The notes under the pieces: generated by a model | Database searches by the model: none | Told to the model about the DNA's origin: nothing | Seen by the model: only the letters and a program-made list of their open reading frames with translations | Shown: positions 1 through 64,000 of the stretch, in pieces | Position numbering within the stretch: the stretch's first letter is position 1 | Layout of the letters: each line of letters opens with the position of its first letter | NCBI GenBank assembly: GCA_018671175.1 | Contig: JABHIE010000029.1 | Span: 190,673-254,672, forward strand | DNA from: Planctomycetota bacterium | GTDB lineage: Bacteria; Planctomycetota; UBA1135 | Reading direction: 5' to 3' | DNA: 64,000 bases | Program-made: the position numbers and the translations under genes

Positions 1-327
1 CTTGAGCAGGTTGAGGCGCTCCTTCAGCATCCGGCCTTTACATTAAAAAATCCAAATAATGTGCGTGCCTTGCTCCGAACTTTCTCGGCAAATCAAGTTC
101 GTTTTCACGCAGCCGATGGCGCGGGTTATCGTTTCCTTGGTGAGCAAGTCCTTGCTCTTGATAAACTCAATCCGCAGATTGCATCCCGCATCGTGGCGCC
201 ATTCAGTACTTGGAAGCAATTCGATTCGGCTCGCCAAGGCTTGATGAAAGAGCAGCTTGTTCGCATCCGTGATACCGAAGGTTTGTCGAAAGATGTCTGG
301 GAGATTGTTTCTAAGAGTTTGAGCTAA
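1..327 (+). CDS. pepN: Aminopeptidase N, C-terminal fragment (5' end outside window)
   Basis: Frame 1 is open from base 1: LEQVEALLQHPAFTLKNPNNVRALLRTFSANQVRFHAADGAGYRFLGEQVLALDKLNPQIASR..., matching the remembered PepN C-terminus (HPAFTLKNPNRVRSL...FHAEDGSGY...NPQVASR). Confidence 0.9.
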   Translation, partial: LEQVEALLQHPAFTLKNPNNVRALLRTFSANQVRFHAADGAGYRFLGEQVLALDKLNPQIASRIVAPFSTWKQFDSARQGLMKEQLVRIRDTEGLSKDVWEIVSKSLS

Positions 328-346
328 ACTCGCGTAAACTTAAATC

Positions 347-1765
347 GTGGCTTTTTGCTTTCCTGAACCTTCGCCAAACATCCTCGTCGTTGATGACGAG
401 CGGATGATTCGCTGGACGCTTCGTGCCGCATTCGAAGATGCAGGTGGTGTTGTCGAAGAAGCCGCTGACCTTGCCGAGGCGCGCGAAAAACTCACAACGG
501 GCTGGCCCGACCTTTTGGTCCTTGACCTCAAGTTGCCCGATGGGTCAGGCATGGATTTGCTCGCCGAAATTAAGGTGCAAGACGCACACCTTCCCGTCCT
601 TATTATTACGGCTTTTGGGTCGCTCAAGGGCGCGGTTGTTGCGATGCAGGCGGGTGCTTTTGATTACTTAGCTAAACCTTTTGAGCTTGATGATTTGTTG
701 TTAAAGGCAAGCCGTGCTTTAGAGCAGCGTCGATTGCGGCAAGGCAAGTTGCTACAAAGTCGAGATACTCCCTTTTCATGGCCCGTTGCAGAATCGCCTG
801 CAAGCCGCAAGGTCTTGACTTTGCTTCAAAAGGTGGGGCGCGCAGGGGCAAGCTCGGTCTTGCTTAGTGGTGAAAGCGGCACAGGCAAGGGTTTGGCCGC
901 ACGCACGCTTCATGCTTCTGCTGTTGGCGGCGACGATACTCCTTTTGTACCGGTATCTTGTACTTCCATTACGGAAACCCTTCTTGAGTCTGAGCTGTTT
1001 GGGCACGAAAAAGGGGCGTTTACAGATGCCAAAGAAAGCAAAATTGGCCTTGCCGAATTGGCTGCTGGCGGCACCTTGTTCCTTGACGAAATTGGTGATT
1101 TGCCACCCGCAATGCAGGCTAAATTACTGACGCTTCTCGAAGACCGGGTTTTTCGTCGCGTGGGTGGCACGCGCGAAATTTCGCTCAAGGCCCGTGTCGT
1201 TACTGCAACGCATCGCAATCTTGAGCTCGAAGTGCAACGCGGCAATTTCCGCCAAGATTTGTTTTTCCGGCTCAAAGTCGTGCCGATTGAGATTCCGCCG
1301 CTGCGTCATCGTCTCGAAGATATTCGGCCATTGGCAGAGTTCTTTCTGACCACATTTCAGCGTGAGTTGGGCTCGTCCGTGAGCTCTTTCCATGAAGAGG
1401 CGCTAATGGCTCTTGACGCATATGCTTGGCCTGGCAATGTCAGAGAATTGCGCAATTCAATCGAGCGTGCTGTTTTGCTCTGCGGTGGCAACCAAATCTT
1501 ACTCGAAGATTTGCCTCCAGAAATTGCAGATATTGGCATGGGGCAGCTTCCATCAGGGGCACTTTCTTCTGACGGAGGTCCCACTCGCCCTGATGGGCTT
1601 TTGTCGTTGCCCGAAGTTGGGGTCGATCTGACTCGACAAGAAAAGGCATGGGTCGAAGATGCCCTTGAGCGAGCCGGAGGCAATCGCACACAAGCTGCGA
1701 AATGGCTCGGTCTATCGCGAGATCAAATTCGCTACCGCATCGAAAAGTTCGATCTTAAAGGCTAG
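347..1765 (+). CDS. NtrC-family sigma54-dependent response regulator (REC-AAA+-Fis HTH)
   Basis: REC domain (VVDDE, LVLDLKLPDGSG, KPF), Walker A GESGTGKG, GAFTDA loop, LFLDEIGDL, C-terminal Fis-type HTH. GTG start at 347. Confidence 0.93.
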   Translation: MAFCFPEPSPNILVVDDERMIRWTLRAAFEDAGGVVEEAADLAEAREKLTTGWPDLLVLDLKLPDGSGMDLLAEIKVQDAHLPVLIITAFGSLKGAVVAMQAGAFDYLAKPFELDDLLLKASRALEQRRLRQGKLLQSRDTPFSWPVAESPASRKVLTLLQKVGRAGASSVLLSGESGTGKGLAARTLHASAVGGDDTPFVPVSCTSITETLLESELFGHEKGAFTDAKESKIGLAELAAGGTLFLDEIGDLPPAMQAKLLTLLEDRVFRRVGGTREISLKARVVTATHRNLELEVQRGNFRQDLFFRLKVVPIEIPPLRHRLEDIRPLAEFFLTTFQRELGSSVSSFHEEALMALDAYAWPGNVRELRNSIERAVLLCGGNQILLEDLPPEIADIGMGQLPSGALSSDGGPTRPDGLLSLPEVGVDLTRQEKAWVEDALERAGGNRTQAAKWLGLSRDQIRYRIEKFDLKG

Positions 1766-2876
1766 TTTTTTTGGGCGCGGCGAGGGGTAGCTGCAATTTG
1801 AAACGCGCGCCATCTTTGGGTGAGTCTGGCTTAACTATGTAGAGATGGCCACCCAGTGACGCCAAGTGTCTGCGGCAAATAGCTAGGCCTAACCCCGACC
1901 CACGCGTCTTTGTGGTGAAAAAAGGCTCAAGTATTTTTTCGCGGATCTCTTCCGGAATGCCAGGGCCATCATCTTCAAAGAAAAGTGTGGCTTGCCCCTT
2001 TTCGATGCTTAGGCGCAATTGGATATCCAAGTGGCCCTCTTTCGATTCGCGGGCATTCTCGAATAGGTTGCGCAAAACTTGCCCCAAGAGCATGCCGTCT
2101 AAATTCACGAGTGCGGCTTGTTCGGCACGGAAAGCCATAGAAACTTCACGCTGGGTTGCTTCGCGTTCCATTTGAGCAAGCCAGTCAACGACCCACTCGT
2201 CGAGTTGGGTTAAATTCTTTTGAGCACTTGCGGGGCGGCCAAATCGCAAGAGATCTGTAACGAGATGATCCATTCGGCCAATTTCGAGACCGATTTGCTC
2301 AAAGACATCTTCTTCTTCCGACCCTTTTTCTGCACGCCTTCGTAAAATTTGCAAAGCACCATGAATTCCGGCCAGGGGGTTTCGGACCTCATGGGCAATT
2401 TGCGAGGCCAACTCACCAATTTGCCCAAGGTGCTTGGCCTCATCAAGCTCATCGTGAAGGCGCTCCCAGTCAGTGATATCACGAAGAATTACGCCCCAGC
2501 CAACAGTTGTGCCTTGTGCGGAAACCATCCGTGTGCGAGATAGCGAAATCGTGAGGATGCGCCCGTCACGGGTGAGGCGCTTGGTGACATAATTTTTTAA
2601 TGCCCCAGTGATTTCGGTTTCTGCACTGATTCGATCCAGCTCGCCGGCGGCCAATAAATCGCGCGGAACGAGCAGGTCGAAGTAACTGCCATTGGCCTCT
2701 TCGGCGGTGTAACCAAAAAGATCTTCCGCACCTTGATTCCAATAGCGAATCGTGTGCCGCGTATCGACAAACATAATCGCATCGGGGCTCATGTCAGTCA
2801 TTTGAGCGAGAAGCTTCGGGTTCAGCTGACCATGTTCGGGCAGATGAAAGGGTTGAGGGTCGCGAGGGGGGGGCAT
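1755..2876 (-). CDS. PAS-domain sensor histidine kinase (NtrB-like)
   Basis: PAS region, DHp motif IAHEVRNPLAGI, HATPase motifs NLFENARE, DDGPGIP, GSGLGLAI. Confidence 0.93.
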   Translation of the reverse strand: MPPPRDPQPFHLPEHGQLNPKLLAQMTDMSPDAIMFVDTRHTIRYWNQGAEDLFGYTAEEANGSYFDLLVPRDLLAAGELDRISAETEITGALKNYVTKRLTRDGRILTISLSRTRMVSAQGTTVGWGVILRDITDWERLHDELDEAKHLGQIGELASQIAHEVRNPLAGIHGALQILRRRAEKGSEEEDVFEQIGLEIGRMDHLVTDLLRFGRPASAQKNLTQLDEWVVDWLAQMEREATQREVSMAFRAEQAALVNLDGMLLGQVLRNLFENARESKEGHLDIQLRLSIEKGQATLFFEDDGPGIPEEIREKILEPFFTTKTRGSGLGLAICRRHLASLGGHLYIVKPDSPKDGARFKLQLPLAAPKKTSL

Positions 2877-2958
2877 GCGTGTGGGGGAAGCACTCTTGGC
2901 TTCCCATCAATCTACGGGATGATTAGACTGCGGCATAGTCTAAGACTGAACACCCCCC

Positions 2959-4254
2959 ATGCGCATCCTTCTCATTGGTTCCGGCGGTCGCGAGCATTCA
3001 CTTGCTTGGAAAATCGCTCAATCCCCCCTTCTCGAGCAACTTTGGGTTGCCCCAGGCAATCCCGGCACGGCGCTTCATGGCACCAATGTCGATTTCGATG
3101 TTTCTAATTCAGCGGCCGTTGTGGCCTTTGCGAAAGAACACGAGGTTTCTTTGACGGTTATTGGCCCTGAGGTGCCTCTAGTCGCTGGCCTTGCTGACGA
3201 CCTCCGCGATGCGGGCATTCTGGTCTTTGGCCCATCTAAGGCAGCAGCCGAGCTTGAGGGCTCAAAGGCCTACTGCAAAGAGGTGATGTCGCGTCATCGC
3301 ATCCCTACGGGCGGGCATCGTTTGTTTCGCAATGTAAGCGCGGCTATTAGCTATCTCGAAAGTGATTTGCGATACCCCGTTGTTGTTAAAGCTTCTGGCC
3401 TAGCCGCTGGCAAAGGCGTGGTTATTGCCGAAAGCCCTGAAGTCGCAAAAGAGGCCGTCCGCAATATGATTGAGCGCAAGGCCTTTGGCGACGCCGGAGA
3501 TGTCGTCCTAGTCGAAGAATTTATCAATGGCTACGAGACGAGTGCATTTTGTCTCACCGACGGCAAGACCTTTATTCCACTCGAGACATGTCAAGACCAC
3601 AAGGCCTTGCTCGACGGGGGTAAAGGGCCGAATACGGGTGGTATGGGGGTGATTAGCCCTAATGCTAAAATTTCCGATCGCATGCATGAAGCCATTGAGC
3701 GCGAGGTTATGTTGCCGACCCTACACGGCATGAATCATGAAGGCCGACGCTTTCAAGGTGTCTTGTTTGCGGGCCTGATGATGACTGCCGTTGGCCCTAA
3801 AGTCCTTGAATACAATGTGCGTTTTGGCGACCCTGAGTGTCAGGTTTTGATGATGCGCTTTCAGTCTGATTTGGTGCCATACCTTGAGGCCTGCGCCAAC
3901 GGCACTCTAGAAGAACTTGAAGCTCCAATCTGGGATTCACGCGCTGCTTGTTCCGTTGTTTTAGCTTCCGAAGGCTACCCAGCGGCTTACAAAACGGCCA
4001 TCCCTATTTCGGGCATTGATGCAATCGAGCAAGATGAGACGCTTCAGGTCTTCCATGCTGGCACGGCTTTAGATCGCAAAGGGCAACTTATCACCACTGG
4101 TGGTCGCGTTTTAGCGGTTACAGCCCTTGGCGAAACGATGGGTGAGGCGCGCGACCGTGCCTATGCTGCTTGCGATGCGATTGAGTTCGAGGGCAAGACC
4201 CTTCGTCGTGATATTGGCCGCGCGGCTGCAGATTCTTTTCATCACGCCAAATGA
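2959..4254 (+). CDS. purD: Phosphoribosylamine-glycine ligase
   Basis: [38 protein letters not shown] motifs. Confidence 0.97.
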
Positions 4255-4697
4255 AACCCGCAGCCGCACGCCGCAGATTTGAGCTTTTCCTGAAAGAGCG
4301 GAAGCTGCGTGTGACGCAACAGCGACTCGACATCCTTGATTTGGCGTGGGAAACGCACGACCATTTTTCGGCTGAACAGATGTTTGGTTGGGCGCGAGTC
4401 CGCAATGCACATGCATCAAGAGCAACGGTCTATCGCACCTTAAATCTAATGCTCGAGGGGCGTTTCCTGTCTTCCTTTGAGGCAAGCAGTGGTGCAGCTT
4501 TGTTTGAGCATGCGCTTGGGCACAATCACCACGACCATATTTTATGCCTTAAATGTGGCAAAATTGAAGAGTTCCATTGCGACGCAATTGAAAAACTTCA
4601 AGAACAGGAAGCCCAACGATTAGGCTTCCAGCTTGTTGATCATGCCCTCATTCTTGAGGGGCATTGTGCAAGTTGCAGCTCTACAGACGAGCTGTAA
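4251..4697 (+). CDS. Fur-family transcriptional regulator
   Basis: RVTQQRLDIL, RATVYRTLNLM, HNHHDHILCLKCGKIEEF, CASC. ATGA overlap with purD. Confidence 0.9.
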   Translation: MKPAAARRRFELFLKERKLRVTQQRLDILDLAWETHDHFSAEQMFGWARVRNAHASRATVYRTLNLMLEGRFLSSFEASSGAALFEHALGHNHHDHILCLKCGKIEEFHCDAIEKLQEQEAQRLGFQLVDHALILEGHCASCSSTDEL

Positions 4698-5073
4698 TTT
4701 CATCCGCCACATATTCGGCGAGATCGCCGCGGCCGCGCACATAAAGCTCGCGTGCTACAACTTTGAGCTCACAGTAGTCAGGAGTCTTAGGCATCAAGAA
4801 AATCTGAATGATGTATTCGACGCCTTCGCGGCTGTATTGGATTTTCATGACCTTGATCTCAAGGTCTTCTTCGGCTTGCTCTTGCGCCACGGCTTTGGCC
4901 GCAGCGAAAACGCGCTCAGCAGAGTGCTTGAGCAGGACCTGGCCGCGGTCGTCGGCGTATTCGTCTTGAGCCCAGAGCCCAACAGCCGCGCCGGCTCCAG
5001 CGATGATGATCGCGCTACAGGATGAAGCGAGAAGGAGAGCAGAAAAAGCGAGTAGAAGTGTTTTGATGCGCAT
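4681..5073 (-). CDS. Lipoprotein, DUF3568-like
   Basis: Lipobox-like LLASSC after a signal peptide; small alpha/beta domain resembling DUF3568. 3' end overlaps the convergent fur-like gene. Confidence 0.6.
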   Translation of the reverse strand: MRIKTLLLAFSALLLASSCSAIIIAGAGAAVGLWAQDEYADDRGQVLLKHSAERVFAAAKAVAQEQAEEDLEIKVMKIQYSREGVEYIIQIFLMPKTPDYCELKVVARELYVRGRGDLAEYVADEITARL

Positions 5074-5106
5074 GGCAGAAACCTAGTTGTGGTTGTTGGG
5101 AGTGTA

Positions 5107-5873
5107 TCAGCCCAAGTAGCGGTCTAAAAGCCCGCGGAAAAATTGAAGCCCTTCTGAGCCGTCACCCCAAGCACCTGCTCCACGGTCGGGCAGATGAAGT
5201 CGGGATAGATTGCGCTCGGGATGGGGCATGAGGCCCAAGATGCGGCCAGATTGGGAAACTAAGCCAGCAATGGCACCGATGGAGCCATTGGGGCAGTCAG
5301 GGAAAGCTTGGGTCACTTGCCCCTGCGCATCGCAATAGCGAAACGCAACGCAACCCTCAGCTTCAAGGCGGCGTAGATCAACCTCTGGCACCCCAAGCAC
5401 GAGCTTGCCTTCCGCGTGAGCGCTTGGGGCTGGAAGAACCGAACCTGCAGGGAGGATGTGCGCAATCGCTGGCTCAACTTTCAAGCGAGTCCAGCGGCAC
5501 TCGAAATGGTGGGTGTCGTTCCAGGTGAGCGAAACTTTCATGTCAGGCAAAGCCGGCAGAAGCCCAGCCTTAACCATAATCTGGAAGCCATTGCAGGGGC
5601 CAAAAACAGTACCACCTCGCTCATGGAAATCAGCAAGCTCTCCGCCCAGGAATTTTTCGACTTCAAGCGCCAAAATGCGGCCCGCGCCAAGGTCGTCTCC
5701 GTAAGTGAAGCCCCCAGGAATTGCGAATACATCAAAGTCTCGCAAGGCAGCGGGGTTTTGCATTAAAACGCGGATGTGCATTTCAGTGACAACCGCCCCC
5801 GCAGATTCAAAGGCAAATCGAAGCTCGCGGTCGCAGTTTACGCCGGCAGCAAAAAGTTGGAGGACGCGGGGTT

Positions 5874-5877
<4 letters not shown>
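5107..5877 (-). CDS. purQ: Phosphoribosylformylglycinamidine synthase, glutaminase subunit
   Basis: GGFTYGDDLGAGRI, FGPCNGFQIM, GLMPHPER. Confidence 0.95.
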
Positions 5878-8780
<2,903 letters not shown>

Positions 8781-8851
8781 GGTGGTCTCCGACCGGGTTT
8801 AGAGGGTATCCTAGTGACTCGAGGGCACGGCTTCCATGCCCCGCACCTGTC

Positions 8852-9928
8852 ATGGCTAAAAAGAAAACGAAAACTTCCTCTCCAGCTGCCCTTCCATTCG
8901 AGCAGCCCATCGAGGATGTCCGTTCGCGCCTTACCGAGCTTGAAGAGCTTGCGGCGCAGACTACGCATGATCTCAGCGAAGAGCTTGCTTTTTACCGTGA
9001 GCGACTCGAGCGTTTGACCAATGAGATTTATTCTGAGTTGTCATCCTGGAACCGAGTGCAAGTGGCGCGGCATCCGAATCGTCCACTTACAACCGACTAT
9101 ATTTCAAACATTTGCGACGATTGGGTTGAGTTGTTTGGTGATGGTGTCTTTGGCGATGACTCCGCGATGGCCACGGGCTTGGCCACGATTGGGCGCCACA
9201 AGGTCTTGCTGATTGGCCAACGGAAGGGCCGCGACACCAAAGAGCGCTTGGCCTGTAATTTTGGTTCCGCTCACCCCGAAGGCTATCGCAAGGCATTGCG
9301 CAAAATGAAAATGGCGGAACGGATGGGTTTGCCGATTGTTTGCCTCATCAATACCCCCGGTGCTTACCCGGGTGTCGCTGCAGAAGAGCGTGGGCAAGCG
9401 CGAGCAATTGCAGAAAACATTCACGAGATGTTCGGGCTGAAAGTGCCAATCGTCTGTCTCGTAATCGGTGAAGGCGGCTCAGGTGGTGCGTTGGGCATTG
9501 CCATCGGCGACAAGGTTGCCATGATGGAAAATGCATGGTATTCCGTGATTTCACCCGAAGGCTGTGCTTCGATCCTGTGGCATTCGGCCGAGGGCAAAGA
9601 AAAAGCAGCCGAGGCTCTGAAATTAACAGCAAGTGATTTGCTTGGCTTTGGGATCGTCGATGAAGTCGTCCCAGAGCCGGTGGGGGGCGCCCATGCTCAC
9701 CCCAAAGATGCGATGCAAATCGTAAAGGGCAAGATTGAATCTTGGCTTGACGAGCTCCTTGCGATGCCAGCTGACCTGATGCTTGAGGCGCGTTACCAAA
9801 AGTTTAGGCACATTGCGCAAGTTCAAAGTTCGGTTGAGAGCCAAGCCCTTGGTGCGGCCAGTCACCGTGGGGTCGATACTCCCGCCTCTCGCCTAGCTTC
9901 GCCGAGTGAAATTCACGGTGAGGGCTGA
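8852..9928 (+). CDS. accA: Acetyl-CoA carboxylase carboxyltransferase subunit alpha
   Basis: TPGAYPGVAAEERGQARAIAENI, GEGGSGGALGIAIGDKVAMMENAWYSVISPEGCASIL. Confidence 0.96.
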   Translation: MAKKKTKTSSPAALPFEQPIEDVRSRLTELEELAAQTTHDLSEELAFYRERLERLTNEIYSELSSWNRVQVARHPNRPLTTDYISNICDDWVELFGDGVFGDDSAMATGLATIGRHKVLLIGQRKGRDTKERLACNFGSAHPEGYRKALRKMKMAERMGLPIVCLINTPGAYPGVAAEERGQARAIAENIHEMFGLKVPIVCLVIGEGGSGGALGIAIGDKVAMMENAWYSVISPEGCASILWHSAEGKEKAAEALKLTASDLLGFGIVDEVVPEPVGGAHAHPKDAMQIVKGKIESWLDELLAMPADLMLEARYQKFRHIAQVQSSVESQALGAASHRGVDTPASRLASPSEIHGEG

Positions 9929-10665
9929 TGGCAAAGGAATCTGGATTTCCTACTAACCCTGCTGGGGGCTCGCGCGTAAGCAAAGGCCACACCATGGGTA
10001 GCTCCGCATTCAAACTCGTTTCTCCTGCCGCCACCAAGGCTTCCTTGGCTGACGGCGTTTTAGCTGACATCGAGCCCGTTGAGCACGGCTGGGCTTCTCT
10101 TTCTGATGAAGAGTTGATGGCCCTGACTTGCAAAGGCGAGCGAGACGCCTTCCGCCTTTTGGTTGAGCGTTATGAACTTCGAGCCTTGCATACTGCTCGC
10201 GGCATTTTGCGTCGTACTGAAGTGGCGCGCGAGGCCGTCCAAGAGGCCTTTCTTAAAGTTTATGCAAATCGTGACAAATTCGATGGCAAGCGTAAATTTC
10301 CCACTTGGTTTTTCCGCATTCTGCGTAATCATTGCGTAGATACTTTGCGTCGCCTCAAACCTGGCACTCCGCATGGCGCAGGTGAGTTGTTAGGGGATTG
10401 GGGCGCAACTGAGCCAGGGCCTGTTGCTGCGGTTAGCGCGCGCGAGCGCCGAGTGTTGGTGCGCCGCATTCTTGAGGCCTTACCGAATTCTTTCCGAGAG
10501 GTCCTCGCCATGCGCGATCTTGAGGGCATGTCGTGCGGCGATATCGCTGATGCCGTAGGCACGACAGCAGGCACGGTTCGCTGGCGTCTTCACCATGCGC
10601 GCAAACTTTTCCGCGAGCACTGGGAGCGTCAGCTAGGCGCAGAAGAAGGGAGCGATTTAATATGA
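9928..10665 (+). CDS. ECF-type RNA polymerase sigma factor
   Basis: Region 2 (DAFRLLVERYELRALHTARGILRRTEVAREAVQEAFLKVY...TWFFRILRNHCVDTLRR) and region 4 (LPNSFREVLAMRDLEGMSCGDIADAVGTTAGTVRWRLHHAR). Start may lie further downstream. Confidence 0.92.
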   Translation: MAKESGFPTNPAGGSRVSKGHTMGSSAFKLVSPAATKASLADGVLADIEPVEHGWASLSDEELMALTCKGERDAFRLLVERYELRALHTARGILRRTEVAREAVQEAFLKVYANRDKFDGKRKFPTWFFRILRNHCVDTLRRLKPGTPHGAGELLGDWGATEPGPVAAVSARERRVLVRRILEALPNSFREVLAMRDLEGMSCGDIADAVGTTAGTVRWRLHHARKLFREHWERQLGAEEGSDLI

Positions 10666-11225
10666 GCTGCGAAGAGATCCTGTCCTTTTTACCCCTTCAC
10701 ATTGGTGGGGATTTAACTCTAGACGAGTCTGCCTCAGTTGAGGCTCATCTTAAGGGCTGCAATAGTTGCTCGGCTGAAATGGATGCCTATCAGCTTTCTT
10801 TTGATGAAATGCAAATCCAAGCTCTTCTTGAGCCAGCTCGGTGCGGCCTCTGGGCTGACCTCGAGCCGCGCCTTGATGCTGCCGACGCAATCGCTTCTTT
10901 GCGAGTGTCTTTGTGGCGACGCATGTCGGTTTGGCTACCTGCCGTCGCCGCCGTAATGGCCGTTGCCATGGGGCTTCGTCTATTGCTCCCTGATTTTGGT
11001 CAAACTTTCGCTCCTATTCGCTTAGATGAAACTGCGATTGCAGCCAATACGGCTGATGAAATCGGCGCAACTTCAGCCACTGCAGCAGGGTCTCTGGTTG
11101 AGGTCCCCGATGCTGAACTAGATCAATTTCTCCTTGAAAATGGTGCTTATTTGCGTGGTGCGCAAAGAAGCCCATTGGCTGAGGGCGATGCCGTCCCAGT
11201 ATCGGTTCGTCGTCGGCGCTTTTAG
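10662..11225 (+). CDS. Anti-sigma factor, zinc-finger (zf-HC2) type, one TM helix
   Basis: CEEILSFLPLHIGGDLTLDESASVEAHLKGCNSC (HxxxCxxC motif) followed by a TM helix; overlaps the sigma gene. Confidence 0.85.
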   Translation: MSCEEILSFLPLHIGGDLTLDESASVEAHLKGCNSCSAEMDAYQLSFDEMQIQALLEPARCGLWADLEPRLDAADAIASLRVSLWRRMSVWLPAVAAVMAVAMGLRLLLPDFGQTFAPIRLDETAIAANTADEIGATSATAAGSLVEVPDAELDQFLLENGAYLRGAQRSPLAEGDAVPVSVRRRRF

Positions 11226-11233
11226 TTTTTGAG

Positions 11234-12307
11234 ATGACTCCTCTCTTGATTTGTCTGAGCGCGTGGCTTTGCCTTGCGCAGCCACAAGAGGGGCTTCAGC
11301 CAATTGATTCGACTAAACCCGGCTGGATTCAGCCAGAGGCAGAGCTCAAACTGCCTGGTGAGTTTGTCATGACAGTCGGTTTTAGCGCGCTGGGCGCAAT
11401 GGAAGACGAATTGGTGCAGCTCTATGCGGGCTTGCATCCTTCCGTTGTGCAGGTCCGCTATGTAATTGCGCCTCAACCTGAAGCCCCCGATGTCGAAGTC
11501 AAAACGGTTTTAGTTTCAGGTGTCGTGATGGGGCATGCTGGTTTTATTCTTGCACCTGGCCCCATGAGCCATCGTTTCAACTCGGCCGAGGTGGTTCGAT
11601 TTGACGGCAAGGTCTTCCCCGCTGAGCGGGTTGGCTATGACGAGACATATGGCTTTGTCCTATTGCGGGCAGCAAAGCTTGGCTTGGTTGGGCCACAGAT
11701 TTCCCCTGAGTCTGAGCAGAGAGTTGGGCATGTTTTGGTTTCACTAGGCAACGCCTTTGCTCTGGGTAGCAGCTTGGGTTTGGGCTTTATTTCCGGCTTT
11801 GACCGCAAAGACGGCAATCGAGAAGGTTTGCTTCAAGTCACAAACGAGCTCAACCCTGGTGATGGCGGTGGTCTTCTCGCCGACCGTCACGGTCGTTTGG
11901 TGGGGTTATTCTTGTCGTCGTCATCCGTCACTTTTGCGGTACCCGCCGGCCGCCTTCTTGATGCGTTTCCGCATCAGTTAGGGCATCTTCTCCCTGGGCG
12001 CCGCCAGCTCGGTGTGCTCTTGCAAATCCGACACCGCGAAGGGCAAGCTCAAGCAACCTTGCTGGTCGAAGAAGTTGAGCCCGGGCTAGCCGCAGCTCAA
12101 GCAGGCGTATTGCCGGGCGATGTTCTACTCGGCCTTGCCGGCATCGATTTCTTGCCCAAGTTTAAGGCTGACGAGCCGCAATCGCAGTCCGGCGAGGCTC
12201 TACTCGCACACTTGCAGCACACAATCCAAAATTCGTCATCGCACACCCAAATTCGCGTCTTGCGAGGCGGGCTTGTGCGCGTATTGCCAATTCATTTCAA
12301 TCGTTAG
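11234..12307 (+). CDS. HtrA/S1C-like protein with PDZ domain; catalytic triad apparently lost
   Basis: HtrA-like fold landmarks (GFILAP..., AERVGYDETYGFVLL, NPGDGGGLLADRHGRLVGL) and C-terminal PDZ (VEPGLAAAQAGVLPGDVLLGLAG). Confidence 0.75.
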   Translation: MTPLLICLSAWLCLAQPQEGLQPIDSTKPGWIQPEAELKLPGEFVMTVGFSALGAMEDELVQLYAGLHPSVVQVRYVIAPQPEAPDVEVKTVLVSGVVMGHAGFILAPGPMSHRFNSAEVVRFDGKVFPAERVGYDETYGFVLLRAAKLGLVGPQISPESEQRVGHVLVSLGNAFALGSSLGLGFISGFDRKDGNREGLLQVTNELNPGDGGGLLADRHGRLVGLFLSSSSVTFAVPAGRLLDAFPHQLGHLLPGRRQLGVLLQIRHREGQAQATLLVEEVEPGLAAAQAGVLPGDVLLGLAGIDFLPKFKADEPQSQSGEALLAHLQHTIQNSSSHTQIRVLRGGLVRVLPIHFNR

Positions 12308-13292
12308 TTTCGGTCAAGATTCGCAGCGCTTGTTGCATGTATTTTGAATCTTGCTCTAGGTTTGAAACGCGCACAAAAGACTTGAGGTGGCCGAGGGCAT
12401 CGACTCGCTTTCCTTGCTCGTAGAGGCTCATCCCGAGACCAAAATAAGCTTCAGCGCTTTCAGGATTTAGGCGCAACACGAAGCGATATTCACTTTGCTC
12501 CGCCTGAGGGTTGCCTTGCCGTTTAAAAATGGCGGCACGCGCATGACGGACGCTAATCTCATGCTGCATGTCTTCAAGTAAATCTGCTCGAAGCTTTTGC
12601 TCCTGCGCTAGGTTTAAGGAAGTATTCGTGGCAAGTTCTCGATTCTTATAGGTTTTAGATTCGAGAAGAATTTCTAAAATCCGGTTGAGCTGCTCAAGAG
12701 CGATCTCGTCATGGCCCATCAAGGAATGCGTCATAGCCGCCATTTGGAGGCCTTGCAAGAATTCGGGTGCTTCCAGCAGGGCGACATCTAGAAGGACGAG
12801 AGCTTCTTGCCAGTGCTCGAAAGCAATGGCGTCTTGCTTTAGGTGCTGCACTCGCATTTCTTCGCGCCTATTCGGGTCAGACTCAGGGTAGGCCCGAATC
12901 GCCTGCTGAATGCTCAAGGAGTCGTCCCGCAGATAAACACCATAGCGCTGATGAAACTCAGCTAAGGAAAAAGCGGTGCGATAGTTTGGATCGAGAGCGT
13001 AAGCCTTTTCAAGAAAGGGGCGAGCGTCGACAATTTTGCCGAGAGATCGCATCTCGAGGAGGGCCCGGCCGAATGTGTGGTTTAGCATCGGGTCTTCTGG
13101 ATCGATGGCCAACCCTCTTGCAGCCTGCTGCCGGCAAGATTCAAAACGCTTGGCCTCGTAATAAATCTGAGCGCGGTTTTTATAGGCCTCAAGTAGTTGC
13201 ACCTCTTGGTCTTCTAAGCCCCCGCAACTGGGGATCATGGCGAAGAATGGGAGGGTTGAGAGGAGGATGAGGGCGGGTCGCATCATGGGCAT
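12297..13292 (-). CDS. TPR-repeat lipoprotein
   Basis: Signal peptide with lipobox-like MIPSC; TPR-like helices (SAEAYFGLGMSLYEQGKRVDALGHLK). Confidence 0.7.
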   Translation of the reverse strand: MPMMRPALILLSTLPFFAMIPSCGGLEDQEVQLLEAYKNRAQIYYEAKRFESCRQQAARGLAIDPEDPMLNHTFGRALLEMRSLGKIVDARPFLEKAYALDPNYRTAFSLAEFHQRYGVYLRDDSLSIQQAIRAYPESDPNRREEMRVQHLKQDAIAFEHWQEALVLLDVALLEAPEFLQGLQMAAMTHSLMGHDEIALEQLNRILEILLESKTYKNRELATNTSLNLAQEQKLRADLLEDMQHEISVRHARAAIFKRQGNPQAEQSEYRFVLRLNPESAEAYFGLGMSLYEQGKRVDALGHLKSFVRVSNLEQDSKYMQQALRILTETND

Positions 13293-13302
13293 CTTAAAGA
13301 TT

Positions 13303-13332
13303 ATGGGGAAAGCGCGGATGCGCTTTCCCCAT
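13303..13332. repeat. Perfect 13-bp stem inverted repeat between ndk and the TPR lipoprotein gene
   Basis: ATGGGGAAAGCGC-GGAT-GCGCTTTCCCCAT. Confidence 0.75.
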
Positions 13333-13354
13333 GAAGTCGTGAATTGGAGCTCGG

Positions 13355-13807
13355 TTACTCGTTATCCCAAACCCAAGGGGTGGAAATTGGTGCCCAGTCT
13401 TCTAGGCCTTCTGGGAAGAAAATGCCCAATTCGCGAGTTGCGCTCTCAGAGGAGTCTGACCCATGCAAGAGATTGAAAGATTTTGAGCATCCGTAATCGC
13501 CACGGATAGTGCCGGCTTCCGCCTCGATACCAAAAGTCTTGCCCATCATGCGCCGCGCTACGGCAACGGCATCAGGGCCGCGCAAAGCCATGGCGATAAT
13601 CGGGGAGCCTGTCATGAAGCCAACGAGGCCTTCGTAGAAAGGCTTGCCAATATGCTCGGCGTAATGCTTGGCAGCAACTTCTTGGCTCATGCGCATGAGG
13701 CGCATACCGACTAATTGAAGGCCCTTGTTCTCGAAGCGAGCAAGGATTTGGCCGACGAGCCCACGGTGCAGGGCGTCTGGCTTGAAGAGAATGAGTGTAG
13801 TTTCCAC
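13355..13807 (-). CDS. ndk: Nucleoside diphosphate kinase
   Basis: VETTLILFKPDALHRGLVGQIL..., NLLHGSDSSESATRELGIFFPE; GTG start at 13807 preferred over the longer ORF. Confidence 0.95.
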   Translation of the reverse strand: METTLILFKPDALHRGLVGQILARFENKGLQLVGMRLMRMSQEVAAKHYAEHIGKPFYEGLVGFMTGSPIIAMALRGPDAVAVARRMMGKTFGIEAEAGTIRGDYGCSKSFNLLHGSDSSESATRELGIFFPEGLEDWAPISTPWVWDNE

Positions 13808-13881
13808 GGTTTTTGGGTGAGAGGGAGGTTGGTTAAGACGGAGAGGATACGACCTTGGCAAAGGAATCGCCATAGTTACGG

Positions 13882-13909
13882 TTGATTGAGCCCGGAAAGT
13901 GTTTAGAAT
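13882..13909 (+). promoter_or_regulatory. Candidate sigma70 promoter of the atp operon
   Basis: TTGATT (13882-13887), 16-nt spacer, TAGAAT (13904-13909), about 70 nt upstream of the first atp ORF. Confidence 0.5.
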
Positions 13910-13979
13910 GTCCGCCCGATTCCACTCCAGCTCTCCTTAGTGCTGATGTGTTGTCGCTCTTTCCCTCATTCGATAGGAA

Positions 13980-14249
13980 ATGGCTTCCCCCCAACAGGAC
14001 GACTCTTCCCGGAAAACGCCTTCAAACCCTTCAGCTGATTACGTCCGCTACTCGGGTATTGGGGTTCAGTTCGCCGCCACGATGGGCTTCTTTGCCTATA
14101 TTGGTTACCGGATTGACCTTTGGCTTGGTCTTTTGACCGTTTTCCCGGTCTTTCTGATAGCCGGAGTTTTTCTCGGAATGGCGCTTGGTATTTACCGACT
14201 TAAGCTCCAGTTCGATACGCCCAAAAGCGATCGTGAATCCGAATCATGA
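13980..14249 (+). CDS. AtpI/AtpZ-like small membrane protein at head of ATP synthase operon
   Basis: Two TM helices (IGVQFAATMGFFAYIGYRIDLWLG; VFPVFLIAGVFLGMALGIYRL) and operon position. Confidence 0.75.
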   Translation: MASPQQDDSSRKTPSNPSADYVRYSGIGVQFAATMGFFAYIGYRIDLWLGLLTVFPVFLIAGVFLGMALGIYRLKLQFDTPKSDRESES

Positions 14250-14635
14250 AACTCCTTCTGCTTGCCCTTACTTTTCTGCCCTTGCTCTCAAAGCCTTTTT
14301 GGCCTGAGCTGTGGTGGTCGGGTTTGTCTGCAGGCTGGGTGTCTGCCATGGCCCTAGAGCTTCTGACGCATTTTCGTCGTCAGCGCGCTTTTGAGCCCGA
14401 TGCGCCTCCCCAGGCATGGCTTTCTGCCATCGTGGGCGGTTTTCTGGCCAAGCTAGTGGTCCTCCTTGCAGTCGCGGTTGTTGGTGCTCGCTTTAGCACT
14501 CATCATGTTCCTGCATTCCTCTTCTCCTTTCTCGCCGCCATGGCACTAGGGGAAGCCCTCTCCCTGACGGCTCTTGCCCGTCTCCCTCGTCTCGTCGCTA
14601 ACGAGACTGACTCCCCAACTCCACGATCTTCGTGA
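14246..14635 (+). CDS. Membrane protein in ATP synthase operon (possibly ATP synthase I chain-like)
   Basis: Several TM segments; overlaps both flanking operon genes by 4 nt. Confidence 0.5.
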   Translation: MKLLLLALTFLPLLSKPFWPELWWSGLSAGWVSAMALELLTHFRRQRAFEPDAPPQAWLSAIVGGFLAKLVVLLAVAVVGARFSTHHVPAFLFSFLAAMALGEALSLTALARLPRLVANETDSPTPRSS

Positions 14636-15468
14636 GCCTTCTCCCGACACTCTTCGCAGCTGCGTCCACTTCAGGTGGCGGCGGCCACGCTGTTGATCCG
14701 ACCAAGCCATTTGATGCACTGTTCGGTCATGTGGTGCCCCATGCGGTTGAGGGGCTAACTCTCTTCGGGATGCAAGTCTGGAATATCCAGATTTTTCAAG
14801 TCCTTTCCATCCTGCTGATTTTTGTGGCCTTTGCCGGTGTCGCCCGTGCAGTCCGCAATGGCACTGGTGGTAAGCGAGCCAAGATAGCAGCAGGTTTTGT
14901 TGATTACATCGTCGAAGACATGATCGTGCCCAATATTCACGAGCGCAAGCACGCGCGCGCGTTGGCACCTTTGTTCTTGTCTTTCTTTTTCTTCATTCTC
15001 TTTATGAATCTGTTTGGCCTCGTCCCTTTCGGCGCGACGGCTACAGCATCGGTCTATGTCCCCGCCGCTATGGCCGGGCTGACTTTCCTCGTCATGCTGC
15101 TCGGCGGCATGATCGTGCAGGGCCCAATTAAGTTCTGGGTAAACCTGCTGCCCCATGGCCTTCCGGCCTGGTTAATTCCGTTAATGTTTGTCGTTGAGTT
15201 GATTGGCTTATGTGTTAAGCCTTTTGCCTTGATGGTGCGTTTGACGGCCAACATGGTAGGGGGGCACCTCGTGCTGCTCTCTTTCATGGGTCTGATGTTC
15301 TTCTTCGGCTATGGTTCTCCCATGGCTGGGTGGGCAGTCGCGCCAGCTTCAATTGGCATGGCTGTTTTCATCATGATCATCGAGGGCTTTGTTGCCCTTT
15401 TGCAGGCGTATATTTTTACCCTGCTGTCCATCATTTTCGTGGGCGCAAGCCTGCATCCGGATCACTAA
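14632..15468 (+). CDS. atpB: F1Fo ATP synthase subunit a
   Basis: VKPFALMVRLTANMVGGHLVL near the conserved Arg helix; GTG start. Confidence 0.95.
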   Translation: MSLLPTLFAAASTSGGGGHAVDPTKPFDALFGHVVPHAVEGLTLFGMQVWNIQIFQVLSILLIFVAFAGVARAVRNGTGGKRAKIAAGFVDYIVEDMIVPNIHERKHARALAPLFLSFFFFILFMNLFGLVPFGATATASVYVPAAMAGLTFLVMLLGGMIVQGPIKFWVNLLPHGLPAWLIPLMFVVELIGLCVKPFALMVRLTANMVGGHLVLLSFMGLMFFFGYGSPMAGWAVAPASIGMAVFIMIIEGFVALLQAYIFTLLSIIFVGASLHPDH

Positions 15469-15502
15469 CGATCCCAACCCCGCAATACCTGAGACTCGCA
15501 AG

Positions 15503-15754
15503 ATGCTCGAAATCGTACAACCTGTCATTGAGGCCGCCGCCTCCGCTCCACTCATCCCTGTTTCTGTCGGTGCAGGCCTCGCCATTATTGGTGCTGGCAT
15601 GGGCATTGGCAAAATCGGTTCTTCTGCCAACGAAGCTATCGCTCGTCAGCCAGAAGCCGCCGGTGACATCAAAGGCAACGCACTCATCCTCTCCGCACTC
15701 ATTGAGGGTGCCACGCTGTTCGCAGTTGTGGTTGCTCTTCTCGCCACTATTTAG
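15503..15754 (+). CDS. atpE: F1Fo ATP synthase subunit c
   Basis: GAGLAIIGAGMGIGKIGSSANEAIARQPEAAGDI..., ALIEGATLFAVVVALL. ATG at 15503 preferred over ORF start 15389. Confidence 0.95.
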   Translation: MLEIVQPVIEAAASAPLIPVSVGAGLAIIGAGMGIGKIGSSANEAIARQPEAAGDIKGNALILSALIEGATLFAVVVALLATI

Positions 15755-15758
15755 TGGT

Positions 15759-15815
15759 TTGAGTTGCTCTCGCGGGGCGACCGGCTCACTCCTTCGTGGG
15801 TGAGCCGAAACTCAA
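15759..15815 (+). promoter_or_regulatory. Nested stem-loop in atpE-atpF intergenic region
   Basis: Outer stem TTGAGTT (15759-15765)/AACTCAA (15809-15815); inner stem CGGCTCAC (15782-15789)/GTGAGCCG (15800-15807). Confidence 0.6.
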
Positions 15816-15842
15816 CCCGCAGTCAATCAACCGGAGACGCAC

Positions 15843-16391
15843 ATGATGCCACTCCTTTACTTTGCCGCTCTCGCCCTTCCTAGTGAAGAGGCTGAAGGGG
15901 GATTGGATTTTTTCAATGTTGGCCAATCGGCCACCATCTGGACCATCCTAATCTTTCTCCTCAGCTTCCCGCTCATGTGGAAAGTCGTTTTTGGTCCTAT
16001 CGTAAAAGCTCTCGAATCCCGCGAAAATGCGGCTCGCGATGCCGCTCGGTCCGCTGAAACGGCCCGTGAGGATACCGAGCGTCTGATGCAATCCGCGAAA
16101 ACCGAAGCAGAATCCGCAATGCGAGAGTCTCGCGAATTGCTTAAAGCTGAAAAAGTTAAGGCAGCTGAATTGGGCGAGAAATTGCGCAATGAAGCCCGTG
16201 CCGAAGCTGAGCTTGAGCGCGCGCGAGCACAAGAAGAACTCGAACGCACCCTCGCGGCTGCCAGAGAGACTCTTCGTCGCGAAGCCGTTTCTCTTGGCGT
16301 AGAAGTCGCCGAGAAAGTCATCGTGCGTGAATTCACGGGTGATGATCAGAAACGCCTTGTCTCTGACTTCTCTAAAGAGGTCGGTGCCTAA
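15843..16391 (+). CDS. atpF: F1Fo ATP synthase subunit b
   Basis: N-terminal TM helix then long charged coiled coil; position in operon. Confidence 0.92.
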   Translation: MMPLLYFAALALPSEEAEGGLDFFNVGQSATIWTILIFLLSFPLMWKVVFGPIVKALESRENAARDAARSAETAREDTERLMQSAKTEAESAMRESRELLKAEKVKAAELGEKLRNEARAEAELERARAQEELERTLAAARETLRREAVSLGVEVAEKVIVREFTGDDQKRLVSDFSKEVGA

Positions 16392-16393
16392 TT

Positions 16394-16954
16394 ATGGGTG
16401 ATGTCGTCTTGACCACAGCCGTTGCTCGCCGCTATGCGCGGGCTTTCTTTCAGGCCGCACTTGGTGCCGATGAGCTTGAGCAAGCGTTCGCTGACATTGA
16501 GGTCTTGACCTCAGTTGTGGCGGACAAACAGGTTTCGGCCTGGTTGCTTGATCCTCGCGCCGGAGAGTCTCGCAAGCGCGATGCGCTTTTGCGTGCCATG
16601 AAAGATACCGGTCGGCATTTCGTCAACCTACTCAACATGCTTGAGCGCCGCAATCGTTTGGCGGTCCTCACGCAACTCCCTGCCGCATTCCTCGTCTTGC
16701 ACGACGAGCATCATGGTCGCCAACGCGGCCTGCTTGAAACCGCGCTCCCTCTCATCGAGGGCGAAAAAGAGGCCTTAGAGGCTTCCTTTTCTGCGTCGAC
16801 AGGCAAGCAAGTCTCTCTTGAGGTTCGCCAAGATGCTTCTCTGTTAGGTGGTGTTCGCGTCACGCTTGCCGGAACGCGTTACGACGGCACAGCTCGCGCA
16901 CGGCTTAATGCCGCACGCAAGCGTCTCCAAGAAGTCGAGCTCAACATTGGTTGA
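16394..16954 (+). CDS. atpH: F1Fo ATP synthase subunit delta
   Basis: [14 protein letters not shown]..., [36 protein letters not shown]. Confidence 0.92.
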
Positions 16955-18546
16955 GCCAAAACAAATTCATAAAAATGGAACTGCAACCCTCTGAAGTCAC
17001 TTCAGTCCTAAAAAAGGAAATCGAAGGCTTTGAGTCCTCTGCATCGACTGAAAAAGTCGGTCAGGTCCTACAAGTTGGCGACGGTGTCGCTCGCGTGTAC
17101 GGTCTCGATCAATGCATGATGTCTGAGCTCGTTGAATTCCCCGATGGCGTGATGGGCATGGCCCTCAACCTCGAGGAAGACAATGTAGGCTGCGTGCTTC
17201 TCGGCGACGCTTCTTCTGTAAAAGAAGGCGACCCCGTTAAGAGCACAGGCCGTATTATTTCTGTGCCGACTGGCCTCGCCATGATTGGTCGCGTTGTCGA
17301 TGCGCTTGGAAACCCGCTTGATGGGAAAGGCGCGATCGATACGACCGATGCCGACCTCCGGCCGATTGAGCAGCCTGCTCCTTCTGTGATTGAGCGCGAG
17401 CCTGTTTCTCAGCCGATGGCCACGGGCATCAAGGCGCTTGACGCCATGATTCCTGTTGGGCGAGGTCAGCGCGAGTTGATTATTGGCGACCGTCAGACGG
17501 GTAAGACCGCTTTGATCGTTGACGCCATCATCAACCAGAAATCGACTGGTGGGGGTGATCCAACTCATCCTGATCAGGTGATTTGTGTTTATAACGCAAT
17601 TGGGCAAAAGCAGTCAACTGTAGTTGATGTTCAGCTGAAACTTCAAGCTGCCGGCGCGATGGCATACACCATCATCGTCAATGCATCTGCTGACCACGAG
17701 GCTTCTATGCAATTCTTGTCGCCATACGCCGCGACAGCAATGGCCGAGCGTTTCCGTGATGCCGGCCGCCATGTCTTGATTGCTTACGATGACCTTACGA
17801 AGCAGGCCTACGCCTATCGTCAGGTGATGTTGCTCCTGCGTCGTCCTCCAGGCCGCGAGGCATACCCAGGTGACATTTTCAACTTGCACTCACGCCTCCT
17901 TGAGCGTTCAGCCAAATTGTCTGTCAACGCTCCAGATTTAAACTCACGCTTCGAAAAAGGCGGTGGTTCACTCACGGCTCTTCCAGTCGTTGAGACTCAA
18001 GAGGGCGATGTCTCGGCCTACATTCCGACCAATGTGATTTCGATCACTGACGGTCAGATTTTCCTCGAGGCTAACCTTTTCTATTCGGGTATCCGGCCTG
18101 CTGTAAACGTTGGTATTTCGGTGTCTCGTGTAGGCGGTGCAGCTCAAACGCCAGCCATGAAAAAGGTTGCTGGTGGTTTGCGCATCAACTTGGCGCAGTT
18201 CCGCGAGCTTGAAGCTTTTGCTCAGTTCGGTTCTGACCTAGATGAGGCGACTCAACAGTCACTCAGCCGTGGTGCGCGATTGGTCGAGTTGCTTAAGCAG
18301 GGCCAATATGTCCCAATGAGCAATGCGGCACAAATTGTGGCCCTTTTTGCTGGCACAGCAGGCCTCATTGATTCGGTTGAGCTTGATCGCGTGACTGAAT
18401 TCGAAGCTGGCTTTGTTGAGTACATGACTGACAACCACTCTGACCTCATGGCCACTCTAAATAATTGGAGCACCAAGTGGAACAACGAGATGGCTGAAGA
18501 AGTCACCGGTGCTTGCGCAAAATTCTTAACGACCTTTAACGCTTAA
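16951..18546 (+). CDS. atpA: F1Fo ATP synthase subunit alpha
   Basis: [37 protein letters not shown]. Confidence 0.97.
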
Positions 18547-18558
18547 TCCTCTAGAGCT

Positions 18559-20887
<2,329 letters not shown>

Positions 20888-20899
20888 CCTGAGTTCCCT

Positions 20900-21307
20900 G
20901 TGACTGCTTCCACTCTTACGCTGCGCATTGTGACGCCATCCGCCACGGTTCTTGAAACCGAGGTCGACGGTGTGCGTTTCCCTGGCGAAGATGGCTCTTT
21001 CGGTATTTTGCCTCGGCACGCGACGATGCTTTCTCTGACCGAGTCTGGCCTCGTTGTTGGCCGCATGACTGCCGGCGGAGAGGTCTCGTATCTGGTGCAC
21101 GACGGCTTTGCCGAGGTACGGGATAATGTCCTCACCATTTTGACTCGTTCTGCTGAAAAGCTAGGCGAGATTGACTTGGGCCGTGCGCGCGCCGCTTCGG
21201 AGCGTGCTCGTGAGCGCTTGAGCGCTCGCAATTCTGATCTTGATGCAACGCGAGCCGAAGCGGCTTTGCGTCGCTCGTTGATGCGTATGAATCTATCTTC
21301 CAAATGA
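20900..21307 (+). CDS. atpC: F1Fo ATP synthase subunit epsilon
   Basis: LTLRIVTPSATVLETEVDGVRFPGEDGSFGILPRHATMLS. Confidence 0.94.
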   Translation: MTASTLTLRIVTPSATVLETEVDGVRFPGEDGSFGILPRHATMLSLTESGLVVGRMTAGGEVSYLVHDGFAEVRDNVLTILTRSAEKLGEIDLGRARAASERARERLSARNSDLDATRAEAALRRSLMRMNLSSK

Positions 21308-23109
21308 GTTTGTCCGCCTCCTGGCGGACCCATGCCTGTGGCGAGCTGCGTGCTGAGCACGCAGGTGAGCGTGTCACACTTTGCGGTTGGGTTTCCAATC
21401 GCCGTGACCATGGCGGGGTTTCTTTTGTCGACCTGCGAGACCGTTATGGCGACATCCAATTGACGGCTGACGAGACTGCAAGCGAAGAAATTCGCCAGTC
21501 TTTGACGCGCTTGCACCCTGAGTATGTTCTGCAGATTGAGGGTGTGGTGCGACTACGCGATGCGGAATACCGCACCAAAGGTCGTGATTCAGGCGACATC
21601 GAGATCGTCCCTGAGCGAGTCACTGTGGTAACTAAGGCCTCGCGACTTCCCTTCGAGATTGTCGACGACCTTGATGTGCCTGAAGAGATGCGGATGAAAT
21701 ACCGCTACCTCGATATGCGCCGTGCACCTGTCGCCAAGCGCTTGATGTTGCGCTCCAAAGCTAACCATGCTTTGCGCTGCACTTTGATTGCCGAGCAATT
21801 CGTCGAGATCGAAACACCGATGCTCACCAAATCCACACCAGAGGGTGCGCGTGATTATTTGGTGCCGAATCGCCGCCAACCCAACAGTTGGTATGCCTTG
21901 CCGCAATCACCGCAGTTGTTTAAACAGCTCAGTATGGTCGGCGGCATGGACCGCTACTTCCAAATCGCGCGCTGCATGCGCGACGAAGATTTGCGTGCAG
22001 ATCGCCAACCTGAATTTACTCAGCTTGACCTTGAGATGTCCTTCGTTGACGAAGAAGATGTCTATGCCTTGGTTGAGCGCGTGATGGCCAATCTCTACCA
22101 AGAAATGCAGAGCGAGGCCTTGCAGACTCCGTTTGAGCGCATCCCATACGCAGAATCGGTCGCGCGATTTGCTAGCGATAAGCCAGACTTACGCAACCCA
22201 CTCGAAGTCGTTGACTTGGCCGGGCCAGCAACAACCATTGGCTTTTCTATTTTTGAAAGTGTTCTCGAAAAGGGTGGATGGGTGCGCGGCGTTCGCGTTC
22301 CAGCCGGAGCGAGTTTGTCACGCAAGCAGATTGATTCCATCGAAGCCGCGGCTAAAGACGCCGGTGCTGGTGGTGCTGCTTGGTGTAAAGTCGGCCCAGA
22401 CGGCCCAACGGGTCCACTTTCTCGCTTCTTAAAAAGCGACGAGGGCTCGGCCTTCCTCGCGTCTGCAGCTGCTGTCGAGGGCGATTTGCTCGTAACAATC
22501 GCCGATCGTCCACGCCGTGCCATGGTGGCGCTTGATGCCGTCCGTCGCCGCGCGGCTGACTTGATGGATCTTGTAAAAGGCCCTGACCGTTTGGTTTGGG
22601 TGACCGAGTTCCCACTCTTCGAAGAAACCGACGATGGCGAATGGACACCCGCGCACCATCCGTTTACTTACCCAGTCGAAGAAGACATTGCCGCGCTCAA
22701 AGCCGGTGGTCGCGAGGGAATTCGCTCTCGTGCATACGATCTCGTCCTTAACGGCGTTGAACTTGGGTCGGGCTCTATCCGTATTCACAACGCTGAATTG
22801 CAGCGCGACATCTTTACGGCCATTGGCCTTGATGCCGCTGAGGCCGAGCGGCGTTTCGCCTTTTTGCTCGAAGCCTTCCGCTATGGGCCACCGCCCCATG
22901 CTGGTTTTGCCATTGGGCTCGACCGTCTCTACGCCTTGATGTTTGATGCGGAAACCATCCGCGAGGTCATTGCTTTCCCTAAGACTTCAGTGGGGGGCTG
23001 CCCTTTGACGGGCGCGCCATCTGATGTCGACCTTTCTCAAGTCGAAGAGCTCGGTTTGCTCCTCGCCCCATCTTCTGATTTGGAAGATGCGGATTCTCAC
23101 ATAAATTAG
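21304..23109 (+). CDS. aspS: Aspartate-tRNA ligase (bacterial type)
   Basis: VTLCGWVSNRRDHGGVSFVDLRDRYGDIQ, YLDMRR, QSPQLFKQLSMVGGMDRYFQIARCMRDEDLRADRQPEFTQLDLEMSF, GFAIGLDRL. Confidence 0.97.
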   Translation: MSLSASWRTHACGELRAEHAGERVTLCGWVSNRRDHGGVSFVDLRDRYGDIQLTADETASEEIRQSLTRLHPEYVLQIEGVVRLRDAEYRTKGRDSGDIEIVPERVTVVTKASRLPFEIVDDLDVPEEMRMKYRYLDMRRAPVAKRLMLRSKANHALRCTLIAEQFVEIETPMLTKSTPEGARDYLVPNRRQPNSWYALPQSPQLFKQLSMVGGMDRYFQIARCMRDEDLRADRQPEFTQLDLEMSFVDEEDVYALVERVMANLYQEMQSEALQTPFERIPYAESVARFASDKPDLRNPLEVVDLAGPATTIGFSIFESVLEKGGWVRGVRVPAGASLSRKQIDSIEAAAKDAGAGGAAWCKVGPDGPTGPLSRFLKSDEGSAFLASAAAVEGDLLVTIADRPRRAMVALDAVRRRAADLMDLVKGPDRLVWVTEFPLFEETDDGEWTPAHHPFTYPVEEDIAALKAGGREGIRSRAYDLVLNGVELGSGSIRIHNAELQRDIFTAIGLDAAEAERRFAFLLEAFRYGPPPHAGFAIGLDRLYALMFDAETIREVIAFPKTSVGGCPLTGAPSDVDLSQVEELGLLLAPSSDLEDADSHIN

Positions 23110-23121
23110 CAGGTAAATCTC

Positions 23122-23901
23122 ATTCCTCCACGCAGACGCAAGCGCTACGCACCTCCCGTAAAAGAAAAATATCGGGTCAACCGCCGGATTCGCATCCGGG
23201 AAGTCTTCCTCATCGACGCCGAGGGCACTCAGATTGGTGCAACGCCAACGGCCAAGGCACTGAAGATGGCGCAAGATGCGGGCCTCGATCTGGTTGAGGT
23301 CGCTCCACAGTCCAAACCACCTGTTTGCCGGATTTTAGATTACGGCAAATTTAAGTACGAGGAGAAAAAGCGCAAAAAGAGTAAACCTAAGACAACGGCA
23401 GCCGCAATGAAAGAAGTGCGCGTCCGTCCTAAAATTGATGTCAATGACCTCAAGATTAAGGTTCGGAAAGCCACTGAGTTTCTTGAGGCTGGCAGCAAAG
23501 TCCAGGTTACATGTCTTTTCCGTGGGCGTGAAATGGCCTACAAAGACCGCGGGCGCGATGTCCTGATGCGTGTTGTTGAGGCCTTGGCTGATATAGCAAA
23601 GGTCGAGCGTGAGCCCCGCATGGCCGGGCGACGCATGACCATGATGCTTGGCCCTTTAAGCGCTCAGCAACTCAAGCTGATCAAAAAGAAGCCCGTCGAG
23701 TCTCCTGCCGCATCAAGCACTAAAGGGCTTGCTGTCGTTGAGTCTCCTGACGACATGAATTTGCCCGTCATTGAATCCCCTGTTGCAATGGAGCAGCCGC
23801 TCGAAAGTGATGCAGCTGAAGCTGCTGATGCTGACGCTCCAGTCGTCGATTTTGACGATAACCCCGAGCAGAGCCCTGACGAAAGTTCCGACGAGGAATA
23901 A
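23122..23901 (+). CDS. infC: Translation initiation factor IF-3 with ATT start codon
   Basis: In-frame IPPRRRKRYAPPVKEKYRVNRRIRIREVFLIDAEGTQIG... precedes the ORF-track start; the IF3 N-domain requires it, and no ATG/GTG/TTG lies between stop TAG 23107-23109 and 23266. Confidence 0.88.
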   Translation: MPPRRRKRYAPPVKEKYRVNRRIRIREVFLIDAEGTQIGATPTAKALKMAQDAGLDLVEVAPQSKPPVCRILDYGKFKYEEKKRKKSKPKTTAAAMKEVRVRPKIDVNDLKIKVRKATEFLEAGSKVQVTCLFRGREMAYKDRGRDVLMRVVEALADIAKVEREPRMAGRRMTMMLGPLSAQQLKLIKKKPVESPAASSTKGLAVVESPDDMNLPVIESPVAMEQPLESDAAEAADADAPVVDFDDNPEQSPDESSDEE

Positions 23902-23918
23902 ACTTACGATTATTCCTC

Positions 23919-23956
23919 CATTCTGGGATTGACCCCAGAATGAGCCGCGATAGAAT
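23919..23956 (+). promoter_or_regulatory. Perfect inverted repeat overlapping a candidate internal promoter upstream of rpmI
   Basis: CATTCTGGG (23919-23927)-ATTGAC-CCCAGAATG (23934-23942); TTGACC (23929-23934)-16 nt-TAGAAT (23951-23956). Confidence 0.5.
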
Positions 23957-24004
23957 ATCCGGTTCACCCCTTCTCCCCTTGGCCCTAAGACACAGGTAAA
24001 ACCA

Positions 24005-24199
24005 GTGCCCAAGCAGAAAACAAGAAAGGCCGTTTCAGGCCGCATGAAACTCACCAAAAAAGGCAAGGTCATTCGCCGTCACATGATGACGGGGCATATG
24101 ATGACTTGCAAATCCGCTAAGCGTCGGCGCAAATTGCGTCAGTCGACTGTTGCAGTCGGTCGTATCGCTAAAAACCTTCGCAAAATGATGGGGTCCTAA
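24005..24199 (+). CDS. rpmI: 50S ribosomal protein L35
   Basis: KQKTRKAVSGRMKLTKKGKVIRRHMMTGHMM; GTG start; adjacent to rplT. Confidence 0.93.
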   Translation: MPKQKTRKAVSGRMKLTKKGKVIRRHMMTGHMMTCKSAKRRRKLRQSTVAVGRIAKNLRKMMGS

Positions 24200-24202
24200 T
24201 CG

Positions 24203-24562
24203 ATGTCTCGCACACGAAATGTAGTCCCACGCCTCCGCCGCCGCCGTCGCTTGATGCGCCGCGCCAAGGGCTTTCATCAGGGTCGTCGTCGTTTGTTGCG
24301 CACAGTCAAAGAGACTTTGTTGCGCGCTGGCAACTTCGCATACCGCGATCGTCGCAATAAAAAGCGTACCTTCCGCCGTCTGTGGATTCAGCGTCTCAAC
24401 GCTGCTGCCCGCATGAATGATTTGAGCTACAGCCGTCTCATTCACGGCATGAAGCAAGCCAGCATCGACATCGATCGCCGTGCTCTTTCTGAGTTGGCTT
24501 TCCATGATCCAGCAGCATTCACTGCTGTTGCCGAAAAGGCAAAAGAGGCCCTGGCCGCTTAA
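24203..24562 (+). CDS. rplT: 50S ribosomal protein L20
   Basis: KGFHQGRRRLLRTVKETLLRAGNFAYRDRRNKKRTFRRLWIQRLNAAAR. Confidence 0.97.
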   Translation: MSRTRNVVPRLRRRRRLMRRAKGFHQGRRRLLRTVKETLLRAGNFAYRDRRNKKRTFRRLWIQRLNAAARMNDLSYSRLIHGMKQASIDIDRRALSELAFHDPAAFTAVAEKAKEALAA

Positions 24563-24568
24563 TCCGCC

Positions 24569-25618
24569 ATGCTTGAGCGCCTCGAGGAACTCCGCCACGA
24601 GGGCTTAACGGCCGTCGAGGCCTCTAATTCAGAAGACGAGCTCCGAGAAATCGAAGTTCGTCTTCTTGGGCGTAAAGGGGCACTCACTGACCTCCTGAAA
24701 AGTCTAGGTACTCTTCCAAAAGAAGATCGGCCAGCTGCAGGGCAGGCAGCAAATCGTGTGAAGCAAGAGATTGCTGCGCAAATCGAGGTCGCTCGAGGCA
24801 AACTTCACGCCTTCAATTTGGCAACAGACCTTGCCGGAGATGGGCTTGATGCCACTTTGCCTGGGCCTAAGCCGCCCGCCGGTGGCCTGCATCCGCTTGG
24901 GCAAATCGCCCGTGAACTCGAAGATGTTTTTCAATCCATGGGCTTCCGGATTGCCGACGGCCCCGAAGTTGAGCTCGAAGATAACAATTTTGATGCGCTC
25001 AATATTCCTGCAGACCATCCTGCGCGAGAGTCGCACGACACGATTTGGGTTACTCCAGAGGGTGATGGTCGCGGTAAGGGTAAAGGTGTTTGCATGCGCA
25101 CGCATACTTCTTGCGTGCAGATTCGGGCTCTCCGTGAGCATGGCGCTCCACTTCGAGTGGTCGCCCCTGGCCGAGTCTTCCGCCAAGAGACACCAGATCC
25201 AACGCACGACCATACTTTCCACCAGATGGAAGGCCTCGTTGTCGACAAAGGCGTTGGCGTCCACCATCTCTTGCATGCCATGAATACGCTTTTAGAGGGT
25301 GTCTTCGGCCGCAAAGTTGAGACGCGCTTGCGCCCTGGTTTTTTCCCGTTTGTTGAGCCTGGCTTTGAGCTTGATGCGCGCTGCCCTTTTTGCAAAACGG
25401 GTTGTCGCGTCTGCAAGCAATCGACCTGGATCGAGCTCATGCCCGGTGGCATGATTCACCCCAATGTCTTGCGCGCCTGCGACATCGACCCTGATGTGTA
25501 TAGCGGCTACGCCTTTGGCCTTGGTTTGTCGCGCATGGTGATGTTGCGCTATGGCATTGATGACATCCGCTGGCTGTTGAGCGGCGACCTTCGTTTCTTA
25601 GAGCAATTCCGCGCATGA
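24569..25618 (+). CDS. pheS: Phenylalanine-tRNA ligase alpha subunit
   Basis: THTSCVQIRAL, PDPTHDHTFHQMEGLVVDKGV, HPNVLRACDIDPDVYSGYAFGLGLSRMVMLRYGIDDIR. Confidence 0.97.
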   Translation: MLERLEELRHEGLTAVEASNSEDELREIEVRLLGRKGALTDLLKSLGTLPKEDRPAAGQAANRVKQEIAAQIEVARGKLHAFNLATDLAGDGLDATLPGPKPPAGGLHPLGQIARELEDVFQSMGFRIADGPEVELEDNNFDALNIPADHPARESHDTIWVTPEGDGRGKGKGVCMRTHTSCVQIRALREHGAPLRVVAPGRVFRQETPDPTHDHTFHQMEGLVVDKGVGVHHLLHAMNTLLEGVFGRKVETRLRPGFFPFVEPGFELDARCPFCKTGCRVCKQSTWIELMPGGMIHPNVLRACDIDPDVYSGYAFGLGLSRMVMLRYGIDDIRWLLSGDLRFLEQFRA

Positions 25619-28032
25619 AAATTTCCCTGAACTGGGTCGGCGATTTTGTCGACATTAGCGATTTGTCGGCTGAGCGAATCGCCGAATTGCTCTCTCTGCA
25701 TACCGCCGAGGTTGAGGGCATCGAAACAGTCGGTGACGCCATTGCCGATGTCGTTGTGGCTCAAGTTGTATCTTGTGACCCTCATCCAGATGCTGACAAG
25801 CTTTCCGTGACGAGCGTCGAATATGGCGCGGCCGAACCTGCCCAAGTAGTTTGTGGCGCATCTAATGTGCGGAAGGGCCTCAAGATCGCCTTTGCGCCTG
25901 TCAAGGCTTGCCTTCCGGGTGATTTCAAAATCAAAAAGGCCAAACTGCGCGGCGTGACTTCCTGCGGCATGATTTGCTCCGAACGCGAGTTAGAGCTCTC
26001 AGAGGAGCATGCGGGCATTCTTGAGTTGCCTGATGACGCAGTCGTGGGCACTCGTCTTGTTGATCATTTAGGCCTGAGCGATTCGGTCCTTGATCTAGAT
26101 AATAAATCACTGACCCATCGTCCCGACTTGTGGGGCCATTATGGTTTTGCGCGCGAGTTGGCCGCAATTCTGAATCGGGAATTAATACCACTTCCCGTCC
26201 TTGAGGCATGGCCTGAAGGCTCAACTGATTTAGCGATTGAGCTAGCCGACACACAGGGATGCCCGGCTTATTTTGGTTTAGCTGTTGATCTGCAAGATGG
26301 GCCCAAAGCGGCTCCAGCTCTGATTCAAGAGCGTTTGCTTGCCATCGGGCAGCGTCCCGTAAATGATCTCGTTGACTTGACTAATTATGTCCTCCAAGAA
26401 ATAGGGCAGCCGACACACGCCTTTGACTTGGATAAATTATCTAGTTCAGACATTGTCGTCAGGCTTGCGAAGCAAGGTGAGTCGCTGACCACGCTCGACG
26501 ACGAAAATCGCGAGCTTGACGCGCGAGATTTGGTGATTGCTGACAAGAGTGCGGCGATTGCGCTGGCCGGCGTGATGGGTGGAGCGGCCACTGAAGTGGG
26601 TGACTCTACGACGCGTATTCTGCTTGAATCGGCTGTTTTTCACCCCGTTCGCACACGCCGCACTTCGCAACGCACAGCCCTCCGTTCTGAGGCAAGCATG
26701 CGTTTCGAGAAATCACTTGACCCCAATCTGGCCGAGCAAGCTCTGCGGCGTTTTGCCTATCTTTTATTAAATGCACGACCCGATGCTCGTTTGCACGGAG
26801 CGCCTGCATCTGCCGGCCTGGCGGTTGCCCCCGAGACGATTCTTGCGCTTTGTCCTGAGCGCACAGCTCGCCTGCTTGGCATGGATTTGTCGGTTTCTGA
26901 TGTGGCACAAAGTCTCGAGCGGCTTGGTTTTCAGGTCGAGCCACAGGGCAGGCTTCTCTCTGTTCAAGTGCCCACCTGGAGATCCACAAAAGATGTCACC
27001 ACTGAGGTTGATCTCATCGAAGAGGTGGGGCGCTTACAGGGCTACGACCAAATTCAAGCCACCCCGATACAAGCTCCGATTGTTGCGCCACCGCGAGATC
27101 CCCGCCGCCAACTTGAGCACCGATTGACTCAGCGTTTGGCTGGCGTGCATCATTGCTTCGAGTCGCAAAGCTACTCATTTTTAGACGATGTCTGGCTAGA
27201 GCGACTGAGTCTGCCTTTGTCTGATTTTGTCGTACTTGATAACCCAATTTCAGACAGCATGCGCTTGGTGCGCCGCGACCCCGTCCCTTCCTTGCTCGAA
27301 CAAGCTCACGCCAATTTGCGAGAGCGACCATCAGGTCAGTTGTTTGAGTTTGCCAAAGGCTATGAGCCAGCCGTTGATGGGGCGGCTCCGATTGAGCGCC
27401 GATGGCTTTGCGTCGTTGCTTGGGCGCCCGTCCAAAAGAATGAATCACCCCTTCAATCACTTTTTGCCCATTCACGCTCAATGGTCGAAGATGTCATGGC
27501 TACCGCGGGTCTAAGCCCTCATTTTGAGCCCGCTGATTCTGTACTTGCCTGGGCGCACCCACGCCTCCACATGGCCGCTCGCGCACATCGTGGCCCTGAA
27601 GCGGCAAGGCTTGGCTCTTTTGCGGCTTTACATCCGCACCTTGCTGACGACCTAGGGTTTGACGGCTACCAGGTTGTGGTTAGCCTGCTTGATATGAGCG
27701 CCATTTACGAGGCCTCCAAGTCAGCCAAACCAAGCTTTCGCTCTCCGTCGCGATTACCAGGCATCAAAGTTGATGTCGCATTGGCTCTCCCCGCTTCGCT
27801 TTCCTATGCGGAAGTTGAGATTGAAGTCCGACGCGCTGGTGGCAAATTGCTAGATTCGCTTGAGCTTTTTGATCTCTTCGAAGGCGGCACACTTGAGCCA
27901 GGGCAGCGCAGTCTTGCCTTCCGTGCCGTTCTCCGTGCACCGGATCGCACGCTTGTAGAAAAAGATGAGCAGAAGTTCATCAAAAAAGTCACTCAGGCTG
28001 CTGAGCGATTGGGCGGAAGTCTGCGTGGATAG
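25615..28032 (+). CDS. pheT: Phenylalanine-tRNA ligase beta subunit
   Basis: MKISLNWVGDFVDI, tRNA-binding domain, DLTNYVLQEIGQPTHAFD, C-terminal FDX-ACB domain. Confidence 0.96.
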   Translation: MKISLNWVGDFVDISDLSAERIAELLSLHTAEVEGIETVGDAIADVVVAQVVSCDPHPDADKLSVTSVEYGAAEPAQVVCGASNVRKGLKIAFAPVKACLPGDFKIKKAKLRGVTSCGMICSERELELSEEHAGILELPDDAVVGTRLVDHLGLSDSVLDLDNKSLTHRPDLWGHYGFARELAAILNRELIPLPVLEAWPEGSTDLAIELADTQGCPAYFGLAVDLQDGPKAAPALIQERLLAIGQRPVNDLVDLTNYVLQEIGQPTHAFDLDKLSSSDIVVRLAKQGESLTTLDDENRELDARDLVIADKSAAIALAGVMGGAATEVGDSTTRILLESAVFHPVRTRRTSQRTALRSEASMRFEKSLDPNLAEQALRRFAYLLLNARPDARLHGAPASAGLAVAPETILALCPERTARLLGMDLSVSDVAQSLERLGFQVEPQGRLLSVQVPTWRSTKDVTTEVDLIEEVGRLQGYDQIQATPIQAPIVAPPRDPRRQLEHRLTQRLAGVHHCFESQSYSFLDDVWLERLSLPLSDFVVLDNPISDSMRLVRRDPVPSLLEQAHANLRERPSGQLFEFAKGYEPAVDGAAPIERRWLCVVAWAPVQKNESPLQSLFAHSRSMVEDVMATAGLSPHFEPADSVLAWAHPRLHMAARAHRGPEAARLGSFAALHPHLADDLGFDGYQVVVSLLDMSAIYEASKSAKPSFRSPSRLPGIKVDVALALPASLSYAEVEIEVRRAGGKLLDSLELFDLFEGGTLEPGQRSLAFRAVLRAPDRTLVEKDEQKFIKKVTQAAERLGGSLRG

Positions 28033-28092
28033 CCGCTTGTGCATGGTGTAGTCTTGCTTGGGCTCATTCGCCCGACACCCCCCTGAATCTCC

Positions 28093-29565
28093 ATGAACTG
28101 GATCCGCCGAAACTTCGATACTTGCTACATTGTGGGGCAGGTATGGCTTGACGGTTTGAGCGTTTTATTAGCAGCTTGGCTTGGTTTTTTTCTTTTTGAT
28201 CTCATTGCGCCAAATATTGCCTATATCGGCATTTACCGCCAATTGATGGTTGTCATTGTCGCTATGTGCCTCGCTTCATTCTGGGGTTTTGGTCTCTATC
28301 GCTGGCAAAAGTCCATTTTGAATGTCGAAGAATACCGAGCACTTTTCAAGGCCACTCTTGTCGCCTTTGTCGCGACGGCGACAGCGATTTTTCTCCTGAA
28401 GGCAGCTCCTCCCGAGAGCGTGCCGCTAGAGCATGCCATTTATCGTTTGCTCGAACCAATTCATCATGCGCTTCAGCTAGACAGCATTGAGAATTATTCT
28501 CGCCCGCTCTTTCTTTTGATCTTCGGCTGCATCTTTCTGATTATGGTCGTGCAGCGTTCGCTTATGTTCAAATTATTGAACTACCTCCACGCTAAAGGTT
28601 TAGGGAATACCAAAGTCGCAATTTTTGGTACAGGAGACATGGCTTTGCAACTTGAGAAAAAGTTGCGCTTGTTTCCTACTTTGGGCTACCACTTCATTGG
28701 CTTTCTAGACAACGACGCTGATATGCACGGTCGAACCAAACGCGGTTACCCTGTTTTCGGTGGGCTTGATGATCTCGACGAGATAACGACAACTCATGAC
28801 ATCCGTCGTGTTTTTGTGGCCATGCCCCAACTCGAAGAGAGTGAGTTGCTCTCAATTTGTGATTCGCTCACCGATCTAGAGATTGAGCATCAAGTCCTCC
28901 CGCGCTTGTATAACTTCTTTAAGAAGTCCTATACCGTCGAAAATCTTGATTCGCTCCCTTTGCTGACATCGCCTGAGCGGCGGCGCACGCGTTTGGTCTA
29001 TACCTTTGCAAAGCGTTTGATGGATCTGGCAATTACAATTCCTGGCATTCTCTTGATCATGCCCCTTTTGTTTCTGACTGCTGCCCTTGTGCGACTGACT
29101 TCCAAGGGGCCTGCACTTTTTCAGCAATATCGTATTGGTAAGGGCGGTCATGCTTTCCGCATGTATAAATTTCGCTCGATGTATGTCGACATGTGCGGAG
29201 ATGCACCGATGCCGACATCTTCTCATGACCCACGCATCACTCCTTTCGGGAAGTTCATGCGCCACACATCTCTCGACGACCTTCCTCAATTATGGAATGT
29301 CATTAAGGGCGACATGTCATTAGTCGGGCCTCGTCCCGAGCAGTCATTTATCGTTAAGGAATACAGCGACATCGACAAACGCCGCCTGACCGTTAAGCCA
29401 GGCGCCACAGGCTTGTGGCAAGTTTCAAATGCCCGCGCCCGTCCGATTAAGGAATATTTTGATTACGACATCTATTATGTCGAGAATCAATCAATCTTTC
29501 TTGATATTACGATTTTCATCTTGACGATTTTTACATTGCTGAAAATTCGTCAACCTACGCTTTAG
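28093..29565 (+). CDS. Exopolysaccharide polyprenyl glycosylphosphotransferase
   Basis: N-terminal TM helices, Rossmann-like domain, C-terminal sugar transferase motifs (GKGGHAFRMYKFRSM, RHTSLDDLPQLWNVIKGDMSLVGPRPE, PGATGLWQV). Confidence 0.93.
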   Translation: MNWIRRNFDTCYIVGQVWLDGLSVLLAAWLGFFLFDLIAPNIAYIGIYRQLMVVIVAMCLASFWGFGLYRWQKSILNVEEYRALFKATLVAFVATATAIFLLKAAPPESVPLEHAIYRLLEPIHHALQLDSIENYSRPLFLLIFGCIFLIMVVQRSLMFKLLNYLHAKGLGNTKVAIFGTGDMALQLEKKLRLFPTLGYHFIGFLDNDADMHGRTKRGYPVFGGLDDLDEITTTHDIRRVFVAMPQLEESELLSICDSLTDLEIEHQVLPRLYNFFKKSYTVENLDSLPLLTSPERRRTRLVYTFAKRLMDLAITIPGILLIMPLLFLTAALVRLTSKGPALFQQYRIGKGGHAFRMYKFRSMYVDMCGDAPMPTSSHDPRITPFGKFMRHTSLDDLPQLWNVIKGDMSLVGPRPEQSFIVKEYSDIDKRRLTVKPGATGLWQVSNARARPIKEYFDYDIYYVENQSIFLDITIFILTIFTLLKIRQPTL

Positions 29566-29566
29566 T

Positions 29567-30028
29567 ATGCCTGAAGACCGCCGAGCAGCACCTCGTTGGG
29601 ACGGAATCGATCGCCGAGGCAAGCCAACGCCATTTCTTTCACGCTATTCCTTTTGGGGCGGCCGCCGCACTGACAATGGGCGCCGAGATGGCGAGAGCCA
29701 GCCCGGTTATGTCGACTTGTATTCCCCACGCCTCTGGGCGCTGCTGCTATTTTTCCTGTGCCTCAATCTGCTCGATTCGCATTTTACGATGGTCTATTTG
29801 CAGCGTGGTGGTGCAGAAGCAAACCCAATCGCTCTCTGGTTGCTTGAGTTAGGTCCCTTTGCTTTCCTCATCGGAAAAGGCCTTGGCGTAGGCTTCGGAG
29901 CACTCCTTTTTTGCATCCTGAAAAATTTCCCGTCGGCGCGTAAAGGCGTCATGATTGCACTTTTGCTTTACCAGCTTTTGCTGGTCTACCACATCGTTTT
30001 GTACCGCAGCGTATTGCTCTCAGGTTAG
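29567..30028 (+). CDS. DUF5658-like membrane protein
   Basis: Charged RRAAPR/DRRG N-terminus; TM helices with LNLLDSHFTMVYLQRGGAEANPI. Confidence 0.6.
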   Translation: MPEDRRAAPRWDGIDRRGKPTPFLSRYSFWGGRRTDNGRRDGESQPGYVDLYSPRLWALLLFFLCLNLLDSHFTMVYLQRGGAEANPIALWLLELGPFAFLIGKGLGVGFGALLFCILKNFPSARKGVMIALLLYQLLLVYHIVLYRSVLLSG

Positions 30029-30999
30029 AGGCAGGCCGAATCGTTATTTGAAACCCAAGACAGAGTCACCCGAGTCGGGATGACATCCGCAGCAAAATCG
30101 AGATTCAATTTGGCCGGAATGCGCTGCGCTAGTCGATTCAGCAAGATGCTTAAAAACGGTGGCGGCTGAACGGGGTTTTCGGGGACCTTGGTATTGTCTG
30201 GCAAATGCCAACACAATGATGTGCTTGACCCATCTTCAAGAATCGAAAGACTTGGGCTTCCGCCGGTGCCGAATCGCTCTAACCATGAAACCGCGACAAG
30301 CGCCGTTGCGGTGAGCGTCTTGCGGTCAGCAAAGACCATTGCGGAATCAGCACCGCAATCAGGAAAGAGTTGAGCTAAATCTATATCAGTGGGGTGCGAA
30401 CCTTGCGTACCGCTGGATAACATTAATGCGTTGAGGCGCTCTTCCATGCGTCGAGAAGCATCGAGTGCCGTGCGCAATAGGCTGGGCAATAGATCTTCGT
30501 CGGCCTCAACCGAAAGTTGAATGTAGCCATTAGTAGCGCTCAAAGAGTCTCGGAGGTCTTCTACGAGGCTCGCTATGAAGGCCGGCTCGTCTGTTGAAGC
30601 TGGCGTTGATGCTGGCGTTGATGCTGTAGGAGTATTTTGTAGGAAGAAATCAACAGAAGCCGGTGTCCAGGGTTGGGGGAGGACAAAGACCCCTGGCATA
30701 GCGAGCAATGCCTCATGCCCAGCAAGGCCTCGCTTGCCGACTAGGAGCAGGGTTGTCAATTCTGGGCGGTACTCATGAGCGCCAGCCAAAGCTGTCAAAG
30801 CATCTTCGCCCGCAAAATCAGAATCAACGATAAAGCCACCCAAATCAACTTCGCTCAGCCATTGAAACCAATGACTGGCGCGAGGCGTTGACAGCTCAAA
30901 ACGATTCTCGGGGCAACGCATAACCAAAAACTCAAACAGAGAAGATGGATGCGCAGGGAGGAGGGCTTGAACGAGGGGATGGGCAGAGGAGAAAGACAA
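30025..30999 (-). CDS. Degenerate receiver/histidine-kinase-like protein
   Basis: VEDLRDSLSATNGYIQLS resembles DHp SHELRTPLNAI without the His; N-terminal receiver-like fold; no clear N/G boxes. Confidence 0.5.
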   Translation of the reverse strand: MSFSSAHPLVQALLPAHPSSLFEFLVMRCPENRFELSTPRASHWFQWLSEVDLGGFIVDSDFAGEDALTALAGAHEYRPELTTLLLVGKRGLAGHEALLAMPGVFVLPQPWTPASVDFFLQNTPTASTPASTPASTDEPAFIASLVEDLRDSLSATNGYIQLSVEADEDLLPSLLRTALDASRRMEERLNALMLSSGTQGSHPTDIDLAQLFPDCGADSAMVFADRKTLTATALVAVSWLERFGTGGSPSLSILEDGSSTSLCWHLPDNTKVPENPVQPPPFLSILLNRLAQRIPAKLNLDFAADVIPTRVTLSWVSNNDSACL

Positions 31000-31042
31000 A
31001 ATTCCTATGGGTGCCTTATTCTATCAGGGAATTAGGCTAAGT

Positions 31043-31639
31043 TCAGGCTAAGTTTGCATGCCGTAAAATCCATGGCGCGGCCTCTCCTAAGTGAGCGCAA
31101 AATAAGTCAGCCTCTTTTCCGTCTTCGGCTAGTTTTTGCTGCGCGCTGCGACCCTTGCCGGTGGCGACAAGCACCGTTGCTAAATCGCGAGCTGCAAAGG
31201 CTTGCAGATCACGGACATCATCGCCAACGCCGGCAGAATGCTCCCAGTCGATTTGGAAGTCTTCTTCAGCTCGTGAAAGTAACCCATCGAGCGGCTTGCG
31301 GCAGTGGCAACGGCGCCTCTGTGGAGAAACGCCAACGCTTGGATGATGCGGGCAGTGATACCAAGCATCAATCCGAACCCTATATTCATCAAGCTGTGCT
31401 TGAGTCTCTTGTTGGCTCGCTAGCAGGTTGCCTTCGTCGAGGAGCCCGCGCGCCACACCCGACTGGTTGGACACCACGATCAAAAGTAAACCCGCTTGCT
31501 GCAAAGATGCAAGGCCAGGCCCTACACCAGGGAGCAATTCGACCTTTGATGCGCGTGACAAGTAAGGCACTTCACGCAAAATCGTGCCGTCGCGGTCAAG
31601 GAAAACTGCGGGCTTTGCGGGCGTGGTTTGCGAGGTCAT
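31043..31639 (-). CDS. gmhB: HAD-IIIA phosphatase, D-glycero-D-manno-heptose 1,7-bisphosphate phosphatase-like
   Basis: VFLDRDGTI, VVSNQSGVARG, CPHHP...CHCRKP zinc-binding motif. Confidence 0.85.
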   Translation of the reverse strand: MTSQTTPAKPAVFLDRDGTILREVPYLSRASKVELLPGVGPGLASLQQAGLLLIVVSNQSGVARGLLDEGNLLASQQETQAQLDEYRVRIDAWYHCPHHPSVGVSPQRRRCHCRKPLDGLLSRAEEDFQIDWEHSAGVGDDVRDLQAFAARDLATVLVATGKGRSAQQKLAEDGKEADLFCAHLGEAAPWILRHANLA

Positions 31640-31681
31640 GTTTCAAGTTTAGCGGAAAGGGCCTAGTGCATTCTTTAGAGA

Positions 31682-31703
31682 ATTCTGGAGATGCCTCCAG
31701 AAT
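31682..31703. repeat. Perfect inverted repeat in divergent intergenic region
   Basis: ATTCTGGAG (31682-31690)-ATGC-CTCCAGAAT (31695-31703). Confidence 0.6.
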
Positions 31704-31714
31704 GGAAGTACCCT

Positions 31715-32581
31715 ATGGGAATGGTAAAAAGTAAATTAAAACAAGCAGCGGCGTTGCAAGAACTGCGCGCCAAAGATTCAGGCGATGCCTGGATGGCATT
31801 GAAAATTCTCGGTGAATTCGTTGAGGGCTTTGATGCCCTGAAAGACATTGGCCCCGCGATTTCGATTTTTGGATCGGCTCGTACCCCAGAAAATCACCCC
31901 TGGTATGAAATGGGGCGTCGCACAGCCGAAGAAATCGCCAAGCGCGGTTACACCGTGATTACAGGTGGCGGTCCAGGTGCAATGCAAGCGGCCAATCAAG
32001 GGGCAAAAGACGGCCAAGGTTTGTCGGTCGGCCTCAATATTGATTTGCCGATGGAGCAAGACCCCAATCCATATCAAGATCTCGAAATGAACTTCCGTTA
32101 CTTCTTTGCTCGCAAAGTTTGTTTCGCGAAATACGCTCTAGGCTATGTTGTCTTGCCAGGCGGCTTTGGCACCATGGACGAGTTTTTCGAGGCGCTCACA
32201 CTCATTCAAACAAACAAGATGGAAAACTTTCCTATCGTGTTAATGGGGAAAGAGTATTGGGGCGGATTGGTGCGCTGGATCAAGCGCTCGATGGTTGCAG
32301 AAGGCACCGTGTCAGCTGAAGACTTAGATCTCTTCTATGTCACAGATGACCCTGTTGAAGCCGCAACGGTTATTCAGCGTGCACTAGAAGGCGGTTCTCA
32401 TGCTCGCCCTGAGTGGCGCAAAGAGCTGAAGCGAGCAAAGCAACGCGCAGCTCGCATTCACGCACCTAAGCGTCGAGCAAAGAAGAAAGCAGCGAAAAAG
32501 ACGACTAAGAAAGTCGTGAAAAAAGTCGCCAAAAAAGTCGCGAAGAAAACGACTAAGAAAGTGAAACAGGGAAAGCGTTAA
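31715..32581 (+). CDS. LOG-family (TIGR00730-type) protein with Lys/Ala-rich tail
   Basis: GGGPGAMQAANQGA, LPGGFGTMDEFFE; tail KKKAAKKTTKKVVKKVAKKVAKKTTKKVKQGKR. Start could be 31691. Confidence 0.88.
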   Translation: MGMVKSKLKQAAALQELRAKDSGDAWMALKILGEFVEGFDALKDIGPAISIFGSARTPENHPWYEMGRRTAEEIAKRGYTVITGGGPGAMQAANQGAKDGQGLSVGLNIDLPMEQDPNPYQDLEMNFRYFFARKVCFAKYALGYVVLPGGFGTMDEFFEALTLIQTNKMENFPIVLMGKEYWGGLVRWIKRSMVAEGTVSAEDLDLFYVTDDPVEAATVIQRALEGGSHARPEWRKELKRAKQRAARIHAPKRRAKKKAAKKTTKKVVKKVAKKVAKKTTKKVKQGKR

Positions 32582-32584
32582 AAC

Positions 32585-33166
32585 TTACTCTTGATCTTCT
32601 GCCTTAGCACGGGCCTGGAATTCTCCGGTCTCCGTGCTAATTTTTACATATTCACCGGTAGTGATGTAAGGAGGCACTTTTAATTCAAGACCCGTTTCAG
32701 CGACGGCCTTTACTTTATCGTTTGTAACGGTATCGCCACGCGCGCCAATTTCGGCTTCGGTGATTTGCAGAACTACAGTCGTCGGCAATTCAACGGTTAG
32801 TGGGTTGCCTTCGTAGAGAGTCACGCCGACTTGTTGGTTCTCGCGCACATACGGCATGGCCTCGTCAACTAAGGAAGGCGTGAGGAAATACTGCTCGTAG
32901 TTTTCGCAATCCATGAAGACATAGTTTTCGCCTTCTTTGTAGCTATAGGTCGCTTGGCGGCGATCGAGGTAGGCAAGCTCAAGAGTTTCGTCGGAAGAAA
33001 GACGAAGTGCTTTTTGCGCACCCGTTGAGTGGTGCTTGAGCTTAATCTGGTTAAAGGAGCTGCCCTTGCCGGGCTTGCGGAACTCGTGAGAAGTTACCAC
33101 AAAGAGCTCACCGTCAAGGATGAGGATGTTCCCTTTACGGGCTTTGTTTGCGCGAATGTTGGCCAT
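32585..33166 (-). CDS. efp: Elongation factor P
   Basis: EFRKPGKGSSFNQIKLK, KVKAVAETGLELKVPPYITTGEYVKISTETGEF. Confidence 0.94.
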   Translation of the reverse strand: MANIRANKARKGNILILDGELFVVTSHEFRKPGKGSSFNQIKLKHHSTGAQKALRLSSDETLELAYLDRRQATYSYKEGENYVFMDCENYEQYFLTPSLVDEAMPYVRENQQVGVTLYEGNPLTVELPTTVVLQITEAEIGARGDTVTNDKVKAVAETGLELKVPPYITTGEYVKISTETGEFQARAKAEDQE

Positions 33167-33195
33167 GATGAGCCGCTAATTCTAGCAAATCGCGC

Positions 33196-34626
33196 TCAAT
33201 AAGAGCGGCGTAAAGTCGAAGCCGGAATGTTGAGCATTTTGCGGTATTTCGTCACGGTACGCCGCGCAACTTTCACCCCATCACGCTCTTTCAGAATGCG
33301 CACGATTTCTTCATCACTATAAGGGTGGCTGCGGTCTTCGGCATTGACGATTTCACGGATGCGCTCTTGAATCGCAACACGCGAACGATTGCCACCCCGC
33401 GTTGTGCTTTGGCCACCCGAGAAAAACCCCTTGAGTGGCAAAATGCCTTGAGGTGTCTGCGCATATTTACCACGAATAGCGCGCGAGACCGTCGAAAGGT
33501 GCACGCCAACCGCCGACGCAACCTCTTGCATTTTGAGCGGCTTGAGATGCTCAAGCCCATAATCTAAAAACTCGCGTTGGCGGCGCACCAACTCTTCGGA
33601 AACCTTACGCAAAGTGTTGCGCCGTTGTTGAATGGCGTCTAGAAACCATCTAGCTCGCTCAACTTTACCCATTAAAAATTTATGCAGCTTTTCATCGCCT
33701 TTGGCCTGTTCGAGGGCCTTGACGGCACTTTCGCTAAGAAATTTAACATCAGGAACGCCTTCTCGAAGCAAAATGACTTCGTAGCCCGAATGGCGACTGC
33801 TCGTCGATTCTTGAACCAAAATATCAGGCAAAATGACAGAAGTCGGCTCTTCGTCATATTCGGAAAGAGGGCGCGAGTCAAGTTGCGCCAACAGCTCGAT
33901 AGCTTCGCGCACATCGTCGAGCTCACAGCCAAGCGCGCTGGCGATTTGGGGTAAACGATTGGCAAGCAGATTATCGTATTGATCTTGCACCAAAGCCGCG
34001 GCAAGTGGGTGGGGCTCGGGGAGCCGATCAATCTGCAATAGGTAGGCTTCGCGGATGCAGGCTGCACCCAGCGCAGGGTGCGCCACCTGCCGAATGGCAT
34101 CAAGTGCAGATTGAAGTTGAGATTCTAGGATTCCAGTCGTTGCCGAAATCTCAGGAGTACCGCCTTCTAGGTAACCTCTCAAATCAAGCAGGCTCAGAAT
34201 CACCTCGGCATCATGGAGCAGCGCTTCGTCGCAATCAGCCACCCTCAGTTCAGTCAAAATCGTATCTAACCCCGCATGAGTCGGCGCCGCTGAAATAAGG
34301 GAAAGCGTGTCAAAGCCGTCACCATCGGAGGTCGTGGAGCGACTGCCGCCCATCCCGCTTTCAAGGATGTGATCCATCTCGACCACACTCTCAAGGTCGG
34401 GTTCATCATCTGCAGAAGATTGTGCCTCTTCATGATCGGCAATCTTTTCTTCTGACTTTGGCGCTTCAGTTTCTTCTTCAAGGAATGGGTTGTCGAGTAA
34501 CTCTTCCTGAATCTTTTCGAGCAATTCGGGGGAAGTGAGCTGCAAAACTTGCATCGCCTGAATCATTTGAGGCGACTGCAGGAGCTTTTGCTCCATGCGC
34601 AGGCTTTGGTTGAACTCGAGTCTCAT
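33196..34626 (-). CDS. rpoN: RNA polymerase sigma-54 factor
   Basis: N-terminal Q-rich region SLRMEQKLLQSPQMIQAMQVLQL, RpoN box ARRTVTKYRKMLNIP. Confidence 0.97.
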   Translation of the reverse strand: MRLEFNQSLRMEQKLLQSPQMIQAMQVLQLTSPELLEKIQEELLDNPFLEEETEAPKSEEKIADHEEAQSSADDEPDLESVVEMDHILESGMGGSRSTTSDGDGFDTLSLISAAPTHAGLDTILTELRVADCDEALLHDAEVILSLLDLRGYLEGGTPEISATTGILESQLQSALDAIRQVAHPALGAACIREAYLLQIDRLPEPHPLAAALVQDQYDNLLANRLPQIASALGCELDDVREAIELLAQLDSRPLSEYDEEPTSVILPDILVQESTSSRHSGYEVILLREGVPDVKFLSESAVKALEQAKGDEKLHKFLMGKVERARWFLDAIQQRRNTLRKVSEELVRRQREFLDYGLEHLKPLKMQEVASAVGVHLSTVSRAIRGKYAQTPQGILPLKGFFSGGQSTTRGGNRSRVAIQERIREIVNAEDRSHPYSDEEIVRILKERDGVKVARRTVTKYRKMLNIPASTLRRSY

Positions 34627-34674
34627 GTCTCCTTAGTGTATCCCATGCCATCGGGGCGGATACCATGTCTTCCC

Positions 34675-36048
34675 ATGGACATTCTCCTCGTCGAAGATGA
34701 CCGCACCCTAGCGCTGATTCTGGCTGACGCACTATTAGATGGTGGTCACGCTGTTACGACTCTGCACGATGGTGCTGCTGCGCTTGCTTGGCTATCCGAA
34801 AACTTTTGCGAGCTTGTTGTGACCGATGTTCGTTTGCCGAGTGCAGATGGCATCCAAATCTTGGAACGAGCGCGTAAGCAAGACCCGCCTGCCGAAGTTC
34901 TCGTTATGACGGGTTACGCCACGGTCGATCAAGCGGTTGCGGCTATGAAGGGTGGTGCTGTTTCCTATTTGCAAAAGCCTTTTCCACAAGAGGCACTCTT
35001 AAGTTTGGTTGAGCGCGTCCAGGCCAACTGCGAGATGGCCCAAGAATTGCGCTTACTCCGGTTGCAGGTTGCATCGACGGGCGACCCTTATCGCATGACG
35101 GGTGATAGCGCAACGATTCAAGAAGTGCGCGTGCGGCTGCAGCAGGCCGCTGATGCCAACGCGGCTGTGCTAATCGTGGGGGAGTCGGGTACAGGCAAAG
35201 AAAGAGCTGCTCGGTCATTGCATCAAAACAGCGCGCGGTCAGAACTCACTTTTATGCCCGTTTCGTGCGCGGCCATCCCGCCAAGTCTCCTCGAGGGCGA
35301 GCTCTTCGGATACTGCAAAGGCGCGTTTACGGGTGCTGAGCAAGACCATGAAGGGCTGTTTATCCAAGCGGGCGCGGGCACACTTTTCTTGGATGACATC
35401 GACGACCTGACACCCCACGCACAAGCCGCCTTGTTGCGAGTTTTGCAAGAGCGTGAAGTGACTCCATTAGGCGCGACGGCCCCAATTCCAGTTCATGCGA
35501 CCGTTCTCGCAGCAAGCAAAATCGACTTGGCAGATGCCATCCGCGACGGGCATTTCCGAGAAGATTTGTACCACCGCCTAGCTGTTGTCCCTTTGCGATT
35601 GCCGCCCTTGCGTGAGCGGCGTTCTGATCTTCCCGCCTTGCTAGCTGATTTCTTTTCGCGTTTAGATCCAGAGGGCCGCTTTACGGTTTCACCGGACACT
35701 TTAGATCGTTTGGCCCGATACGATTGGCCAGGGAATACGCGTGAATTAGAAAATAGTGCTACCCGCGCTATTGCTCTTGCTGGGCGTATGCGCTCACTGA
35801 GGCAAGAGCATTTTCTCCCAGGTGGCGCATCCATCACGAGCGGAATCCGTCCCGAAAACATTTTGCCTCTTCGCGAACAAATCCGACTCGCCGAGCGCCT
35901 AGCCATCCGCGAATCTTTAATGGCGACGGATGGCCTGAGGGGGGCCGCTGCAAATCTTCTTGGCATCAGTCGGAAGGTCTTTTGGGCCAAAGCCAAAGAA
36001 CTCGGTTTAGAAGATCCGAAAGAAGACGCAACGCGAGGTGATGCGTGA
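34675..36048 (+). CDS. Sigma54-dependent response regulator (REC-AAA+-Fis)
   Basis: MDILLVEDDRTLA..., GAFTGA loop, GESGTGKE, Fis-type C-terminus. Start 34675 preferred to ORF start 34549, which overlaps rpoN. Confidence 0.92.
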   Translation: MDILLVEDDRTLALILADALLDGGHAVTTLHDGAAALAWLSENFCELVVTDVRLPSADGIQILERARKQDPPAEVLVMTGYATVDQAVAAMKGGAVSYLQKPFPQEALLSLVERVQANCEMAQELRLLRLQVASTGDPYRMTGDSATIQEVRVRLQQAADANAAVLIVGESGTGKERAARSLHQNSARSELTFMPVSCAAIPPSLLEGELFGYCKGAFTGAEQDHEGLFIQAGAGTLFLDDIDDLTPHAQAALLRVLQEREVTPLGATAPIPVHATVLAASKIDLADAIRDGHFREDLYHRLAVVPLRLPPLRERRSDLPALLADFFSRLDPEGRFTVSPDTLDRLARYDWPGNTRELENSATRAIALAGRMRSLRQEHFLPGGASITSGIRPENILPLREQIRLAERLAIRESLMATDGLRGAAANLLGISRKVFWAKAKELGLEDPKEDATRGDA

Positions 36049-36782
36049 GCCTCTCAGCTCACCAAGCGCTTAATGTCAAGCGCGTCTTGCTCTGGGCCGA
36101 TTTGCACTTGCGTGAAGAAGCACCTGCCGAATGCGACGCGTTTGCTGAGTCGCTCGAGCAACATTCCAAAATCGGTGACGCCGTCGTCATTCTCGGCGAC
36201 TTGTTTGACGCTTATTGGGGCCCAAAGCAGTGGGCGCAACCTTTTTATTCACAGTTAGCCCAAACTTTTCAGAAGTTGGCTGTCTCGGGTATTCCGATTT
36301 GGCTTGTCCGCGGAAATCGAGATGTCTTGGCGCGCACCTCTGACTTCGACTCTTGGACGGTTTGCGATGGCTTGACCTTTGATTCCACCGATGGCATCTG
36401 TTTGATGACGCATGGCGACGAGTATTGCTTGGCTGACATCCATTATCAGCGACTGCGGCGCATTTTGCGTAATCCGTTCCTGGCTAGTGTGTTGCGTCGT
36501 TTGCCGCCGCCTGTCCAGCGCGCTATGGCTAAGCGTTTGCGTCAAGTTAGCCAAGAGACCGTCCCTAAAAAGGCTCTTGATGCTTGTGCTTTGCACGAAC
36601 CTGCCGTCGAAATTGCGCTTCAAAACTGCGGTGCAAATCGTGCGATTATGGGACATTTGCATGCTCCAGAATTACGGTCGCTACCCAACAACTGCAACAT
36701 GCAAGTTTTGCCCGCTTGGTCGCCGGGTGACTCGCCCTTGATTCTCGATGGTTCCGCTTCTGGAAATGGCAGAATCTCTTGA
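36045..36782 (+). CDS. LpxH-like metallophosphoesterase
   Basis: WADLHLREE, VILGDLFDAYWG, VRGNRD, MTHGDEYCLADIHYQRLRRILRNP, MGHLHAPE. Confidence 0.75.
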   Translation: MSLSAHQALNVKRVLLWADLHLREEAPAECDAFAESLEQHSKIGDAVVILGDLFDAYWGPKQWAQPFYSQLAQTFQKLAVSGIPIWLVRGNRDVLARTSDFDSWTVCDGLTFDSTDGICLMTHGDEYCLADIHYQRLRRILRNPFLASVLRRLPPPVQRAMAKRLRQVSQETVPKKALDACALHEPAVEIALQNCGANRAIMGHLHAPELRSLPNNCNMQVLPAWSPGDSPLILDGSASGNGRIS

Positions 36783-36806
36783 CTGGACACGGAAATCCGT
36801 TAAAAT
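36779..36806 (+). promoter_or_regulatory. Candidate sigma70 promoter of cmk
   Basis: TTGACT (36779-36784)-16 nt-TAAAAT (36801-36806), just upstream of the cmk ATG at 36818. Confidence 0.45.
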
Positions 36807-36817
36807 TCTCGGTCCTC

Positions 36818-37510
36818 ATGACTTCGGAAGAGAGTGAAAGCCGTCCGCGTCCAGCTGTAGCCTTAGATGGCCATTCTGGCTCAGGAAAAAGCACTCTTGC
36901 CCGGCGTTTGGCGCTGGCTCTTCATTGGGCTTACCTTGATTCTGGCGCATGGTACCGAGCTTTGACTTGGGCAACTCTTGAGGCGGGCGCGGCAACGACT
37001 TCGGTTGCTGATGTCCTTCATACGCTCTCCCAAATTGACATCACTTGCCAGACTGACGGCACCGTTTTAATTGACGGTCGTGCTTTAGTCGACGAGATTC
37101 GCACCCCGCTGATTGACACTGAGGTTTCCAATGTGGCCGATCATCAAGATGTGCGCAAGGCACTGACTCTCCGCATGCGCGATTTGCGCGCCCGTCCTGA
37201 AATTATGGGTGTGGTTGCTGACGGTCGAGACGCCGGCTCAGTCATCTTCCCTGATGCTGTGCTAAAAGTTTTCGTTGATGTGTCTCTCGAGGTGCGCGCT
37301 CAGCGCCGCTTCGACCAACAAAGCGCCGTTCATTCGAGCATTACCCTGCCGCAAGTTCATGACGCCCTCGCCGAGCGAGACCGTCGTGATGCCTGTCGCG
37401 GGGAAGCGGCTCCTCGGGTTCTTCCCGATAGCCGTGTCCTGGATAATTCATCCAACACCCCTGAAGAGGCAGTCGGGCGCCTCTTGGAATGGGTTCAAGC
37501 CATCGCTTGA
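36818..37510 (+). CDS. cmk: Cytidylate kinase
   Basis: VALDGHSGSGKSTLARRLAL..LDSGAWYRALTW, VVADGRDAGSVIFPDAVLKVFVDVSLEVRAQRR. Confidence 0.93.
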   Translation: MTSEESESRPRPAVALDGHSGSGKSTLARRLALALHWAYLDSGAWYRALTWATLEAGAATTSVADVLHTLSQIDITCQTDGTVLIDGRALVDEIRTPLIDTEVSNVADHQDVRKALTLRMRDLRARPEIMGVVADGRDAGSVIFPDAVLKVFVDVSLEVRAQRRFDQQSAVHSSITLPQVHDALAERDRRDACRGEAAPRVLPDSRVLDNSSNTPEEAVGRLLEWVQAIA

Positions 37511-37570
37511 CCATTCTGCCCACCGGGCCGGTTCTCTCCCCGAAACTTCAACCCATAACCCACTCTAACC

Positions 37571-39496
37571 ATGGTCTCAAAAGACCTTCTCCGTAAATTC
37601 GATATGACCGATGACGCGCTCGAAGCCGAGCTCGCCGCATTGGTCCCGCAAGACACCGACCTCATGGAAGCCGTTGGCGACCACACAGGCAATGTCGAGG
37701 CGGAAGCCATCGTCCCCGCAACCGTCCTCGAAATTAAAATCGCCGACGGTCATGTTCTTGTCGACATTGGCGGCAAGGCTGAAGCCCCTCTCGTGCTCTC
37801 TGAGTTCGAAGAAGGCGAGCTTCCTTCCGTAGGCGACACCTTTGATGTCTACTATCGCGGCGATGACCGCGGCACCGGCCAGCCCGTTTGCTCTAAGCGC
37901 GAAGCTGACCGTCAAATCGCCTGGGAAGGCATTGTCGGCAAATACGAGCCTGGCAATGTTGTCGAAGGCGAAGTCAAGAAGCTCATCAAGGGCGGCATCC
38001 TTATCGATATCGATGGCGTCATGGTCTTCATGCCCGCCTCGCAAATCGATATCCGACGCACGCCAGAGCCTGCTGACTTTATCGGCGTTACCATCCGTGC
38101 CCAAATCGTCAAGATTGACGAAGAGCGCAAAAACATCGTTGTTTCTCGTCGCTTGCTTCTCGAAGAAGAGCGCGAAGAAAAGCGCGAGTCTTTGCTTTCT
38201 GAAATCGAAGAAGGCCAAATCCGCAAGGGTGAGGTCAAGAACATCGCTGACTTCGGTGCATTCGTTGAGTTGGGCGGTCTAGACGGCCTCTTGCATGTCA
38301 CCGACATGTCTTATGGTCGCATCAAGCACCCACGCGAAATGGTTCGCATCGGTGATGTCCTTGATGTTTATGTTTTGAGTGTTGACCGTGAGCGTAATCG
38401 CGTTGCACTTTCTCTCAAGAAACTGAGCAGCGATCCTTGGGAAGCCATCGATAAGCGTTTCCCAGTTGGCTCGACGGCCGTCGGCAAGATCACCAACATT
38501 GTGCCTTACGGCTTGTTTGTTGAGCTTGAAACAGGCGTTGAGGGTTTGGCCCACGTGAGTGAGCTTTCCTGGACGGTCAAGAATCCTAACCCCGAGGGCG
38601 AATACACCCGTGGCGCTGACATCAAAGTTTTCATTAAGGCTATTGACCTTGAGAAAAATGAGATGTCGCTTTCCATCCGCGAGGTTGAGGGCAACCCCTG
38701 GAACCGCATTGCCGATGCATACGCACCTGGCACGGTTATCGAAGCTACGGTCAAAAACTTGGCATCCTATGGTGCCTTTGTTGAGATCGAAGACGGCATC
38801 GACGGTTTGCTGCACAACACCGACTTCCACTGGACACGCAAGATTCAGCACCCAAGCGAAATCGTTCGCAAGGGCGACCGGATTCAGTGCGTGGTTCTGA
38901 GTGTCGATCGCGACAAGCAGCGCATCTCTTTGGGTATGAAGCAACTTACCAAGAACCCTTGGGAAGACTACATCCCTGCCAATTACCATGTTGGCGACAT
39001 GCTCTCGGGCACGATTTCCAAAGCCATTTCTGCGGGTTGCTTTGTCAACCTAGAAGAAGACCTCGAAGCATTCATGCACGCATCCACACTTCCACAAGAG
39101 TGGGCCGCGTCGCCTGAAGAAAACTGCTTGAAGGGTCTCAAGGTTGAGGTTCGCGTTGTTCGCGTCGATTGCGGCGAAGAGCGCATCGGTCTTTCGTTCA
39201 TCCACCAGGATTACGAAGAAAACGATGATGTTCGCGCCAAGCATGAAGAGGCCAAAGAGAAGCGTGCCGCTCGTAAGGCCGCTAAGGCAGCTGCTAAAGA
39301 AGGTGTAGCCACAGGCGAAATCGCTGAAGCTACCGAAGCCACTGAAGCCACTGATGCGCCCGCCCCTGAAAAGGCAGCCATCGTCCAACAGGCCGTGGCA
39401 GAAGAACCCGCAACAGAAGTCGTTGCAACTGAGGAAGCCTCAGTTGTAGAAGCTCCTGCGGAAGATACTGCTCCAGAAGAAACGCCTGAGGCATAA
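37571..39496 (+). CDS. rpsA: 30S ribosomal protein S1 (multiple S1 domains)
   Basis: Repeated S1 units (GKITNIVPYGLFVELETGVEGLAHVSELSW; ATVKNLASYGAFVEIEDGIDGLLHNTD; ADFGAFVELGGLDGLLHVTDMSYGRIKHP). Confidence 0.95.
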   Translation: MVSKDLLRKFDMTDDALEAELAALVPQDTDLMEAVGDHTGNVEAEAIVPATVLEIKIADGHVLVDIGGKAEAPLVLSEFEEGELPSVGDTFDVYYRGDDRGTGQPVCSKREADRQIAWEGIVGKYEPGNVVEGEVKKLIKGGILIDIDGVMVFMPASQIDIRRTPEPADFIGVTIRAQIVKIDEERKNIVVSRRLLLEEEREEKRESLLSEIEEGQIRKGEVKNIADFGAFVELGGLDGLLHVTDMSYGRIKHPREMVRIGDVLDVYVLSVDRERNRVALSLKKLSSDPWEAIDKRFPVGSTAVGKITNIVPYGLFVELETGVEGLAHVSELSWTVKNPNPEGEYTRGADIKVFIKAIDLEKNEMSLSIREVEGNPWNRIADAYAPGTVIEATVKNLASYGAFVEIEDGIDGLLHNTDFHWTRKIQHPSEIVRKGDRIQCVVLSVDRDKQRISLGMKQLTKNPWEDYIPANYHVGDMLSGTISKAISAGCFVNLEEDLEAFMHASTLPQEWAASPEENCLKGLKVEVRVVRVDCGEERIGLSFIHQDYEENDDVRAKHEEAKEKRAARKAAKAAAKEGVATGEIAEATEATEATDAPAPEKAAIVQQAVAEEPATEVVATEEASVVEAPAEDTAPEETPEA

Positions 39497-39500
39497 CTGC

Positions 39501-40595
39501 ATGCTTCAAGCGGCCCTTCGCCGTTTTTCAAGCGCCCACCGACTCGCGTTGGTGGGCGTTTGCTTTCTTTTTGTTTTACTCCTGAGTTGTAACTCCACTC
39601 AAAAGGCAGCATGGCTCGAGGAAGCCCCCGATACGCCTGACCCAATTTCCGAGGTCAAAAGCGAAGAGCTTGACCATGCACAGGCGCCCGTTGAATCTGT
39701 AGAAACAGAGTCAGTAGCTGCAACGGCCCGTGTCGTTGGGCGCGACGGTCGGCCTGTGGCGCACCTTGGTGCATCCCTTGCTAACGCACGGATTGAGCCA
39801 ACTGAGATTTCTACAGAGCAGCAATTGCAGGCTGAGGCTGTGCGTAATCTAAGCTTGTTGCGCGCTCAATTTCTATCGCGGCAGTTGTCCGATTATTCTT
39901 CCGTTAAACTCGAACCGGGCCCTTATACATTTGGCGATACAGTCTCGGTTCATCTCGATGTTGAGAACCAAACGGGCCAAGAGCTTTCTCTTATCAGCCC
40001 CGCTGATGGGCTGATTCTTGAAATCGATTGGGTCATCGAGCGCTGGTTGCCTTTTGGGGGGCATGATTATGTGGCGCGGCATCAGTGGTTCCAGATTTTC
40101 CAAGATTTGAATCTCGCGCCGGGTGAAACTTTTCAACTTGATACAACCATCCCTCTTTCTGTTAAAGGTGAGCAAGGCGCGGCTTGGTTACTTTCTCTTG
40201 ATGCGCGATTGCGCTGCGATGGTGCTGTGCTTGGCGACAGCGAGCTTTCCATGAATCTTTTTGATTTTCAAGGCGCGCATTTCTTGGCCTTCCCGCCAGG
40301 CTGGCAGCAGTTGCAGAGCGACCCCTTGCCGGCTTTAGAGCGTCTTATAGCCTTGCCTGACCCGCGAGGAGACCGTCATGTTTTAGTCGCAGCCGCTCTG
40401 CTTCAAGGTGATGACCGCCGCGAGGGCGTGCGTCTATTGGTTGAGGGCCTAGACAACGCGCCAAGCGTGAGGCGCGCTGCCACAATGGTCTCGGCACTCC
40501 AGTGGGTAACACGCCTTGACATCGGGTCTGACCCACGCGACTGGACACGATGGTGGGCCGACCTCAAAAAGAAACCCAAGGGTTCTCCAAACTAA
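39501..40595 (+). CDS. Hypothetical lipoprotein
   Basis: Signal peptide with lipobox LLLSC; open to 40595. N-terminal start uncertain because a terminator-like hairpin overlaps it. Confidence 0.65.
   Translation: MLQAALRRFSSAHRLALVGVCFLFVLLLSCNSTQKAAWLEEAPDTPDPISEVKSEELDHAQAPVESVETESVAATARVVGRDGRPVAHLGASLANARIEPTEISTEQQLQAEAVRNLSLLRAQFLSRQLSDYSSVKLEPGPYTFGDTVSVHLDVENQTGQELSLISPADGLILEIDWVIERWLPFGGHDYVARHQWFQIFQDLNLAPGETFQLDTTIPLSVKGEQGAAWLLSLDARLRCDGAVLGDSELSMNLFDFQGAHFLAFPPGWQQLQSDPLPALERLIALPDPRGDRHVLVAAALLQGDDRREGVRLLVEGLDNAPSVRRAATMVSALQWVTRLDIGSDPRDWTRWWADLKKKPKGSPN
39533..39575 (+). terminator. Intrinsic terminator-like hairpin after rpsA
   Basis: CGCCCACC (39533-39540)/GGTGGGCG (39551-39558) followed by TTTGCTTTCTTTTTG; a smaller CGGC-CCTTC-GCCG-TTTTT lies just upstream (39511-39528). 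Confidence 0.65.
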
Positions 40596-40597
40596 CC

Positions 40598-41791
40598 ATG
40601 ACACTCCTCCAACAACTAGACCGTTTTTGCTCTGCGATTATTTCCCAAGCCGAGCTTGCCAAACTACTGGCGATCTCCGAAAAAGAGCAGCGTCCGCTTC
40701 GAGTGAAGTTTGGCATCGATCCCACTTTTCCGCATGTGCATATTGGGCATGCCGTCCCGATTCGTTTGCTTAAACTTTTTCAAGACCACGGGCATTTGCC
40801 GATTTTGCTGCTTGGTGACGGTACTGCGCGACTGGGTGATCCGACGGGCCGAAATGATCAGCGCCCACCGCTGACTGCGGCTGAGGTCGAGCATAATGCC
40901 GAGACTTACCTCGATCAGATTGGTCGCATTTTGGATTTAAGTGAGGGCAAAGCTGAGGTGCGGCGCAATAGTGAATGGTTTGGAAAGATGGATTTCTTCG
41001 ATGCCCTCCAGCTTGCTGCACGAGGCACGGCCGCTCGGATGCTTGAGCGAGATGACTTCCGCAAGCGTGTCGATGCAAATCTGCCTGTCCATTTGCATGA
41101 GATGATGTACCCCATGATGCAGGGCTGGGATTCGGTCGAGCTTCATGCCGACATCGAGATTGGCGGCAACGACCAGCTGTTTAACTTGCATCAGGGCAGG
41201 CAGCTGCAAGAGCGCGAGGGTCAGCGACCCCAAGTCTTGCTGACCACTCATTTGTTGATGGGCACCGACGGCCGCAAGATGTCGAAAACTTACGGTAATC
41301 ATGTGCCGCTCAGCGCGAGCCCAACTGAAATGTATGGCAAGGTCATGAGTCTCTCAGACGATGGCATGGCTGATTGGTTCCGCCTGTTGACGACTGAGCC
41401 CGAAGACTCCGTTGCTTCATGGGTCAAAGACGACCCGCGTGGCGCAAAGGGGCGCTTAGCTTTTCAGGTTACGGCTTGGCTGCACGATGACGCCGCTGCG
41501 CAAGAGGCCGCCGATGAATTTGTGCGGCGTTTTCGTAAAAAGGAAATCCCTGATGACATCCCTGAGGTGGCCGTTCCCGTTGGTGAACAGGCGCTTCCTT
41601 GGGTGGTTAAAGAGCTTGGTTTAGTGCAAACTACAAGTGAGGCACGGCGCATGATTGAAGGCCGTGGCTTGAAAATCGATGGTGAGGTCATCGACGACCC
41701 GCGCCATAAACTGACGATTGCCGTGGGTGATAAGCGCAAGCTCGTCCAGGCTGGCAAGCGCCGCTTTGCTTATCTCGTCGCCAAAGAATAG
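40598..41791 (+). CDS. tyrS: Tyrosine-tRNA ligase
   Basis: GIDPTFPHVHIGHAVPIRLLK, GGNDQLFNLHQGRQLQ, LMGTDGRKMSKTYGN, C-terminal S4-like domain. Confidence 0.94.
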   Translation: MTLLQQLDRFCSAIISQAELAKLLAISEKEQRPLRVKFGIDPTFPHVHIGHAVPIRLLKLFQDHGHLPILLLGDGTARLGDPTGRNDQRPPLTAAEVEHNAETYLDQIGRILDLSEGKAEVRRNSEWFGKMDFFDALQLAARGTAARMLERDDFRKRVDANLPVHLHEMMYPMMQGWDSVELHADIEIGGNDQLFNLHQGRQLQEREGQRPQVLLTTHLLMGTDGRKMSKTYGNHVPLSASPTEMYGKVMSLSDDGMADWFRLLTTEPEDSVASWVKDDPRGAKGRLAFQVTAWLHDDAAAQEAADEFVRRFRKKEIPDDIPEVAVPVGEQALPWVVKELGLVQTTSEARRMIEGRGLKIDGEVIDDPRHKLTIAVGDKRKLVQAGKRRFAYLVAKE

Positions 41792-41803
41792 GCGCGGGCT
41801 AGA

Positions 41804-43444
41804 TTAGTGAGCGGGGTTGGGCGCGGGAAAGGGCTTCAACGGGGGCATATGCTGTGTTTCACCGTTGTCGTCATCACTTGAAGTGTAGCCTAGGCTATCG
41901 AGGGTGGCCTGCTCTTCGGCGGTTTTGCTCGGTGCCCATCGATGCGGAATCGGAGAATGAGGCAACGATGCGCTCATTGCTTCACTCTGCAAGAAGTCAA
42001 CACGAAACAGTTTGACAGCCTCTTGGTAACGCGGGTCTTTTTGGGGCAGCGGGTGCATCTCTTTTGGGTCTTCGGCTCGGTCAAAAACAAGGAGCGCGCC
42101 ATTTGCGTTGGCCCGCTTTTGCCGTACAGCTAAACCCGCTGCGTTTGAGTTATTGCCATCAATGCCAAAACCACGAATGACCGTGTAACGAGTGTTTCTC
42201 CAGCTATCCTGGATGTTTGGCCCCGAAGGCGACCCAAAGAATATGCGCCCTAGAGCGCCATGCTGAGTGGATTGGCCTTCGAGCTCAGGTCGCAAACTCA
42301 CCCCTTCGGAATGAGGTAGGGCGGGGATGCCCGCAAAATCAAGCAAGGTCGGCGCAATATCATAAATGCGGCTCACGGAACTCACGCGTGCGCCAGAATC
42401 GGCAACACCCGGGATGTGCAAAATCATCGGGATGCGCATCAACTCTGCATAAAGCGTCGAGCGGTGCCCGATGCTGCCATGCTCAAAAAACTCATCACCA
42501 TGGTCACCGACGATGGCGATAATTGTGTTATCGGCCAGGCCTGACTGCTCAAGCTGGGAAAGAATCATTCCGATGTGGCGATCGACCCAGTGGATCTCGG
42601 CCTCATAAAGGGCTTGCACATGCTCTAAATCACGGTCAGAAATCCGCCGCTCATGGGGCGGTGTCGTGCTGCGGACTGCCCCATTGAAATACCAATTCTC
42701 GCCAATCATTTGGCCCTTGTAGCCGGGGTCGAATTTGCCTGCTAACCCAAGCTCGGCGGCATCAGGAATATGATCGTAATGTGCGTCAAAATAATGAAGG
42801 AATAAGAAGAAAGGTTTCTGCCCCACATCAGAAAGGAAGCGATCCGCATGAGCATTGACGCGAGGTGAAGTAATGTCAAGATGACTCAATCGGTCGCGCA
42901 TGACTTTTGCAAAACTCGGCGGCGGCGGAGGGCCACCCTGCCTTTCGTTGCTGGTCATCCAGATTTGAATCCTTTGCGCTAAATCATCTGGAGTCATCAT
43001 GCCGGATGCGTAATCATCAAAACCATCTCCGAAACCGTATTTTGGGTCGAGGTATGGTCCACTAAAAAAGCCGCCTGTTCGGTAACCGGCTTCATGGAAA
43101 CCAGCCGCCAAAGTTTTGTGCAGTGGGTCGCGGCGGTAATCATCAATTTCAACGCCGTGATGCCTGTCGCTCAAACCGGTCATCAATGAGACATGAGAAG
43201 GGAGCGTCCAGCTAGTCGTCGTAAAGGCATCGTCAAAAACAGTGCTCTTTGCTGAAAGTGCATCAAGATTTGGAGAGAGCTCGATGCCCTGGGCAAAGAG
43301 TGGCTCGCGCCCATACACACCTAAGTAATCTCGGCGCAGCGAATCGATGCTAATTAAGATGACATTCGGGCGCGGAGCTTCTGGCTGCCCGCAAGAAACG
43401 AGGCAAAGAGAAAGCGCAAAAAAAGGAAAAATGCGGCGCAACAT
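41804..43444 (-). CDS. Sulfatase-superfamily lipoprotein (alkaline phosphatase fold)
   Basis: Lipobox LCLVSC, NVILISIDSLRRDYLGVYG, TSWTLPSHVSLMTGL, VGDHGDEFFEHG. Start 43444 preferred. Confidence 0.85.
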   Translation of the reverse strand: MLRRIFPFFALSLCLVSCGQPEAPRPNVILISIDSLRRDYLGVYGREPLFAQGIELSPNLDALSAKSTVFDDAFTTTSWTLPSHVSLMTGLSDRHHGVEIDDYRRDPLHKTLAAGFHEAGYRTGGFFSGPYLDPKYGFGDGFDDYASGMMTPDDLAQRIQIWMTSNERQGGPPPPPSFAKVMRDRLSHLDITSPRVNAHADRFLSDVGQKPFFLFLHYFDAHYDHIPDAAELGLAGKFDPGYKGQMIGENWYFNGAVRSTTPPHERRISDRDLEHVQALYEAEIHWVDRHIGMILSQLEQSGLADNTIIAIVGDHGDEFFEHGSIGHRSTLYAELMRIPMILHIPGVADSGARVSSVSRIYDIAPTLLDFAGIPALPHSEGVSLRPELEGQSTQHGALGRIFFGSPSGPNIQDSWRNTRYTVIRGFGIDGNNSNAAGLAVRQKRANANGALLVFDRAEDPKEMHPLPQKDPRYQEAVKLFRVDFLQSEAMSASLPHSPIPHRWAPSKTAEEQATLDSLGYTSSDDDNGETQHMPPLKPFPAPNPAH

Positions 43445-43446
43445 GG

Positions 43447-44523
43447 TTAAGGCTGGAGGATGGTCCAAGGTAAGGTCAGGAAGGGGTGCTCTGGGTGCTC
43501 TGTCGAAATGCGTAGCTCGCCGGTCTGGCTCGTGAGTGGCTCAACACCATCATAAATCAAGCTCAGCTCCCAGCGATGCCCGGGCTCAAGCACTTGCAAA
43601 TCAGCGCGCAAGCCCTCTGGCAAAAGTGCATGATTAATGCTCGGTGTGGGGATGGAATCAACGCCCTTATTGAGCATGGTGCAAAGCGTGGGGGCCGTTT
43701 GTCCTGAACGCACGAGCACGCGGTTCGGGTGCAAACTTATATCAGCTACAACCACCCCTCGCACTTCAAATCGAATTGGCGGTGCTTCAGGTAGGTCTGT
43801 CATGAGTAGGAATTGCTTTCGAAAAGGCCCTAAAGGCATCTCTCGCGGCGCAGTCACATGGATGTTCCAGGCAGATACGCCATTTTGCTCAAACGATTCT
43901 TTGCGCAGAAGCCATCCGTCGATTTGCTCAGGAAGGATGACATCAAATACTTTGTCGTCGTGAGCGCGGAGGCCAACCCACCCCGATGCGCGCTCACGGA
44001 CACTAATGTTTTTCAGGTCAATGCTGCGCGGCTCAAGGCGGAACGGGTTGTAAATGTCGCAAGCCCACTCAAGCGTGATGGCTGGGTGGTCTTCGAACAC
44101 AACGGGGATGCCCCCGACTCGATAGGAGATGGGTTCGCGGAAACGCGCAGTGTCGAGCTGAATCGTGAGCTGCACTTCTTCTTGTGGCGCCAAAGTAAGC
44201 CCAGTGCCGCGTCGATCAAATTTGCGGTGCGCCGCACGACCCTTGCGGGAAGGGAAGAAGAGCTCAAAACGATTGCATGAGCAGCTCGTGGGGCCAATCC
44301 TTGAAATGACGAGCGACTCATTCAAAGTATTGCTTAGCGTAATCACGCCTGAGGTTGATGCGCCAAAGGTGACGCGCGGCAATTCAAGTCGCTGTGGCGA
44401 GTGCTGCAATACATGGGCTTTGCTTGAGACCGCTGAATCTTGGGCGCAACTAGAAAGTAGAAGCAGCAGCAGGGCAAAGCACTTGGAAAAAGCTCCAAGA
44501 AGAGGGCGGGCGTGGGGCGACAT
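43447..44523 (-). CDS. DUF1573-domain lipoprotein
   Basis: Lipobox LLSSC; GVITLSNTLNESLVISRIGPTSCSCNRFE, typical DUF1573 landmark. Confidence 0.8.
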   Translation of the reverse strand: MSPHARPLLGAFSKCFALLLLLLSSCAQDSAVSSKAHVLQHSPQRLELPRVTFGASTSGVITLSNTLNESLVISRIGPTSCSCNRFELFFPSRKGRAAHRKFDRRGTGLTLAPQEEVQLTIQLDTARFREPISYRVGGIPVVFEDHPAITLEWACDIYNPFRLEPRSIDLKNISVRERASGWVGLRAHDDKVFDVILPEQIDGWLLRKESFEQNGVSAWNIHVTAPREMPLGPFRKQFLLMTDLPEAPPIRFEVRGVVVADISLHPNRVLVRSGQTAPTLCTMLNKGVDSIPTPSINHALLPEGLRADLQVLEPGHRWELSLIYDGVEPLTSQTGELRISTEHPEHPFLTLPWTILQP

Positions 44524-44543
44524 GAGGGCTTATCCTACTCTCC

Positions 44544-45812
44544 ATGAGCCCCGTCTACCCCCTTGCTGCCTCTGCTGATCCTGAAGTCCACGCCGCCATG
44601 CTTGCTGAGTTGCGTCGCCAGGAAGAGCAAATCGAACTCATCGCGAGCGAAAACCACACGAGCCCCCAAGTTATGGAAGCCATGGGCTCGGTCTTGACTA
44701 ATAAATATGCCGAGGGCTACCCTGGGCGTCGCTATTACGGCGGATGTGAGCATGTTGATGTCATCGAGATGATGGCGCGCGAACGCCTTAAAGAGCTCTT
44801 CTCTGCCGAGGCCTCAAATGTGCAGCCATCCAGTGGTTCTCAAGCCAATCAAGCGGCTCTCTTGGCACTTGCTGAGCCGGGTGACACCATTTTGGCCATG
44901 GATTTAAATCATGGTGGCCACTTGAGCCACGGCCACCCGAAAAACGCATCGGGTATCTTTTATAACTTTGTGCACTACGGAGTCTCTGCTGAAACAGAGA
45001 CAATCGATTACGATGCGCTTGAGGCGCAGACTAAAGAAGTCCGCCCCACGGTTTTGTTGGCGGGTGCGAGTGCATACCCACGCACACTTGATTTTGAGCG
45101 CCTTGCGGCCATCGCAAAAAGTGTCGACGCAGCTCTGATGGTTGACATGGCACACATCGCGGGTTTGGTCGCTGCGGGTCTTCACCCGTCGCCCGTGCCG
45201 CATGCAGATGTCGTCACGATGACCACGCATAAAACTTTGCGCGGCCCTCGTGGGGGTGCCATCGTTTGTAAAAAGGCCTGGATTAAAAAGGTCAATTCAG
45301 CTGTTTTCCCTGGCATGCAGGGCGGCCCATTAATGCATGTAATTGCCGCAAAGGCTATTGCTTTTGCTGAGGCCCTGAAGCCAGACTTCCGCGAGTATCA
45401 AGAGCGTGTCTTGGCCAACGCACAGGCGCTTGCAAAGGGTTTAACTGAGCGAGGCATCCGCCTGGTTTCCCAGGGCACCGACAACCATTTGATGTTGGTC
45501 GACCTGCGTGGCCCCGAAGGCCCGGGGGTTACGGGTGCGCAAGCCGAAGACTGGCTCCACGCCGCCGGAATCACGGCCAATAAGAATCTCATCCCGTTTG
45601 ATCCTGAAAAGCCGATGCAAACTTCTGGTTTGCGCATTGGCACGCCAGCAGTGACGACGCGTGGTTTTACAACCGCCGACATGGACGACATCGCCGACTG
45701 GATGAATCGCATCGTCCGTAGCGGCGGCGACGAAACTCTCATCGCGGAAATTGCGAAAAAGTCCGCCGCGCTTTGTCAGGCACGACGGATTTATCCTCAT
45801 CTTGAGGCTTAG
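44544..45812 (+). CDS. glyA: Serine hydroxymethyltransferase
   Basis: [57 protein letters not shown]. Confidence 0.97.
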
Positions 45813-45854
45813 TTGCCGCAGCGCTCGGTTGCTGCAGCTGTCAGTAGCCAAGTG

Positions 45855-46358
45855 CTAAGCCTTAAGCCGCTCTTGTAAGGCCGCGTCTTTTTGTTGGACG
45901 CGGTCTTTTTGTTTTAGCGTGAAAGCATCTAACTGCGTTGCTAACTCGGCATCTGAAACAGCCAAAATCCGGATCGCCAAGAGGGCCGCATTGACTGGGC
46001 CACCAGAATTGGCGCCAAGAGTACCAACCGGGACACCGCCTGGCATCTGTACGGTTGCGAGCAGGGCATCTAGCCCACCTAATGGCGGGTTGTCCATTGG
46101 GATGCCCAATACGGGCAAAGTTGTATGAGCGGCAATGACGCCCGCTAAGTGAGCCGCGCCACCTGCGGCGCAAATGATGACCTCAAGGCCGTTAGCGCGG
46201 GCATCGCTTGCAAATGCGCAAGCCTCTGTAGGGGTGCGATGCGCAGATAAAACGCGCACGGTCGGCTCGACGCCAAATTCGCGAAGAGTCTTGACGCAAG
46301 ATTCTAGGCGGGGGAAATCCGAATCGGATCCCATGAGAAGGGCAACGCGGTTGTTCAT
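45855..46358 (-). CDS. purE: N5-carboxyaminoimidazole ribonucleotide mutase
   Basis: VALLMGSDSDFPRLE, VRVLSAHRTPTEACAFA, AAGGAAHLAGVIAAHTTLPVLGIPM. Confidence 0.95.
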   Translation of the reverse strand: MNNRVALLMGSDSDFPRLESCVKTLREFGVEPTVRVLSAHRTPTEACAFASDARANGLEVIICAAGGAAHLAGVIAAHTTLPVLGIPMDNPPLGGLDALLATVQMPGGVPVGTLGANSGGPVNAALLAIRILAVSDAELATQLDAFTLKQKDRVQQKDAALQERLKA

Positions 46359-46930
46359 GAGTGTTGGGCTTGCAAAGCAGTGCGGAGGAGGGTTTGGAAG
46401 TCAGCCGACGAGCCGGCAGTCTCAGTTGCGGTTTGTGCCGCACGGCGGGCGTCTGCGGGGGAAAACCCTAACTCGCCAAGAACATGAATCAGCTCGGTGC
46501 CCGAGGCTTGGGCGGCGGGCATGGACGCCAATTCGCTGAGATGGTCGCGCAACTCAATGATTAGGCGGTCTGCAGTTTTGCGCCCAATGCCTTTGATTGC
46601 ACAGAGCTCTTTATGATTTTCGTCGAGGATGGCTCGCGCCAAATCGCCAGGAGCAAGAGAACTGAGTAAGGCCAACGCGCAAGATGGGCCCACGCCATTG
46701 ACGCGAAGTAGTCGGCGAAATAAAGCACGCTCGGCTTCTTCTGCAAAACCAAAAAGGACGAGGTTGGTTTCGCTAACCGAGAGGTGTGTGAGCAAGCGCA
46801 TCTTTTGGCCCTCAAGCATTTGCGTGGCCGTGCGCGCGGAAACGCGGAGTTGCCAACCGACGCCACCGACATTGAGGACTACGGAATCGGGCCCCGTTGA
46901 TTCAACGAGGCCCTCTAAGAATGCGTACAT
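46355..46930 (-). CDS. ruvA: Holliday junction DNA helicase subunit RuvA
   Basis: MYAFLEGLVE..., LRVNGVGPSCALALLS, IKGIGRKTADRLIIELRD. Confidence 0.93.
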   Translation of the reverse strand: MYAFLEGLVESTGPDSVVLNVGGVGWQLRVSARTATQMLEGQKMRLLTHLSVSETNLVLFGFAEEAERALFRRLLRVNGVGPSCALALLSSLAPGDLARAILDENHKELCAIKGIGRKTADRLIIELRDHLSELASMPAAQASGTELIHVLGELGFSPADARRAAQTATETAGSSADFQTLLRTALQAQHS

Positions 46931-46941
46931 CGAGTGAGGGG

Positions 46942-48318
46942 TTAGCCTTCGAACTCGGCGTTGTTTCCGCTACCAGAAGAGCGGAGCGAGAGATCAAACT
47001 CAGTGAGGCGAATCTTTAGCTCTTCAAGAGAGGTGATGCCAAAGTTTGGCATCGACATCAAGTCTTCTTCGGAGTAGCGAAGGATGTCACTCACGCGGTG
47101 CAGGTTGAGTCGCTCAACTAAAGCGCGGTGGCAACGAACGGATAGGTTTAGACCAGAAATTTGCAGCTCAAGAGCTTCGCGCATTTCATCGGTGAGTGGG
47201 CCAAGCCAAGCCAGCTCGCGCTCAACATCAAAACCTGAATCGGATTCAAACTCATCAGGCACCAAGAATGTGCCGTCATCGCGGCGCATGCCAAGACGGA
47301 GATTCTTAGCGGTCAGAACGCGTTTGATTTCGTTGAGTGAGGTTTCGCCGAAATTCTTGAACTCAAGAAGCTCAAGCTCGGTGTGGGAAACCAGCTCTTG
47401 CAGACTGCGGATGTCCATCGAGGCCAGGCAATTGCGTGCGCGGACCGAGAGCTCGAAATCAGTAATTGGCGTGCGCAAGACCTTCATGAGTTGGTCGTGG
47501 CGGTGCTCGAGATCCTCGTCGTAGTACATGTCGAGGGACTCATGCGCATCTTGGAAGAACAGGATGGCGCGCTTATCGTTTGGATTTGAGCGGAGTGCTG
47601 CTGAGAAGCAACCGCAAGCCTTTTCGAAGTTGCCTTGGTCTTCGTGAAGAATGCCTGCATTCAGCAAAACCGAAAGTGGCACCGGGCGGTGGGTGAGCAG
47701 CTCGCCGTATTGGCGGAGGGCTTCCTCTTCGTCGCCGTGAAGGTCGGCGCGGTAGGCAAGACGACTGCGCGCTGAAATGTGCGCATCATCGATGGCGATG
47801 GCTTCGCTGTAAGCAGTAGCCGCACCAGTGTATTCGCCATCTTGCTCAAGTAAGCGGCCTTGGAAGTAGAGCTTGTCTGCTTCGGTGACCTTTGCGGTTT
47901 TGAGTGCTTTGCGCAAGCTTTCGAAATTAAGGCAGGCCGTCAAAGCGTGAAGCTCAGCAGCTGCCATCACGGCATCGGCTGAAGTGGAGCAACCTGAAAG
48001 TAACTCACATGCTTCTTGTTTACGGTCTAATTCGCGCAGGCCATCGCCACGGACAAATTTAGAAAGGTCATCTAGGCCGTCACCGGCGCTGTCAATGGCC
48101 TTGCCGTATTCACCGCAAACCCAAGCACCAAGCATGGCCAACTTATCGTTGCCACCTTGACGGGCGTCGCGGACGGCAGATGCGAATTTATCCGCAGCAG
48201 CCGTGTCGTGGAGGTAAGTCGCACGACAGGCAGCCAATTCCGAAGGAGTGGCTGGTGGTGCGGCGAAAAAAGCGGCCGTGTCGACCGTAGAGGGGGCTTC
48301 CAGTTCTTGCATGTTCAT
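46942..48318 (-). CDS. TPR protein with two C-terminal RNA polymerase alpha-CTD-like domains
   Basis: Copy 1 ITDFELSVRARNCLASMDIRSLQELVSHTELELLEFKNFGETSLNEIKRVLTAKNLRLGM and copy 2 ISGLNLSVRCHRALVERLNLHRVSDILRYSEEDLMSMPNFGITSLEELKIRLTEFDLSL match E. coli alphaCTD; N-terminal half is TPR-like. Confidence 0.9.
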   Translation of the reverse strand: MNMQELEAPSTVDTAAFFAAPPATPSELAACRATYLHDTAAADKFASAVRDARQGGNDKLAMLGAWVCGEYGKAIDSAGDGLDDLSKFVRGDGLRELDRKQEACELLSGCSTSADAVMAAAELHALTACLNFESLRKALKTAKVTEADKLYFQGRLLEQDGEYTGAATAYSEAIAIDDAHISARSRLAYRADLHGDEEEALRQYGELLTHRPVPLSVLLNAGILHEDQGNFEKACGCFSAALRSNPNDKRAILFFQDAHESLDMYYDEDLEHRHDQLMKVLRTPITDFELSVRARNCLASMDIRSLQELVSHTELELLEFKNFGETSLNEIKRVLTAKNLRLGMRRDDGTFLVPDEFESDSGFDVERELAWLGPLTDEMREALELQISGLNLSVRCHRALVERLNLHRVSDILRYSEEDLMSMPNFGITSLEELKIRLTEFDLSLRSSGSGNNAEFEG

Positions 48319-48416
48319 CAGAGCGATTTGGGCCGAGTAGTTTAGCGTTTACGGGCCTCTGACGCCAATTTTGCAATTCTCTGGAAGCGAGGGGGCTCGC
48401 GCGGCAAACTATTGGC

Positions 48417-49700
48417 ATGGATTGCTTCGAGGTTATTGGCGGTACTCCTCTTCAAGGAGAGGTTGAGGTGGCAGGTTCGAAAAATGGCACTCTGCCCTTG
48501 ATGGCAGCGGCCTTGCTCTCGAATGAGAGCAGCCAACTTGATGGTGTCCCCGCTCTTCGAGACATCCATACTCTTGCCGAGCTTTTGTCTTCTTTAGGCT
48601 TAAATACCCGTTTTGTCGCCCAATCCTTGCAATTAGTTCCATCAGGCCAAGACCTTTGGCAAGCTCCATATGACCTAGTGCGCCGTATGCGAGCATCCGT
48701 TTGCGTCTTGGGGCCACTCTTGGCGCGCACAGGTCACGCCTCGGTTCCTTTGCCAGGTGGGTGCGTCTTGGGCGTCCGCCCGATTGACTTGCATCTCCGT
48801 GGCATGGAATCCCTCGGCGCAAAAGTTGATTTGGCTGAAGGGTGCGTTCTGGCGACGGCTCCTAAAGGTGGGCTGCCTGGTGGCGAAGTCGATTTGTCTG
48901 GTCCGCGGGGGTCCACGGTGCTTGGCACGGCCAATGTTTTGATGGCCGCAACTTTGGCTAAGGGCGAGTCGGTCTTGCGCGGTGCTGCGTGCGAGCCAGA
49001 AATCGTAGTGCTTATTGATTTCTTAAATTCTGCGGGCGCTCAAATTGAGGGGGGAGGCACGGCAACTTTAAGAGTTCAGGGGGTCGATGAAATCCATGGC
49101 CTCAAAGGTAATGTCCCTCCAGACCGAATCGAAGCTGGCACTTTGCTTTTGGCCGCCGCCATGACGCGTGGGCATGTCAAATTGACACGCTGCCCCGTGC
49201 CTCAGCTACAGGCTTTGCTTGACACTCTTGAGCTTGCTGGAGTTCCTCTTGAGCGAGGCTCAGATTGGGTTCGCGTCCACGCTGAGGGCGCGATTTTCCG
49301 CAACCCCGTGATTCAGACGGCGCCCTATCCCGGGTATCCGACCGACTTGCAAGCGCAATGGATGGCATTCGCCACGCAGGCCGAGGGCACAACTTTGATT
49401 CGCGAAGGCATTTACCCCGAACGGTTTTTGCATGCGGCTGAGCTCGTCCGCCTTGGTGCGCAAATCGAGGTGTCCGATGGCTCAGCTCGCGTTCATGGGC
49501 CGACTCGTTTAAGCGGTGCGCCCGTATTGGCTTCTGATTTGAGAGCCAGTGCCGCTTTGGTCTTGGCTGGGTTGGTTGCTGAAGGGAAGACCGTTGTCAA
49601 GCGTGTCTACCATCTCGACCGAGGATACGAACGCCTCGAGGAAAAACTTTCCTCTTTAGGCGCAAGTGTGCGGCGAGTCGTAGACGAAATGGGGCCTTAA
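48417..49700 (+). CDS. murA: UDP-N-acetylglucosamine 1-carboxyvinyltransferase
   Basis: VAGSKNGTLPLMAAALL, RASVCVLGPLLARTGHASVPLPGGCVLGVRPIDLHLRG, PPDRIEAGTLL. Confidence 0.96.
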   Translation: MDCFEVIGGTPLQGEVEVAGSKNGTLPLMAAALLSNESSQLDGVPALRDIHTLAELLSSLGLNTRFVAQSLQLVPSGQDLWQAPYDLVRRMRASVCVLGPLLARTGHASVPLPGGCVLGVRPIDLHLRGMESLGAKVDLAEGCVLATAPKGGLPGGEVDLSGPRGSTVLGTANVLMAATLAKGESVLRGAACEPEIVVLIDFLNSAGAQIEGGGTATLRVQGVDEIHGLKGNVPPDRIEAGTLLLAAAMTRGHVKLTRCPVPQLQALLDTLELAGVPLERGSDWVRVHAEGAIFRNPVIQTAPYPGYPTDLQAQWMAFATQAEGTTLIREGIYPERFLHAAELVRLGAQIEVSDGSARVHGPTRLSGAPVLASDLRASAALVLAGLVAEGKTVVKRVYHLDRGYERLEEKLSSLGASVRRVVDEMGP

Positions 49701-49745
49701 TCGGTAGAATGCTCGGCTCGGGGCCGTCATCGCGCCCTTTCTAAC

Positions 49746-51131
49746 ATGCTCGAAAATCTCACCCAGTCGTTTGGCAAAGCGCTCGACCGTTTCCGCGGTA
49801 CGGGCAAGTTGTCTGAGAGTGACATCCAAGAAGGCCTTCGCGAGGTGCGGCGGTCTTTACTTGAGGCCGATGTCCATTTCAAGGTCGCCAAGGCATTTTG
49901 TGAGCGAGTCGCAATTCGTCTACAGGGTGATGAGCGCCTCAAGGCTGTTACTGGCAGTCAACAAGTTGTCGCGGCTTTCCAAGAAGAGCTGACGGCCCTC
50001 ATGAAGGGTGACTTGCCGGCACTGCCAGCCAACCCCGGCCATCCGATGGTTCTGCTGCTTGCAGGTTTGCAAGGTGCAGGTAAGACGACAAGTGCATCAA
50101 AGTTGGCGCTTTGGTTACGAAAGCGAAAAAACAGCAAGGTCTTGTTAGCCGCTTGCGACCTCCAGCGCCCTGGCGCGGTGGATCAACTGCAAACGCTCGG
50201 CAAGCAGCTCGATGTTGATGTCCACGCTGAGCAGCCTGGCCCTGGTGTTGACCCAGTTGGTGTGGCAAAGCGTGCGCTCCAAAAAGCCAAAGCCGAGCGA
50301 TACGATGTCCTCATTGTTGACTCCGCGGGTCGTCTTCATGTTGATGATGACCTCATGGGCGAGATTGAATCGGTTGCTAAAGCGGTCAAGCCCGATGCAT
50401 CCTATTTGGTGCTTGATGCCATGACAGGGCAAGACGCCGTCGAATCTGCGCGAGCTTTTTCAGATAGGCTCGATTTGCACGGCGTCATTCTGACCAAGAT
50501 GGATGGCGATGCTCGCGGTGGCGCTGCACTTAGTGTGCGTGAGGTTACTGGCCGCCAAATATGCTTCCTCGGCGTTGGCGAGAACCCCGGCGATTTCGAA
50601 GAATTCACCGCAGACCGCATGGCGGGGCGCATTCTTGACATGGGCGATATCGTGGGCTTGGTCGAAAAGGCTCAAGAAGCCGTCGACGAAGAAGCCGCCA
50701 TGGACGACTACATGCGCATGATGCAGGGTCGTTTCACCATGGAAGACCTGCTCGGGCAGTTCCGCATGATGAAAAAAATGGGTTCTATGAAAAAGCTCAT
50801 GGGTATGATGCCCGGAATGGGTAAAATGTCCGGCCTTGTCGACCAGATTGACGACCGTCAAATGGCTCGCATGGAAGCAATCGTGCTTTCCATGACCCCC
50901 AAGGAGCGGCTCCATCCCGAGCTGCTCGACGGCAGTCGCCGCCGCCGCATCGCTACTGGGTGTGGTCAGCAGGTCTCTGATGTCAATCGTTTGTACAAAT
51001 CATTCCAGCAAATGCAAAAGCAGATGCGCTCGATGAACAAGATGTTTTCGGGTGGGCGTTCTAAAAAACGCCTCCTCAAGCAACTTGGTCAAAAAGGCGG
51101 TTTGCCAGGCATGCCTGGACTTCCACGTTAG
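49746..51131 (+). CDS. ffh: Signal recognition particle protein Ffh
   Basis: GLQGAGKTTSASKLALWL, DSAGRLHVDDDLM, TKMDGDARGGAALS, Met-rich M domain. Confidence 0.97.
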   Translation: MLENLTQSFGKALDRFRGTGKLSESDIQEGLREVRRSLLEADVHFKVAKAFCERVAIRLQGDERLKAVTGSQQVVAAFQEELTALMKGDLPALPANPGHPMVLLLAGLQGAGKTTSASKLALWLRKRKNSKVLLAACDLQRPGAVDQLQTLGKQLDVDVHAEQPGPGVDPVGVAKRALQKAKAERYDVLIVDSAGRLHVDDDLMGEIESVAKAVKPDASYLVLDAMTGQDAVESARAFSDRLDLHGVILTKMDGDARGGAALSVREVTGRQICFLGVGENPGDFEEFTADRMAGRILDMGDIVGLVEKAQEAVDEEAAMDDYMRMMQGRFTMEDLLGQFRMMKKMGSMKKLMGMMPGMGKMSGLVDQIDDRQMARMEAIVLSMTPKERLHPELLDGSRRRRIATGCGQQVSDVNRLYKSFQQMQKQMRSMNKMFSGGRSKKRLLKQLGQKGGLPGMPGLPR

Positions 51132-51157
51132 TTCCAATAAATTAAAAAAATAAATAG

Positions 51158-51445
51158 ATGGCAGTCGTTCTGCGTCTTAAGCGTCTGGGCCGGAAAAACC
51201 GTCCCTTCTACCGCATTTGTGTCATGGATCGTCAGACTCGTCGTGACGGCCGTGCAATCGAAGAGTTGGGTTGGTATGACCCAATCAAAAAGGGTGATGG
51301 TGAGCACTTTGAGCTCAACGCCGAGCGTGCTGCCTACTGGATTAGCCAGGGTGCGCAGCCTTCCGGCACCGTCGCAAGTCTTCTTCGCCAGAAGAGCGTC
51401 CCTTTGACCGCTAAAGAAGCCCTCGCCGCACAGGCAGAGGCTTAA
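51158..51445 (+). CDS. rpsP: 30S ribosomal protein S16
   Basis: AVVLRLKRLGRKNRPFYRICVMDRQTRRDGRAIEELGWYDP. Confidence 0.97.
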   Translation: MAVVLRLKRLGRKNRPFYRICVMDRQTRRDGRAIEELGWYDPIKKGDGEHFELNAERAAYWISQGAQPSGTVASLLRQKSVPLTAKEALAAQAEA

Positions 51446-51456
51446 AGGCTCCTCGG

Positions 51457-52293
51457 ATGGCCGCAACCGCGTCCACAAAGGTAAAAGAGCTGCTCGAGTT
51501 TCTCGAGCGGCTTGATTCACCTGTCTTTCACATTACTCCGCGCCCGATGGGTGGGGTGGGTGGCTTAATGCGCGTTTTGGCCTTCGTCCTTCAGGGCGAA
51601 GACAGCGGCCCTCTTGCCGCTGAAAAAGCTATTAAAGCACTCGATGAAGCTTTCATTACACCTAATGAAGTCAGAGTTGCTCGACTCTATGAGATTCGCA
51701 ACGCCTTTTCTGATCGCCGAGTGGGCAACGCAGAAGAGCGCGCAGCGTTCGCGCAAGAGTTTTTACGCCGGGTTTTCGGCTTGCAAAACCATCTCGATTT
51801 TGACTGGATCTTTGACGCTTCATCTGAGCGGCGCCTCAAAGAACTTGATGCTCTTGGCATCACGCCATTCTTCGCACAGTTCGCACTAGATCTCGACGCC
51901 TATTTTGAAGACGGCGACGAGCCTATCCCAGTGTCGGCCGCTATGAAGCGACTCTTTTCGCGTTTGGGCTTTGTTTCGAGCAACCCGAAAGATTCTGCGA
52001 TGCGTGAGGTCTTCGAGCCGTTGCTCGCTGACAAGTTGCTTTACCCCAACTTCGTTGCCCTTTCGGTCATCTCCGAGTTGATTCCCCACGCTAAGCGCCC
52101 CAACTGTAAGCGCACGGCGGCTTTGCTCAACGCATTCAAGGGTCGCAAGACTCTTAGCGATGAAGCCTTTTCACTAGAGATGGCAGAGCTTGGCTATCAC
52201 TACCCACTGTCCAATAAGGGCTACGGTAAGAAACCAGCCAAAAAGAAGGTTGCTAAGAAAAAGGCTGCTAGCAAGGCGACAAAAGGTAAATAG
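51457..52293 (+). CDS. Endonuclease III/HhH-GPD-like helical protein with Lys-rich tail (function uncertain)
   Basis: NEVRVARLYEIRNAF...LRRVFGL..., LGITPFFAQFALDLDAYFEDGDEPIPVSAAMKRLFSRLGF resemble an HhH-GPD helical core; tail KKPAKKKVAKKKAASKATKGK. Confidence 0.5.
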   Translation: MAATASTKVKELLEFLERLDSPVFHITPRPMGGVGGLMRVLAFVLQGEDSGPLAAEKAIKALDEAFITPNEVRVARLYEIRNAFSDRRVGNAEERAAFAQEFLRRVFGLQNHLDFDWIFDASSERRLKELDALGITPFFAQFALDLDAYFEDGDEPIPVSAAMKRLFSRLGFVSSNPKDSAMREVFEPLLADKLLYPNFVALSVISELIPHAKRPNCKRTAALLNAFKGRKTLSDEAFSLEMAELGYHYPLSNKGYGKKPAKKKVAKKKAASKATKGK

Positions 52294-52300
52294 GCAACCC

Positions 52301-52921
52301 GTGCCGGTTTCATCCGCCACAAACTTAGTCCTGGCTAGCGGCTCACCCCGACGCCAGGACTTATTGCGTGAAATGGGGTTGAGCTTTCAGGTTAAGCCAG
52401 CCCAGACAGACGGCCCCCCAACATCAGAAGAGCCGGGCGAGCGAGTTTTAGGTCATGCGCTACATAAGGCAAGCGAGATTGCTGCTGTTGAACCAACCGC
52501 GGTTATCTTGGCGGCCGACACCTTGGTTTGGTGTCGGGGCCATTTTCTGCCAAAGCCTGTTGACCGAGCCGATGCCGCTCGAATGCTGCATCGACTTTCC
52601 GGAGTCGAGCACCAAGTCTGGACAGGCGCTTGCCTGATCAAAGGCGGGCAAGTTTTGGCTCAGAGGGCTGATTGCGCATGTGTTCAATTCGACATCTTGC
52701 TCGACTCTGAGATTGAGGCCTACCTTAAGACAACCGAATGGTGCGATAAGGCTGGGGCATATGGCATCCAGGGTTGGGCCGCTTCTCGTACAAAATTGCT
52801 CACTGGGTGGCACGGAACCGTTGTTGGCTTGGCATCTGAGGCAGTTTCTGCATTGTTTCTTGAAGCAGGGCTTTCTCATGGGGGCGAAACGGGTACAATG
52901 CTCGGCCAGATTCGGCGCTAA
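52301..52921 (+). CDS. maf: Maf-family nucleotide pyrophosphatase
   Basis: NLVLASGSPRRQDLLREMGL, AVILAADTLVW, DKAGAYGIQGWAA. GTG start at 52301. Confidence 0.93.
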   Translation: MPVSSATNLVLASGSPRRQDLLREMGLSFQVKPAQTDGPPTSEEPGERVLGHALHKASEIAAVEPTAVILAADTLVWCRGHFLPKPVDRADAARMLHRLSGVEHQVWTGACLIKGGQVLAQRADCACVQFDILLDSEIEAYLKTTEWCDKAGAYGIQGWAASRTKLLTGWHGTVVGLASEAVSALFLEAGLSHGGETGTMLGQIRR

Positions 52922-52939
52922 AGCCGGTCGAGTGACATC

Positions 52940-53146
52940 ATGAAAAAGGACATCCATCCGGATTACATCGAATGCGAAGTGAAATGTGGTTGTGGAAACC
53001 TCTTCACCACGCGTGCTTGCGTGAAAGAGATTCACGTCGAGATTTGCTCTGCTTGTCACCCGTTTTTTACGGGTAAGCAAAAGTTTGTTGACACCGCAGG
53101 TCGTGTCGATCGCTATATGAAGCGTTACGGTGGCAAAAAGGCTTAG
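52940..53146 (+). CDS. rpmE: 50S ribosomal protein L31 (zinc-binding form)
   Basis: [25 protein letters not shown]...[30 protein letters not shown]. Confidence 0.97.
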
Positions 53147-53176
53147 CGCCTTTGGCTATACCGTAATCTGTCCGCT

Positions 53177-54250
53177 ATGAGTCTTGTCGAGACCCTGCGA
53201 GGCCGGGTCGATGAGCTGAAACAGCGGCAAAAAGACCTCGAAACGCTCGTCTCTGATCCAGGCGAAGCGGGCAAAGCAACCTACCCTGGTTATCTCCGAG
53301 AATTGGGCTCCTTGCAAAAGGTGCTTGAGCCATGGTTGCGTTATGTCCAGGCCGATGAAGCGATTCAAGAAGCACGCGAAATGATTGCGGGTGATGACCC
53401 CGAGATGGCCGAGCTTGCCAAGGAAGAGATTCCTGAGCTTGAAGCGGAAATGGTCACTCTTGAAAAAGACATCCTAGATCGCGTCCTCGAAGACGACCCC
53501 GATGCAGATAAGCCCGCCATCGTAGAAATCCGTGCTGGTGCGGGTGGCGATGAGGCGGCTCTTTTCGTGGGCGACCTTTATCGCATGTACACGCGCTTTG
53601 CGGCTGCTCACGGCTGGAAAGTCGAAGAAGAAGATGTTTCAGAATCTGAGGCGGGTGGCTACAAAGAGATCGTTTTCAAAGTCAAGGGCGAAGACGCAAT
53701 GCGCCTCATGAAATGGGAAAGTGGTGGCCACCGTGTTCAGCGCGTCCCGGCGACAGAGACTCAGGGGCGCATCCATACTTCCGCGGCTACCGTTGCCGTT
53801 ATGCCTGAAGTCGAAGACATCGACATCAAGCTCAAAGACGAAGATCTCGAGATTAAAGCGATTCGCTCGGGCGGCCCAGGTGGGCAAAGTGTGAACAAGA
53901 CCTCTTCCTGTATTCAGATTTTTCACAAACCTTCCGGCCTACAGGTTAAGTGCCAGGTCGAAAAATCACAGTTGCGCAATAAAGAACGCGCGCTTGGTTT
54001 GTTGCGCGCGCGCCTTTATCAGATCGAGCGCGATAAGCGTGATGCTGAGCTTTACGCCAATCGTAAATCACAGGTCGGCTCTGGCGACCGCAGTCAGCGC
54101 ATCCGTACTTACAATTTTCCACAAAATAGAGTGAGTGACCACCGCATTAATCAAAACTACTCTCTTGAGAAAATCATCGAGGGGCGTCTTGATGCGATTT
54201 TTGACGACCTCCAGGCAGCTGAGCGCGAGGCCAAACTCGCAAACTTGTAA
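53177..54250 (+). CDS. prfA: Peptide chain release factor 1
   Basis: GAGGDEAALFVGDLYRMY, RSGGPGGQSVNKTSS (GGQ), RIRTYNFPQNRVSDHRIN. Confidence 0.96.
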   Translation: MSLVETLRGRVDELKQRQKDLETLVSDPGEAGKATYPGYLRELGSLQKVLEPWLRYVQADEAIQEAREMIAGDDPEMAELAKEEIPELEAEMVTLEKDILDRVLEDDPDADKPAIVEIRAGAGGDEAALFVGDLYRMYTRFAAAHGWKVEEEDVSESEAGGYKEIVFKVKGEDAMRLMKWESGGHRVQRVPATETQGRIHTSAATVAVMPEVEDIDIKLKDEDLEIKAIRSGGPGGQSVNKTSSCIQIFHKPSGLQVKCQVEKSQLRNKERALGLLRARLYQIERDKRDAELYANRKSQVGSGDRSQRIRTYNFPQNRVSDHRINQNYSLEKIIEGRLDAIFDDLQAAEREAKLANL

Positions 54251-54301
54251 CCACCACTAGAGCCTTCTCCTTGGCTTGTAGAGAACACCCATTTAACCAT
54301 C

Positions 54302-55342
54302 ATGACTGATTCCGACAAAAAAGAGACCAGCAAGCTAGACAACTCAAAAGCCAATGTCGTCCCACTAGGCGATGCTTTTGAGGTGATTGAAGAAAAGCCT
54401 AAAAAGGCTAAGAAGCCTACTCCAACAGGCGGTGGGGCTCCTTCGCCACTTCGCAGTGTTGAGAGTTGGGTGAGCTTGGGTTTAGCTCTAGGTTTGGCTG
54501 GCCTTTTGGGCGGCTGGGCCACTAATGGCGTGCCTAATTTGATTCATGGTGGCTTGCTTGCGGCTCTTAGTTGGCAGCTGATGCGCTCTGGCATGGCCAC
54601 AGTTCAGGCAACCCACTCTAAGATTTCTCCTATTTTGCCGGCTCTTCTTTTGGGTTACGCTGGCTTGCGTTTTGTCTTCTTTATGACAGGCAACGACTCC
54701 ATGGATTCTCTCCTTGGTTGGGGTCTTGAGGGCGACGCTACGGGCTCTGCAATCGCAATGCTTGGTGGTTTGATTGCTGTCGCAGGACCGACACTTGGCA
54801 AGAAAGCCGATGCTAAATTGCCCAAGGCTGAGCCAATTGCTGTTGACGCTCAGTTTTCACAGACCCTCTTGGCTTATCTGCTCATCATTGTCGGTCTATT
54901 AATGCCTTGGGCTCCTGGTACGCCTGGTGTCCATTTTTGGCTTGGCTCTTTGACTTTGATTTTTGTCCTGATGGGCGCGTGGGCCTCATGGGTCGGCATG
55001 TGGAAGTTATGGCAGATGCCTATCGTTACAGGCAAACTGGGCTTGGTGTTTTTCTTAGCACCAATTGAAGCCATTCTGGTTGCTGCATTTGGCTTAATCG
55101 GGCAGAGTGCCCCCGCAGGAGACCCTGATGTACCCTTTGCTTGGGCGCACGAAATCTGGGGTGGTGGCTCTGGCATCCTCTCGTGGGGTGGTGGCCCACT
55201 CCTGACTCTTGGTGGCGCTTGCTTTGCGTTCTACCTGCTTTTCCATGGTGCTAAGGCAGCTGTGGCTCTGAATAAGCAGCGCAAAGAAGAAGAAATCGCT
55301 TCCCGCAAGGCGTCGCGCGCGGCCAAGAAAGCCGCTAAGTAA
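54302..55342 (+). CDS. Polytopic membrane protein of unknown function
   Basis: Multiple hydrophobic segments; Lys-rich N-terminal linker and C-terminal KASRAAKKAAK. Confidence 0.6.
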   Translation: MTDSDKKETSKLDNSKANVVPLGDAFEVIEEKPKKAKKPTPTGGGAPSPLRSVESWVSLGLALGLAGLLGGWATNGVPNLIHGGLLAALSWQLMRSGMATVQATHSKISPILPALLLGYAGLRFVFFMTGNDSMDSLLGWGLEGDATGSAIAMLGGLIAVAGPTLGKKADAKLPKAEPIAVDAQFSQTLLAYLLIIVGLLMPWAPGTPGVHFWLGSLTLIFVLMGAWASWVGMWKLWQMPIVTGKLGLVFFLAPIEAILVAAFGLIGQSAPAGDPDVPFAWAHEIWGGGSGILSWGGGPLLTLGGACFAFYLLFHGAKAAVALNKQRKEEEIASRKASRAAKKAAK

Positions 55343-55346
55343 TCGA

Positions 55347-56204
55347 TTGTCTACTCCTTTTCGCCGCCCTGTTCGCCTCGACACTCTCTTGGCCTGGGCG
55401 GCGAAACTCTTTTCTGCCATCCCCGAAGAACCCGAGCCCAGGGCTCTGGCGCTTACTTTTTGGCGGCGCTTTTCCTCTCGCCCTCTTGATCTTGACGATC
55501 TCGTTTCTTCCGATAAATCCGCCGTGTACTGCGATTGGGTCGAGCGATTTGTTGATGGTGAGCCACTCGCCTACATCGAAGGAAAGCAAGGCTTCTGGTC
55601 TCTTGACCTAGAAGTTACACCCTCCGTGCTCATCCCGCGGGCAGATAGTGAGTGTTTGGTCGAAGCCGCGGTTGCCTTTGCAAAAGACAATTCTGTGTCG
55701 AGGGTTTTAGATTTGGGCACGGGCTCGGGGTGTCTCTTGCTCTCAGTCTTGAGCGAGTTGCCCGACGCTAAAGGAGTTGGCATTGATTTGTCGGCTGAAG
55801 CTGTAGCCGTGGCCAAGCGGAATGCCGCTCGCTGTGGGCTTAGCTCTCGCAGCTCGTGGGTTTGCGGGTCTTGGTTTGAACCTCTCGCCGCTCGAGGGGA
55901 GGCGTTCGACATCATTCTGTCAAACCCGCCCTACATTGAGCCTCACGAATGGACGGGACACTCCGTTGCTCAGAGTGAGCCCCATTTGGCGCTCTTTACT
56001 CCTCAAGGTGAACCGATGTTTGCTTATCGAGCCATTTGTGCCGAGCTAGCGGTTCACCTTGCACCGCATGGGCTGGCCATCCTCGAAATCGGTGATGGGC
56101 GCGGAGATGCATTGGCGGCCGTTGCCCGAGAATATGGGCTCAAAGTGCATGGGCGCCGCAAAGATTTGAGCGGCACCGAGCGAGCCTTGCTACTAAAGGT
56201 TTGA
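55347..56204 (+). CDS. prmC: Release factor glutamine methyltransferase
   Basis: VLDLGTGSGCLLLSVL, ILSNPPYIEPHEW (NPPY), VLIPRADSE; TTG start. Confidence 0.93.
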   Translation: MSTPFRRPVRLDTLLAWAAKLFSAIPEEPEPRALALTFWRRFSSRPLDLDDLVSSDKSAVYCDWVERFVDGEPLAYIEGKQGFWSLDLEVTPSVLIPRADSECLVEAAVAFAKDNSVSRVLDLGTGSGCLLLSVLSELPDAKGVGIDLSAEAVAVAKRNAARCGLSSRSSWVCGSWFEPLAARGEAFDIILSNPPYIEPHEWTGHSVAQSEPHLALFTPQGEPMFAYRAICAELAVHLAPHGLAILEIGDGRGDALAAVAREYGLKVHGRRKDLSGTERALLLKV

Positions 56205-56528
56205 GGCTACATAGGCCTGAATTGTCTGTAGTGCGCCAGGATTGAGACTTTGGAAGAAAATGGCTATCTCGTAATGACCGATGGCGGGCGATAGGCGCTC
56301 GCATCGCACCACAACGCCTTCGGCTTGGATAAGGTCGCCGCTTGGCATTTCGATGGCGACTTTGACCGCTGTCATCATGGGGATGGCTTCGTCACAGAAA
56401 AAGGCGACACCCGATTGGCTGAGGTCGCGCACGCGGAGTGCGGACTCGGCTTGATCGCCGATGCGGAGGGGGAGTTCTTCCGCTTGGGCGCGGGGGTGTT
56501 GGCGGCGTTCGTGTTGGGGGAGAGACAT
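56193..56528 (-). CDS. PilZ-domain protein
   Basis: ERRQHPRAQAEELPLRIG...RVRDLSQSGVAFFCDEAI. Start 56528 preferred. Confidence 0.8.
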   Translation of the reverse strand: MSLPQHERRQHPRAQAEELPLRIGDQAESALRVRDLSQSGVAFFCDEAIPMMTAVKVAIEMPSGDLIQAEGVVVRCERLSPAIGHYEIAIFFQSLNPGALQTIQAYVASNL

Positions 56529-56676
56529 TTTTGAATTGGGGGGTGCGGCGTATGCCGCGTCGCTACTAGAATGGCGGCACGGAAACCTAGTTTCCAGTCT
56601 CTCACCCCTTCTGCAGCGCGAAACATACAAAACAAGTACGCAAAGCTAAGCATCAAACCATCAAGAAAAACAAATC

Positions 56677-57201
56677 ATGGCTTCATTTAACCGTGTCATC
56701 CTACTTGGGAACCTCACCCGTGACCCAGAATCTCGTCAAGCCCAAAGCGGCACACACATTGTCAAAGCCAGCATCGCGGTAAATGACCGCGTGCCAGATG
56801 GCAATGGCGGTTGGCGCGAAGAGCCGAGCTTTATCGACCTTGTTATTTTTGGTCGTCGCGGCGAAAATTTCGCAAAATATCTTGGCCGTGGGCGGTCCGT
56901 TTTGGTCGAGGGCAAATTGCGCCAGTCTCGCTGGGAAGATAAAGAGACGGGCAAGAAGCGCTCAAAACTAGAGGTCATCGTCGATGACTGGCAGTTTGCA
57001 GGTGGCCGCGAAGGCGGTAACCAAGGCGGCGGCCAGGGTGGCGACCAGAGCTTTAGCCAAGGTGGTGGTGGTGGGCAGAGCTCCCAACAGGGCGGCGGCC
57101 AAGATTACGGTCAAAGCGCGCCAAGCTTCCCCGATCGCCAAGATTTTGGTGGCCAATCTTCCGGTGGCGGCGCCGCTGCCATGGACGACGTCCCGTTTTA
57201 G
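56677..57201 (+). CDS. ssb: Single-stranded DNA-binding protein
   Basis: MASFNRVILLGNLTRDPESRQAQSGTHIVKASIAVND, Gly/Gln-rich linker, acidic tip DDVPF. Confidence 0.97.
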   Translation: MASFNRVILLGNLTRDPESRQAQSGTHIVKASIAVNDRVPDGNGGWREEPSFIDLVIFGRRGENFAKYLGRGRSVLVEGKLRQSRWEDKETGKKRSKLEVIVDDWQFAGGREGGNQGGGQGGDQSFSQGGGGGQSSQQGGGQDYGQSAPSFPDRQDFGGQSSGGGAAAMDDVPF

Positions 57202-57213
57202 ATTAAGTCTACT

Positions 57214-57453
57214 GTGCAAGTCCAAGTGTTGCTGTTCGCCGGCTTGGCCGACACCTTGGGCAAAGATAGCCTCGAGCTGACTTTGCCCGCTGGCGCCACC
57301 GTCGCTGATTTGCGGTCTGCCGCGATTGACCTGCTGCCTGCTTTAAGAGGCGCATCTTTTCGTGTGGCCGTTGACGCGGTTTACGCAAATGACGATGCTG
57401 CCCTCGTCGAATCGGGCGAGTTGGCGTTTATCCCCCCTGTCTCTGGTGGGTAA
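57214..57453 (+). CDS. moaD: Molybdopterin synthase small subunit
   Basis: Ubiquitin-like fold, C-terminal GELAFIPPVSGG (GG). Confidence 0.9.
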   Translation: MQVQVLLFAGLADTLGKDSLELTLPAGATVADLRSAAIDLLPALRGASFRVAVDAVYANDDAALVESGELAFIPPVSGG

Positions 57454-57455
57454 AG

Positions 57456-57884
57456 TTGAGTTCGACCGCGTTTTCTTTTCGCCTCACTGAGGGCCCGATT
57501 CTTAGTGATTGGGCTCGTGCGCGGGTACTCGGCACTGACGCGGGTTGCGTGATTGAATTCCGTGGTGTCGTCCGTGAGCAAGCTCGTGGTCAAAGCGTTT
57601 TGCGCCTTGAGTATTCGGCTTACCCTCGCATGGTTGAAACCGAGCTTGCCTCCATTGCATCTGAAATGTTTGCGCAGTTTGGTGTTTTGCGTATTGCGGT
57701 TGAGCACTCCATAGGCACAGTGCCGGTTGGCGATTGCTCGGTCGTTGTGGCTATTGCTGGCGCGCATCGCCTCGAGGCCTTCCTGGCTTCCACAGCCTTC
57801 ATGGACGCCCTAAAAGAGCGCGTCCCGATCTGGAAAAAAGAATGCTATGCCGATGGCTCCATCTGGAAAGGCCAAGGCTCCTGA
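57456..57884 (+). CDS. moaE: Molybdopterin synthase large subunit
   Basis: GCVIEFRGVVRE, VEHSIGTVPVGDCSVVVAIAGAHR, VPIWKKECYADGSIWKG. Confidence 0.93.
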   Translation: MSSTAFSFRLTEGPILSDWARARVLGTDAGCVIEFRGVVREQARGQSVLRLEYSAYPRMVETELASIASEMFAQFGVLRIAVEHSIGTVPVGDCSVVVAIAGAHRLEAFLASTAFMDALKERVPIWKKECYADGSIWKGQGS

Positions 57885-57885
57885 A

Positions 57886-58521
57886 ATGCTACAAATTCAT
57901 ACCATCCCTGTTACGGCCTTTGAGCAAAACTGCACGATTTTGGTTTGCTCAGAAACAAAAAAGGCCGCCGTCATTGATTGTGGCGAATGGCACCCCGTGT
58001 TGCGTCAGATCGAAAAACTTGGCGTTGAGGTCGTCGCCATATTGGCGACCCATGGCCATGTTGACCATGTCAGCGGAATGGGCGATTTGTGTGCGGCACT
58101 ACCCGATGCAGACCTCATGATTCCTGACGGTGAAGAGCTGGTCTTTGGCATGCTTAATGAATCTGCTGCGATGTATGGCTTGGCGACTCCCCGAGCTTTG
58201 CCTGAACCACTTCGCTACTTAAAGCATGGTGATCCGATACACATTGGCGAAGTCACGCTCGCCGTCTTGCATTGCCCAGGCCACACTCTGGGCCATGTTG
58301 TTTTTCATGACGCAGCCAGTGCGCAAATTGTTGTCGGTGATGTCCTTTTTAAAGGCTCGATTGGCCGCACCGATTTACCGGGCGGCTCCTGGGAGCAACT
58401 CCAACATTCCATTCGCGAGCAACTTTACACGCTGCCCGCTGAGACCCGTGTTTTCTGCGGTCACGGGCCGACCACCACCATAGGCATTGAAGCGCAGACT
58501 AACCCTTTTGTGCGCGCATAG
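57886..58521 (+). CDS. Metallo-beta-lactamase-fold hydrolase (glyoxalase II-like)
   Basis: ATHGHVDHVSGM, HCPGHTLGHVVF, VFCGHGPTTTIGIE. ATG at 57886 preferred. Confidence 0.9.
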   Translation: MLQIHTIPVTAFEQNCTILVCSETKKAAVIDCGEWHPVLRQIEKLGVEVVAILATHGHVDHVSGMGDLCAALPDADLMIPDGEELVFGMLNESAAMYGLATPRALPEPLRYLKHGDPIHIGEVTLAVLHCPGHTLGHVVFHDAASAQIVVGDVLFKGSIGRTDLPGGSWEQLQHSIREQLYTLPAETRVFCGHGPTTTIGIEAQTNPFVRA

Positions 58522-58545
58522 CGTGCCGTTAATCTAAAAATTACC

Positions 58546-60189
58546 ATGGTGGAACGCGAAACCCTTCCTGTCGATGTACTTGTTGTCGGCGCCGGCCCCT
58601 CGGGGCTTTCTTTTGCTATTTCTCTTGCCCAATCCTTCGAGGAACAGGGGCTAGAAAAAATGATTCTCGTCATCGATAAAGCTGGTGAGTTCGGTCATCA
58701 CACGCTGTCAGGCGCCGTTCTTGACCCTCGCGCACTGCTTGAGTTGTTGCCTAGCGCCGAGGCTGATGGCTTCCCGATTGAGGCAAAAGTTTTGGGCGAT
58801 AAGTTCTGGATGTTCACCGAAACGGGCAAGTCTCTGATGACACCACCAAAGCCGCCCAAGCCTTTTCAGAATAAAGGCAAATGGATCGTCTCCGCCGCCG
58901 ATGCCGTGGCCTGGATGGCCGAAAAAGCCGACAGCTACGAGTGCTGCGAAGTCTACCCATCAACATCTGGTGCTGAAGTCCTCTACGACGACAGCGGTCG
59001 CGTGCGTGGCGTGCGCACCGTTGATATGGGCCTCGACAACAGTGGCAAGCCCAAGAGCAATTTTGAGCCAGGCATGGATATCGAAGCCGACCTAGTGGTT
59101 TTTGCCGAGGGCACCCGCGGCTCACTCGCAAAAGGCTTAATGGCCAAGCATGACCTTGAAAAGGGCTGTAACCCGCAATTGTGGGGTGTTGGCATCAAAG
59201 AGATCTGGGAAGTTGAGCACGACCTAGAGGGGCAAGTCATCCACACCGGTCTCTGGCCTCTGCCGAGAGATTGTTACGGTGGCGCTTGGATTTATGGTAT
59301 GCCTAACAACCGCCTGTCGATAGGTTTTGTAAGTGGCATGGACCATGGCGATGTGAGTTTTGATTATCACGCCGTGATGCAGTCCTGGAAGAAGCACCCC
59401 ATGATTGCCCCAATTCTTAAAGGCGGCAAAATGATTAAGTACGGTGCAAAAACCGTCCCCGAGGGTGGCCTATTTTCTATGCCAAAACTTTACGGTGACG
59501 GCTTTGTCCTTTTAGGTGATAGCGCGGGTTTTATGAATGCCCAGCGGCTTAAGGGCCTCCATCTTGCCATGAAATCAGGCATGCTCGCGGCTGATGCTGC
59601 GGCTGCTGCTTTTAAGGCAACGCCAGATGAAGGTGACCACGCTTGCACAGATGCAGCGCTGGCTGCTTACGATCAAAATTTCCGGGCATCCTGGGCTTTT
59701 GAAGAGCTTTATGGCGTCCGTAACTTTAGGCAGGGGTTTCAGAAAGGCTTCCTGAGTGGCGCGGTGGGTGCGGCCATGATTATGGTGACTGGCGGTAAAT
59801 TACCTGGTGGTCGTAAAGGCTGTGAAAGTGATCATGAGCGTTACAAGTTAAAGCGCAGCGTTTCGATTGAGCGACCTGACAACAATAATGATTTGCAGTC
59901 TGATCGGCTCACTAGCGTTTTTCACTCGGGTTCCATTCACGAAGAAGACCAGCCTTGTCACCTTGTGATTTCTGACCCCGACATTTGCACCTCGCGCTGC
60001 ACCGAAGAGTATGGCAATCCTTGCCAACATTTTTGCCCGGCCGAGGTTTACGAGTGGCTCGGCGACGAAGGCCTCCGTGTCAATTTCAGCAATTGTGTGC
60101 ATTGCAAAACATGCGACATTGCTGATCCTTACCAAATCATTGATTGGGTCGTGCCCGCCGAGGGTGGCCCGGTTTACACCGGGATGTAA
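58546..60189 (+). CDS. Electron transfer flavoprotein-ubiquinone oxidoreductase
   Basis: VLVVGAGPSGLSFAISLAQ, HHTLSGAVLDPRAL, C-terminal 4Fe-4S motif (C..CTEEYGNPCQHFCPAEVYEW...NFSNCVHCKTCDIADP). Confidence 0.95.
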   Translation: MVERETLPVDVLVVGAGPSGLSFAISLAQSFEEQGLEKMILVIDKAGEFGHHTLSGAVLDPRALLELLPSAEADGFPIEAKVLGDKFWMFTETGKSLMTPPKPPKPFQNKGKWIVSAADAVAWMAEKADSYECCEVYPSTSGAEVLYDDSGRVRGVRTVDMGLDNSGKPKSNFEPGMDIEADLVVFAEGTRGSLAKGLMAKHDLEKGCNPQLWGVGIKEIWEVEHDLEGQVIHTGLWPLPRDCYGGAWIYGMPNNRLSIGFVSGMDHGDVSFDYHAVMQSWKKHPMIAPILKGGKMIKYGAKTVPEGGLFSMPKLYGDGFVLLGDSAGFMNAQRLKGLHLAMKSGMLAADAAAAAFKATPDEGDHACTDAALAAYDQNFRASWAFEELYGVRNFRQGFQKGFLSGAVGAAMIMVTGGKLPGGRKGCESDHERYKLKRSVSIERPDNNNDLQSDRLTSVFHSGSIHEEDQPCHLVISDPDICTSRCTEEYGNPCQHFCPAEVYEWLGDEGLRVNFSNCVHCKTCDIADPYQIIDWVVPAEGGPVYTGM

Positions 60190-60218
60190 CCCAAAACTTT
60201 TCCTTCCAAATACAAATC

Positions 60219-61664
60219 ATGCGAACTCAGTTGAAAGATGCGGCCATTGCAGGCCGAAATGACCTTGTTGTGCTTCTTGTGCCCATCGGCGCAAAGCCTA
60301 AATTGCCTACCGCTGCCCCAGCAGCTTCTCTCTGGAAAGACGACTTCGGCGATTCCGTTGGTGACAAAGTCTTGCTCCGCGGCGCTGCTGGCGCTCGTTG
60401 GCTTTTGTTGCGCGTGGCAAAGCGTGCAGAATTGACCGATGAAAATGTGCGTTGTGCAGCGGCCAATGCGCGTACAACCTCAGAAAAAATGGAGCGCGCT
60501 CAGTTGACTCTCGACTTGAGCATGCTCAAATCAAGTGAAGCCTTTACTTTCGCAGCAGTCGAGGGGGCAACCATGGCTTCTTATGACGCGGGGGTGTGCA
60601 AAGCCGACCGCACTAAGGGTGGTGTCAAGCGCATCACTGTTTCGGGCGTGGGCGAAGCAGCGAGCATGAAGCGCGCAGCTAAGCAGGGCGCGATTGCAGC
60701 CGAGGGCAACTTGGCAGCACGCGAGCTTCAAAACCTCCCGCCAAACATCCTTAACCCAAAAGAGTTCGCGAAGCGCGCTCGTTCTATGGCACGCAAATGC
60801 CCTGCCATGAGCTGCAAAGTTTTAGGTGAAAAACAGATGGCTGACTTGGGCATGGGCTCACTCCTGGGTGTTTCTCAGGGTGCTAAAAACGAGGCGCAGC
60901 TCGTCCATCTTTGCTACAAGCCAAAGGGTAAGTCCGCTGGGCGTCTTGCTTTTGTGGGCAAAGGCCTGACATTCGACTCGGGCGGCATCAGTCTGAAGCC
61001 TGGCGCAAACATGGATCAAATGAAATTTGACATGTCGGGTGGGGCAGCCGTCTTTGGTCTCATGAGTGCGCTTGCTGCTGGCGCCGAGTGCAAATACGAG
61101 GTGCACGGTGTCTTGGCTTGTGTTGAAAACATGCCGGGCGGCGACGCACAACGCCCAGGCGACATCGTTACCGCCATGAATGGCAAGACGATCGAAATCC
61201 TGAATACTGACGCTGAGGGCCGCTTGGTCCTTGCAGACGCTCTCTACTGGACTGCAACCAAAATCAAACCTGACTGCATTTATGACATTGCTACGCTCAC
61301 GGGCGCTGCGATTCATTCTCTCGGGCATGTTGCGACGGCCGTCATGGGTAATGACGACAAGCAGCGTGATGCCGCAATTGCTGCCGGTGAATCCATCGCC
61401 GAGCGCGCTTGGCCGTTACCTCTCTGGAGCGAGTACATCGACATGGCAAAAGGCCAGTATGCCGATTTGCAAAACATCTACGCCGCCGGCGCGGGTGCGG
61501 GCACGATTGCAGGCGCAAGCTTTTTGAGCTACTTTGTCAACGACCTGCCTTGGGTGCATTTCGATATTGCCGCAACGGCCTGGAACTGCCCTGCAAAGCC
61601 CTATCGGGGCAAAGGCGGGACGGGCGTAGGCACGCGCACTTTCCTCAAAATCTTGCGAGGATAA
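60219..61664 (+). CDS. pepA: Leucyl aminopeptidase (M17 family)
   Basis: VGKGLTFDSGGISLKPGANMDQMKFDMSGGAAVFG, NTDAEGRLVLADALYW. ATG at 60219 preferred. Confidence 0.95.
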   Translation: MRTQLKDAAIAGRNDLVVLLVPIGAKPKLPTAAPAASLWKDDFGDSVGDKVLLRGAAGARWLLLRVAKRAELTDENVRCAAANARTTSEKMERAQLTLDLSMLKSSEAFTFAAVEGATMASYDAGVCKADRTKGGVKRITVSGVGEAASMKRAAKQGAIAAEGNLAARELQNLPPNILNPKEFAKRARSMARKCPAMSCKVLGEKQMADLGMGSLLGVSQGAKNEAQLVHLCYKPKGKSAGRLAFVGKGLTFDSGGISLKPGANMDQMKFDMSGGAAVFGLMSALAAGAECKYEVHGVLACVENMPGGDAQRPGDIVTAMNGKTIEILNTDAEGRLVLADALYWTATKIKPDCIYDIATLTGAAIHSLGHVATAVMGNDDKQRDAAIAAGESIAERAWPLPLWSEYIDMAKGQYADLQNIYAAGAGAGTIAGASFLSYFVNDLPWVHFDIAATAWNCPAKPYRGKGGTGVGTRTFLKILRG

Positions 61665-61694
61665 AACCACTCTGCACAATCTCTTGCGGACGCG

Positions 61695-61771
61695 TGGTAG
61701 GGGGTATGGGACTCGAACCCATACTGGAAGGATTTTAAGTCCTTTGCCTCTGCCGATTGGGCTAACCCCCC
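61695..61771 (-). tRNA. tRNA-Leu(UAA), CCA encoded, short variable loop
   Basis: GGGGGGT-TA-GCCC-AATCGGCAG-AGGC-A-AAGGA-CTTAAAA-TCCTT-CCAGT-ATGGG-TTCGAGT-CCCAT-ACCCCCT-A-CCA; A73 discriminator. Confidence 0.85.
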
Positions 61772-61790
61772 AAGCGCGATCCGCAGGGGT

Positions 61791-61865
61791 TGGAGCCGGC
61801 ACCCAGAGTCGAACTGGGGATGATGAATTTGCAATCCATTGCCTTAGCCACTTGGCGATGCCGGC
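61791..61865 (-). tRNA. tRNA-Cys(GCA), CCA encoded
   Basis: GCCGGCA acceptor/TGCCGGC, anticodon arm ATGGA-TTGCAAA-TTCAT, 4-nt variable loop, T-arm CCCAG-TTCGACT-CTGGG, U73-CCA. Confidence 0.93.
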
Positions 61866-61910
61866 TTTCAACGGGCGGAAGTTTAGATTCTACGGCGGCC
61901 TTTGTCTAGT

Positions 61911-62366
61911 ATGAGCCCACCACTTCTTTCTTTAGCCGTCGCCATTTTGGCTCCAGTCATGCTCTCGATGGGATGTCGGCGAGTCCGTCGAGCATGGTTG
62001 CTGGCCCTGATTCCACTCATTTGGGTTGATGGGCTATCCATCGCTCTGGCTGCAATGACCCTAGCCACTCTCGGGCTGTTTTTCGCCAAAGCCGCTCAAT
62101 CCTGTAAAGGCGGATGGCTGCCCCTCTGGACTTTGGCATGGTGCTGGCCTTTCTGGGTCGTTAGCGATTCATGGTGGCTCGTTTTCTGGCCCGGCTCACT
62201 TTTTGTCGCCACCACTTGGGACCCTTTCCTATCCAGCGAGTTGTATACGACTTGGGGCTCTTACGGCCCAGTCTCAGTGGCCCTGCCTTGGATAACCGCA
62301 CTTTTCTGGGGCAGTATGCTGTTCTTGGTTTTGCGCCGGTCGCCGGGCTCTCAGGCGCGCGGCTAA
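61911..62366 (+). CDS. Hypothetical membrane protein
   Basis: Open frame with 3-4 hydrophobic, Trp-rich segments; start 61911 or 61902. Confidence 0.5.
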   Translation: MSPPLLSLAVAILAPVMLSMGCRRVRRAWLLALIPLIWVDGLSIALAAMTLATLGLFFAKAAQSCKGGWLPLWTLAWCWPFWVVSDSWWLVFWPGSLFVATTWDPFLSSELYTTWGSYGPVSVALPWITALFWGSMLFLVLRRSPGSQARG

Positions 62367-62389
62367 ACTAGAGCGTCCCGTTTGACACC

Positions 62390-62614
62390 ATGAGACGCAA
62401 ACTCTACTGCACTTTCCCGCAAGCACTCATTAAAGAGCCGCTTCTCTTCACTCTTGCCAATACCTTTGAGGTTGTCCCCAATATCCGAGGCGCAACCGTT
62501 ACGGAAGAGATCGCCATCCTTTCTCTAGAGCTCGAGGGCTCAGAAGAAAATGTTGAGTTGGCGACGGCCTATCTCAAAGAGAAGGGCGTCAATGTCGAAG
62601 AGCTAGGCGACTAA
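62390..62614 (+). CDS. NIL-domain protein
   Basis: FPQALIKEPLLFTLANTFEVVPNIRGATVTEEIAILSLELEGSEENVELATAYLKEKGVNVEEL matches the NIL-domain pattern. Confidence 0.85.
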   Translation: MRRKLYCTFPQALIKEPLLFTLANTFEVVPNIRGATVTEEIAILSLELEGSEENVELATAYLKEKGVNVEELGD

Positions 62615-62621
62615 ACTCAGT

Positions 62622-64000
62622 TTAATCGTCAAAGGGGTCGTCGTCGTAGTTTGGCGCTTGCTCCATTGGGTCTTCCACTTTCTTGACTTCGTCTTTTGTC
62701 TTGGTGAAAGCGCGCCATTGGTTTTCATCTTTAGACAACTTGCCAACCCACATGTTGTGCCAAATGCATGCAATCTTTTTATTGAACATGATGGCTTTAT
62801 TCGCGCCCTCTGAGCCGAATTTATGTTGACCGATAGATTCCCAGCCGAAGTTTTGCCCTTTGCCCATTTTGGTTAAGAGGTCATTCAGCGCACCAACCGT
62901 GCGAAGGCCCTCTCTGCTGAAGTAATCGCCTTGGAGCATGGCGTTGACGATAGCCGGGAAGGCTTCGCGTGGGGAGTCTGCAATCAAGCGGTCACCAGCG
63001 CGGTTGGATTGTAAGCCACTGTCGTCTAGGAAAAGTGCGATGTCTTCTTTTACGGATGCCCAAGTCTCATCGTCGCAGTTGGACCATTGCGGAAGCAGGC
63101 TAACTGCTTTGAGGTCGAGCTTGTTAGGGTCAGTAATGCCCTTGTAGTTGATGGGTAGACCGGCTTCAGGGGCTTCGAAAGCGACATCAGGTGTGACTGG
63201 AGCACTTGGCTTTTCGGCATCTTTGCTTACAGCTTCATCAGTGGAATCGCTTGAGCCCGGAGTGGTTTCGGCAAGTGGAGTCGTAGCGGTTGTGGTCTCA
63301 GCCAAAACTGCGGCAGGCGATTCTTTCAAAGGTGCCGCCTCAGGAGTGACGGGCGTGGTGGTTTCGACAACGGCTTCAGTAGTGGACGCCAACGAGTCAG
63401 TATTTTGCTCTTTAGAGTCTTTCAGGTATTCCATCACGCCCCAAGCACCGCCTGCGAGAGCCGCTAGAGAGGCGACCATGATCAGTGGATGAGATTTTTT
63501 CGGCTTGTCTTCGGCAAAGCGGCGAGGGCCGTCTGACTTCTTGATTTTCTTTGAATCAACTGGCTGGTAACTAGAGTCACTCTTCTTTGCCGCCGGACGG
63601 CGGCGACGGGCGCCTTGGGGTGGAGTCGCAGGTGCAGCAGGTTTTGGAGGGACAGGCTTTGAACCCAGTTGGGGCTTGGCAGGGGGTGATGTGGTGCTCG
63701 GCCCTGATTCCGCCGCACGCTTAGCTTTTGCTTTGGCGATGATTTCAGCTGCGGTCAGTTTGGTTGGAGCTGGCGCACTAGCGGCTTCTGCTGCTCGCTT
63801 TGCCTTGGCCTTTGCAATGATTTCAGCGGCAGATGGTTTCTTCGGCGCGTCGTCCGCAACGGGCGGCTTTGGCGCAACGGGCGGCTTTGGCGCAACGGGC
63901 GGCTTTGGCGCAACGGGCGGCTTTGGCGCAACGGGCGGCTTTGGCGCAACGGGCGGCTTTGGCGCAACGGGCGGCTTTGGCGCAACGGGCGGCTTTGGCG
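62622..64000 (-). CDS. Repeat-rich membrane-anchored protein (5' end beyond window)
   Basis: The ORF-track start at 63479 is internal: the same minus frame stays open to 64000 as ...PKPPVAPKPPVADDAPKKPSAAEIIAKAKAKRAAEAASAPAPTKLTAAEIIAKAKAKRAAE...FAEDKPKKSHPLIMVASLAALAGGAWGVMEYL... Confidence 0.85.
   Translation of the reverse strand, partial: PKPPVAPKPPVAPKPPVAPKPPVAPKPPVAPKPPVAPKPPVAPKPPVADDAPKKPSAAEIIAKAKAKRAAEAASAPAPTKLTAAEIIAKAKAKRAAESGPSTTSPPAKPQLGSKPVPPKPAAPATPPQGARRRRPAAKKSDSSYQPVDSKKIKKSDGPRRFAEDKPKKSHPLIMVASLAALAGGAWGVMEYLKDSKEQNTDSLASTTEAVVETTTPVTPEAAPLKESPAAVLAETTTATTPLAETTPGSSDSTDEAVSKDAEKPSAPVTPDVAFEAPEAGLPINYKGITDPNKLDLKAVSLLPQWSNCDDETWASVKEDIALFLDDSGLQSNRAGDRLIADSPREAFPAIVNAMLQGDYFSREGLRTVGALNDLLTKMGKGQNFGWESIGQHKFGSEGANKAIMFNKKIACIWHNMWVGKLSKDENQWRAFTKTKDEVKKVEDPMEQAPNYDDDPFDD
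63855..63998. repeat. 18-bp perfect tandem repeat, 8 copies in window
   Basis: CGCAACGGGCGGCTTTGG from 63855 with period 18 through 63998; encodes (PKPPVA)n on the minus strand and continues past the window. Confidence 0.95.

Follow-up and report, generated by a model that had tools for sequence, protein, structure and literature searches.

What might an alphaCTD do when it is carried by a protein other than RpoA? This RNA polymerase domain, which grips the DNA of promoters, is described in teaching as belonging to RpoA and being tied through it to the polymerase. The stretch of DNA that we analysed (the window; 64,000 nucleotides from contig JABHIE010000029.1 of a Planctomycetota bacterium) contains a gene whose product had been read, in a first-pass annotation made from the sequence alone, as a TPR protein with two tandem alphaCTDs and no alphaNTD, and which had been taken for one odd protein. 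Here we ask whether the domain reading is correct, how widely the protein occurs, and what role its residues and its gene neighbours suggest.

Domain architecture and predicted structure

The open reading frame of the TPR protein is real; it begins with an ATG codon, and its features are collected in Table 1. When the product is compared with Pfam, RNA_pol_A_CTD (PF03118) matches in two stretches with 117.1 bits (E 2.9e-34; cut-off 23.8) and TPR_2 (PF07719) matches with 46.9 bits (cut-off 27), the repeats being clearest at residues ~146-252 of the 458, and there is no alphaNTD among the Pfam families matched by the protein. In a profile search of the whole genome, copies 1 and 2 score 75.9 and 52.6 bits separately, each above the RNA_pol_A_CTD cut-off, over segments at ~47311-47496 and ~46999-47187 of the window, respectively. 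These segments agree with the domain coordinates of the first-pass annotation, and the Pfam result bears out its reading of tandem alphaCTDs and a TPR region without an alphaNTD. The NCBIfam RpoA equivalog models align with the protein via their C-terminal ends only, with scores far under their cut-offs. Since 98 of 100 distinct aligned orthologs carry both alphaCTD copies, the paired architecture is not due to chance.

Table 1. Features of the TPR-alphaCTD gene and its adjacent genes, in window positions.
Feature	Position	Strand	Basis and remarks
Whole gene, 458 aa	46942..48318	(-)	ORF and translation, Pfam, AlphaFold mean pLDDT 93
Helical repeat region, residues ~13-263	47530..48282	(-)	Pfam TPR_2/TPR_14; model helices 14-264
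Connecting helix, conserved, begins MYYDED, residues 264-280, ahead of copy 1	47479..47529	(-)	Ortholog conservation
alphaCTD copy 1, residues ~281-345	47284..47478	(-)	Pfam, residue table, fold match to alphaCTD-DNA structures
alphaCTD copy 2, residues ~383-447	46978..47172	(-)	Pfam, residue table
ruvA	46355..46930	(-)	Pfam RuvA_N; 11 bp downstream of the TPR-alphaCTD gene, same strand
murA-type gene, EPSP_synthase family	48417..49700	(+)	Pfam; divergent upstream neighbour

The genome to which the window belongs (2.39 Mb in 36 contigs, 89% complete) encodes exactly three alphaCTDs, two in the TPR protein and one in a normal rpoA that sits on another contig. Unlike RpoA, the protein lacks an alphaNTD, carries its alphaCTDs in tandem on a TPR scaffold, and is encoded by a gene of its own apart from an intact rpoA. 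With other TPR proteins (PF07719 and relatives) it shares the canonical repeats, but those proteins have no alphaCTD end, and the best PDB and NCBIfam TPR matches cover the repeats only.

An AlphaFold model of the whole protein, built from 62 aligned orthologs (mean pLDDT 93), shows helices at residues 14-264 followed by two small helical domains. Because a Foldseek search with this model returned TPR proteins among the matches listed, a second model was made of residues 264-458 (pLDDT 86). In Foldseek the C-terminal model superimposes on alphaCTDs with an rmsd of ~1-2 Angstrom over 65-72 residues (E 7e-6), and the fold of the domains is that of the alphaCTD, as had been proposed. The best matches include 9zum, the Caulobacter alphaCTD on AT-rich DNA, and 3n97, the E. 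coli alphaCTD with sigma4 and UP DNA; further matches are 1lb2 and 3n4m, the E. coli domain with CAP and DNA. The pTM values of 0.50-0.70 make the relative placement of the domains in the models unreliable. A generic HhH identity, the alternative that the first-pass annotation had itself raised, was rejected: HHH_5 reaches 13.1 bits against a cut-off of 27, the PDB sequence matches of the C-terminal segments are alphaCTDs, and the fold search agrees with them.

Conservation of the DNA-contact residues

The motifs had been read correctly, with VRARNC in copy 1 (R265, N268 and C269 kept), VRCHRA in copy 2, and NFGxTSL on translation in both copies. In E. coli numbering, residues R293, N296, C297, G324, S327 and E330 of copy 1 are equivalent to R265, N268, C269, G296, S299 and E302, with T326 at the K298 position, and D287 and E289 are equivalent to D259 and E261 at the sigma-contact positions. 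Copy 1 resembles the alphaCTD of RpoA in these DNA-contact residues as well as in fold. In copy 2, R395, G427, S430 and E433 are equivalent to R265, G296, S299 and E302, and Arg398 and Ala399 stand at the N268 and C269 positions. The DNA-contact positions on our list other than R265 and N268 are known from the UP-element literature. Contact of the alphaCTD with DNA through R265 and N268 has been described (PMC11434276).

We tabulated these positions, in E. coli numbering, for 100 copy-1, 98 copy-2 and 29 RpoA alphaCTDs. Copy 1 has R265 in 100%, N268 in 98%, C269 in 95%, G296 in 100%, T298 in 93%, S299 in 98% and E302 in 99% of the domains (n = 100); the corresponding values for the phylum's RpoA are R265 100%, N268 93%, C269 100%, G296 100%, T298 100%, Ser or Thr at 299 96% and E302 100% (n = 29). 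NLGQTVL is the sequence in RpoA of the window's genome, whose S299 position is occupied by Val; the other sampled RpoA proteins have Thr or Ser there. At the sigma-contact positions, copy 1 has D259 in 92% (Glu in 7%) and E261 in 95% (Asp in 4%), and both are more variable in the phylum's RpoA than in copy 1. Copy 2 has R265 in 98%, G296 in 94%, T298 in 92%, S299 in 93% and E302 in 98%, with Arg or Lys at the N268 position in 87% and Ala at the C269 position in 54% (n = 98).

The Thr at the K298 position is present in both copies, as had been pointed out, but it is a departure from E. coli only and the norm for the phylum, whose RpoA shares it with the TPR protein. Since Thr298 occurs in 29 of the 29 sampled RpoA alphaCTDs, that of the window's genome included, it is no sign of lost DNA binding. 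The idea that loss of K298 means dead DNA binding was rejected, Thr being fixed in the RpoA sample.

Compared with the mean over the domain, conservation is higher at the seven DNA-contact positions of copy 1 (0.976 vs 0.789, permutation p 0.0035), of copy 2 (0.84 vs 0.61, p 0.005) and of RpoA (0.92 vs 0.70, p 0.004). Since G296, E302 and C269 may also support the fold, this conservation alone is not proof of DNA binding. By permutation, no significant excess over the mean is seen at the sigma/activator faces (D259/E261 and the 287 region). Copy 1 domains from the 17 genomes that have both genes are on average 62.5% identical to one another, against 56.8% for the RpoA alphaCTD and 50.1% for copy 2, and mean identity to the E. 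coli alphaCTD is 52% for copy 1 and 48% for the phylum's RpoA.

Conservation in the TPR region also extends beyond the TPR consensus, with N220 and D257 kept in 80 of 80 orthologs and R186 and R250 each in 62 of 80. From TPR numbering we infer that these four residues face the groove, with N220 falling on position 6 of one A helix and R250 on position 2 of the next. Carboxylate-clamp TPRs grip their peptide at such A-helix positions. M264, D267 and E268 of the connecting helix are kept in 77-79 of 80 orthologs.

Distribution and descent

A whole-protein search of 294 genomes spread over Planctomycetota gave a strong match (E below 1e-25) in 276 of them; RpoA-type-only matches lay between 1e-11 and 1e-14, and a single genome with a match of 1e-23 was not counted. 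The gene is near-universal in the phylum, and the impression of one odd protein is not borne out. All 18 genomes without a strong match are incomplete assemblies, the best of them ~92-93% complete. In the window's own family, the full match is missing from G293 and G307 and present at a contig edge in G305, which belongs to the same genus as G293. Real loss of the gene was rejected as an explanation, given that the match-less genomes are at most ~93% complete and that the congener G305 carries the gene.

A separate Pfam domain search covered 59 genomes, at least 95% complete except the window's own, and found alphaCTDs in all 59, in each case more than the one of RpoA: exactly three in 51 genomes (one in RpoA and two in the TPR protein), four to six in five, and two in three genomes that belong to one genus. 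Two of the 100 orthologs (L069 and L133, the latter from the two-alphaCTD genus) have lost copy 2 while keeping copy 1, which points to copy 1 as the part that cannot be dispensed with.

A scan of 84,980 genomes, which needs near-exact peptides and so does not speak for absence elsewhere, returned 23 loci, all from Planctomycetota, Planctomycetales or Phycisphaerae save one from an uncultured bacterium. Plasmid and phage collections yielded no full-length match, the matches there being mostly RpoA-type segments, and a mobile or phage origin was rejected on this ground. A FastTree tree places copy 1, copy 2 and the RpoA alphaCTD in separate groups with support of 0.99, 0.58 (weak) and 0.96, respectively. 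Given these three groups, the duplication is probably older than the radiation of the phylum, with no later homogenisation between the copies and RpoA.

The alphaCTD is also found outside RpoA in stand-alone proteins of planctomycetes and phages, which differ from the TPR protein in having ~70-160 residues, one domain and no TPR. Two planctomycete genomes from separate families encode such proteins of 94 and 133 residues (L162:6252-6536(+) and L163:6033-6434(-)), which carry VRTTNC...NFGEKTL and represent a second, separate alphaCTD family; their genes share two neighbours, encoding a membrane-type protein that starts MxRWFRxxEKKRG and a protein of 133-146 residues. Single-alphaCTD proteins of 72-75 residues on IMG/VR viral contigs (the ORF ending at 3276(+) in L150/L151, and L153:2971-3189(+)) carry VRxRKC...KNFGxTSLNEV and group with copy 2; L151 also has a 664-aa ORF resembling a large terminase. 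On viral contig L152, an ORF from ~1371(+) encodes ~294 residues with an apparent sigma-region-4/HTH segment followed by an alphaCTD, and has no PHROG match. Weak matches of the TPR protein's alphaCTD segment to BREX PglW (NF033442, 23 bits against a cut-off of 990) and beta-prime (NF011498, 16 against 1437) suggest that the module occurs in further proteins too, ones with other domains and functions than the TPR-alphaCTD protein.

Gene neighbourhood

In the window, the TPR-alphaCTD gene is followed by ruvA and then purE, and on its opposite side lie the murA-type gene and ffh in divergent orientation. Among 78 loci compared, ruvA is near the gene in 45, mostly directly after it, and a murA/ffh/rpsP group is present in 22-28, nearly always on the opposite strand (the murA cluster in 28, often then ffh). 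Other families have the order gene-ruvA-ruvB-queH-spoIID-tgt-yajC-secD, whole or in part, and locus L070 has gene-ruvC-ruvA. The names ruvA, ruvC, SpoIID, EPSP synthase, AIR carboxylase and SRP54 were assigned by Pfam and those of other neighbours by sequence reading. At locus L063, an ORF for a DksA/TraR-like zinc-finger protein lies directly upstream of the gene (-708 to -223). We regard the neighbourhood as a conserved housekeeping position, which may, but need not, involve a functional link to Ruv.

Proposed role

With moderate confidence, we propose that Planctomycetota may have in this protein a transcription factor which is inherited vertically, occurs throughout the phylum and supplies a pair of alphaCTDs in trans. 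Copy 1 would bind promoter-proximal, AT-rich minor-groove DNA via the alphaCTD face R265/N268/G296/S299, and its D259 and E261 would contact sigma region 4. Copy 2 would make a second contact with DNA or a partner, weaker or tuned differently, and the TPR superhelix would bind a peptide of a partner and link it to the promoter or the polymerase. In E. coli, the alphaCTD 261 positions touch sigma K593/R596; RpoD, a sigma70 of the same genome, carries TRERVRQIEAKAVRKLQHP, in which the equivalents of K593 and R596 are preserved. Any effect on transcription is inferred, as are the binding of DNA, the contact with sigma and the capture of a peptide by the TPR region. An UP-element-binding factor, a bridge to RNAP and a decoy had all been suggested for the protein. 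The retention of the DNA-contact residues and D259/E261 in copy 1 fits UP-element or sigma binding or RNAP bridging, and does not separate activator, decoy and bridge from one another.

Several properties count against a transcription factor. The whole protein has a net charge of ~ -31, which is unusual for a stand-alone DNA binder, copy 2 is without N268, and the genes that recur beside it are ruvA, murA and ffh and not RNAP genes. An acidic protein whose copy 2 is without N268 might instead be a protein binder or decoy, in which case the alphaCTDs would titrate or reroute activators, Spx-like factors, NusA or sigma4 off DNA and the TPR region would serve as scaffold. Such an adaptor would suit a strongly acidic protein whose copy 2 has lost both N268 and C269 and whose copy 1 retains the 261 and 287 faces, and the alphaCTD is a known activator hub (PMC11434276). 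We nevertheless think it unlikely, as the most conserved part of copy 1 is the DNA face and not the partner faces alone.

Similarly, the linkage to ruvA leaves room for a repair role, with the HhH-type alphaCTDs holding DNA and the TPR region holding a Ruv protein as an accessory to RuvA/RuvC at DNA junctions. RuvA is also an HhH protein, the 45 loci with ruvA close by come from distant families, and L070 adds ruvC. However, ruvA is not nearby in many loci, and in several families the ruv-queH-spoIID-tgt-yajC-secD neighbours are ordinary housekeeping genes, so that the position of the gene may reflect deep inheritance only. The domains, moreover, are alphaCTDs with sigma-contact positions and not generic HhH domains, and we consider a repair function distinctly improbable. 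The structural matches include elongation and coupling complexes and there is some ffh/rpsP linkage, which would be in keeping with a coupling factor for elongation or for translation, copy 1 replacing the alphaCTD toward elongation factors of the NusA kind and the TPR region contacting other machinery. Those structural matches, however, are again the RpoA domain, seen as part of further complexes, nothing points specifically to coupling, and this role seems very unlikely to us.

Returning to the transcription factor, a more far-reaching form of the proposal is that it is universal and possibly essential as a general factor. Promoters might then be read by up to four alphaCTDs, a second pair being provided in trans on a TPR protein, with one of the two TPR-borne domains more constrained than that of RpoA. 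We put this forward only tentatively, and somewhat doubt it.

The alphaCTD and the TPR are each already known, and we expect that automatic annotation very likely labels the protein already; in the open PMC literature we found no paper describing the architecture of a TPR region with paired alphaCTDs. What appears to be new, judged from sequence comparison, is a second alphaCTD carrier that is fixed phylum-wide and has one copy more constrained than that of RpoA. A genetic system is available in Planctopirus limnophila (PMC10632474). Should the protein work at promoters, transcription in planctomycetes would involve a general component that is absent from models based on E. coli.
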